A stretch of 40,763 bases of DNA. Origin: a candidate division WS1 bacterium (GTDB lineage: Bacteria > Armatimonadota > Zipacnadia > Zipacnadales > UBA5352). The stretch's first letter is position 1; each line of letters begins with the position of its first letter. Below, one piece after another: positions 1-40,763 of this stretch. A model generated the notes under the pieces. It saw only the letters and a list, made by a program, of their open reading frames with translations. It ran no database searches and was not told the DNA's origin. Where the stretch lies: positions 1-40,763 of the forward strand of contig JAAYJW010000373.1 of the NCBI GenBank assembly GCA_012522765.1, in the 5' to 3' direction. A program made the position numbers and the translations under genes.

Positions 1-1356
1 ATCGATGACCTCGGGTGGCGCGATCTCACCTGCTACGGCAGCACATTCTACGAGACCCCGAACCTCGACCGGCTCGCGCGGCAGGGGATGCTCTTCACCG
101 ACGCCTACGCCTCCTGCCCGGTCTGCTCGCCGACACGCGCCAGCCTGCAGACCGGGCGCTATCCCGCGCGCCATGGCGTCACGAACTTCCTCAAGGGCCG
201 GGCGCGCGGAAAGCTCGTCGAGCCCGAGTATGCCGATCACATGCCGCTGGAGGACTACACGATCGCGCAGGCCCTTGGCGACGCGGGCTATCAGACGTGG
301 CATGTCGGCAAGTGGCACCTCGGCGCGGACGAGCAGTATTGGCCGCAAAATCGCGGCTATGACGTCAATGTCGCCGGCTGCGCCCGCGGTATGCCCAGCA
401 AGGGCTACTTCAGCCCATGGGAGATCCCGATGCTGGAGGATGGCCCCGAGGGCGAGTATCTCACCGACCGCCTGACGGATGAGGCGATCAAGCTCGTGGA
501 GACCTCCGGCGACCGCCCGTTCTTCCTGCACATGGCCTACTACACGGTGCATGTGCCGATCCAGGGCAAGCCCGAGCATGTGGAGCGCTTCCGTGAGAAG
601 GCGGCGTCGCTCAAGCTCGATCAGATCGACCCGTTCGTGGAGGGCGAGCAGTTCCCTTGCGAGCACAAGCGCGAGCAGCGCCTCCAGCGCCGGATGCTGC
701 AGTCGGACCCGGCCTATGCCGCGATGGTCTGGTCGATGGATGAGAACATCGGGCGGCTGCTGCAGGCGGTGGAGGATGCCGGGCAGAGCGACAACACGAT
801 CGTCTTCTTCACCTCAGACAACGGCGGCCTCGCGACCGCCGAGGGCGCGCCCACCTGCAACTTCCCGCTCCACGAGGGCAAGGGCTGGATGTACGAGGGC
901 GGCACGCGTGAGCCGCTGATCGTCCACTGGCCGGGCGTCACGCAGCCCGGCAGCCAGTGCTCGGTACCGGTGACCACCCCCGACTTCTACCCGACGATGC
1001 TCGAGATGGCGGGCGCGGACCTGATCCCGGAGCAGCACATGGACGGAGTGAGCATCGCGCCGCTGCTGCGCGGAGCCGATTCGCTCGGCCGCGAGGCGAT
1101 CTACTGGCACTACCCGCACTACGGCAACCAGGGCGGCACGCCGGGATCGTCCGTACGCTCCGGCGACTGGAAGCTGATCGAGTTCTATGAGGACAGCCGG
1201 CTTGAGCTTTACAACCTCAGCAGCGACCCGAGCGAGACGCAGAACCTCGCCCATGAGCGCCCGGAGATCGCGCAGGAGCTTCACGAAATGCTGCGCTCGT
1301 GGCGGGCGGAGATCGGCGCCGACCTGCCGACGCCGAACCCGGAGTGGTCGAGTTGA
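1..1356 (+). CDS. Sulfatase (formylglycine-dependent), 5' end cut off
   Basis: This is a type I sulfatase, which hydrolyses sulfate esters, probably on a sulfated glycan. The reading frame is open from base 1, so the start codon and any signal peptide lie outside the window; 451 residues are visible. The first residues (IDDLGW) are the metal-binding Asp pair. The CSPTR motif, with its Cys codon at 124-126, is the C-x-P-x-R site that a maturase converts to formylglycine. Further hallmarks are VGKWHLG (Lys/His of the active site), FFTSDNGG (second metal site) and GGTREPLIVHWPG. The C-terminus ends in the usual sulfatase subdomain. The stop overlaps the likely TTG start of the next gene, so the two are probably translated together. 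Substrate cannot be read from the sequence. Family assignment is firm. Confidence 0.95.
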   Translation: MDDLGWRDLTCYGSTFYETPNLDRLARQGMLFTDAYASCPVCSPTRASLQTGRYPARHGVTNFLKGRARGKLVEPEYADHMPLEDYTIAQALGDAGYQTWHVGKWHLGADEQYWPQNRGYDVNVAGCARGMPSKGYFSPWEIPMLEDGPEGEYLTDRLTDEAIKLVETSGDRPFFLHMAYYTVHVPIQGKPEHVERFREKAASLKLDQIDPFVEGEQFPCEHKREQRLQRRMLQSDPAYAAMVWSMDENIGRLLQAVEDAGQSDNTIVFFTSDNGGLATAEGAPTCNFPLHEGKGWMYEGGTREPLIVHWPGVTQPGSQCSVPVTTPDFYPTMLEMAGADLIPEQHMDGVSIAPLLRGADSLGREAIYWHYPHYGNQGGTPGSSVRSGDWKLIEFYEDSRLELYNLSSDPSETQNLAHERPEIAQELHEMLRSWRAEIGADLPTPNPEWSS

Positions 1357-2294
1357 GCGTGGACCGCTACACGGGCTGCCTCTTCGGCCTCGCGATCGGC
1401 GACGCCCTCGGGATGCCGACGGAGTTCCTGAGCCTCGACGCTATCCGGGCGCGCTTCGGCCCCGACGGAGTCACTAACCTCGAGGCCGGAAGCTGGCCCG
1501 CCGGTCATTTCACCGATGACACGCAGATGACGCTCGCGCTCGCCGAGGGCCTTCTTGCGGCTGGCCTCGATGCGCCTGTTGACGCCATCATGGCGGAGGT
1601 TGCAGGAGAGTTCGTCTCATGGGCGGAGGATCCCATCGGTGGCCGTCGCGCTCCGGGCAATGCGTGCATGAACGGCTGCCGAAATCTCGCGGCAGGTGTT
1701 CCGTGGCGCGAGGCAGGAGTGGCGCACAGCAAGGGCTGCGGCACGGCTATGCGCGCGGCACCGATCGGTCTCGCCTGGCCCGGAGACTACGAGCGCATCC
1801 GGCAGGTCGGCATTGCGCAAAGCCTCGCCACGCACGGGCATCCATGCGCGCTCGCGGGATCGGTCGCGGTCGCCGCGCTCGTGAGCATGGCGCTTGAGCA
1901 CGAAGAGCCTGATCAGATGCTGGAGCAGACGCTCGCAATGACAGGGGAGATCAGCCACGAGTTCGTGGAGCGCCTGCATCGAGTGCCGGAGGCGCTGCAA
2001 AGCGACCCGCAGGACGCGTGGCGGCTGCTGGGGGAGGCATGGGTGGCCGAGGAGGCGGTTGCGGGCGCGCTATACTGCTTCCTGCGCAGCCCGGACGACT
2101 ACCGCGCGACGGTGCTCAGCGCAGCAAACACCGATGGCGACAGCGATTCGCTGGCCTGCATCGCGGGAGCGATCTCCGGAGCATACAACGGCATCAATGC
2201 GATCCCCGAGGACTGGCGAGTAAAGGTCGAGCGCGGGGAGGATCTGCAGAGTGTGGCGGAGCGGCTCTTCCAGTCAGTCGACCGCCAAAGCTGA
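1353..2294 (+). CDS. ADP-ribosylglycohydrolase family protein
   Basis: Members of this family remove ADP-ribose from proteins or small molecules, using two metal ions held by Asp residues. The protein shows the family order: GLAIGDALGMPTEF near the N-terminus, FTDDTQM (TDDT metal motif), SKGCGTAMRAAPIGL in the middle, THGHPCALAG, and NTDGDSDSLACIAGAISGAY near the C-terminus, which matches the usual GGDTDT-IAGAI site with DGDSDS. I place the start at TTG 1353, which overlaps the sulfatase stop and has GGAG eight bases upstream; GTG 1359 is an alternative. It is 313 residues, normal for the family, with no signal peptide, so cytoplasmic. Its link to a sulfatase suggests a role in catabolism or its control, but the true substrate is unknown. 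Confidence 0.9.
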   Translation: MSVDRYTGCLFGLAIGDALGMPTEFLSLDAIRARFGPDGVTNLEAGSWPAGHFTDDTQMTLALAEGLLAAGLDAPVDAIMAEVAGEFVSWAEDPIGGRRAPGNACMNGCRNLAAGVPWREAGVAHSKGCGTAMRAAPIGLAWPGDYERIRQVGIAQSLATHGHPCALAGSVAVAALVSMALEHEEPDQMLEQTLAMTGEISHEFVERLHRVPEALQSDPQDAWRLLGEAWVAEEAVAGALYCFLRSPDDYRATVLSAANTDGDSDSLACIAGAISGAYNGINAIPEDWRVKVERGEDLQSVAERLFQSVDRQS

Positions 2295-2376
2295 AGTCTT
2301 CGGCGGTCATGCCCGGGCTGCAGGAGGTATACGCGCGAGGCAAGCGGGTGGCCATGCACAGGTAGGGGGCAATACG

Positions 2377-2405
2377 CGGGCCCCGACCGAGTTGGCCGGG
2401 GCCCG
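2377..2405. terminator. GC-rich hairpin between convergent genes, candidate terminator
   Basis: A perfect 9-bp inverted repeat (CGGGCCCCG / CGGGGCCCG) with an 11-base loop sits between the stops of the ADP-ribosylglycohydrolase (+) and the small secreted protein (-). There is no T-run on either side, so it is not a classical intrinsic terminator, but its location between convergent genes and its strength suggest transcription ends here in both directions. Confidence 0.5.
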
Positions 2406-2432
2406 AAATGGCCTCATGAAGTGCGTTCCCTG

Positions 2433-2813
2433 TCAGCGATCGTACTTGCGATAGTCTACGTCTATCTTGCCATTGGGATCCATGCGAATGATGAGGCCAC
2501 CATCTCGATCGTACTTTCGGGTCTTCTCGGACTCGTATCGCCAGTCGCGAGTGTCCATGTAGCGCCCATCGCGGTAGCGATCACGGTCGCGGTTCATCTT
2601 CTTGCGCTGCCCGGGCGGGATCCACTGTCCGCGATGCATCGCCTGGCCGGGTGGTAGCCACTGCTGCTGGCAGCGTTGACAATCCCTCTGCGCGTAGCGT
2701 TCGTACTGATGCGCCTCGCACTTCCATGGGTCCGCATCTGCCGCCTGAGGCACGGCGAATACCATCACCGCCGCAACTGCCACCAGTGCTCCGATCTGTA
2801 TGAGGCTTCTCAT
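2433..2813 (-). CDS. Small secreted Cys-containing hypothetical protein
   Basis: I do not recognise this family. The 126-residue protein starts at ATG 2813, which has GAGGGA seven bases upstream; an in-frame ATG at 2819 is less well placed. Residues 1-27 form a signal peptide (hydrophobic core LIQIGALVAVAAVMVFAV, cleavage near ADA). The mature part begins with three cysteines (C32, C45, C48), then a short internal repeat, QWLPPGQ and QWIPPGQ, at about residues 51-69. A strongly charged Arg/Asp/Tyr-rich tail follows (residues 70-126). The repeat-plus-charged-tail design recalls small periplasmic RcnB-like proteins, but the match is only in style. It stands alone, behind a palindrome-containing 142-base spacer. 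Confidence 0.7.
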   Translation of the reverse strand: MRSLIQIGALVAVAAVMVFAVPQAADADPWKCEAHQYERYAQRDCQRCQQQWLPPGQAMHRGQWIPPGQRKKMNRDRDRYRDGRYMDTRDWRYESEKTRKYDRDGGLIIRMDPNGKIDVDYRKYDR

Positions 2814-2879
2814 CTGCATTCCCTCGCTCCCTTGCCGCGGATGCCACTCCAACTGCGACCGTCACTTCCCGCGCGCTTA

Positions 2880-2898
2880 TTACTATGCACTGTAGTAA
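2880..2898. promoter_or_regulatory. AT-rich palindrome, candidate operator
   Basis: TTACTA and TAGTAA flank a 7-base spacer, making a 19-base imperfect palindrome that stands out in a GC-rich spacer. It lies 67 bases upstream of the start of the small secreted protein at 2813, where its promoter should be. The half TGTAGTA resembles half-sites bound by BlaI/MecI/CopY-type repressors, but the other half (TACTATG) does not match that consensus. Confidence 0.35.
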
Positions 2899-2955
2899 AT
2901 ACCCGCGGGACCGCGCCGGTAAACATCTTCACGAGAATCGAGGGGAGAGATTACC

Positions 2956-3549
2956 TCACCGCACGCCGCTAAGTGCGCTGCGCAGGGCTGAGATCTGCCG
3001 GTTGACCGCGTGCCACTGCGAGGAGCCGAACTGAAGCCGCGAGCGCTGTCCCTCCAGAAGCCGAATCTGTGCCTCCATGGAGCGCCTGTACTCGGGGCCG
3101 AAGGATTGTCCCGCGCGTTGCTGCTGCTGCCAGGCGGACGACACGCGGCCGTAGTCGTACCATGAGGAGGAGCCGAACTGCTGCTCGCGCCGCCGGGTGT
3201 CCATCAGCCGCTGACCGGTTCGCAGGCTCTCCTGCCGGGCGCGCTCGTAGTCACCCTGCCTGCGGCTGATCTCTGTCTCGCGCCCGAAGCTGATCGCGCT
3301 GTCGAGGCTGCGGAGCGAGGAGCGCTCGCTCTCCAGCGCGGAGATGCTGTTGCGCAACTGCCAGTAAAGCTGTCCGCCGAACTCCGCGGCGCGCAGTTGC
3401 CCCTGCAGCACACGCAGTTCAGCGTCAATGACCCGCTGCCGGTCGCGCGCCTGGTTGCGAAGCTGCCGGTAGTCGTCGGCCCATGCGGGCGCGAGCAAAC
3501 CAGCGCCGACGCATACAATCATTACGATGATCGCCGCCCGAAGCCTCAT
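2956..3549 (-). CDS. Secreted coiled-coil protein with internal Phe-Gly repeats
   Basis: The family is not recognised. The protein is 197 residues from ATG 3549, which has AGGTGA six bases upstream. Residues 1-24 are a signal peptide ending in AWA. The rest is rich in Arg, Gln, Ser and Leu and predicted mostly helical, likely coiled coil. Five Phe-Gly anchors recur at residues 57, 88, 125, 150 and 174. Several are followed by an aromatic residue and then a Leu/Ser/Arg stretch (for example FGGQLYW and FGSSQWHAVNRQISALRSAL), so the protein probably arose by duplication of a unit of about 25-35 residues. No catalytic motif is seen; a structural or envelope role is a guess. It lies 142 bases upstream of the small secreted protein on the same strand. 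Confidence 0.7.
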   Translation of the reverse strand: MRLRAAIIVMIVCVGAGLLAPAWADDYRQLRNQARDRQRVIDAELRVLQGQLRAAEFGGQLYWQLRNSISALESERSSLRSLDSAISFGRETEISRRQGDYERARQESLRTGQRLMDTRRREQQFGSSSWYDYGRVSSAWQQQQRAGQSFGPEYRRSMEAQIRLLEGQRSRLQFGSSQWHAVNRQISALRSALSGVR

Positions 3550-3595
3550 CCCGCTCACCTCGTGGTGAGTTGTCACTGCTCAGTCTACGGATGCG

Positions 3596-4354
3596 TCAGT
3601 TCATCCACTCGCGCAGTTCGTCCGCAAGCTTGCCGCAGATCTCGTCAAACAGGGCCTCTGCGCTGTCTTTATTGACCACGCTGGCGAGTTCCGGGTTCCA
3701 TCTGTAGTGCTCACGCGCCATGAAGTCTGTCACCGCGCGCCGCGCCTCGTGGCTCAGGCCACGGGAGTAGAGCCACGGATCGCAGCCCTCGTACTTCGGC
3801 AGCAGCGTGTCCTCCGGATCGAAACGGTCGAGATGCACCGCGTTCGGATCGGCGGCCAGCAGTTCCGCCGCCTCATCCGGCCCCGCGTGGCCGCCGCCCA
3901 TGGATGCCTCGAACGGCCCCTGCGGAGCGGGCTTCACGAGTATCTTCACGCCGGCGTCGCTGGCATAGCGCTCCGCCGCGCCCTGCCACGAGTCGACCTG
4001 CATCCGCCCCGCGTGCGACAGGTGGACGAAGATGTACCGGAAGCCGCACTTCTCAAGCTCCCGGTAAAGCTCGAGCGCCACCTGCCGCACAAGTTGCGGC
4101 GTGAAGCTGATCGTCCCACGCCAGTTGCAGAAGCCGGGTGCGGCTACCCACGTGGCGGGCAGCACAACTCCCCCACCGAGGCGCGTTGCGACCTCCGTGC
4201 AGATGGCATCGCCGCGCAGGTAGTCCGAGCCGCAGGTCATGTGCGGCCCGTGCCACTCCAGCGAACCTGCCGGGACAATCGCCAGCGGGAGTCGCTTGAT
4301 GGCCGCGTCAAGCTCATTCGGCGTCATCATTGTCCAGCGGACCTCAGGACTCAT
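3596..4354 (-). CDS. Creatininase-family metal-dependent amidohydrolase
   Basis: The creatininase family covers zinc-dependent enzymes that open cyclic amides or remove formyl and other amide groups. The metal ligands are visible: E33, H35 and D44 in SLEWHGPHMTCGSD, H114 in HLSHAG (usually NGHGGN), and E161 in GGHAGPDEAAE. The length, 252 residues, is normal. The start is ATG 4354, with GGAGG nine bases upstream; the long upstream extension of the frame overlaps the next gene and lacks conservation. There is no signal peptide, so it is cytoplasmic. It follows the GH20-like glycosidase by 16 bases, almost certainly in one operon, so it may process an amide-bearing sugar or amine released by that enzyme. 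The actual substrate is unknown. Confidence 0.88.
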   Translation of the reverse strand: MSPEVRWTMMTPNELDAAIKRLPLAIVPAGSLEWHGPHMTCGSDYLRGDAICTEVATRLGGGVVLPATWVAAPGFCNWRGTISFTPQLVRQVALELYRELEKCGFRYIFVHLSHAGRMQVDSWQGAAERYASDAGVKILVKPAPQGPFEASMGGGHAGPDEAAELLAADPNAVHLDRFDPEDTLLPKYEGCDPWLYSRGLSHEARRAVTDFMAREHYRWNPELASVVNKDSAEALFDEICGKLADELREWMN

Positions 4355-4370
4355 TCGCAAGCGCCTCCGT

Positions 4371-6440
4371 TCACTTCCGCCCGCGCTGCGCGATCTCGTT
4401 CTCGATGAACCACTCGATCTGCGACCAGTCGCGGCTTCCGCCGGCCACGTCCGCAAGCTGCTCGCTCAGGAAGCCGAGGAACTCCCAGAGCACCGACATG
4501 TCGCGCAGATACGAGGGCACGAGGTAGTGCGGCTTGTTGCGCTCCATCAGCGCCATGGCATCCACCACCGACGCGCGAGCGCAATCGACCTCCCGCGCCA
4601 GTCCGCGCGCGTCGTACTGCTCCGCCGCGCGGCCATTCGCAACATTGAAGACCTGCGACATCGCGTAGAAGGCGTGGCCGTGGCACTCGATGCGCGCTGC
4701 CTCACAGGCCATGTTGCGCGACAGGTCATCACCGCGGCCCTCCAGCAGCATGCGGGCCCTGCGCCCGACCTCCTGCAGCATCAGCAGGTCCTCCTGCAGG
4801 TTACAGACGGCCTCGAGCGCCTCGAGCGGATACTCGCGCGGCCAGGGCTTGCCGGGGCGCTGGTAGGTGTACGCGTAGTACCAGATCGGGCCGAAACCGG
4901 CGGTCTGAGCGGCGCGATCAAGCAGTCGCCGCGCCTCCAGCAGGTCGCCATCGCCGCGCACTGCCGCCCACTTCTCCTCAAACAGGTGTACCGGCCCCGC
5001 GCCGCGGTTGTTCCAGGCATACTCCGCAAGCGCATCGAACTCCAGCCCCCACGCAGGGTCGAAGACCGAGTATGACGCCGCGCCCTCAGCGCGTTCTGTG
5101 TGCGCGCGCTGGAGCATCTTCTCCGTGTTCCGCTGCCGAGGATCCCAGCGCGACCAGTTGTAGTAGCAACTCATCGGCTTGACCCAGCTTCGCACGCCGT
5201 AGCCCATCTTCGGGTCCGCCTGCGGATTGATGCTCTCGTTGGAGTACCACCACCAGTCGATGATGACGTGGTCGATGAGACCTTCCGCGCGCAGGCGTTC
5301 GACGAACGCCTCATCCCAGGCCGCCATGTGCCGGGTGAACTGGTCGTTGTAGATGACCACGTTCTGCACGCCCAGCGAGACGAGGTGCTTCGCAAGCGTC
5401 ATCGCCCAGTCCTGGAACTGCTTCTCCTTCGGAATCTCGCTGCATTTTGCACAGCGGCAGAACTTCGTCCCGACCTCATCAAGCTGGATGTGAAAGGTAT
5501 GCACCCCGTTGGGCTTGAGATAGGTCTCGTACATGTGCCCGTACCAACTCTTCACGAACTCCACCACGTCGGGGTTGCTGAGACAGTAGCCGAACTCCTC
5601 CGGCTCTCCCGTCTCCGTTTTCGCGGCAAACTCCGGGATCAGCCGCGGGATGAGCGTGTTGTGTCCGAGGCTGTTCACGTAGGGAATGACCTCGACGCCA
5701 CGCTGCCGGCCGTAGGCGACGATCTCGCCGAAGAAATCCTGCGCGAAGATCGGCGGCAGGTAGGTGATCTCCTTCTCCGCATGCTCGGTCGGCGAATACC
5801 AGCGGATGGTCCACTCGCGCTTGAGTTCCGGATGACCCGGCACCGGCACATTGATCCACTCCGTGATGGTGCCGTCATACTGTACGCACCAGCAGCCGTA
5901 GAGGCCGATGCCGAGGTTGTTGAGCTTCCGCTCGGCGAGGTAGTCAACGACATCCTTCCAGTCGTCAAGCTCCATCAGGTCCGGCCCCCACTTATCCTCC
6001 ACGAAGACGCCGCGCGTCCGCAGCATCGGCCAGTCCACGATCTTCGCAGGTGGGATCGCGCCACCGTCAGGGATGCGCGAGAGCACCTCTCCGAGCGTCC
6101 TCAGGCCCCAGCGCACGCCGTCTTCAGCCCGCGCGGTCAGCTCAGCGCCAGCGCTCCCGATGCTCAGTTCATACGCCTCATCGAGCGCCTCCTCAGGCAC
6201 CTCGGCGGGCGCGAATTCCGCTTTGATCGCAACCTTCACCTCGTAGTCCATCCCCCGCAGGGCCTCCGCAATCCAATCCGCGAAAGCTTCGACTGACGGA
6301 TCGCTGCCGAGCGGCGTCTCGCGCTGAGCGGGCCGGGCGACGTTGCCGGCGTAAAGCTCAACGTGCTGCGGCTCGGGGATGATACACGGGAAACGCTTCG
6401 CGGCATCGGTGGTGGCGGGTCTCAGATCGTTTCGGGCCAT
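4371..6440 (-). CDS. GH20-like (hexosaminidase-type) glycoside hydrolase
   Basis: The 689-residue protein resembles family 20 beta-N-acetylhexosaminidases. It has an N-terminal GH20b-type domain (about residues 20-125, ending in DGVRWGLRTLGEVL) and a barrel beginning at DWPMLRTRGV. The motif HIQLDEVGT puts an Asp-Glu pair (D321, E322) where GH20 enzymes carry the catalytic DE, though the usual preceding GGDE is QLDE. A CxCxxC cluster (C328, C330, C333) follows at once, as in DUF4838-type relatives. There is no signal peptide, so it probably acts in the cytoplasm on imported oligosaccharides. ATG 6440 has AAGGAG nine bases upstream. It heads the short operon with the creatininase-family gene. 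Fold assignment is good; activity on N-acetylhexosamine is inferred. Confidence 0.8.
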   Translation of the reverse strand: MARNDLRPATTDAAKRFPCIIPEPQHVELYAGNVARPAQRETPLGSDPSVEAFADWIAEALRGMDYEVKVAIKAEFAPAEVPEEALDEAYELSIGSAGAELTARAEDGVRWGLRTLGEVLSRIPDGGAIPPAKIVDWPMLRTRGVFVEDKWGPDLMELDDWKDVVDYLAERKLNNLGIGLYGCWCVQYDGTITEWINVPVPGHPELKREWTIRWYSPTEHAEKEITYLPPIFAQDFFGEIVAYGRQRGVEVIPYVNSLGHNTLIPRLIPEFAAKTETGEPEEFGYCLSNPDVVEFVKSWYGHMYETYLKPNGVHTFHIQLDEVGTKFCRCAKCSEIPKEKQFQDWAMTLAKHLVSLGVQNVVIYNDQFTRHMAAWDEAFVERLRAEGLIDHVIIDWWWYSNESINPQADPKMGYGVRSWVKPMSCYYNWSRWDPRQRNTEKMLQRAHTERAEGAASYSVFDPAWGLEFDALAEYAWNNRGAGPVHLFEEKWAAVRGDGDLLEARRLLDRAAQTAGFGPIWYYAYTYQRPGKPWPREYPLEALEAVCNLQEDLLMLQEVGRRARMLLEGRGDDLSRNMACEAARIECHGHAFYAMSQVFNVANGRAAEQYDARGLAREVDCARASVVDAMALMERNKPHYLVPSYLRDMSVLWEFLGFLSEQLADVAGGSRDWSQIEWFIENEIAQRGRK

Positions 6441-6552
6441 CGTATGTCACTCCTTGAGTTGTCGAACTGAACCCGGTGCGTCCGCAATGCGTGATGTCTC
6501 TCGCGCGATCCGCAGGCGATCCATACGAGGTGCCTCTCCGCTCGCTCGCGAC

Positions 6553-9303
6553 CTACTGCACCGCATCGGCCCAGTAGATCAGCAGCGTGAATGGCGCGAT
6601 CTCGCCGGTCGCACCGATCGCGCGGTTGTTCGTGATCGGCTGCGGCTGCACCTCGCCCACCTCAGCCAGCCAATCCACGCTGAAGGCCTGCAGTGCCCCG
6701 AGCGTCTCAACGCAGCCGTGCCGCTGCAGTGCCGCGCGGTCGATCTCCAGCGTGAACGGCCGCGACTGATCGGTATCATTGAAAACGCACGCGACGAGCC
6801 GATCCTCCGCGGCCCACGCCGAGGCGTAAAGGCCGCCTTCCATGTCCGTGCCGCCATCCAGCCGCACCGCGAAGCTCTCCTGCAGCGGCGGGACGGCCAT
6901 CAGTTCCGTCAGCAGGCCGATCAGCCTCTCCGGCACCGGGCGCGGACCGTAGCTCGCGTCGGGAATGTATGCCCACTGCGCCCCGAGGCCCAGCGATCGC
7001 AGCCCCGAGCGCACGTTCATCCGGAAAGCAAGCTCATTCAGTCGCGCAGCTTCGTCCTCAGGCAGCGCGAGCGTCTCCATCGACCACGCGGCGAAGCGAC
7101 GGGCGTCCTCGAAGCCGGCCGCGAACGGCCAGTTGCTCTTCCCCGCGAGGATCCGCTCAGCCACCTGTCGGAACTGATGGCCGCGCTCTATGCTGGCGAT
7201 CTGCGTCCCGAAGCCCTTCGACACCTCGTAGTCGAGCACCGTCTTCCCGTAGAGCATCCCGTTCTCCACCAGCACGCAGTCGGCGAACCACTGCGTCGGG
7301 GATCCGGTGGCCTCGTTGGAGATGATCCGGCGCTCAGGGTGATGCTCGCGCATCCAGGCGAAGGTCTCGGCCTGCACGGTGACGATGCCCGGGTTTCCCG
7401 GCCGCCAGCCCATGTCCCAGCCGATCCCGGCGGCCGGATAGAAGTCCATGCAGTCGCGCACCTGCTGGAGGTAATGCGCGCGGAAATCATCGTTGCTGAA
7501 GTCGTACATCCCCCACGGGATCTGCGTGTAGCCGATCTCCTCAGCCATCTCCGGAGAGGCCTCCAGCGTGTAGCCGCCGCCGTAGAGGTCGAGCGCGCCG
7601 CCTGCTCCGGTCAGGAACCAGTCCTCGGGAAGCACCGTCCCCCGCTGCGCGAGGTTGGCGATCTGCCGGAAGTACAGATAGCACTTGAGGCCCTGCGCGC
7701 GGTATGAGGCGAGGTAATCGCGCAAGCGCTCAGCGTTCTCCTTGCCCCAGCCACCTACGCGGCACCACCAACTGCCCTCGGTCGGATAGCGCTCATTGAC
7801 CCAGTCATGCCAGCCAAAGTACCACACGTTCGCGCCCTGCGGCACCCGCGAGGCGTCGATCAGCGCGCCATCATGTGCCGTGAAGCCGCCGGCGCTGACC
7901 TCGATGCCAGGCGGCAGCGCTCGCGGAATGCCGGGGTGTTCGTAGGGCAGCAGGTCGCTCAGGAGCGGGTTGGCGCTGAAGAGGCCCTCGGCATAGCTAC
8001 GCCAGACATCCCGCAGCAGCGCCTCCGACTTCGGGAAGGAGCGCCAGGTGATGCGGAAGGGGAAGCTGTCGCCCTCTTCGATGCCGAGCGGGTTGTTCTC
8101 CAACGAGGGGAAGTAGCCAGGCGTCCGGTTCGGCGCGATCGTCACGTAGTCGTCGAGGCATTCGCTCCCCACCAGCACCCAGGCGTTGGCTCCTTCGAGG
8201 ACCGTCATAGGGTACATGACCGACTGCCAGGCATCGAGGCGGCTCGGGCCGACATCGCCCTCGCGAACGCCGTACGTGAAGACTGTTTCCTCGGCCGCGG
8301 GGATCGCCCTGACCGGGCGCATGCCGCAGATGATGCGCTCCCAGTCATCCGGCATGAAGCCGTGCCTCACCCCGAGGCGCGCAATGCTCGGCACCTCCCC
8401 GGTCGCCTCGATGACGACCTCCTCGGTGATTCCCGCGTCGTCGCTGGAGTAGCGCACCCGCGCCCGCAGTGGCAGTTCGCCATCATCGGGCCCCAGCGTC
8501 ACCCAACCCTCCGCCTCCCCGAGCATCTGCGTGAAGCGCACCTCGCGGTCGGCGATCTGCGCGAAGATGATGGTGCCATCGGCCGCGTAGGGGTGCAGTG
8601 TCACGCGCTCAGGCTGCAGGACGTCGAGCGAGGCCAGCAGGCCGGTCACAGCATCGACCTGCCCGAGCAGAGAGCCGCCACTGATCTCCCGGAGTTGCGC
8701 GGGGGCTACCTCGTCGCCACCTGAGAAGGCTGCGGGCTCGGCTGTGACGGGCTCCCCCAGCGCGTCAATCGCCGTGAACTCGATGTCGTCCAGCAGCACC
8801 ACGTCATCGGCCGTCAGGTTCGACAGGATCACGTAGACCTGAAAATGCGCGGCGCCGTCAACGGCTGCGAAGCGATGCCGCACCTCATCCCAGCGATCGG
8901 GAGAGGGCTTCAGTGGCATATCATCGTACCTGATCGTGGTATCATCGGCGCTGACCTGCCGCACAGACAGGCGGGCGCTCTTCCCCTCCCCCGGGAGTAT
9001 CTGCCCGCGCACCCAGCCCGCGATCTCATAGCGCGCGCCGGGGATCGGCGTCACGTCAACTGACTGCACCAGGTGCGCGAAGGAATTGTACTCATGCTCC
9101 GGGTTCCCATGCGCGCGCAGGGCGAAGCCACCGGTATGTGCCGCCTCATCGGTGACCGCGAACTGCTCCTCCGGCACCGCGCGCTCCCAGCCATCCAGCG
9201 CGCCGGTCTCAAAGCCTGCGTTCTGCAGTTCGATCATCTGTGCCGCCGCTGGCTGTACCAGCAGCGCAACCAGCAGCAGTGGGGCGCATTGAGCAAATCT
9301 CAT
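6553..9303 (-). CDS. Secreted multidomain glycoside hydrolase-like protein with N-terminal CBM
   Basis: This 916-residue protein begins with a signal peptide (residues 1-21, ending PAAA). Residues about 25-180 form a CBM4/9-like jelly roll (NAGFETGALDGWERA and VLLDDIEF are typical). A beta-rich region reaches about residue 450. A barrel-like domain (about 470-800) follows, with GWHDW, LKCYLYFRQIANLAQRG and GIGWDMGWRPGNPG, in the style of GH31/GH36-clan enzymes where an Asp after a beta strand is the nucleophile. The C-terminal part looks like the beta-sandwich common in such enzymes. I cannot name the GH family. Start ATG 9303 has only a weak AGGG upstream. It acts outside the cytoplasm and is likely part of the same glycan-degrading set as its neighbours. 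Confidence 0.72.
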   Translation of the reverse strand: MRFAQCAPLLLVALLVQPAAAQMIELQNAGFETGALDGWERAVPEEQFAVTDEAAHTGGFALRAHGNPEHEYNSFAHLVQSVDVTPIPGARYEIAGWVRGQILPGEGKSARLSVRQVSADDTTIRYDDMPLKPSPDRWDEVRHRFAAVDGAAHFQVYVILSNLTADDVVLLDDIEFTAIDALGEPVTAEPAAFSGGDEVAPAQLREISGGSLLGQVDAVTGLLASLDVLQPERVTLHPYAADGTIIFAQIADREVRFTQMLGEAEGWVTLGPDDGELPLRARVRYSSDDAGITEEVVIEATGEVPSIARLGVRHGFMPDDWERIICGMRPVRAIPAAEETVFTYGVREGDVGPSRLDAWQSVMYPMTVLEGANAWVLVGSECLDDYVTIAPNRTPGYFPSLENNPLGIEEGDSFPFRITWRSFPKSEALLRDVWRSYAEGLFSANPLLSDLLPYEHPGIPRALPPGIEVSAGGFTAHDGALIDASRVPQGANVWYFGWHDWVNERYPTEGSWWCRVGGWGKENAERLRDYLASYRAQGLKCYLYFRQIANLAQRGTVLPEDWFLTGAGGALDLYGGGYTLEASPEMAEEIGYTQIPWGMYDFSNDDFRAHYLQQVRDCMDFYPAAGIGWDMGWRPGNPGIVTVQAETFAWMREHHPERRIISNEATGSPTQWFADCVLVENGMLYGKTVLDYEVSKGFGTQIASIERGHQFRQVAERILAGKSNWPFAAGFEDARRFAAWSMETLALPEDEAARLNELAFRMNVRSGLRSLGLGAQWAYIPDASYGPRPVPERLIGLLTELMAVPPLQESFAVRLDGGTDMEGGLYASAWAAEDRLVACVFNDTDQSRPFTLEIDRAALQRHGCVETLGALQAFSVDWLAEVGEVQPQPITNNRAIGATGEIAPFTLLIYWADAVQ

Positions 9304-9379
9304 GACCGCTACCCTGCTTCCCGTCCGAATGTGTCGCCAACTTCCGCCCTAGCATCCGCCGACAGCGGACCGCGCTCCA

Positions 9380-10213
9380 TCACGTCGCTTCTCCCTCGGC
9401 CCCCGCGCCCTCAAGCGGCAGCCCGAACAGCGCCTGCGCGTTGCGGTAGAGAATGTTGCGGCGGTCCTGGTCGGTCATGTAGGCCGACAGGATGCAGCCG
9501 ATGCCGTAGTGCGGGTCGAACCACGGGTGGTCGGTGCCGAAGGTGATCTTGCGACTGCCCGCGTGCTCGATCATGATCTCCAGCGCACCGCGCACCGAGT
9601 AGGCGGCAGTCAACTCCAGGTAGACATGCTCGTGATCGCGCGCGACCTTCGACGACTCTACCCAGTCACCGTAGCCCGCGTGGCCCATCAGCAGGCGCAC
9701 CTCCGGGTACTTGTCCGCGACGATGGCAACTTCTCGGTAGCTTGCCATCCCCGCGCCCTTCCACGTGTGCGAGAGGACTGGCAGAGCGTGTGCGTTAGCG
9801 TACTCCAGCACGGGGCCGTAGCGGTCATCAGTGAGAGGCGTCCCGTGGCCATTGGGGTGGAACTTGAAGCCGACAAAGCCGCTCTGCGCCTCGAAGGCAT
9901 CCAGTTCTTCCTCAGTGCGTTCGGGATAGTTGGGGTTGATGACCCACCAGCCGCGCAGACGGTCGGGATACTGCGCCACGAGTTCGGCGATCTCAGCGTT
10001 CCCGCGCCGCGGGTCCACCAGCGCCACGTGACCGGAGGTGAGCATCCAGCGCACACCGCAGCGGTCGAGCGTGTCCATCACTCGCTCGGGCCTGTGCCGC
10101 GGGAAGTGAATCGCCTGATAGGGGCCGTAGTGCGCGTGGGTGTCAATCACCGGGCAGTCATCCACTCGACCGTATGCGACGAACTCCCGTGTCAGTCGGC
10201 CCTCACCGATCAT
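9380..10213 (-). CDS. Amidohydrolase (metal-dependent TIM barrel), intact active site
   Basis: This 277-residue protein belongs to the amidohydrolase-2 group of the metal-dependent hydrolase superfamily, which includes decarboxylases and lactone or amide hydrolases. All expected metal or catalytic residues are seen: DTHAH (D24, H26, H28), FKFHPN (K117, H119), LSHTW (H149), MGHAG (H178) and FGTDHPW (D228). It has no signal peptide and should be cytoplasmic. Its ATG (10213) overlaps the stop of the upstream amidohydrolase as ATGA, so the two are translationally coupled and made in similar amounts. The neighbouring paralog lacks several of these residues. The reaction is not predictable; a role in late steps of sugar or aromatic-acid breakdown fits the context. 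Confidence 0.88.
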   Translation of the reverse strand: MIGEGRLTREFVAYGRVDDCPVIDTHAHYGPYQAIHFPRHRPERVMDTLDRCGVRWMLTSGHVALVDPRRGNAEIAELVAQYPDRLRGWWVINPNYPERTEEELDAFEAQSGFVGFKFHPNGHGTPLTDDRYGPVLEYANAHALPVLSHTWKGAGMASYREVAIVADKYPEVRLLMGHAGYGDWVESSKVARDHEHVYLELTAAYSVRGALEIMIEHAGSRKITFGTDHPWFDPHYGIGCILSAYMTDQDRRNILYRNAQALFGLPLEGAGAEGEAT

Positions 10214-10974
10214 AGCCGCACCTCCTCGAGCATCCTGCGCAGGTTGCCGCCGGCGATCAACTCACGGTCCTCGTCGCTGATTGCCGCGTGCAGCAGCGTC
10301 AGTATCGCCCCACCCATCGGCGCCTCGGGGAAGTTCGTCCCAAAGAGCAGGTGCGTCGGGCCGTAGAGGCCGCAGACTTCCTCGATGCCCCCGTCAAGCT
10401 CATAGCGTGAGGTATCCACCGCGAAGCCCTCGTAGCGCTCCATCAGCGGCCGAAAGAGGCGGTCTTCGCCCCAACTTCCATGAGCGACGACGACCACTCG
10501 CAGCCGTGGGAAGTCCATCAACAGCCGGTCGGCCAGTTCGTAGGCGCCGTGCTGGCCCCCGACGGACTCCCGCCGGTGTAGGAAGAGCGGGATAGCCCGG
10601 TCCTGCATCTCCTCCAGCAGCCCGCCCATCGTGGTCCGGTTCAGCACGTAGCGGTGCTTGTCCGGATAAGCCCACAGCGCCCGCACGTCTGCTGCACGCA
10701 TGGCCGCCAGGAACTCCTCGACCGTTCCGAGTTCGCCGGTCTGAGGCGGCAGCATTCCCCATGCCGGCATCAGGCGCTCATCTGCGGCGGCGCCCTCCGA
10801 GGTGAGAACATTGCCCACCTCGGGGCTGCATTCCCATACAGCGGCGTTACGAACCAGCGCCCGAGTGATGCCCGCGCGCCCGATCTCCTGCAGCAGCAGG
10901 CCCACCGTCTCGGCGGGCGCCACGGGAGGCGACTTCGGCACACCGTACCAGCAGTTACAGTCCCACAGTTCCAT
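10210..10974 (-). CDS. Amidohydrolase-like protein with degenerate metal site
   Basis: This 254-residue protein is a paralog of the downstream amidohydrolase. It keeps D5, H133 (FLH) and H165 (VAHG) but has DCNCW where active enzymes have D-x-H-x-H, so N7 and W9 replace both histidines, and N214 (FGTNFP) replaces the catalytic Asp. It is therefore probably inactive as a classical metal hydrolase, or binds one metal or none. I start it at ATG 10974, where the conserved domain begins (GGTGG six bases upstream). ATG 11025, with AGGA upstream, is possible and would add a poorly structured Arg-rich stretch. It overlaps its paralog by four bases (ATGA). A regulatory or structural partner of the active enzyme is a reasonable inference. 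Confidence 0.8.
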   Translation of the reverse strand: MELWDCNCWYGVPKSPPVAPAETVGLLLQEIGRAGITRALVRNAAVWECSPEVGNVLTSEGAAADERLMPAWGMLPPQTGELGTVEEFLAAMRAADVRALWAYPDKHRYVLNRTTMGGLLEEMQDRAIPLFLHRRESVGGQHGAYELADRLLMDFPRLRVVVVAHGSWGEDRLFRPLMERYEGFAVDTSRYELDGGIEEVCGLYGPTHLLFGTNFPEAPMGGAILTLLHAAISDEDRELIAGGNLRRMLEEVRL

Positions 10975-11128
10975 CGTATACCACCAGGCCGATTGACGTG
11001 AACGCGGGTGCCTCTTCCCCATCATTCCCTCGGTATCCTGCCAGGAGGGTGACAAGCCCCCCGGTGTCGAAAGGACTCGGAGGCAGTTGTATTCAATGCT
11101 GTGACTGATGCTGCGGAATGAGTGGATC

Positions 11129-11647
11129 ATGAGCTTTCATCAGGACGAAGTGGAACTGTTTGACCTAAGCGACCCGAGGGCAGTGCGCAACTGGCAGAAC
11201 ATTGATGATACCGTGATGGGCGGCCATTCGCGCAGTTCAGCGAAGGCCGAGGATGGCGCCCTCATATTCTCCGGCAACCTGTCGCTGGAGGGCGGTGGCG
11301 GCTTCTGCTCAATCCGCTCTGCGGGACCGGAGCTCAACCTGTCGCACCGTGAAGGCATCGCGGTGCACATCATGACCGACGATCGAGCCTACATACTCTC
11401 CCTCCGCAACGAGCCGGGCAGGGATGTCGTCGTCTATCAGCACCCTCTCCCCACCCACCCCCAGCAGTGGGTGACAGTTCATGCGCTCTTCGCCGATTTC
11501 GAGCCCACGTGGCACGGTGAGATCATTGAGGATGCTCCGCCGCTCAACCTCAGCCGCCTTCAATCGGTGGGCTTCGTTATCAGCGACGGGCGGGAGGGGC
11601 CCTTCCGGCTGCAGGTTGCATCGATACAGGCATTCGGCGCTGCATAG
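11129..11647 (+). CDS. CIA30-like beta-sandwich protein
   Basis: The 172-residue protein carries the CIA30 (complex I intermediate-associated protein 30) signature: W-x-N-I-DDTVMGGHSRSS near the N-terminus, followed by GALIFSGNLSLEGGGGFCSIRS and later VGFVISDGREGPFRLQV. CIA30 proteins are galactose-binding-like jelly rolls; bacterial ones are mostly uncharacterised and their name comes from a mitochondrial assembly factor. The start is uncertain: ATG 11129 sits just after GAGTGG, while ATG 11108 has no ribosome site. There is no signal peptide. It is divergent from the amidohydrolase pair and shares a 154-base spacer with it. Family assignment is firm, function unknown. Confidence 0.82.
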   Translation: MSFHQDEVELFDLSDPRAVRNWQNIDDTVMGGHSRSSAKAEDGALIFSGNLSLEGGGGFCSIRSAGPELNLSHREGIAVHIMTDDRAYILSLRNEPGRDVVVYQHPLPTHPQQWVTVHALFADFEPTWHGEIIEDAPPLNLSRLQSVGFVISDGREGPFRLQVASIQAFGAA

Positions 11648-11673
11648 TCAGGGCATGACAACGCATCTACCTG

Positions 11674-11706
11674 TTGATCATCCGTGGGGGACTGTATACA
11701 CTACAG
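11674..11706 (+). promoter_or_regulatory. Candidate promoter with overlapping palindrome
   Basis: Upstream of the thioredoxin/NHL gene, TATACA at 11695-11700 could be a -10 box, with a TGTTGA or TTGATC -35-like box 15-17 bases before it. The palindrome CTGTA-TACAC-TACAG (11692-11706) overlaps the -10, as an operator would. Both matches are partial, so this is a suggestion only. Confidence 0.3.
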
Positions 11707-11755
11707 GCCGCAGATCACGCAGCCAGCCTCATGTTGCCTCGGAGGTACCGGATAG

Positions 11756-13258
11756 ATGCGCCCCCCACTCAAAGCGGTCCGCGGTTCGGAATTTCCTCCC
11801 GGGTTTCAGTGGCTCAATACCGACGCCCCTCTCAGGCTATCTGATCTGCGCGGACGACTGGTGCTCCTGAGCTTCTTCACATCCTCGTGCATCAACTGCC
11901 GGCACATCCTACCCGACCTTCGGCGTCTCAATGAGCAGTTCGGGGACGCGCTGGTCATCATCGGCGTCCACTCCGGGAAGTTTGACGCCGAACGCGACCT
12001 TGAGAACGTTCGGGCCGCCGTGGCCAGACTCGGCATCAGCTACCCGGTCGTCAACGATCCGGACATGGAACTGTGGCAGAAGTACCGCATCGGCGCATGG
12101 CCGACGCTGGTACTCGTGGGCCCCAACGGACGCATCGTGCTGGAGCGACCCGGCGAGGCCGCCTACCGTCCCCTGGCGGATGCTGTCACCGCTGTACTGC
12201 GGGATGCCGAGCAGGCCGACATGCTGCGCACCGAGCCGCTGCCTGCGCCGCCTCCGGAGCCTGACGCTCCAACCGATGGTCCTCTGCTGTTTCCGGCGAA
12301 AGTCCATGCCGATGAAGCTTCGGGGCTGCTGGCGATTGCTGATGCCGGGCACAATCGCATCGTCATCGCAAACGCCGAGGGAGAGGTCGTTGATGTCGCT
12401 GGAACCGGAGAGGCGGCGCTGCAGGATGGCTCCTTCGACGCCGCCTGCTTCGCCTCTCCGCGGGGTCTGACGATTGAAGGCACTGTCGTGTACGTCGCCG
12501 ACACGGACAATCATGCGCTCCGGCGCCTCGATCTGCGCAGGCGCGTGGTGGAGAGAATCGCCGGCACTGGGGAGCAGCCATCCGCGTGGGTGGCTGGTGG
12601 CAGCGGCACCCGGGTCGCGCTGAACTCCCCCTGGGATATTGTTGTCCTGCGCAACTACCTGTATATCACCATGTCGGGCAGCCACCAGATCTGGCGGATG
12701 GACGTGCGCTCGGGCTACATCGAGGCCTACATCGGCAGCGGCCACGGGGCGTTGCGTGATGGCACCCGCGCAACAGCGGCCCTCGCGCAGCCCACGGGCC
12801 TGACCACCGACGGTATCAGGCTGGTCTTCGTGGATAGCGATGCCAGCGCCGTGCGATGGGCGAATCTGCCCCCCGGCAATGCAGTGGACACCTATGTCGG
12901 GGCCGGTCTTTACGAGTTCGGCGATCGAGACGGGGCGGCGAGAAGTGCGCTGCTTCAGCACCCGACGGGCATCGCGTACTACGCAGGCGATCTCTTCGTC
13001 AGCGACACCTGCAACAACAGGGTCAAGCGTCTGAACCCGCGCTCAGCCCGCATCGAGACGCTGCTGGGCACCGGTGAGCGGGGCGACCGTGACGGTGAGG
13101 CCGCTGCTTTCAACCACCCATCCGGGATGTCGGCGGCCGGCGGGCGGCTCTTCGTCGCCGATACGAACAACCACGCCATCCGCACTGCCTCAGTAGATGG
13201 CGGTGCGGTGAAGACCCTGCGGCTCCACCCCGAGGAGCGCCTGCTGTCGGGGCGATGA
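11756..13258 (+). CDS. NHLRC2-like protein: thioredoxin domain plus NHL propeller
   Basis: The 500-residue protein joins a thioredoxin-like domain (residues 1-150) to a six-bladed NHL-type propeller (about 175-490). The redox pair is C45 and C48 in TSSCINCRHILPDL, and the fold continues with WPTLVLVGPNGRI. NHL units repeat phrases such as VYVADTDNHALRRLD, LFVSDTCNNRVKRL and LFVADTNNHAI. The same order is found in animal NHLRC2 and in bacterial homologs; here the C-terminal beta domain of NHLRC2 is absent. There is no signal peptide. ATG 11756 has GGAGGT nine bases upstream. It precedes the polysaccharide export genes by 174 bases, on the same strand, but with its own spacer and hairpins. Biochemical role of the family in bacteria is unknown; a redox function is implied. 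Confidence 0.9.
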   Translation: MRPPLKAVRGSEFPPGFQWLNTDAPLRLSDLRGRLVLLSFFTSSCINCRHILPDLRRLNEQFGDALVIIGVHSGKFDAERDLENVRAAVARLGISYPVVNDPDMELWQKYRIGAWPTLVLVGPNGRIVLERPGEAAYRPLADAVTAVLRDAEQADMLRTEPLPAPPPEPDAPTDGPLLFPAKVHADEASGLLAIADAGHNRIVIANAEGEVVDVAGTGEAALQDGSFDAACFASPRGLTIEGTVVYVADTDNHALRRLDLRRRVVERIAGTGEQPSAWVAGGSGTRVALNSPWDIVVLRNYLYITMSGSHQIWRMDVRSGYIEAYIGSGHGALRDGTRATAALAQPTGLTTDGIRLVFVDSDASAVRWANLPPGNAVDTYVGAGLYEFGDRDGAARSALLQHPTGIAYYAGDLFVSDTCNNRVKRLNPRSARIETLLGTGERGDRDGEAAAFNHPSGMSAAGGRLFVADTNNHAIRTASVDGGAVKTLRLHPEERLLSGR

Positions 13259-13273
13259 GATCAGATCCAGCGG

Positions 13274-13301
13274 TTGCTTGCATCGCGTCCGGGGGTACGT
13301 T
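13274..13301 (+). promoter_or_regulatory. Weak candidate promoter before the OPX leader
   Basis: TTGCTT (13274-13279) and TACGTT (13296-13301) are 16 bases apart. Each matches the sigma-70 consensus only partly. A start a few bases later would put the RNA 5' end just ahead of the first hairpin at 13313, which is consistent but not proof. Confidence 0.25.
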
Positions 13302-13312
13302 AGACTCCCGCG

Positions 13313-13427
13313 GTGTCGGAGCAGGAGGTCTCCTCTTCGGCACGTGGAATTCAGCACCAGAATGCAAGACCGGGCGGTGGGAACGCAATCCCGGCCGCAG
13401 CGGTCAACTCTGCCCGTAAAGACGGGC
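13313..13427 (+). promoter_or_regulatory. Structured 5' leader of the OPX gene: three hairpins in a row
   Basis: Hairpin A (13313-13343) has 13 pairs, two of them G-U, with one bulged C and a GGTC loop. Hairpin B (13368-13405) stacks GACCG/CGGTC, GCGG/CCGC and GGGA/TCCC around the loop ACGCAA. Hairpin C (13412-13427) is a perfect 6-bp stem, GCCCGT/ACGGGC, with an AAAG loop, ending five bases before the first likely start codon at 13433, where no Shine-Dalgarno is seen. The three together suggest a cis-acting RNA that controls polysaccharide export, for example a riboswitch or attenuator. I could not match it to a known class. Confidence 0.5.
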
Positions 13428-13432
13428 TGGCG

Positions 13433-16096
13433 ATGATAACGATGCTTACTCACAAGCTCATGTCGCAGCCGTGCTTCCGACTTGCGCCGCCCCTCGTTGC
13501 GATGCTCGTGGCGGCAATCGTGGCTGCTCCTTTCGCATCCGCGCAGGAACAGGCTCCTGCGCCGCAGCCGCTGACAGACACGATTCTGCCCGCGGTTCCG
13601 GGCGATGAGGGAATCTCGCCGGGCGAAGTATACCGCACGCTGCCACGCTTCGGCTCCGAGCTGTTCCGCGGCATGCCCGCAGCCACGCCTGCAGAGAGGG
13701 CCGAGGATGCTGAAGCGCCCTTGCCGGCGTCCATGCCGCTCCCGGCGAACTACGTCATCGGCCCCGGCGACGCGCTCTCGCTGCAGGTCTACGCAGCCGG
13801 TTGGGAGCAGGTCGCGCAGGAGATGTCCGTTACACCCGAGGGCTTCATCTTCCCCGACCAACTGGGTCGCATCACCGCAGCCGGTCAGACTATCGAGGCC
13901 CTGAGGGGAGCGCTCACTGAGCGCTACTCACGCATATTCACGCAGCCTACCGTCACGCTGACGATCTCCTCGCAGCGTACAATCGAGGTCTATGTGACCG
14001 GCGAGGTGCGAAATCCGGGGCGCTATCTGCAGCACGGCATGTCCACTGTCCTCGACGCGCTCTATGCCGCGGGGGGGCCGTCGGAGATCGGCTCATACCG
14101 GGACATCCGCCTGACGCGCATCGGCGCGGAGCCGCTGCAGATTGATCTCTACGACTACCTGCTGACCGGCAGCCGCGAGGGCGACCGCCTGCTCGAGCCG
14201 GGCGACACCATCTTTGTCCCGCCCGCGGGCCCGGAGGTTGGGCTGGCCGGAGAAGTGCGCCGACCCGCTCGCTACGAGATCAACGCTCTCGCGACAGTCG
14301 GCGACCTGCTGGAGATGGCCGGCGGCCTCACTCCGCAGGCTCACGAGGTGCTGCACCTGTGGCGCACCGACGCCCGCCAGGAGTGGCGCATGATCGCTGT
14401 GGCCGTAACCGATGCCTCAGTTGAGGGGATGGCGCTTCCAGTGGAGGAGGGCGATCTGCTCTTCGCGCGCGGGATACGCGACACAGTTGGCAACACCGCG
14501 CGCATCCTCGGCGCGGTCAAGCGCCCCGGCTACTATCCCGTGGACCGCTATCCGACCGTGAGCGCTCTCATCCGCGCGGCTGAGGGCCTCGAGGTCAACG
14601 CGCACGTCGGCCGCGCTGTCATCAGCCGCCTCAACGACGACCGGCACTTCGAGATCGTGCCATTTGAGGTCGCGGCGGCCCTGCGGAACGATCCGCAGCA
14701 CGACCTGCCGTTGCAGGCAAACGATTATGTCACGGTCTACGAGCAGGATGAGGTTGAGCCGGCGTTCGTGGTCGAGGTCGAGGGCTCGGTTACAAGGCCC
14801 GGCGCCTACCGCTGGGCGGAGAACCTGCGCATCAGCCAGCTTCTGCTGCGTGCGGGCGGCCTCGCGCCCGGAGCATGGACCGAGCGCGCCGATCTGCTCC
14901 GCCTGACGCCTCAGCGGACCTACGAAGTCATACCAGTCAACCTCGCCGCCGCGCTCGATGGCGATCCGGATGAAGACGTAGTCCTGCGCCGCGGTGACCG
15001 CCTCGTGGTGCGCGATCGCACCGCGCTTGGCAGAACCGACGAGGTACACATCGCAGGCTTCGTGAATGCCGAGGGCAGCTACCCGCTCCGAGCGGGCATG
15101 CGCGTGAGCGATCTCATCTTTGCGGCCGGTGGTATTGCGCCCGGCGCCGGACCCCAGTTGCAGTTGACGCGGGGGCATTACGAGGGGCGCCCACAGCCCG
15201 TCAGCCTGGTGCTGACAGGTGAGCCGCGCAACTTCACCGTTGAACCCGATATGCTGCTCTCCGATGATGACAGCGTCACCGTCACCGGGCGGGGTGATTT
15301 CCGCCGGCAGGCAGAGGTAGTCTTTCTCCGCGGCCGCGTTGAGCAACCCGGCGCTTACCCTGTCGTAGAGGGGCCAGGCGGTGAGCCGTATACCGTCTGG
15401 GACCTCGTGACTGAGGGCGGAGGCCTGCTTGATGATGCCAGTCTCGGTGGCATGGTCGTCTACCGCAGGCGCGCCGCAGCGATGGGCGACGCGCAGGAGG
15501 ACGACCTGACGCGCGTGCTGCAGTCGGTCAATCGTGAAGCGCGCGAGCAACGGACCGTGCAGGTGTCGCAGGAGGAGCAGCAGGAGGCGCTGCAGACGAG
15601 CGTCAATCAGCAAATGCGCCAGGTGCTGGCGACGCCAAGCGGCGTCAGCATCATCCTGCCGCCTCACCCGGTGCAGGAGGATGACTGGGTGTCGGCAATC
15701 CCGATCGACGGCCATGCACTGATTGCGTCCGCCGGTCAGGAGGAGAACCTCACCCTCGAGGCCGGCGACACCGTGATGGTGCCCAGGCGCGCGAACACGC
15801 TGATGGTGCTTGGCGCGGTCCCGCGTTCGGGCGCAGTCCCCTACGTCGAGGGCGAAACGACCGCCTACTACGTGCACAGGTCCGGCGGCTATCGTGAGGA
15901 TGCCGCTGAGGACCGCATGATCGTGGTCCACGCCAACGGCGCCGTGGAACCCATCAAGGAGAGCACCGTCCTCGGCCCCGGCGATGTTGTCGTGGTGCCG
16001 ACGCGTCACATCGTCCGCACGGTCCGCACTGAAAGTGATCTACAGACGTGGCTGCGCGCCATCGTCCCGATCATTACCGCCGCCCTGATATTCTGA
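13433..16096 (+). CDS. Outer-membrane polysaccharide export (OPX/Wza-like) protein with about seven SLBB repeats
   Basis: OPX proteins form the channel that carries capsule or exopolysaccharide through the periplasm and outer membrane. From ATG 13433 the protein has 887 residues (ATG 13442 and 13460 are alternatives; none has a clear ribosome site). A signal peptide covers about residues 1-37 (ending ASA); no lipobox Cys is seen, unlike Wza. The polysaccharide export domain starts at residue 106 (NYVIGPGDALSLQVY). SLBB-type repeats begin near residues 184, 267, 355, 444, 536, 627 and 788, each with a G-x-V-x-x-P-G-x-Y-like core; Wza has two. A Gln/Glu-rich linker lies at about 680-730. The last 17 residues (WLRAIVPIITAALIF) form a hydrophobic helix. 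It is followed by the co-polymerase gene. Confidence 0.9.
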   Translation: MITMLTHKLMSQPCFRLAPPLVAMLVAAIVAAPFASAQEQAPAPQPLTDTILPAVPGDEGISPGEVYRTLPRFGSELFRGMPAATPAERAEDAEAPLPASMPLPANYVIGPGDALSLQVYAAGWEQVAQEMSVTPEGFIFPDQLGRITAAGQTIEALRGALTERYSRIFTQPTVTLTISSQRTIEVYVTGEVRNPGRYLQHGMSTVLDALYAAGGPSEIGSYRDIRLTRIGAEPLQIDLYDYLLTGSREGDRLLEPGDTIFVPPAGPEVGLAGEVRRPARYEINALATVGDLLEMAGGLTPQAHEVLHLWRTDARQEWRMIAVAVTDASVEGMALPVEEGDLLFARGIRDTVGNTARILGAVKRPGYYPVDRYPTVSALIRAAEGLEVNAHVGRAVISRLNDDRHFEIVPFEVAAALRNDPQHDLPLQANDYVTVYEQDEVEPAFVVEVEGSVTRPGAYRWAENLRISQLLLRAGGLAPGAWTERADLLRLTPQRTYEVIPVNLAAALDGDPDEDVVLRRGDRLVVRDRTALGRTDEVHIAGFVNAEGSYPLRAGMRVSDLIFAAGGIAPGAGPQLQLTRGHYEGRPQPVSLVLTGEPRNFTVEPDMLLSDDDSVTVTGRGDFRRQAEVVFLRGRVEQPGAYPVVEGPGGEPYTVWDLVTEGGGLLDDASLGGMVVYRRRAAAMGDAQEDDLTRVLQSVNREAREQRTVQVSQEEQQEALQTSVNQQMRQVLATPSGVSIILPPHPVQEDDWVSAIPIDGHALIASAGQEENLTLEAGDTVMVPRRANTLMVLGAVPRSGAVPYVEGETTAYYVHRSGGYREDAAEDRMIVVHANGAVEPIKESTVLGPGDVVVVPTRHIVRTVRTESDLQTWLRAIVPIITAALIF

Positions 16097-16135
16097 CGCA
16101 TTCCGCTCTCCTTCCGATCGAGGGTCTGACGCACA

Positions 16136-17497
16136 ATGAGACTGATCGAACGCTACAACTGGTTTCACGTCCTGATCGTCAGCCTGCTCGGCGGCGTACT
16201 GATCGGTGCGGCCGCGCATTTCCTGCTGCCCGGCTACTTCACGGCGAGCAGTTCTCTGCTGCTCAACGACCGCCCGGACATTCTCGCGACGGTGGCCCCC
16301 ACTGCCGAAGCGGCAGCCGCGGGTCCGTCGCTTGAGCGGCTCCAGGCGATCCTCGTCAGCCGGGCGCTGCGCGAACGGATCATCGAGAAGCACTCGCTCG
16401 AACAGAAGCTGCAGGTGAACCTTGGGGAGGCCCTCGACGCACTGCTGGAGATGACGTCAATCCGTGCGATCGGCGCAGATGGCGTCAGCGTCACCGTCAC
16501 TGCCGGCGGCTACTTCGCCCCGCGCATCCCGTTCTGGGGCTACCCGGTGCATCTTTCTGAAGCCCGAACCCTGTCGGCAGAGATTGCCAACAGCTACATC
16601 AGCGAACTCGACGCCTACCTCCGCGAGGTCAATCTCGGCACGACAACCGAAACGCGCGAGTTCCTCCAGCAGCGCGAGAGCGAGCTGCAGGCGGAGCTTG
16701 ACAACACAGAGGACCGGCTGGAGAGTCTGCGGGCGCAGTATGAGTTGATCGACCCCGACTCGAAGGCCGCGCGAGTGGGCGACCAGATGCGCGTGCTCGA
16801 GCAGGCGCGGGCGGACGCAGCCGCCGAGGCCGACGCCGCCGCGAGTTCGCTGGGCGTCGCCGAAGGTCAGTTGAGCGCCATCGAGGCCCGCCGCATCGCC
16901 TCCGCCGTCGAGAGCCGAAATCCGATCATCAGCAGCCTGCAGGAGCAACTGGCAGGGCTCAATGCAGACATTGCCCGTGAGCTGGCCTCCGGAAAGACCC
17001 GCGAGCATCGCGATGTGATGCAGATTCAAAGCAGGATCGACAGCCTCGAGGCGCAGCTTGGTGAACTGCAGGAGACCCTGGTTCGCGACGTCACCGAGCA
17101 GCCGAATCCGCTGCACGATGCCACGATCCAGCGCGTTGTCGAGCTGCGGGTGCAGCTTGCGGGCGCCCGCGCCCGCCGGTCCGAGATCTCGTCACTGCTC
17201 AGCTCAGCGGAGAGCGAGATGGCCGAAATGCCTGCGGTGGCCCGGGAATACGTTGAGATCCAGCGCGTGCAGACTGTCGCCGCCGAGCAGCTATCGGCCA
17301 TTCAGCAGGCACTCTGGCTGGCCCGCTACGACCAGGCCCGCACAGAGGTCGGCGCCCCCTTCACCGTGCTCGACACTGCGATCGCGCCGACAGAGCGCCG
17401 CGGTCCGCCTACGGTCCTCGCCGGCGCCATCGCCTTCGTGATCCTGGTACTGCTCCAGGGCCTGCTGATCATTGACCGGCGCTGGTTCGGCGGGTAG
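16136..17497 (+). CDS. Wzz-type polysaccharide co-polymerase (chain-length determinant), no kinase domain
   Basis: This 453-residue inner-membrane protein has the co-polymerase layout: transmembrane helix 1 at about residues 11-31, a large periplasmic part with long coiled coils (about 165-240 and 275-320), and transmembrane helix 2 at about 426-446. The segment before helix 2 (PFTVLDTAIAPTERRGPPTV) matches the Pro-rich motif typical of Wzz proteins. It stops seven residues after helix 2, so the tyrosine autokinase domain of BY-kinase types is absent here. It would control polymer length and dock to the OPX protein encoded 39 bases upstream. ATG 16136 has GAGGG eleven bases before it. No polymerase, flippase or glycosyltransferase gene is present nearby. 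Confidence 0.88.
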   Translation: MRLIERYNWFHVLIVSLLGGVLIGAAAHFLLPGYFTASSSLLLNDRPDILATVAPTAEAAAAGPSLERLQAILVSRALRERIIEKHSLEQKLQVNLGEALDALLEMTSIRAIGADGVSVTVTAGGYFAPRIPFWGYPVHLSEARTLSAEIANSYISELDAYLREVNLGTTTETREFLQQRESELQAELDNTEDRLESLRAQYELIDPDSKAARVGDQMRVLEQARADAAAEADAAASSLGVAEGQLSAIEARRIASAVESRNPIISSLQEQLAGLNADIARELASGKTREHRDVMQIQSRIDSLEAQLGELQETLVRDVTEQPNPLHDATIQRVVELRVQLAGARARRSEISSLLSSAESEMAEMPAVAREYVEIQRVQTVAAEQLSAIQQALWLARYDQARTEVGAPFTVLDTAIAPTERRGPPTVLAGAIAFVILVLLQGLLIIDRRWFGG

Positions 17498-17502
17498 AGC
17501 GG

Positions 17503-19107
17503 CTATCGCGTCAGCACAAGCAGCCAGTCACGCTCATCCGGCGCGGTGAAGCGACCACCATCACCGGTGGCCGGGATGGCCGATGCATCGCGCGGATCGC
17601 GCCAGACCGCGCCTGTGGGCAGGTCCTCCGCCTTCAGGACGATCTCTCCCCCGCCGGGGGCGTATGCCACCAGCAGATCACGCTCATCAGTGATCGCAAC
17701 CGCGATGATGTTTCGCGCATCCTCGCTGCCCGGCTGAGCCGCGAGCAACTCCTGTGCCGGACGCAGGCGCCACCACTGCAGTCCATCAACTATCTGCCGC
17801 AGGGCCGTCATGCCGCCGATTCCCTCTGTTTCCAGCCCCTCGCGCCACGGGGGGATGTCCTTCAGGTTCCCATGCCCCGGGGCGGTTCCTACCTCTTCGG
17901 CCCAGACCCAGATCGGGTTCGTGCCGTAGGTCACGCCGGCTGTCGGTGTGCTCAGCAGGCTCAACCATGCCGCGCGCCGCACATCGAGGGCGCTGATGAC
18001 GTGCTCCGAGCTGTAGGCTGGATGTCCTTCGTAGTTCGGCTCGAGGTTGATGATCGGCACTGGCAGGTCTCGCCACCCCTTCGCCGGTGGGCCCTGAGCG
18101 ATCCAGCGCGAGGTCTTCTCCGGCAGGCCGTGGCCGCTCTGATAGCCGAGGAAGTCGAACCACGGCTCCCCGCCGAACCACTCCCCCACCCAGCTTGAGC
18201 CGCACGGATGCATCGTCACCGGGCGGTCGTGATCCTCGCCGAAGACTGCCCGCCCGAGTCGCTGCCAGCGCTCGACCGTGTCCTGATAGCGCCCATCGCC
18301 GCCAAGCAGCCACGCGACGTTGTATGCGCCCCAGCGCGCCACCATGTAGCGGCACAGCGCGATGGCATTCTCCTCCGAGAGCGTCTGCCCCGGATCGCGC
18401 TCCGTCAGTGTCCAGAGCATCACCGGCGCGGCGACCAGTCCATGCTCGTTGACCGCGGCAAGCATCCGATCAAGCCGCCGGAACTGCTCTACGTTCACAT
18501 CGAGTTGCCCATCGGCGTCATCGTACACCTGCGCCTCCGGCCAGCCGCGCCATTGCGTGGTCACAAACTGGATCGCGCTGAAGCCCTGCTCGCGCCGCAG
18601 GTCGAGGTATTCGGCCCAGTCGGCCTCGGCGGCTCTGAGCGCGCCGTTCCATGCCGTATCCGCGAGCCAGAAGAACGGGGTGCCGTCGGGATGCTCGAAG
18701 TGGCGCCCATCTTCCGCGACCCGCAGAGGACCGCGGGTGACGAGATCATCGGCATCTGCGGCGGCGCAGTCGAACTGCCCGCTCGCGCCATCAAGCCCCG
18801 GTTCTGCAGCGCACCTGCTGGCCCAGTGCCATCGCCCTGTCTCCCCGGGGGCGACTCGCGCTCGCCAACTCCGTCCGCCGTCCCAGAACGCCGGCACACT
18901 CCTTTCCCTGCCGCTCGGTGCTGTCAGCAGTACTTCCGCCTCGACCTCAAGAGGCAGGCGATCATGCTCGACATCGCCGATAAGCTCGATCTCATACACA
19001 TGCCACTGCGACACTTTGTCCACTGCCTGGCACCTCCCGGGGATGGCGAGCAGTATGCCCGCGAGCAGACCTGCACTGATCCAGATCGACCCATTCATCA
19101 AACTCAT
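17503..19107 (-). CDS. Secreted apiosidase-like glycoside hydrolase (DUF5060-DUF4038)
   Basis: The 534-residue protein has a signal peptide (residues about 1-27, ending CQA). A DUF5060 beta-sandwich follows (VYEIELIGDV, then VPAFWDGGRSWRARVAPGE). The DUF4038 barrel starts at HPDGTPFFWLADTAWNGALR and includes YNVAWLLGGDGRY and PIINLEPNYEGHP, where a Glu typical of the GH140 apiosidase-like family lies. The C-terminal part (about 440-534) resembles the small domain called putative collagen-binding in this family. The reaction is cleavage of a glycosidic bond in a plant-type or bacterial polysaccharide; exact substrate unknown. Start ATG 19107 has GAGGGG close by; ATG 19098 is possible. Its stop is only five bases from the convergent co-polymerase stop, leaving no room for a terminator. 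Confidence 0.85.
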   Translation of the reverse strand: MSLMNGSIWISAGLLAGILLAIPGRCQAVDKVSQWHVYEIELIGDVEHDRLPLEVEAEVLLTAPSGRERSVPAFWDGGRSWRARVAPGETGRWHWASRCAAEPGLDGASGQFDCAAADADDLVTRGPLRVAEDGRHFEHPDGTPFFWLADTAWNGALRAAEADWAEYLDLRREQGFSAIQFVTTQWRGWPEAQVYDDADGQLDVNVEQFRRLDRMLAAVNEHGLVAAPVMLWTLTERDPGQTLSEENAIALCRYMVARWGAYNVAWLLGGDGRYQDTVERWQRLGRAVFGEDHDRPVTMHPCGSSWVGEWFGGEPWFDFLGYQSGHGLPEKTSRWIAQGPPAKGWRDLPVPIINLEPNYEGHPAYSSEHVISALDVRRAAWLSLLSTPTAGVTYGTNPIWVWAEEVGTAPGHGNLKDIPPWREGLETEGIGGMTALRQIVDGLQWWRLRPAQELLAAQPGSEDARNIIAVAITDERDLLVAYAPGGGEIVLKAEDLPTGAVWRDPRDASAIPATGDGGRFTAPDERDWLLVLTR

Positions 19108-19169
19108 GCTCCCCTCACTCACCCTGGCCGGCGCTCTCCAGTTGCTCTTAACCGCCGAATCCGCCGCAG

Positions 19170-19232
19170 GTTGCACAGCAACGCTGCAGCGGGGCAGGGA
19201 TAGCCGCCACGCCCACCGAATAGGCGTTCGGT
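19170..19232. promoter_or_regulatory. Divergent promoter region with two short palindromes
   Basis: The 157-base spacer between the apiosidase-like (-) and BNR (+) genes holds GTTGC-ACA-GCAAC (19170-19182) and ACCGAA-TAGGCG-TTCGGT (19215-19232). Both are perfect inverted repeats of operator size. No convincing -35/-10 pair was found, so regulation by a protein binding here is only a possibility. Confidence 0.3.
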
Positions 19233-19264
19233 CGCCTGATGCTTCATTGCCCGGGAGGTCCGCC

Positions 19265-21667
19265 ATGCGCCACTTTGTGTCGCTATCCGCACTCTGCCTC
19301 CTGTTCATCGTGACCGGCGTTACCGCCGCTACGATCCCGCCCGCTGTGCGTGGTGCGCGCACGGTGCACCTGCGCGTCGAACCGGGCCCGCTGACGATAA
19401 CGGTCCTCAAGCGCGACCTCAACATCTACGAGGGCGGGGATGAACTGACCGCTACCCTCCACGATCCCTTCGGCCGGGAGATCCTGACCATCACCGTCCC
19501 GGACGACGGCGAGACCAGTAAGACCCCCGGCTACGGCGAGCCCCAGCAGCACACGGAGATGATCGAGGCGGCCGACGGGGGGATATACCGCCTCGTCCTC
19601 CGCGGTTCCAGCGACCTCGTCTGGGGCCTGGAGACCTCCGCGCGACATGCCGTGGTCGAGGGCGGGATGCTCTTCAGCATCGGCGGCGTTCCCGGCAGTG
19701 TCTTCTTCCCGCCGCCGTCGCGTAACTTCAAGATCACGCTCAGCGCGCTGCATGACCCCGGTCGGCAGGTAGTGCCACTGTACGATGATGCCGGCGACAG
19801 GATCGGCGAGTTCGACCTCTCCGCGACCGGCGAGCAGCACGTGATGGAGTTCCCGGAGGAGGCGCGCGAGGGGCTGTGGCGGCTCGACTTCGAGGCGCTC
19901 GACGTGCGACTTGAGATCGCCGGCGTCACGCAGTGGAGCGCCGACCGCGAGGCGTGGTTCGAGGCGGGGAAATCGCGCTGGATGCTCATGCCGTATCGCG
20001 CCGCCCGGTACCTGCAGCCCGGCGAGGCCTCAGAGATCGAGTTCTCGCTGCGCAACAGCACAGGACGACCCGATGCGCTCCGGGTGGCCATCGCGCCGGA
20101 TGAGGGCATCTCAGCGGAGATAGTCAGCCCGCCGATGCCAGTGACGCTGGCGAGCGAACAAGCCGCAACGGTCATCCTGCGGGTGAAGGCGCACGCGGAT
20201 GCCCGCGAGGGCGAGCAGTACAGCGTGCTCCTGCAGGCCAGCGCCGCGAGTGAGCCTGACGCGAGGGCATCCAGCGCGGTCACGGTTCACATCGGCGAGA
20301 GCCTCGTATCGCGGCCACTCAACCTGCCCATCGTTCTGCGCCCGCACGAGCACGAGAACGTGCAGTTCGGCTATGACCCCGACTACATGCGCAACGAGGT
20401 CTACTTCGATGTGCAGAACCGCCCGTGGATCCGCCAGCGCACCGAGAGCCACAAGGGCACGACGGGAATCTTCACGCTCGAGGATGGCGGCACATGGGTC
20501 GAGCACGGCTTCCTGGACGCGATCCGGGAGGCATATCCCGACTACATCACCAGCTACGGTGCGGGCGGCTTCCGCGGCGCGAAGATCGGCTTCGACGCGC
20601 AGGGCGGCATCTATACGCTGCTGTGGCTTGTGCGCGAGGGCCAGCAGGGGCCATCCGTGCTGCTCTTCTCGCCCAATCGAGGCGAAAGCTGGCAGGTCTA
20701 TCCGCTGCGCGGCGAGACCTTCGACCTCGAGCAGTTCACCGGGCACAACGCGCTGGAGATCCCCCCGCCGGTGCTGACCTACGAGAAGACCGCCGACCAC
20801 GAGGCCCGCTTCTGCTCATACCACGATCTGTGGCTCTACATGCCCCGCCGCACGGGCAACCTGCTGGAGGTCGGCGAACCGTTGAAGGTGGCCGAGAACG
20901 TCATCGGATCATGCCAGCACTCCGGCGGCCCGGCATCCACCGTAACGCGCGACGGCCGCACGCACATCGTCTGGGGTGAAGTGACTGCGTCCGACGCACC
21001 AGGCGTGCCGACATACGTGGCTACCTTCGATCACGCCTCCGGCGCAATCAGCGAGAAGGTGCTGCTCGGCTACGGGCCACCGCTGAATGACGTGCACAAT
21101 GTACCGGCCATAACGATGGACAGCGAGGGCTATCTGCACGTGCTGATTGGCGCGCACGGGGCGCCATTCCATTACGTGCGGTCGCTGCAGCCCAACGATG
21201 CGTCTGCGTGGACTGAGGCGGAGCCGATCCTGCTGACCGGCGCGCGTACCGCCGAGGGCGAAGAGGGGCGGCAGACTTACATCTCGCTGGTATGCGACGA
21301 CCGCGACACCCTGCACGCCGCATTCCGCCAGTGGCGCAACGACCCCGAATACCATGGCGGCTCGCTATATGCCGCTCTGTCCTTCCAGAGCCGTCCGAAG
21401 GACGGCCAATGGAGCGAACGCGCCACTCCGCTGGTTGTCGGCGCGCTACCGGGCTACTCCGTCTGGTACCACAAGCTCACGGTTGATCGTGTCGGCGGCC
21501 TCTGGCTTTCCTACAGCTACTACACCTCCGACAGGAGCTACCAGGACCTCTTCCGCGACCTTTACAACCACCGAGCCGTCATCGTCTCGCGCGACGGCGG
21601 ACTCACGTGGAAGCTGGCCGAGACCGCCGACTTTCTTGCGGGCATGAGCCTCTACAGCGGGCAGTGA
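19265..21667 (+). CDS. Secreted BNR-repeat (sialidase-like propeller) protein
   Basis: The real start is ATG 19265, with GGGAGGT five bases upstream, giving 800 residues; the reading frame stays open about 900 bases further upstream but that part overlaps the opposite gene and is not protein-like. Residues 1-21 are a signal peptide. The N-terminal half is built of beta domains (about 30-360). The C-terminal half is a BNR_4-type propeller: Asp-box-like or BNR-like elements such as FTLEDGGTWVEHG, LFSPNRGESWQVYP and VSRDGGLTWKLAE, and the BNR_4 phrases DVHNVPAITMDSEGYLHVLIGAHG and LYNHRAVIVS. Such proteins bind or cleave glycans, including uronic-acid or sialic-acid types. It is convergent with the next gene, nine bases apart. 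Confidence 0.83.
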   Translation: MRHFVSLSALCLLFIVTGVTAATIPPAVRGARTVHLRVEPGPLTITVLKRDLNIYEGGDELTATLHDPFGREILTITVPDDGETSKTPGYGEPQQHTEMIEAADGGIYRLVLRGSSDLVWGLETSARHAVVEGGMLFSIGGVPGSVFFPPPSRNFKITLSALHDPGRQVVPLYDDAGDRIGEFDLSATGEQHVMEFPEEAREGLWRLDFEALDVRLEIAGVTQWSADREAWFEAGKSRWMLMPYRAARYLQPGEASEIEFSLRNSTGRPDALRVAIAPDEGISAEIVSPPMPVTLASEQAATVILRVKAHADAREGEQYSVLLQASAASEPDARASSAVTVHIGESLVSRPLNLPIVLRPHEHENVQFGYDPDYMRNEVYFDVQNRPWIRQRTESHKGTTGIFTLEDGGTWVEHGFLDAIREAYPDYITSYGAGGFRGAKIGFDAQGGIYTLLWLVREGQQGPSVLLFSPNRGESWQVYPLRGETFDLEQFTGHNALEIPPPVLTYEKTADHEARFCSYHDLWLYMPRRTGNLLEVGEPLKVAENVIGSCQHSGGPASTVTRDGRTHIVWGEVTASDAPGVPTYVATFDHASGAISEKVLLGYGPPLNDVHNVPAITMDSEGYLHVLIGAHGAPFHYVRSLQPNDASAWTEAEPILLTGARTAEGEEGRQTYISLVCDDRDTLHAAFRQWRNDPEYHGGSLYAALSFQSRPKDGQWSERATPLVVGALPGYSVWYHKLTVDRVGGLWLSYSYYTSDRSYQDLFRDLYNHRAVIVSRDGGLTWKLAETADFLAGMSLYSGQ

Positions 21668-21676
21668 GGCCGGCCG

Positions 21677-23962
21677 TTACCGCGCCTCCAGCAGATAGAC
21701 GCGGCCGCGCAGATCGTCCAGGGTCACCGCCACGCTGTCAGCCGCGCATGCAACCTGCCCCGTTGGCGTAAGCTCCGCCGCGATGCGGAAGCCCTCCGGC
21801 GGCGTCACCTTACATGTGACCGGTCCGGGCGTCTGATACTCGCCGACCAGCAGCAGCCCGCGGTCGCCGGAGCGGATGGCGTTCAGCCGCACCGTCTCGG
21901 CATCGCACGTCGCGCCGCTCAGTAACTGTCCGCCAATGATGATCTCCTCGTACGGCCGCAGCATCGCCACGACCTGCGACACCGCCCGCATGTCGGCTGC
22001 GTCGAATCCCGCCGAGGTGTAGTATCCCGCGCCGCGGCCGCCATTGAGCAGCACCTCCAGCAGGATACAGCGCAATGTCTCCGCGGGCATCTCGCCGAGG
22101 TCGCCGGGTTGCAGCCATGGGATGATGTCGCTGTAGGGCATCATCTCGCGGTTGCGGCGGATCTCATCGCCGATGGGCGCCGGGCGGAAGCCATACAGCG
22201 ACGGCATGGCGAACTGATGCACCTCCGGGTAGAGCACGCTGAAATCCCAGATGTCGTGATAGACCTTCTCCGGCACCACGTCATACGGGCCCGCCTGGAA
22301 GAGCGCGGTCGGCGCCAGTTCCTTGATCCGCGCATGCACCGCGCGGTAGAACTCGGCGCCCTGGTGCGCAATGAACTCGTCCCAGGTGCCGTCGAAGCCC
22401 TCGTAGGCGGCCGAGCAGCGCGAGCATTTCTGCGCCTCGTCATTGCCCTCCCGACCGCCGCCATACCAGCCGGTGAAGACCTCGCAGTCGTAGAAGAACC
22501 ACTCCGCCTCCGTCCACGAGTAGCGCTGCGCGACCAGTTCGACCTCCTCCTGCCAGACGTCCCCGCGATACGACGGGCAGAGCCAGTTGGCGGGCTCTTC
22601 ATCAACCTGGCACATGACCTCCGGGTGATCCTTCGCCTGCCCCTTCACCGCGTGGAGCGGGCTGGAGTTGTTCACGATGTCCAGTCCAAGCTGCTCTCGC
22701 GCCCGATCGATCTCCGCAAAGAGCGCAGCGTCATCAGGTTTCGCGTAGCGCGGAAAGATCGGCACCGCGTTAAAGCCACACGCCGCGTAGCTCTCCAGAA
22801 AGTCCGGCCATTTCTGCCAGAAACTCTGGGCCATCCACGCCATCGACAGGTGGATTTGCTCGAATCGCTCCACCGGCTCAACATGCACCGCCTCGATGGT
22901 GTAGTTCTCCGGCTCCTGCATGCCCCCATCCCAGCGACAGCCGATGCGCGCGGTTCCCGTCCAGCCGTCTGCGCGATCCGTGGCAAAAAACAGCGTGCCC
23001 CACTCGGTGATCCAGACGCCGCGCGTGGGCACGATGTAGCGCGTGAAGCTGCCATCTTCGTCCTCGACCGGGCTCGCCTCGAACTCCTCCGTGACCGAAC
23101 CGCCGAAGCGCGGGTTGAGCAGCCAGCGGCGCAGCGTGACGCCCTCGGGCAGATCCACGATCAGTTCGCAGGCATTGCCGTTCGTCTCCTCAGGTCGATT
23201 GTCGTAGCCATTGAGCGTCTGGAATGACTGGAAGTTGGCCCCGGCGTAGGTGTCGGGCTTTGCGAAGTAGGCCGTCACGCCGCCGGGCTGGAAGTTGTGC
23301 ACGATGAAGCTGCCGTCGTAGTCCGGGTAGGTGGTCGCGTCGGCAATTTCATGCTCGCCCTCGAAGACCCACATCTCGTCGCTGGCGATGAATGAGGTCT
23401 GGCCGTAGATAACCAGCCCGACATAGCGCCCCGCCGCCTGCAGATCGCGGAAACGCAGCGGGTATGTCCATGCCACGCCCTCCTCGGCAGGGACGCCGAA
23501 GCGCTCGATGTCCTGCTCATCAAGGCGGTTGAAGCGCCCGGTCTCACGCCAGTTCTCGGCGTCGTCGCTCACCAGCGCGATGACGAGGTCGGGGAACTTC
23601 AGGCCGCTCTGCTCGGCCCCACCGAGGAGGCGAATGCCGATCTCCCCGATCGGTTGCGTCTCTCCGAGGTCAAGCTGGATGCACACGCTCGGCTCCCCGT
23701 GCCATGCCACCGCGTTGGCATCCCACCAGATCTTCTCATCGGCGCGGTAGCCCAGTTCGCCATCAGTGAGGTCCTGCAGGTCGGTTTCGTTCGTAGTCAG
23801 ACGATAGCCGGGCACCGATGAGTAGAGATACGGCCGCCCGAGCGCGAGGTTGGTCTCATTGTCATCAAGCACGAATGGCCGCCCCACCGGTTCCTCTTCC
23901 TGCGTGAGTGCGGGCGCGACAATGAGTGAGACGAGAATCAGTACGATCAGCATGTTGCGCAT
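21677..23962 (-). CDS. Secreted discoidin-like plus barrel-like protein, glycoside hydrolase candidate
   Basis: Start ATG 23962 is fixed by AGGAGGT six bases upstream; the protein has 761 residues with a signal peptide (1-20). Residues about 35-210 look like an F5/8 type C (discoidin) domain: NLALGRPYLYSSVPGY, then VCIQLDLGETQPIGEIGIRL. A beta-rich region follows, and a barrel-like part (about 385-690) has GFNAVPIFPRYAKPDD, VMCQVDEEPANWLCPSYRG and WFFYDCEVFTGW, with D and E residues at likely strand ends. A CxxC pair (C513, C516 in KCSRC) lies in the barrel. I cannot name a GH family. It is last in a (-) set of three secreted proteins, 75 bases behind the CBM-like gene, with a hairpin between. 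Confidence 0.72.
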   Translation of the reverse strand: MRNMLIVLILVSLIVAPALTQEEEPVGRPFVLDDNETNLALGRPYLYSSVPGYRLTTNETDLQDLTDGELGYRADEKIWWDANAVAWHGEPSVCIQLDLGETQPIGEIGIRLLGGAEQSGLKFPDLVIALVSDDAENWRETGRFNRLDEQDIERFGVPAEEGVAWTYPLRFRDLQAAGRYVGLVIYGQTSFIASDEMWVFEGEHEIADATTYPDYDGSFIVHNFQPGGVTAYFAKPDTYAGANFQSFQTLNGYDNRPEETNGNACELIVDLPEGVTLRRWLLNPRFGGSVTEEFEASPVEDEDGSFTRYIVPTRGVWITEWGTLFFATDRADGWTGTARIGCRWDGGMQEPENYTIEAVHVEPVERFEQIHLSMAWMAQSFWQKWPDFLESYAACGFNAVPIFPRYAKPDDAALFAEIDRAREQLGLDIVNNSSPLHAVKGQAKDHPEVMCQVDEEPANWLCPSYRGDVWQEEVELVAQRYSWTEAEWFFYDCEVFTGWYGGGREGNDEAQKCSRCSAAYEGFDGTWDEFIAHQGAEFYRAVHARIKELAPTALFQAGPYDVVPEKVYHDIWDFSVLYPEVHQFAMPSLYGFRPAPIGDEIRRNREMMPYSDIIPWLQPGDLGEMPAETLRCILLEVLLNGGRGAGYYTSAGFDAADMRAVSQVVAMLRPYEEIIIGGQLLSGATCDAETVRLNAIRSGDRGLLLVGEYQTPGPVTCKVTPPEGFRIAAELTPTGQVACAADSVAVTLDDLRGRVYLLEAR

Positions 23963-23993
23963 GGTGAGACCTCCTGTCGGTATGGCGAACGCC

Positions 23994-24020
23994 CGACGCA
24001 TGTAAACGGCACATGCGTCG
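23994..24020 (-). promoter_or_regulatory. Intercistronic perfect hairpin
   Basis: CGACGCATGT and ACATGCGTCG form a perfect 10-bp stem with a 7-base loop. It lies 17 bases after the CBM-like gene's stop and 31 bases before the discoidin-like gene's start. Without a T-run it is more likely an RNA-processing or stability element, or an operator for an internal promoter, than a full terminator. Confidence 0.45.
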
Positions 24021-24037
24021 CTCCAAACGACAACCAC

Positions 24038-25324
24038 TCACGGCGCCGGTAGCTCCAGCGTGTCCCCCGTTTCAGTCACCAGCGACATACTCACGTCCGG
24101 CCGCACACGCACGATGAACTGCGGGATGCCGTAGAATCGCGCGAGCGCCGGTGTCACATCAGCCAGCGGGCGCACCACCACGCCATCCTCATCAGGCATC
24201 ACACTCACCGTCCAGTCGCCGGGGCTGCGCGCGGGCCCGATCCTCAGCGCCGCGACCTTCAGGCTGCCCGCCTGCACCGGCGCCCATCCGAGACTCAGGC
24301 ACGGCACGTCACCCGGCACGATCTCAGCGCTCAATGTGCCACTTGCCGAGACCACCAGGTCCTCCAGCGCGAGCGTCTGCGGAAGCTCTGCGGAGGCCAG
24401 TTGCCGCTCGGTCGCGTCAACCGCCAGCCGCCACGGCCGCCCGTCTCGCCATACGATGAGCGGTCCCGGCAGGCCGCCTGCCTGCCCCCCGGACATCGTG
24501 TTCTCACCGGTCCCCGCCATCACCACCAGCAGGTTGTCGCCATCAGTGGCTACCAGCCCCCGCAGAGCATGGCCGGGCTCCGGAGTGCCGCCGATCGTCG
24601 CCACCGAGACGGGCCCGACCGTGTCATGCTCCCAAGCCAGCGGCGCGTCTACCTCAGCGGGTTGCGCGAAGAACACGTCGCCGATCCGCAGCCCCTGCAT
24701 CACGCCGCCGGAGAAAGCGACCGCCACGTTGCCTAACGCAAGGTCCCCCTCTGCCGGTCCATCCAGCAGAAGTCGCCGCGCGGTGGCGGGAAGCGCATCC
24801 GCGAAGCCGCGCAGTTCCTCCTCGCTCAGCGGCACGTCCGCGAGCAGGTCCTCCGGATCGTGCAGGATCGCAAAGTCCCACGCAAGTCCACGAGAGTCCA
24901 CGTTCGTCAGCGTCAGGGTGTGCGCGCCCGGCTGCAGTGCGATTCGGACCCGCCCCGCGTTCGGCGCGGCAAGAGTGACCGCGCTGAAGTCGTTCCACGT
25001 GCCGGTGCCGGGCAGCAGCACATCCTCCAGTCCCGGCACAGTCTCGCCATCGACACGCACCTCGCGGCGCGTGTCCGGCCACTGCAGCGAATAGCCGAGC
25101 GTCAGGCAATACTCCCCCGCCTCGGCGACCTCGAACGCGCACGTCACCGCGACGCCCGGCTCCTCCCAGTAGCTGACACACTTGCCACCGGAGGCGCCCT
25201 CGCGGGTCAGCACACGCACGCTGCCGCCGCTCACTTCCGTGTAATCCTCAGCCTCCATCATGATCTGCGGCAGGTCAGCCCACGCGGCCGAGGCCGCAAG
25301 CAACAGTGCAAGCGCGATCCTCAT
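24038..25324 (-). CDS. Secreted CBM6/35-like protein of unknown activity
   Basis: The 428-residue protein has a signal peptide (residues 1-16, ending AWA). Residues about 20-160 form a carbohydrate-binding-module-like jelly roll: MMEAEDYTEVSGGSVRV is the usual CBM6/CBM35 opening, and the domain closes with SRGLAWDFAILHD. The remainder (about 180-428) is beta-rich with no catalytic motif I recognise; it may be a lyase-like C-terminal domain or a binding scaffold. Its ATG overlaps the stop of the upstream toroid lyase-like gene (ATGA at 25321-25324), so the two are coupled and may act as partners on the same polymer. Secretion is firm, activity unknown. Confidence 0.75.
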   Translation of the reverse strand: MRIALALLLAASAAWADLPQIMMEAEDYTEVSGGSVRVLTREGASGGKCVSYWEEPGVAVTCAFEVAEAGEYCLTLGYSLQWPDTRREVRVDGETVPGLEDVLLPGTGTWNDFSAVTLAAPNAGRVRIALQPGAHTLTLTNVDSRGLAWDFAILHDPEDLLADVPLSEEELRGFADALPATARRLLLDGPAEGDLALGNVAVAFSGGVMQGLRIGDVFFAQPAEVDAPLAWEHDTVGPVSVATIGGTPEPGHALRGLVATDGDNLLVVMAGTGENTMSGGQAGGLPGPLIVWRDGRPWRLAVDATERQLASAELPQTLALEDLVVSASGTLSAEIVPGDVPCLSLGWAPVQAGSLKVAALRIGPARSPGDWTVSVMPDEDGVVVRPLADVTPALARFYGIPQFIVRVRPDVSMSLVTETGDTLELPAP

Positions 25325-28300
25325 GGCGCCACCGCCCTCAGCACCACGTGCTCGTCCGGCTCAAGCTGCACCGTCACCGTGCCTGCCTGTGGGCCAAGTC
25401 CCTGCCCGCGGTCCTCCTCGCCGGACACATAGAGGGTGCAGGTCGCCCCATCGGGCACCTCGCCCGACCAGCGCTTCGCCTCGCCGGAGAGGTTGTGCAG
25501 CACGATCCACGTGCCAGCCGCATCGCCAAAGCGCAGGCCCCGGATGCCGTCTGCCTCGATGGCGTCAACCTCATCAGCGAATGCCGAATCGTAGGGCAGC
25601 ACCTCACACAGGAACCAGTGATCGGTGCCGGCGGGGTAAGTCGTGCGCTTCTCCGGGTCGTCTGCGGTTGCGCTCCCGGCGTCCTTGAGCAGAAGCTCCT
25701 GCCCACGGAACTTCTCGGGGACGTCAAGATAGAAGACCTCGCTCGGCGCGGTCTCGATGGTCGCGTAGTTATGCGCGTGGATGCGCGCCAGCAGCGGCCC
25801 GTACTTGAAGGTGTCCGCCATCTCCGGCGATGCCTCAATCTCAGTGTCCGCACGTCCGAAGCGCAGTCGGCCCCAGATGCCCGCGTTGGTGTGCTCCTCC
25901 AGCGCGGTGATGTGCAGCAGGCCCACGAGCCGGCCCTTGGAGGCGAACCACTGCTGAGTGCCCTCCCACGGCTCAAACGAGGAACTACCTCCGAAGCCTG
26001 GGCGGGTGAGGCGGTAGCGTACCGCCAGCGACGCAAAATCGTCTCCGCCGATCACGTGGCTGAACTGCTCCTCGCCGGAGACGAAGCGCGCGTTCTTCCA
26101 GTGGATACCCTCTGGCTGCAGGCGAAACTCGCTGGTGGCGACCATCAGCGCCCCGATCTCACCCTCGGTGCGGTCGAATGCGGCGTGCATGCAGCCGATG
26201 AAGGTGTCCTTGCCGATCTGCCGGGGGCCGAAGTCGCGCCCGTTCATCGCGAAGGAGAACGGCCCGAATCGCGCGCGTGGCGCCAGCACGTTCTCGTCAA
26301 AGATGATGTAGTTGTCCGGCAGCGGCTCCTCCGGCATATCCCGCCACCACGGCACTGCAAAGACCGAATGAACGCTCCCGTCCGCCCCGCCCGTTCGTTC
26401 GATGGCGATGTTCGCCGCGCGCTTGTTCTGCCGATCGCCGGTGATGCTCGCAACGATATCCGCGGCATGCGAATGAGCCCACGCGGGACTGTGCTTCCAC
26501 GACGCGTCGGTGTAATTCTCCACCAGCCCGGACGGCTCCACCATGATCGGATAGAAGTCAACCGTCTTCTCGATGATCCGACGCGCCTGCTCATTGCCGG
26601 TGTACTCGAGGAAACGCGCCAGCCAACTGATGTTCAGATTGTGATAGCCAAATGTCTCGTTCTGCGTCCCGTGGTAGATCATCCCGCCCATCGGATAGAC
26701 CGTCGCCTCGAGGAAGTCGAGGAAAAGCTGCACGTGGTCGGCGAACTTCTGGTCACCCCAGACGCGGTGCGCAAGCTCGCAGATCAGCAGGTAGTAGACG
26801 TCCTGGTTGGGGTAGTTGCCCGCGCCGTAGGTGCCCGTCGTAAAGTTGCGCAGGCCGTAGTTCTCATACTGATGCTCGACGCAGACGCGCAGTTCGTCCA
26901 GCCACTCCTGCTCCTTCGCCGGCAGGATCAGCCACGAGAGGTGCTGTTTGAGCTGCCAGTATGCGTCGAAGGTCGGCCCGAGGGTGAAGCGCGGTATGTT
27001 CGGATCCGCGCCGTAGATCGCCTGCCGGCCGGGATTCCAGTCGCCATCGCGGTGGTTCTGCAGCACCGCCTGCATCGTCGCCAGCAGGTTCCTCAGCAGC
27101 AGCGGATCGCTGTGGTGGGCGCTGCGGGGATGCGTCAGCCCCCACGCCATCACACTCGTGTTGCTGCCGAGCGTCCGGAAGGTCCACGCGTTGTCAATCT
27201 GTGCGTAGCCCTCTGCGCCTTTGCGGTAGATGACCGGCTCGCGCGCCTGCTTGCCACCGGCCTCATTGAGCGCGGCCACGTAGGGGTTCGCGTCGGCATC
27301 AGGCGGCTGTGCCTCTAGCGGCTTCGCCCGCGCCTCGGCTATGATCGCGTCGAAGCGCGTCATGTAATCGCGCGCGCTCTCCACCGTAGCCTTCGCGTTC
27401 GTGCCAAGCTCAGCTTCGATGGCAAGCTCAGCGTCCTGCAGCGCCCAATCGAGCATCGCCAGCGCCAGCGTCTGATACGCGTCCGGCTCCCCTATGCGCT
27501 CCTTCAGCGCCGCAAGCTCCTGTGTCGCCTGAATGATCATCGGGCGCACCTCCGCAAGGTCCGCAGCATTCTGTCGAGCCGCCTGCTCGCGCCGCTGGGC
27601 CTCCTCTGCATTCCACACCAGCGAGACGTCGTCCCAGTATACTGTGCCGGCGGCGAAGGCGTTGAAGAGATGCACCTGCAGGCTCTGCACCTCCGTTGCG
27701 ATCTCCAGCGAGCACTCAAGCCGCTGCCACCCATCGGCCGCCGGATCACCGTAGACCTGTTGCGAGTTCCCGCCACCATCCACGAGCGTGGTCAGCCTGG
27801 CGATCGGGCCTCGCCCCTCGTCGGCGGCGGGTGTTTCAGCGCGATACCAGCCGGAGAAGATCCATGGTCCGGGTTGAGGCACGCCGCGGAAGAGATAGCT
27901 GCCGCGCTCGTCGGCACTTGCGCATCTGATGGCCGCGCAGGCTGAACCCTCGCGGCCGCCATCGGCGGACCAGAAGGGCTCGCTGGTGGTGCCCCAGAGG
28001 CCGGGCTGCCAGAAGAGCGGGTTCGCGCCGTCCACGCTCATCTCGAAGTTCGCGTTCGGCAGCACGTTCGAACCGTCCTGTGCAAAGGGCGCATAGAGCC
28101 GCGCCATCTGCTCGCGCCACGCGTCAAGCTGCGCAACCTGCTCACCTTCGGGAGCCACTGCCCGGATGTTGTCGAATGCGACGGTCGTTCGAGCCGCCCC
28201 GCTGGCGTTCACCATGAACTGCACGAAGCCGATCCGCGCGAGGTCTTCGATAATGTTGCTGTCGGCGCGGATGTCGAGGTTGATGATCCGCAACTGCCGA

Positions 28301-28716
28301 CGCTGCCAGCCCTCGAAGTCAAGCACGATGGCATCCGCCGGGGTGGTGTAGTAGAGGCTACCCTGGCCCTTGCGCAGCACACCCAGGGTCGGACGGACCT
28401 CGGCGCCCGAGCCGTCACCACGGATCATGAAGTCGAGCGCCCAGACGCGGCTGAAGTCCATTGTCCCGGGAAAGACTGTCGCCCATGCAAATCCGAACTC
28501 GCCATAGTCGGTGGATAGCTCAAGCGCCTTGCCGCGCTCATCGCCAGCATCCACGATCTGCAGCGTGGCATTATCCTTGTGCTGCCATCCACTGAGATCC
28601 CCATCCTCAAAACTCCATGCCACCACGTCGGTGGCAGACGGCGCGACTTCCGCCTCCTGAGCGCTCGATGCTCCAGAGAGCCCAAAGACCGCCAGCAGCA
28701 GCAGAACGATGCGCAT
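25321..28716 (-). CDS. Large secreted polysaccharide-lyase-like (alpha/alpha toroid) protein with two CBM-like domains
   Basis: At 1131 residues this is the second-largest protein in the window. A signal peptide (1-19, ending SSA) precedes two jelly rolls: residues about 30-185 (WSFEDGDLSGW to AFDNIRA) and about 210-375 (NANFEMSVDGANPLFWQPG to VYWDDVSLVW). A helical part (about 390-640) with HHSDPLLLRNLLATMQAVLQ, NYPNQDVYYLLICELAH and HNLNISWLARFLEYTGN looks like the alpha/alpha toroid of heparinase, hyaluronate or alginate lyases. The C-terminal part is a beta-sandwich. Candidate catalytic His/Asn/Tyr residues lie in YHGTQNETFGYHNLN, an inference. The start has GGGAGTGGG upstream. It heads the (-) secreted set. 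A role in cutting acidic polysaccharides is likely. Confidence 0.75.
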   Translation of the reverse strand: MRIVLLLLAVFGLSGASSAQEAEVAPSATDVVAWSFEDGDLSGWQHKDNATLQIVDAGDERGKALELSTDYGEFGFAWATVFPGTMDFSRVWALDFMIRGDGSGAEVRPTLGVLRKGQGSLYYTTPADAIVLDFEGWQRRQLRIINLDIRADSNIIEDLARIGFVQFMVNASGAARTTVAFDNIRAVAPEGEQVAQLDAWREQMARLYAPFAQDGSNVLPNANFEMSVDGANPLFWQPGLWGTTSEPFWSADGGREGSACAAIRCASADERGSYLFRGVPQPGPWIFSGWYRAETPAADEGRGPIARLTTLVDGGGNSQQVYGDPAADGWQRLECSLEIATEVQSLQVHLFNAFAAGTVYWDDVSLVWNAEEAQRREQAARQNAADLAEVRPMIIQATQELAALKERIGEPDAYQTLALAMLDWALQDAELAIEAELGTNAKATVESARDYMTRFDAIIAEARAKPLEAQPPDADANPYVAALNEAGGKQAREPVIYRKGAEGYAQIDNAWTFRTLGSNTSVMAWGLTHPRSAHHSDPLLLRNLLATMQAVLQNHRDGDWNPGRQAIYGADPNIPRFTLGPTFDAYWQLKQHLSWLILPAKEQEWLDELRVCVEHQYENYGLRNFTTGTYGAGNYPNQDVYYLLICELAHRVWGDQKFADHVQLFLDFLEATVYPMGGMIYHGTQNETFGYHNLNISWLARFLEYTGNEQARRIIEKTVDFYPIMVEPSGLVENYTDASWKHSPAWAHSHAADIVASITGDRQNKRAANIAIERTGGADGSVHSVFAVPWWRDMPEEPLPDNYIIFDENVLAPRARFGPFSFAMNGRDFGPRQIGKDTFIGCMHAAFDRTEGEIGALMVATSEFRLQPEGIHWKNARFVSGEEQFSHVIGGDDFASLAVRYRLTRPGFGGSSSFEPWEGTQQWFASKGRLVGLLHITALEEHTNAGIWGRLRFGRADTEIEASPEMADTFKYGPLLARIHAHNYATIETAPSEVFYLDVPEKFRGQELLLKDAGSATADDPEKRTTYPAGTDHWFLCEVLPYDSAFADEVDAIEADGIRGLRFGDAAGTWIVLHNLSGEAKRWSGEVPDGATCTLYVSGEEDRGQGLGPQAGTVTVQLEPDEHVVLRAVAP

Positions 28717-28780
28717 GAGGACGACCCACTCCCGTCGCGAACATGTTGATTGCGCCCGGGATGCTATTGCCCGGATGTTC

Positions 28781-28794
28781 AGGCGATTCCTTCC
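28781..28794 (-). repeat. Copy 1 of a 14-base element upstream of a secreted enzyme gene
   Basis: On the minus strand this reads GGAAGGAATCGCCT, 64 bases upstream of the toroid lyase-like start. An identical copy, same orientation, lies upstream of the GH42-like gene at 34648-34661. Placement suggests a shared promoter or operator element. Confidence 0.35.
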
Positions 28795-28883
28795 TCTGTG
28801 CGTGAGGAGACGGTTACTGGATACAGTGCAGCAACCTATTGAAGGTCATCTGCAAGCGGCGCGGAATATCTTCATGATTCTCA

Positions 28884-28899
28884 CATCTTAGAGAAGATG
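28884..28899 (+). promoter_or_regulatory. Small hairpin touching the ribosome site of pilin-like gene 1
   Basis: CATCTT-AGAG-AAGATG is a perfect 6-bp stem ending where the GGGGAGTGA ribosome-binding stretch begins, 12 bases before the start codon. It could modulate initiation; the stem is short and AT-rich, so the effect may be small. Confidence 0.3.
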
Positions 28900-28911
28900 G
28901 GGAGTGAAGAC

Positions 28912-29622
28912 ATGAAGAAGCGGCGTGGTTTCACACTGATAGAGTTGCTCGTCGTAATAGCGATCATCGCCATCCTGGCGGCGATCCTCTTCCCCGTTTT
29001 TGCCAGGGCCCGAGAAAAGGCCCGGCAGTCGTCATGTCTGAGCAACCAGAAGCAGATCATGCTGGCAATTCTCGCCTACGTCCAGGACTATGATGAACGC
29101 TTCCCTCCGTACAGGTGGACCCAGGAGCCACCGTCGAGCGTGTGGTATGACCGCGACAACGGTGCGGTCAGCAATCGCCACTTCTGGGCTCAGTCCATCG
29201 AGCCCTACTTGAAGAATCTGCAGATCATGTTCTGCCCGAGCGCACAGTGGGACATCGGCACGATGAGCGGCGGTAAGCGCTACCTCAACTACGCATACAA
29301 CGGCAAGCTGCACTGCACGAAGCTGGCGCTCTGGAAGGATGTCGCCAGCAAGATCGCCATCGGCGACGTCGGCTACACTGACACGAGCAAGACGCCGAAA
29401 GGGTACCTTGAGAACTGGTTCATCTGGACCAGCAATGACAGCGGCAACACCTGGAGCCAGTACTTCTGGTGGGCCAAGCTGCACAACGGCGGCGGCAACT
29501 ATGCTTTCGTGGACGGTCACGCCAAGTGGCTGAGCGAGACCGACCGCGCACTGGGGCCGGTCATCGGCACCAGCGATGCGAAGCTGATCGGCGATCAGAC
29601 CGGATCGTGGTTCCCGGACTAG
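28912..29622 (+). CDS. Type IV pilin-like protein 1 (prepilin signal, H-x9-DG)
   Basis: The protein has 236 residues from ATG 28912 (ribosome site GGGAGTGA). It begins with a short basic leader, then the prepilin peptidase site G6|F7 with Glu at +5 (GFTLIE) and a hydrophobic helix, followed by [19 protein letters not shown], the form usual in Armatimonadota. The C-terminal domain ends with the H-x9-DG motif ([12 protein letters not shown]) of the DUF1559-like or 'SBP_bac_10' pseudopilins common in Planctomycetes. It would be inserted in the inner membrane, trimmed by prepilin peptidase and perhaps assembled or displayed by a type II secretion/type IV pilus machine, which is not in the window. 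A close paralog follows. Confidence 0.9.
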
Positions 29623-29819
29623 GCGAGGCAGAGAGAGGTTGATCTGACGGCACGGGCCCACCGTCTTCTGGTGCTGGCGCCTGCTGTGCCTGGTGCCCAC
29701 TTGAGTACCGGCCATCCGTGATCGAGTGGACCATCAATTCTTGACTCGTGTAGGACAGCTAGTCGGTCATGATAGTATCGCAGCGAAGCGCATATCGTGG
29801 AAGGGATGTGGAGATCATG

Positions 29820-30515
29820 ATGCGGCACCGAGGCTTCACCCTCATCGAGTTGCTCGTGGTCATCGCGATCATCGCCATCCTGGCGGCGATCCTCTTTCCG
29901 GTCTTCGCAAGGGCGCGCGAGAAGGCCCGGCAGTCGAGTTGCTTGAGCAACGTCAAGCAACTGATGCTCGGCATCCTCGCCTACGTCCAGGACTACGACG
30001 AGACGTTCCCCCCATACCGATGGACGCAAACTCCTCCCACTGCCGTCTGGATCGACAGAGATGACAGCAGCAAGTATGACAGACACTTCTGGGCGGAGTG
30101 CATCTATCCGTATGTCAATAACATGCAGGTCTACTTCTGTCCAAGTAACCCGCAGCGGATGGGCGTCACCTCCGGCGGCAGGATGTATCTCAACTACGCC
30201 TACAACGGCGTCCTGCACCGCACGCTGCTCTCGTCCTACCGCAGCGTCGCGAACAAGATCGCGATCGGCGACGTGGGCATCCGCGATAACACCCGGACCC
30301 CGAACGGTTACGTGGAGAACTGGTTCATATCAAGCTCCAATGATGGCCGCTGGGCTCAGATCTCGTGGTGGAGCGACATACATAACGGTGGCGGGAACTA
30401 CGGCTACATTGATGGACACGCGAAGTGGCTAAGCGAAACCGACGCGTCGCTGGGGCCGGTCCGCCCCATCGGCGACTACCTCACCGGGGATCAGACCGGC
30501 TCGTGGTATCCCTGA
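29820..30515 (+). CDS. Type IV pilin-like protein 2, paralog of the preceding gene
   Basis: This 231-residue protein is a tandem duplicate of the previous one. The first 60 residues are almost identical (site G5|F6, Glu at +5), and the C-terminal half shares [26 protein letters not shown], the H-x9-DG motif ([12 protein letters not shown]) and the closing [12 protein letters not shown] 29820 has GGAG six bases upstream; the adjacent ATG 29817 is possible. The 197-base spacer between the copies contains no clear terminator, so they could be co-transcribed or have separate promoters (a lone TTGACT is seen near 29742 without a matching -10). The middle parts differ most, suggesting different binding surfaces. 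Confidence 0.9.
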
Positions 30516-30538
30516 TCCCAGTTGACATGCGCAAGCTC

Positions 30539-30570
30539 AAGCGGCCGCCCCTCTTTCCGGGCGGCCGCTT
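30539..30570. terminator. Intrinsic terminator between convergent genes
   Basis: A perfect 12-bp stem (AAGCGGCCGCCC / GGGCGGCCGCTT) with an 8-base loop lies 24 bases after the pilin-like gene 2 stop and is followed on the + strand by a short T-containing run (CGTTTCTG). It also precedes, in the opposite sense, the end of the GH42-like gene, so it may act in both directions. Confidence 0.8.
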
Positions 30571-30597
30571 CGTTTCTGACTGTACGACAGACCGGCC

Positions 30598-33500
30598 TCA
30601 GGCACCGGGCTGCCATTCAAAGCGCGCGCTGCCCTCACGGCCGGAGAGCACATCCCGCACCGTCACGCTCCACTCGCCCGCCGGGTCGCTCAGCGCCAGC
30701 GGGATGACAAGCTCCGCAGCACCTCCCGACGCGGATATGTTGCGCGTGTATGCCGGCCGCACTTCGCCATCGGGACCGGCGACCTCCACATGCAGCACGT
30801 GGTCGCTCACCTCGCCACCGCTCAGGATGTTCCCCCGCAGCCGCGGACCATCGGCGACTACTTGCACGCCCGTCACCTCGTGAGGAAGCAGCGCGAGGCA
30901 TGCGGCCTCACCCGGCAAAAGCGTAAGCTGCGCCGTCTGCGTCTCGCCCAGGTATTCCTGCGCGCGCATGTCGTAGATGTGCGCAACGCGGCCGAAGTCC
31001 ACGGTGCAGGTCTGGCTGTCGCTGCTGAGACGGTGGTCGCGGATCAGCCCCACGATCCTCGCAGTGCCCAGTTCATACTCAGCGCACTCCCAGGCGCGGG
31101 CGGGATTCTCCGGATCGCCGCTGTCCACGACGACGCGGCGTTCCACGCCACCCTCGCGCATGGCTTCGTCGAACATGCCTATGACGCTCGGATCGTACTT
31201 CGGCAGCAATCCGTTGAGGTAAGCGGTGCGCCCTGCGCCCACTTCGCGGAAGATGACGGCGGGGGTGCCGTCTGCGTACGAGGCGTCGCTCTCTGCATCG
31301 CCGAGCATCTCGACGATCTCGCGCGCGGAGGTGTCGAATGTTTGCTCGCCGGGCCCGGTCAGCGTCGCGAGTTCATAGACCGCTTCGGGCTGCGCGCGCC
31401 GCACGCCAAAGAGCCGCTCCAGCATCGCGCCATCCCGAGGCGATCCGCGCTCATCCGTGCGCGCGAACTGCAGGTCCGCGATCAGGGTGCCGCCATCCTC
31501 CACCCACTCCACCAGCGCCTCCGCCAGTTCATCTGAGATCGCGAACGTCATCGGCAGGAAGAGGACCCGGTAGCGGTCAAGCTCCCCCGCCAGGATCTGT
31601 TCCGGCGCTACGTAGTTGTACATCAGTTGCAGTTCCTGCAGCGCCAGGCGGAAGTAGAACGCGGACTTGTACCAGCTTCCGTAGGCGTCATCCACCGCGG
31701 TCTCGGGGGGCTCGGGCAGGTCCCAGGTGCTCTCACACCACGCCACCAGCATGCTCGGATGCGACCAGAGGATCGCGACATCGGGATCGGCGCGGCGGGC
31801 GTCGATGAGCGCCTTGCCTATGCCCTCGCGCAGCGGGCGAATCTCCTCCGCCACCTGCCGCGAGTAGGGCGTATAAGCCTGCGTGGCGAAGACCAGTGAC
31901 CATGACTTGGAGCGTTCCGCCGACAGGGAGTTCGTGGCGTAGTAAGTCACCCCGCCGCTGTCGTGGAAGGCCAGCCACCACGGCTCATAGCGCACGGCCG
32001 CCTCGCGATGGTCATAGCCAATCCAGCCGTAGTTCGGAAAGTCCTCCGGGCAGAACGAGCGCCAGATCTCGAATACCGCCTTCTGCGCGTTACCCTTGAT
32101 CGCCTCGGAATACTCCTGCGCCCACTCAAAGCCCGTCTGCGTGCAGAGCTTCCAGAAGTCGTTGCCGTTCGTGGGCATGGCGCCGAAGGTGTTCGTATGC
32201 CCCACCCGCCCCTCGGGCCAAGCCTGTTCGTACGCCCCAGTAATGCCAGCCATGCCATCAATCCACACGTCCGTCATGAAGGTGCGGAAGTCCACGAACG
32301 GCGCGTAGTTGGCACTGCCGCGAACATCTTCGCTGGTAGCGCCGACAATCCCGTCGAAGCTCGCATGGTTCGTGCCCCACGACTCGTTCAACGCCGCGAT
32401 GGTGCCGTACTGCCCGCGCAGCCAGTCCCGATAACGCGACTGACACCACTCGGAGAAGCAGACCTCCCGCCGGGTGTGGCGGTTCGACAGCGTGGCCTCA
32501 TCACACAGGTTCAGCGCGAAGGGGCCAAGCTGCCGATATTGCGTGATCTCCTCCGGCGCCTCGGTGGTGTACTGTGCGACAATCTCAGGGTTGCTCAGAC
32601 ACGGTGTGCGCACCCCATCCTCGATCTTCGCGCTGCCGGTGAAGACCCGACCGGCCCGTGAGTGCAGGCCGGAGATGAGCGGGTACTCAGTGGTGCCGTA
32701 GGGGAAGCTGCCGAACTTGCCGTTGAAGCCAAGCTCCAGCAGCATCCGGGAGTATTGCTCGGAGGTGTAGGGCGTGGTCATCCCGTCGCCCCAGGTGCTG
32801 ACATGCCAGTCCTGCTGAGGCGCTTCATTCGCGACCGCCGGGAAGTAGACGTCCGTCCACGCGCTATCCACCTCGTGCCCATCCTGTGCCAGGAGCTTCA
32901 CGAAGAGCTTGTGCCCGGCTGTCAGCACTTGCTCGGCGGCGGGCGCCAGTTCCAGCACGGTCTCGGTCGCCGCGGGAGCAGTCGCCTCCGCGATGGTGCG
33001 CCCCCATGCGTCCACCATCCCAGCCTGGAGCACGCTCGCCGCCGGCTGTTCGGCAGCAGTGACAGTCACGCGGACCATGCCGCCGGGCTCATACCACTCA
33101 CGGTCGAGCGCCAGTTCGGTGATCGGGCCGGGCTGTGCCTCGTCCGTTACGCTGCCCCAGTAGAGCGCGCCTCCGTCTGCATCGCGCACCACGACATCGA
33201 AGATCATCGGACCATCCGGGGGCTGCTCTGCCACGACTGGCGTGATCGGCGCGCCGGCGGCAAAACTCTGCGTCGGCCACGAGAGATCTGCCTCGCCCCA
33301 GCGCAATTCGCGCGTATGTCGCGGCGTAACCTCGACCGTCGCGGCCGCAGGTGCGCCGATAACGCGGATGGCCTCACCTTCGCGCACCAGCGAGATGCCG
33401 CTGTCGCCTCGCGCGGCATAGCGCGCGGCGCGGGCCATGAAGCCGTACCAGTGCTCCCAGTAGCGCATCTCGCGCGTCATCCAGTCATTGTGCCCGAGTT

Positions 33501-34596
33501 GAACCGGCAGCAGGCCCCAGACGCGAGCGACATCATTCGGGAAGCTCAGCCACACCACGCGCCCCTCGCCGATCTGCCCCACCCGTACCTCGCTCAGGAT
33601 CTCCGCCGGCATGAACTCCCACGGCATATCGCGCATCAGCGGGTGATCTGCGCCGACGACCTCAAGTTCCTCCTTCGCGCAGTAGTTGCCAAGCCGCCCA
33701 AAGCCGGAAACCACGACAAGCCCAGCACCTGCTTCCACCTTCTCGCGGACCTCGCCCTCAAAGCGCTCGTCGAGTCGCGAGGCGATGACGTAGACCTCGT
33801 AGCCATCCTCGTCCATCGTGCGCATGATGCGCCCACCGTTGAGCGAGTAGAGCAGGTCGCCGACGTAGCCGCCCTGCATGACGTCGGCGTCCATCTCCAA
33901 CCGCTGCCCAAGCTCGACGGTATCGCGCATGGTGTTGAAGACGTAGATAGAGATCATCGCGCGCAGCGGGCCGCCGGAGAGGGGGTTGCCCCATGGCATC
34001 ATGCCCTCGCGCACCACCGGGTCAGTGTCGGGCATATCGCGCTCGCCGAAGGTGACGGTATTGACGTAGCTGCGGGTCGCTTCGCCCTTCGTGAGCGAGA
34101 CCCAGTCGAAGGCGACTTCACCCTTGCGCGCCGTGTTGTAGATATAAAGCCGCGCCACGGCGTTCGGGGCCTTGAACGTGCGGCCGACCTCAGTGTACTC
34201 CTCATCAACGGGGCTGCGCCAGATCAGCGGCATCTCGCGGACAGGCCGATCCTCCCCGTGCAAAAGCAGCACGCCGGCAGTGCCGCCACCGCTGCCACGG
34301 GCACTGAAGCTGATTGTGTAGGTCTCGTCGGGTTCGAGGGTCACGTCCTGAGTTGCGAGCACGTAGGTGTCACCGACGGAGACGAGGGCATTGTTGCCGC
34401 CCATGAAGACAATCTCCTGCAACGTTGCCCGCTCGGCGGAGGTGCTCCACCCATCGGGAATGCCATCGCCATCCTCATCGAGGTCAAAGCCGGGGTTGGT
34501 GAGTAGCTGGCCCTCGACGGGATATGCGACTGCCGGGGCAGCCATCATGGGGATGAGCAGCAGCACGGCGACAGATGCTTGAAGTGCGCCTCTCAT
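30598..34596 (-). CDS. Giant secreted GH42-like glycoside hydrolase
   Basis: This 1332-residue protein is the largest in the window. ATG 34596 has AAGGAG nine bases upstream (a GTG just before it is less likely). A signal peptide (about 1-24) leads into a CBM-like jelly roll (about 30-170, with LTNPGFDLDEDGDGIPDGW and VAFDWVSLTKGE). Long beta regions reach about residue 590. The catalytic-like barrel (about 600-900) has LNLCDEATLSNR near 697, RDWLRGQYGTIAALNESWGT near 730 (a GH42 hallmark), and FEIWRSF near 842. A Rossmann-like domain near 1014 (YRVLFLPMTFAISDEL, then EDGGTLIAD) matches the GH42 trimerization domain. Typical GH42 enzymes are about 650-700 residues, so the N- and C-terminal additions are large. 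Beta-galactosidase activity is not certain. Confidence 0.78.
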   Translation of the reverse strand: MRGALQASVAVLLLIPMMAAPAVAYPVEGQLLTNPGFDLDEDGDGIPDGWSTSAERATLQEIVFMGGNNALVSVGDTYVLATQDVTLEPDETYTISFSARGSGGGTAGVLLLHGEDRPVREMPLIWRSPVDEEYTEVGRTFKAPNAVARLYIYNTARKGEVAFDWVSLTKGEATRSYVNTVTFGERDMPDTDPVVREGMMPWGNPLSGGPLRAMISIYVFNTMRDTVELGQRLEMDADVMQGGYVGDLLYSLNGGRIMRTMDEDGYEVYVIASRLDERFEGEVREKVEAGAGLVVVSGFGRLGNYCAKEELEVVGADHPLMRDMPWEFMPAEILSEVRVGQIGEGRVVWLSFPNDVARVWGLLPVQLGHNDWMTREMRYWEHWYGFMARAARYAARGDSGISLVREGEAIRVIGAPAAATVEVTPRHTRELRWGEADLSWPTQSFAAGAPITPVVAEQPPDGPMIFDVVVRDADGGALYWGSVTDEAQPGPITELALDREWYEPGGMVRVTVTAAEQPAASVLQAGMVDAWGRTIAEATAPAATETVLELAPAAEQVLTAGHKLFVKLLAQDGHEVDSAWTDVYFPAVANEAPQQDWHVSTWGDGMTTPYTSEQYSRMLLELGFNGKFGSFPYGTTEYPLISGLHSRAGRVFTGSAKIEDGVRTPCLSNPEIVAQYTTEAPEEITQYRQLGPFALNLCDEATLSNRHTRREVCFSEWCQSRYRDWLRGQYGTIAALNESWGTNHASFDGIVGATSEDVRGSANYAPFVDFRTFMTDVWIDGMAGITGAYEQAWPEGRVGHTNTFGAMPTNGNDFWKLCTQTGFEWAQEYSEAIKGNAQKAVFEIWRSFCPEDFPNYGWIGYDHREAAVRYEPWWLAFHDSGGVTYYATNSLSAERSKSWSLVFATQAYTPYSRQVAEEIRPLREGIGKALIDARRADPDVAILWSHPSMLVAWCESTWDLPEPPETAVDDAYGSWYKSAFYFRLALQELQLMYNYVAPEQILAGELDRYRVLFLPMTFAISDELAEALVEWVEDGGTLIADLQFARTDERGSPRDGAMLERLFGVRRAQPEAVYELATLTGPGEQTFDTSAREIVEMLGDAESDASYADGTPAVIFREVGAGRTAYLNGLLPKYDPSVIGMFDEAMREGGVERRVVVDSGDPENPARAWECAEYELGTARIVGLIRDHRLSSDSQTCTVDFGRVAHIYDMRAQEYLGETQTAQLTLLPGEAACLALLPHEVTGVQVVADGPRLRGNILSGGEVSDHVLHVEVAGPDGEVRPAYTRNISASGGAAELVIPLALSDPAGEWSVTVRDVLSGREGSARFEWQPGA

Positions 34597-34647
34597 CACA
34601 CTCTCTCCTTCACCGCGTCGTGATGAGTGACTGTGCGCCGGTTGGCG

Positions 34648-34661
34648 AGGCGATTCCTTCC
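34648..34661 (-). repeat. Copy 2 of the 14-base element
   Basis: GGAAGGAATCGCCT on the minus strand, 51 bases upstream of the GH42-like start; identical to copy 1 at 28781-28794. In both, CCGG follows six bases later. Confidence 0.35.
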
Positions 34662-34671
34662 AGGCGGGCGA

Positions 34672-35559
34672 CTATCGCGGCGGCTGCTGCTGAGAAGCCT
34701 GACCGCCTCTGCTCCTGCCGACGCGCCGGAAGAAGGACGCGCCGACCAGTGTGATGAGGTAAAGTGCGCCGGTGAGCAGGATGATCGTGGCGCCGGCGGG
34801 GAGGTTCGCGCTGTAACTGACGCCGAGGCCGACGGTGGTCAGCAGCGCGATGATGATGGCCGCCAACACCATCGTCTGGGCGATTGACCGCGATAGCCGG
34901 CCTGCGATCGCGATCGGCAGCGTCAATAGCGCAATGACCATCACCAGCCCGACGACCGTCACCAGCAACACAACCGTCAGCGCGACCATGCACAGCAGCA
35001 GCAGGTAGAAGGCCTCGACATTGATCCCGCGCATGCGCGCGAATTCCTCGTCGAACGAGATGGCGAGGAGTTGCTGATAGAAGATGATCCCGAGGGCGAC
35101 GACCACGAGGTCGAGCGCCGCAATGAGCCACAGGCTCCCGGGCGTGACCATCAGGATGTTGCCGAAGAGGTAGCTCATGAGGTCCTCGGCGTAGCCGGGT
35201 GTGCGCGCGATGAAGAGCACGCCGACGGCCATGCCGATCGCCCAGATCGCGCTGATGGCTGTATCCTCGCTCTCCCGCCACCTGAGGCTGACGAAGCCGA
35301 TCACCAGCGCGGCAAGCAGCGCCGCCACGACGGCGCCGTAGAGCGGATGAAGCCACTCCCACTCCATCACCGTCTGCAGGTAGCGCGCCGCGCCGAGCCC
35401 ACCGAGCACGCTATGAGCGATACCGCCCGCGATGTAGGTAATCCGCCGGGCCGACACCCAACTGCCGACAACGCCGCATGCGACGCTGGCGAGCAGCCCG
35501 GCAGCGAGCGCGTACTGCAGGAACGCGTGCTCCCCCACAGCCCTCAAAAAGTCACTCAC
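34672..35559 (-). CDS. Metal ABC transporter permease (ZnuB/TroC-like)
   Basis: This is the membrane part of a family-9 (zinc/manganese-type) ABC importer: about eight hydrophobic helices, with the family phrases YITYIAGGIAHSVLGGLGAARYL-like near residues 40-60, SDTAISAIWAIGMAVGVLFI-like region, and VVGLVMVIALLTLPIAIAGRLSRS toward the end. I choose GTG 35559, with GGAGG five bases upstream; it overlaps the ATPase stop by eight bases and gives 295 residues. ATG 35586 and 35577 upstream lack a good ribosome site. It is the last gene of the PAC2-binding protein-ATPase-permease operon. Metal identity is not shown by sequence alone. Confidence 0.9.
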   Translation of the reverse strand: MSDFLRAVGEHAFLQYALAAGLLASVACGVVGSWVSARRITYIAGGIAHSVLGGLGAARYLQTVMEWEWLHPLYGAVVAALLAALVIGFVSLRWRESEDTAISAIWAIGMAVGVLFIARTPGYAEDLMSYLFGNILMVTPGSLWLIAALDLVVVALGIIFYQQLLAISFDEEFARMRGINVEAFYLLLLCMVALTVVLLVTVVGLVMVIALLTLPIAIAGRLSRSIAQTMVLAAIIIALLTTVGLGVSYSANLPAGATIILLTGALYLITLVGASFFRRVGRSRGGQASQQQPPR

Positions 35560-36325
35560 AGCAGCCTCCACCACCATTTCGGTCATGTCGCACCAGCCGC
35601 AACTCCCGCCCGTAGAGCTCCTCCAGAAGCTCTCCGCTGATCTGCCCCATCTCCGACGTGGGGTGCCGCCGCACCCGCCTATTCACGCACAGCACACTCT
35701 GCACCACGCCAGACACAAAGCCAAGGTCGTGGGTGATCAGCACAACCGTCATGCGCTCATTGAGCTCGCGCAGCAGGTCGTAGATCTCACCCTCCGCCGC
35801 CGCATCGAGGCTCGCGGTGGGCTCATCGAGCATCAGTATCTCAGGATCAGTGGCCAGCGCGCGGGCGATCAGTACCCGCTGTTGCTGCCCGGCGGAAGTA
35901 TCGCCGAAGCGCCGGTCGATCAGCTCGCTGACGGACACCTGTTCAAGCGCCTCGCGTGCGCGCTCGCGCAGGTGCGCCGTCCGTGGCCCGAGGTTCCTGT
36001 CCACAGCGAGGCGCCCCATCATCACGACATCGCCCACAGTGATCGGCAGGCGGCGGTTGTAGCTGAAGCTCTGAGGCACGTAGCCGATTCGGCGAGAGAC
36101 CTCATGGGGCGGCCTCCCGAGCACCCGTACCTGTCCGCGGTCGGGGCGAAGTAGTCCGAGCATCAGCTTCAGTAGCGTGGTCTTGCCCCCGCCGTTGGGG
36201 CCGACGATCCCGGTGAAATCCCCCCGAGGTATGTACACATCAACGTCCTCAAGCACCGCCCTGCCGTCGTAAGAGAAGCTTACATCCTGCATCTCAACGG
36301 CCGGCGCCTCAATCTTCACGCTCAT
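35552..36325 (-). CDS. Metal ABC transporter ATPase (ZnuC-like)
   Basis: The 257-residue protein has Walker A GPNGGGKTT (42-50), Q-loop Q85 (YVPQSFSY), Walker B ILMLDE (163-168), D-loop SLD and H-loop H199 (LITHD). YVPQ and the overall length fit the zinc/manganese ABC group. The signature motif reads TSAGQ (143-147) rather than LSGGQ, keeping the Ser, one Gly and Gln. The start is ATG 36325, with GGAGG nine bases upstream, overlapping the end of the binding-protein gene by 17 bases. The C-terminus carries an unusual Gly/Cys tail (GGGGCCE). It would power import of the metal delivered by the lipoprotein. Confidence 0.93.
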   Translation of the reverse strand: MSVKIEAPAVEMQDVSFSYDGRAVLEDVDVYIPRGDFTGIVGPNGGGKTTLLKLMLGLLRPDRGQVRVLGRPPHEVSRRIGYVPQSFSYNRRLPITVGDVVMMGRLAVDRNLGPRTAHLRERAREALEQVSVSELIDRRFGDTSAGQQQRVLIARALATDPEILMLDEPTASLDAAAEGEIYDLLRELNERMTVVLITHDLGFVSGVVQSVLCVNRRVRRHPTSEMGQISGELLEELYGRELRLVRHDRNGGGGCCE

Positions 36326-37235
36326 CCTCTGCCGCCTCCAACGCCTCCGCCACTTCGCGCGCCATCCGGAGGTGATTGTCCAGGTAATCGCGTGCCAGCG
36401 GGTCGATCCGCACGATCTCGGCGCCAATTTCCTTCGCCACGGCCTCCGCTGAAGCTGTCGCGAACTCAGGCTGCACGAAGATGGCGCGCGCCTCAAGCCA
36501 CTTCGCGTCGTCAATTACCCGCTCCAACTCCCGTGGCGCAGGCTCGCGCCCCTCCAGCTCGATCGCAACCTGCTCCAGCCCGTATGCATCCGCGAAGTAG
36601 CCGAAGGCCGGGTGGAAGACGACCATCGCTCGGCCGCGAACCGGCGCGAGCATCTCGGCAGCCTGCCGCCGCACCGCTTCAAGCTCCTCCAGCAGCACCT
36701 CCAGTGCCGCGTTATACTGCGGCTGCCCCTCCGGGTCCAGCCGCGCAAGCTCGCGCTGGATCGTACGCGCCTGCTCTGCCGCAAGTCTCGGATCAAGCCA
36801 CGTATGCGGGTCCTCACGCCCACGGCTATGACCATGGCCACCGTGTTCGGATATCTGCCTGAGCTGTATCCCCTCGCGCAGGTCAACAATGTTCTTGCCC
36901 GGCATGGAGCTTCGAACGCGGCTGAGCAGCGCGTCCTCGAAGGGCACCCCGATGCGGAAGTACACGTCCGCGCTATCAAGCTGGGCGATCTGCGACGGGG
37001 TCGGCTCATAGGTCGCGGGCGACTGCCCCGGGCCGACCAGCACCACCACAGAGACACGCTCGCCGCCGATCCGCTCGACGAAGAACGCCTGCGGCGGGAT
37101 GCTGACGCACACGGATATTGGTGCGGCTTCTATCGCAGGCTCGTTAGTTGGCGATTGGTCTTCAGGCCTGGTGCAGCCGTAGATGAGGCAGAGCGATAGC
37201 AGGGCGAACAATACAGGCACTGACCGAAGCTTCAA
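36309..37235 (-). CDS. Metal-binding lipoprotein of the ABC importer (ZnuA/TroA-like)
   Basis: The 308-residue protein is the substrate-binding part of the importer. Its lipobox (LIYGC, Cys21) tethers it to the membrane. Family features: GPGQSPATYEPTP near 68-80, EDPHTWLDP with H144, FHPAFGYFADAYGL with H208, and IDPL with D278, plus a short His-rich loop (HGGHGH, 131-136). The first metal His, normally in SPHTYEPTP, is Ala74 here, so one of four expected ligands is missing. The start is TTG 37235, overlapping the PAC2 stop as TTGA, with a strong GAGGGGGAG six bases upstream. Zinc or manganese is likely but not proven. Confidence 0.9.
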   Translation of the reverse strand: MKLRSVPVLFALLSLCLIYGCTRPEDQSPTNEPAIEAAPISVCVSIPPQAFFVERIGGERVSVVVLVGPGQSPATYEPTPSQIAQLDSADVYFRIGVPFEDALLSRVRSSMPGKNIVDLREGIQLRQISEHGGHGHSRGREDPHTWLDPRLAAEQARTIQRELARLDPEGQPQYNAALEVLLEELEAVRRQAAEMLAPVRGRAMVVFHPAFGYFADAYGLEQVAIELEGREPAPRELERVIDDAKWLEARAIFVQPEFATASAEAVAKEIGAEIVRIDPLARDYLDNHLRMAREVAEALEAAEDERED

Positions 37236-38206
37236 TCGTTCTCCCCCTCGATGTCCACCGTATCAATCAGGCGCCGCAGCAGGTCCTCATCCGCGGCGGC
37301 CTCCTCCTCAACGTCATATGCCTCCTCAAGCTTGCGCACGAGCGCAGCGAACTCCTCACTGCTCGCGACAGCTTCTTTCAGCTTCATGTCCGCCAGTTCT
37401 ACCGAAGCATCGAGGTCCGAGAGGTCGAGGCCGATGCCCAGGATCCGATCAAGCGTAGCCACCATCCGCCTGATGCTCCGAGGGTAGGTGACGATCTCGA
37501 GGAACGGATAGTGAGGTATCTCCACCACCAGGCTGCGCAGCGCGATGCCCAACTCGACCGAATGATACGACAGCGCCGTGATCACGCTCGAGGGCCCCGC
37601 GTACGTTGTCGGCAGCAGCTCCACACCGTCAATCTCACCGAGCAGCTTCTCGTCGGCCACGGAGACCCTCACGCGCGGCTCCCTGGTGTGCGGGATCGGG
37701 CTGGCGACACTGCCGACGAAGTAGATGTCGGTGATCTCCAACTCATCGCACAGTGCGAAGATGCAGTCACACCATGCGCCCCAGCGGATATGTGGCTCCT
37801 CACCTGAGAAGAGAATCAACCCGGCCTCGGGCGCCGCCCAGAAGTAGTTCGCCGGGTAGTCGAGGCTGGTGATCAGTCCATCCTCGATCGTGACATGTGG
37901 ACGGAATGCCGCGGCGTAATCCATGGGGTTCAGCGGGTGAACGATTGTGTGCCCGTCATCGAACTGCACCGTGATGGGTGTGCCCGCCGCCGGGAAGTGG
38001 TAGATGTAGAAATCCATCGGGTCGATCTCAGCGATGTTCGTCGCTGCCAAACGTTCCCGCAGGTAGCCGAGGGTGGCGGTGGAGACCATCCCGCCGTCCA
38101 TCCAGCCGCTCAGGCCGATGACCAGCGTGGGCCGCTCCACTTCCGGCCATTCGTCAATTATCAGTTCCGTCGCGCGCTGCATGTTTGCGTCAGTGTCACG
38201 GTTCAT
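37232..38206 (-). CDS. PAC2-family protein
   Basis: PAC2 proteins share a fold with eukaryotic proteasome assembly chaperones; bacterial and archaeal members have no settled function. The 324-residue protein shows the family pattern: TLVIGLSGWMDGGMVSTATLGYL, then IYHFPAAGTP, GLILFSGEEPHIRWG, DIYFVGSVASPIPHTREPRV and ELLPTTYAGPSSV. The C-terminal third (about 255-324) is acidic and helical, EEAAADEDLL-rich. I choose ATG 38206, with GGTGAT eight bases upstream; a TTG at 38212 is in frame. It is the first gene of the operon, and its stop overlaps the metal-binding lipoprotein start, so PAC2 and the importer are translated together. Confidence 0.88.
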   Translation of the reverse strand: MNRDTDANMQRATELIIDEWPEVERPTLVIGLSGWMDGGMVSTATLGYLRERLAATNIAEIDPMDFYIYHFPAAGTPITVQFDDGHTIVHPLNPMDYAAAFRPHVTIEDGLITSLDYPANYFWAAPEAGLILFSGEEPHIRWGAWCDCIFALCDELEITDIYFVGSVASPIPHTREPRVRVSVADEKLLGEIDGVELLPTTYAGPSSVITALSYHSVELGIALRSLVVEIPHYPFLEIVTYPRSIRRMVATLDRILGIGLDLSDLDASVELADMKLKEAVASSEEFAALVRKLEEAYDVEEEAAADEDLLRRLIDTVDIEGEND

Positions 38207-38306
38207 CTTCAATCACCGATGCTTCCTTCAGCCTCCAGGCAACACTCTCCTCCTCCCGAGCGCACCCTGCCGAAACATTGGCCGCGCCGGATGAATGTAA
38301 CAGCGG

Positions 38307-38336
38307 CACCCGCGGCGAAAGAGGCCCTCGCGGGTG
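38307..38336. promoter_or_regulatory. Hairpin in the divergent spacer before the ion channel
   Basis: CACCCGCG and CGCGGGTG form a perfect 8-bp stem with a 14-base loop, 53 bases upstream of the channel start and within the 183-base spacer shared with the PAC2 operon. In such GC-rich DNA a stem of this size has modest weight. Confidence 0.3.
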
Positions 38337-38389
38337 TGACGAGCAGCGCCCGCGGCGCCTCCGACAACTCAGCCAGGAGGGCTCACAGC

Positions 38390-39517
38390 ATGACGGACAC
38401 GGCTATCAGGCAGGCCACCGATATCATCGCTCAGGCACGCCATGAGGCGCTGCTCGATCTCCCATCAGCAGTCCTCACGCGGATGCGGGATGAGGCGGCG
38501 ACTGGACGGGCGGCTCTCGCTGAGAGGATCGCGCGCATGGGCACCGACCTCGCAGATGCCCGCGCCGAGGGGCGCTGGGGCGACATGCGCAGGACCCGAG
38601 AACAGATACTCGGACTCCACGAGGACCTCGAGGAGGTGCAGGAGAGCCTGCGGCGTCTCGAGAACGCGCGGCAGGAGGTGCTGCTGCGCGAGCGCCTCGT
38701 GACCCGCCTCGGCAGCGTCCGTCGAGTGCGGATTCTTGAGGGCACTATCGTGGCGCTGATAGTCGCGGTGATGGCGATTCTCTGGGTGGAGAGCGCCTAC
38801 CCGCTAACCTCCGGCGAGGCCAACGCACTGGTCATCGCCGACACACTCATATGCGGCGTCTTCCTTGGCGAGTTCTTCTGGCGGATGCGCCTCGCCGATT
38901 CAAAGGCTTGGTACTGGCGGCGCTACTGGCTCGATTTCGTCGCCTCTCTGCCACTCGCGGGCGTCCTGCGACTTGGTCGCGTTGCCCGATTGGCCCGCGC
39001 CGCGCGTATCGCCCGCCTGGCACGTGCCGCACGCGTGCTGCGTGCGCTGCGAGCGCTGGCCTTCTTCTCGCGCGGCTTCGACAAGATCGCCGCGATCTTC
39101 CGCCTGCAGGTCTTCAGCCGGCCACTCGCTTTCACTGCGGGCCTGCTCCTCGTCGGCGGGCTGGTCATATCACGCGCAGAGGGCGATGCTGAGGGTGTGG
39201 GCAACTTCTGGGAGGGGCTGTGGTGGAGCTTCACGACGGTGGTTGTCGGCGGCTACGGCGACATTCACAACCCCGTCACCGGACTCGGTCAGATCATCAC
39301 GGTGCTGCTGGTGATATTCGGCATCATCCTCACCGGCGCGCTGACGGCGGGGCTGGCGAGTGTGCTTCTGGGCGATGACAATGCCGGCATCGAGCGAGCC
39401 CAGGTGGTGACGCTGGAGCGCATCGATCAGATGGACGCGCGCATGGAGCGCATCGAGCAACTACTGGCGGACAGGCAGCCGCAACCCGAGCCGCCGGCCA
39501 CGGAGGCAGGATCCTGA
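38390..39517 (+). CDS. Voltage-gated-type cation (potassium-like) channel
   Basis: The 375-residue protein is a six-helix channel subunit. Residues 1-110 are a cytoplasmic, charged coiled-coil region. S1 (115-135), S2 (145-165) and S3 (180-193) lead to an S4 with ten Arg at exact three-residue spacing (194 to 221). S5 (245-262), the pore loop (272-291) and S6 (300-327) follow, then a short coiled tail with Met/Glu/Arg repeats (335-361). The selectivity filter reads VGGYGD (286-291) instead of TVGYGD, after the usual SFTTV. ATG 38390 has AGGAGG nine bases upstream. The N-terminal extension of the frame is not protein-like. It overlaps the next gene by one base (TGATG) and is divergent from the PAC2 operon. 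Confidence 0.92.
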   Translation: MTDTAIRQATDIIAQARHEALLDLPSAVLTRMRDEAATGRAALAERIARMGTDLADARAEGRWGDMRRTREQILGLHEDLEEVQESLRRLENARQEVLLRERLVTRLGSVRRVRILEGTIVALIVAVMAILWVESAYPLTSGEANALVIADTLICGVFLGEFFWRMRLADSKAWYWRRYWLDFVASLPLAGVLRLGRVARLARAARIARLARAARVLRALRALAFFSRGFDKIAAIFRLQVFSRPLAFTAGLLLVGGLVISRAEGDAEGVGNFWEGLWWSFTTVVVGGYGDIHNPVTGLGQIITVLLVIFGIILTGALTAGLASVLLGDDNAGIERAQVVTLERIDQMDARMERIEQLLADRQPQPEPPATEAGS

Positions 39518-40763
39518 TGAAGCCGCTTCGACAACTCATGGTCGCGTTAGTCACCGCGGGGGTGGTGATCATGTCGATGCTGACTGCATACGCGCAGTTG
39601 CCTGCCGAAGCAGACGGCCCCCGGACGCTCTACAAGGTCCGCAATATCGAGATCGCGCGCGAGAACGTGGAGCGCTACGAGTGGGCCCGCAAGATCGCCG
39701 ACGGCTTCACCAGCCGTGTGTCGCTGATAATGGGCAAAGATCGGGCATGGATCGAAGATATGCTGCCGGAGTTGACGCCCGGGGTTTCATACGGGCAGGT
39801 ATGCCCCAGATGCGTCGGTGAGCAGTGTTCGATGGGTGAAAGCGGCGTTATGCGCTGGAGCGTCAGCAATCCCGATCAACTCACTTGCAAGTACTGCGGC
39901 GCGGTCTACCCGGACCCGGAGTTCCCCGAAACCGGCACCCTCACCGCTCCGAAGATGGGCCAGAGCTTCACCTACTACATTCCCGCGGCCGAGGCCGCGC
40001 ATCCGGAGGATCGCACGGGAGCGCATGCCTACCGCTGGGCAAGCTGGCCGGTGCACGTGAGCTTCAGCGGCCTGATTCGCCTCAATCGCGCGCAATGGGT
40101 AGCCGGCCAGGCGCTGCCACTGGCCAAGGCATGGGTTCTCACAGGTGACGCAGAATACGCGGAACGCTGCGCATGGGTGCTCGACGCTCTGGCACAGCGC
40201 TACCCCCGCTGGCTGTATCACACCTACTACGGCACCGTGGTGGACCTGCCGCCCGCTGAAGTGGCCGCCGAGTATGGCGCCAACCCTCCCTCCGGCAAGT
40301 TCGATCCGGAGGTCCTGCGGACAGCCTTTCCTGAGCATGCGGGCTCACTGAACGCCAAGGGCTTCTGGGGCGCGGGGCGACTCCACGCCGGCGTCGGTGG
40401 CGAGGGGAGTTTCCTGCTCAATTGCACCGTTGCGTACGACCTGATCCGCGAAGCTGTGTATGAAGACGGGACGCCGGTGCTGACGGCCGAGATGCACGAG
40501 CGGATAACGCGTGATCTCATCGAGGCAGGCTGCAGCGATCTGGAGAACTACGCGCGTATAGACAACAAGTGCGGGCCCGGACGCGCCCTCAGCGCGGCGG
40601 TGGGGCAACTCTTCGAGCAGCCCCAGCGGGTGCGCAGGGGCCTTGAGGGCCTCACCACGCTGCTGGAGCAGTGCTTCCACTTCGACGGCTTCTGCATGGA
40701 GTCACCATCTTACTCCAGCATGCACCTCGGCGGGCTGTACGAGATACCCGACCTGATCGCAGG
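39517..40763 (+). CDS. Secreted heparinase II/III-like protein, 3' end cut off
   Basis: The frame starts at ATG 39517, which shares its A with the channel's TGA stop and has GGAGG upstream, and stays open to the last base (415 complete residues). Residues 1-26 are a signal peptide (ending AYA). The mature N-terminus (TLYKVRNIEIARENVERYEWARKIADG) and the later helical repeats (WVAGQALPLAKAWVLTGDAEYAERCAWVLDALAQRYP, split here by a conserved Arg/Asn run) are the opening of heparinase II/III-like alpha/alpha toroid lyases. Four Cys (C96, C99, C124, C127) form CPRC and CKYC knuckles, likely a zinc site found in this subgroup. YDLIREAVYED and DNKCGPGRALSAA continue the toroid. The beta-sandwich part lies outside the window. 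Probable target: an acidic polysaccharide. Confidence 0.82.
   Translation, partial: MKPLRQLMVALVTAGVVIMSMLTAYAQLPAEADGPRTLYKVRNIEIARENVERYEWARKIADGFTSRVSLIMGKDRAWIEDMLPELTPGVSYGQVCPRCVGEQCSMGESGVMRWSVSNPDQLTCKYCGAVYPDPEFPETGTLTAPKMGQSFTYYIPAAEAAHPEDRTGAHAYRWASWPVHVSFSGLIRLNRAQWVAGQALPLAKAWVLTGDAEYAERCAWVLDALAQRYPRWLYHTYYGTVVDLPPAEVAAEYGANPPSGKFDPEVLRTAFPEHAGSLNAKGFWGAGRLHAGVGGEGSFLLNCTVAYDLIREAVYEDGTPVLTAEMHERITRDLIEAGCSDLENYARIDNKCGPGRALSAAVGQLFEQPQRVRRGLEGLTTLLEQCFHFDGFCMESPSYSSMHLGGLYEIPDLIA

Follow-up and report, generated by a model that had tools for sequence, protein, structure and literature searches.

The window, a stretch of 40,763 nucleotides that is one whole contig of a 4.9 Mb draft genome (97.7% complete) from Zipacnadia, a class of the Armatimonadota, encodes a channel protein (P0001, hereafter the window protein) that belongs to a Kv/KvAP-like clade found in three phyla; the clade is real and conserved. 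An earlier reading of this DNA without database searches (the sequence-only reading) had singled out both the filter and the sensor of the protein as departing from standard Kv channels, and both departures were borne out, that of the filter across the whole clade and the run of ten S4 arginines across its Armatimonadota part. Our preferred reading, in which this is a clade of Kv/KvAP-like voltage-gated cation channels whose outer filter is loosened and whose selectivity for K+ is weakened, is in its entirety as apt to prove right as wrong. The clade is apparently undescribed, in that it was not found in the literature searched, where subscription papers are mostly uncovered. As a natural test, it bears on the way in which the number of charges and the sequence of the filter determine what a channel does. 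According to excerpts of PMC10290634, the description of Zipacnadia came from marine sediments and the class is widespread in hypoxic and anoxic habitats; the main text of that paper does not mention potassium, ion channel or voltage.

Gene, predicted fold and nearest solved structures

The window protein matched the Pfam profiles Ion_trans (3.1e-18, 66.3 bits, cut-off 25) and Ion_trans_2 (3.9e-9, 36.7 bits, cut-off 22.5), both above their cut-offs, which places it in the voltage-gated ion channel superfamily as these profiles define it; it is almost certainly a voltage-gated-like channel. By homology to the superfamily it would be a subunit of a presumably tetrameric channel. The features of the gene and protein are collected in Table 1. 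The N-terminal helical hairpin presumably lies in the cytosol, a membrane side that we infer, as does, presumably, the helix that extends from S6.

Table 1. Features of the channel gene and its product, in window coordinates; amino acid numbers refer to the window protein.
Feature	Position	Strand	Basis
Shine-Dalgarno-like AGGAGGG, 8 nt 5' of the ATG	38375..38381	+	sequence
Channel gene, 375 aa + stop (ATG at 38390; coding ORF 38390-39514; stop 39515-39517)	38390..39517	+	ORF, Pfam matches
N-terminal helical hairpin, 26-107 (helices 26-59, 63-107)	38465..38710	+	AlphaFold2, pLDDT 95-98
S1 helix, 110-136	38717..38797	+	AlphaFold2 model 1
S2 helix, 141-168, with F158 and E161	38810..38893	+	AlphaFold2 model 1, family alignment
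S3 helix, 172-186, with D182; P188 six residues on	38903..38947	+	AlphaFold2 model 1, alignment
S4 arginine run R194-R221, ten Arg, every third residue	38969..39052	+	sequence; helix 195-224 in model 1
R228-G229, lower S4 anchor past six uncharged residues	39071..39076	+	sequence, KvAP comparison
S5 helix, 240-263	39107..39178	+	AlphaFold2 model 1
Pore helix, 273-286	39206..39247	+	AlphaFold2 model 1
Selectivity filter V-G-G-Y-G-D, 286-291	39245..39262	+	sequence, family alignment
Three-residue spacer I-H-N, filter Asp to Pro295	39263..39271	+	sequence, family alignment
S6 and continuous helical extension, 298-362	39281..39475	+	AlphaFold2 model 1

Two AlphaFold2 models were obtained, model 1 from 43 aligned sequences (mean pLDDT 84.6) and model 2 for residues 101-375 from 57 sequences (mean pLDDT 84.7). 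An S1-S4 sensor and an S5-P-S6 pore were predicted, with S4 at low confidence and structural Z-scores near the caution limit. The pLDDT was lowest in S4 (49-62 for this block in model 1, 57-72 in model 2), and the ends of the helix disagree between the models, the single helix of model 1 being split into 189-199 and 204-237 in model 2. The predicted length and tilt of S4 are thus of low confidence and the least certain part of the models. Against solved structures, the VIA comparison matched model 2 to Kv4.2 over sensor and pore (Z 12.7, rmsd 5.1, 245 residues), where the tool itself cautions that a Z of about 12 does not settle the matter for helical bundles. For model 1, Foldseek placed Kv channels first, with query-normalised TM-scores of 0.23-0.32 and an rmsd of about 10 Å or more, and VIA placed pore-only NaK mutants on top (Z 12.6); each VIA comparison covered the best 50 entries, many of which are pore-only chains. 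Because the TM-scores were low and the Z-scores indecisive for helical bundles, the claim to this fold leans on sequence.

The best sequence match of the window protein among solved structures was chain 6uwm_A (2.2e-9), annotated as a voltage-gated potassium channel, which we take to be KvAP, the voltage-gated K+ channel of Aeropyrum pernix, as we do 2a0l and 1orq. The S4 sequence of 6uwm_A agrees with that in PMC6882556. A profile of the family matched KvAP (1.7e-19) practically level with Kv2.1 (2.1e-19). Common to KvAP and the window protein are six helices and an S4 with the grammar (RXX)n-R-X6-R-G. KvAP, however, has four triplet arginines and the filter TVGYGD, whereas the family has 7-11 register positions, a filter of TGG[FY][GAP]D or VGGYGD and one more residue past the filter; unlike KvAP, the window protein also carries the N-terminal hairpin and has hardly any S3b/S3-S4 loop (five residues, P188 to L193). 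With Kv1-Kv4 (Kv4.2 7f0j, Kv2.1 8sda) it shares the sensor and pore fold (Z of about 12) and the charge-transfer residues F158, E161 and D182, but differs in filter and S4 length and has no T1-type domain among its Pfam matches. Other bacterial six-transmembrane channels (L056, L057 and L058) start S4 with the same R-x-G-R, have the same pore helix and carry arginine chains of 7-8, but combine TVGYGD with a two-residue spacer and lack the R-X6-R-G foot.

Family, distribution and gene neighbourhood

Genomes were searched with an alignment of orthologues, and the family sampled in this way comprises 14 members, eight of them named as MAGs: the window protein and 13 relatives, of which six are from Armatimonadota, five from one order of Anaerolineae and two from Verrucomicrobiota (P0001, L002-L007, L034, L084-L087, L035 and L055; the L087 sequence ends at a contig end). 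In a tree of 63 rows, from which the filter columns had been left out, a branch of length 1.18, supported at 100/99, separated all 14 from the other rows, and the family is very probably a separate clade. About 150 extra C-terminal residues are present in the Anaerolineae-order members L034, L084, L085 and L086.

In samples of the named phyla, matches were found in 7/41 genomes of the source organism's order and in 11/291 of its phylum (E up to 1e-20), seven of the latter with the family filter. Genomes drawn from the phylum of the Anaerolineae record gave matches in 20/350 cases, including one family member, and those drawn from the phylum of the Verrucomicrobiales record in 31/337, including two. 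All five matches in the order of the Anaerolineae record (5/56 genomes) were family members, and the Verrucomicrobia order, searched twice, returned matches in the same 2/189 genomes each time. The gene is patchy even within the source genus, where two of four genomes have it. One scan of a general genome collection yielded 75 pattern-matching stretches with nine relatives; eight had the family filter and the ninth, L022, had GVGFGD. In three genomes that are 86-90% complete (G002, G007 and G008), the family member was the sole Ion_trans_2 match at E up to 0.001. No relatives were found among 131 pattern-matching stretches of viral contigs. Plasmids searched with the window protein gave seven records, all partial matches covering 27-38% of the query and annotated as 'potassium channel family protein' (five), 'ion channel' (one) or hypothetical (one), and with L004 as query nothing at E up to 1e-3. 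PADLOC gave no match at E up to 0.1 that would link the gene to anti-phage defence.

Upstream of the channel gene and divergent from it, ZnuA-type and PAC2-family genes occupy 36309-38212 on the minus strand; a PAC2 gene is also found upstream of the channel at L016, and L014 has homologues of the window ORFs 34675-35682 and 35555-36514. The stop codon of the channel gene overlaps by one base the start, at 39517, of the next gene (39515-40761), the part of which inside the window had no Pfam match. Relatives of this gene lie downstream in L014, where the full-length protein is heparinase II/III-like (Pfam), and about 2 kb away in L016; the one-base overlap is kept in neither. None of L015, L017, L019, L020 and L021 shared the gene order of the window.

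The S4 arginine ladder

The S4 of the window protein, RLGRVARLARAARIARLARAARVLRALR, carries ten arginines without a break (194, 197, 200, 203, 206, 209, 212, 215, 218 and 221), just as the sequence-only reading had counted. They are more than a chance run, as all ten are invariant in the seven Armatimonadota orthologues, the window protein included. The four to seven arginines that the same reading had given as typical proved too low a yardstick here, as unbroken chains among 59 other channels ranged from 1 to 9, with nine in four channels of a second clade (the shortened-filter group described below). S4 segments with seven or more charges also occur in both the Kv-like and the CNBD channels of eukaryotes (PMC7576140, in excerpt). 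Ten arginines are thus at the top of the range, yet not far beyond it. No description of a ten-arginine S4 voltage sensor was found in the literature searched.

Taking the first arginine of R-x-G-R (His in L087) and the R-G foot (H-W in L086) as anchors, S4 has a length of 34 residues with ten in-register arginines in five of the seven Armatimonadota members, 37 with 11 in the other two (L003 and L005), 31 with 6-9 in all five Anaerolineae-order members and 25 with seven in the two members from Verrucomicrobiota. All four lengths equal 1 mod 3, that is, they change by whole RXX triplets (7, 9, 10 and 11 positions). Since the tree does not pair L003 with L005 as sisters, the gain of an eleventh triplet must have occurred twice or been undone later. 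An origin of the triplets from tandem repeats was considered, for which TRF found only a 2.4-copy repeat of 9 bp (39037-39058), suggestive but insufficient. With such a series on one backbone, the relation of charge number to gating charge becomes testable with natural proteins.

The strict foot, (RXX)n-R-X6-R-G, is present in 12 of the 14 members, the window protein included, and in KvAP after four arginines. Among the 59 other channels it occurs in seven, of which L039 fits poorly, its gap containing charged residues. The authors of KvAP regard this break of the S4 register as unique to their channel (PMC6882556, in excerpt); the KvAP-type phase shift is common to the present clade and part of another, and hence present in at least two bacterial channel groups.

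For F158 and E161 we assume a role in the charge-transfer centre by homology to Kv channels. Position 158 is Phe in nine members and Leu in five, position 161 is Glu in eight, Asp in four and Asn in two (E/D in 12/14), and D182 in S3 is invariant in all 14; the window protein combines, in the manner of Kv channels, the RXX repeats R194-R221 with an acidic charge-transfer centre (F158, E161, D182). The centre is also discussed for KvAP, which has Leu at the place of the Phe (PMC6882556, in excerpt), as do the five members with Leu158. It is likely that the window protein is really voltage-gated. Membrane voltage would then move S4 and S6 would open, and the long arginine ladder may provide a larger or differently placed gating charge.

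Gating could instead be mainly non-voltage, either mechanical or by a ligand acting through the N-terminal hairpin or a GAF-like tail, the arginine run serving for folding or lipid contact. The N-terminal hairpin is conserved, three of the four scanned C-terminal tails of Anaerolineae-order members are GAF_2-like (E 0.002, 0.035 and 0.18, all sub-threshold; none in L085), making a ligand sensor on the channel possible, and L087 has arginine at just six of nine register positions, which fits a weaker constraint there. This account is nonetheless improbable, as the RXX register survives all changes in length and D182 is invariant, both fitting a working voltage sensor. Activation by hyperpolarisation, as in HCN or MVP channels, would have the long S4 reach the cytosol and break or slide inward on hyperpolarisation. 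In its favour, the S4 segments of the family exceed that of KvAP by 3-7 triplets, HCN channels likewise have a longer S4 (PMC6904216, in excerpt), and model 2 splits the S4 region into two helices, at low confidence. We consider it unlikely, however: the same excerpt states that opening of HCN1 on hyperpolarisation is independent of the extra S4 length, Ser is absent from the arginine run of the window protein, and no CNBD was among the five Pfam families listed for it at E up to 1. An MVP-like identity was rejected on the score of the methanogen hyperpolarisation-activated K+ channel profile (NF040645), 18 bits against a cut-off of 300.

The selectivity filter and ion choice

Few motifs in membrane biology are as conserved as TVGYG. 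Codons 286-291 of the window protein (GTC GGC GGC TAC GGC GAC) encode V-G-G-Y-G-D, and the alignment is free of gaps from the pore-helix WW up to the filter Asp; the change from TVGYGD is therefore a true double substitution, as had been proposed from the sequence. The departure from the Kv filter is real, but the exact VGGYGD on which the sequence-only reading rested is confined to the window protein, the family filter being TGG[FY][GAP]D. Other members with VGGYGD were sought, and neither this sequence nor TVGYGD occurs in any of the 13 relatives; close homologues that share the filter and are ordinary K+ channels, which would have spoken against the proposal, were therefore not encountered among them.

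Position 1 of the filter is Thr in 13 members and Val in the window protein alone; positions 2 and 3 are Gly, and position 6 is Asp, in 14/14. Position 4 is Phe in 12 members and Tyr in two (the window protein and L085), and position 5 is Gly in seven, Ala in six and Pro in one. Three residues separate the filter Asp from the conserved Pro in all 14 members, as compared to two in 55 and one in four of the 59 other channels. Position 2 in these 59 is Val (47), Leu (4), Ile (3), Thr (3) or Met (2) and never Gly, the filter being readable in 58 and unreadable in L065. Canonical filters are not universal among them either, as eight are shortened and without GYG. From the 14 family-bearing genomes, 30 pore-protein loci (of 50 matches) were read, eight of the family and 22 others, and Gly at position 2 was found in none of these 22; the one further pore protein in the genome of the window protein has the filter TLGFGD. 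The Kv-like signature TxG[YF]G is present in six of the 14 members and absent from the window protein (VGGYG), and Ala or Pro for the last Gly takes seven of the 13 relatives off it.

An error in base calling or assembly, with TGGFGD as the true sequence, is a highly improbable source of VGGYGD. The exact sequence was seen in one draft genome only, and the relatives have Thr at position 1 (13/13) and Phe at position 4 (12/13), but two bases must change for Thr to become Val (ACN to GTC) and a third for Phe to become Tyr, the reading frame is intact, and Tyr also occurs in L085.

Channel filters of the GGYGD/GGFGD, TGGFG/TGGYG/TGGFA or VGGYG type were not found in the literature searched, subscription papers being mostly uncovered there. 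Across the Kv-like and CNBD channels of eukaryotes, a survey found that strong filter deviations seldom occur and are peculiar to single channels, those of metazoan CNG channels excepted (PMC7576140, in excerpt); against this background, a deviation that a whole clade has fixed is notable. Another pattern fixed at the TVGYG site in three phyla raises the question of which positions K+ selectivity needs.

The loose signature of K+ channels given in excerpts of PMC9822992, TxGYG, leaves position 2 free, and Gly at this position is therefore not by itself proof of lost K+ selectivity. Stronger hints of an altered ion choice may be seen in the Thr to Val change of the window protein, in Ala or Pro for the last Gly (7/14) and in the one-residue insertion. 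In K+ filters the last Gly adopts a left-handed turn, the standard outer turn, into which a Pro hardly fits. A loosened outer filter is favoured because the outer Gly is free to become Ala or Pro, a residue is inserted and Pro is disfavoured in the standard turn. The outer (S1/S2) ion sites would be loosened by the combination of a flexible Gly at position 2, a changed outer Gly and the insertion, and monovalent cations would then pass with a weaker selectivity for K+ over Na+ than in TVGYG channels. The window protein also lacks the hydroxyl of the filter Thr, which helps to form ion sites in TVGYG (PMC8689586, in excerpt). HCN, CNG and NaK channels provide a precedent for filters with fewer ion sites: TxGYG of K+ channels forms four, of which NaK and HCN1 keep only the inner two, and Na+ passes (PMC9822992, in excerpt). 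Their filters are, however, CIGYG, TIGE and TVGDG, none of the form xGG[FY][GAP]D, and the NaK-type TVGDG is absent from the window protein and the family. That K+ selectivity of the window protein is weakened or altered is, from these residues, a proposition on which we are evenly divided.

An ordinary depolarisation-activated, K+-selective Kv channel, in which the Gly is tolerated, the Val is harmless and the gating charge resides solely in the innermost four to six S4 arginines, is the main competing account and somewhat short of an even prospect. The filter of the window protein keeps GYG-D and TxGYG is the loose K+ signature, so that its K+ selectivity may be intact; the nearest solved relatives, KvAP and Kv2.1, are K+ channels, and the pore of model 2 superposes on Listeria 4h37 at 1.6 Å and on KcsA chains at 2.1-3.3 Å rmsd, as a fold match only. 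Against it stand the clade-wide Gly and the longer spacer, found in 0/59 other channels, the loss of the last filter Gly in half of the family and the missing Thr of the window protein. Judged by the filter residues, loosening and an ordinary K+ channel stand at about even odds. A bolder and more tentative proposal, to which we give a little over one chance in three, is that the pore of the clade may not be a K+ filter at all but a wider outer filter passing Na+ and K+ or another cation, with sensors evolving by the gain or loss of whole RXX triplets on a KvAP-type foot. If true, the clade would lend itself as a natural series to measuring how gating charge follows the length of the ladder, and it would have a filter type that the searches found described nowhere.

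The same searches returned other channels with unusual features. Eight of them (L008, L011, L030, L031, L032, L033, L048 and L071) form a tree group with a support of 98/94, in which the filter lacks GYG and is shortened by one residue (T[VLM]G[SNA][EQD] or SVGSN), reminiscent of CNG or NaK filters; four have the nine S4 arginines and five the R-X6-R-G foot. The L030 match runs across a TGA. In L021 (1731-3179), from Verrucomicrobiales, about 80 residues are inserted between S1 and S2, and L036, L037, L040 and L041, from the phylum of the Anaerolineae record, combine TVGYG[NQ] with a spacer of only one residue before the conserved Pro.
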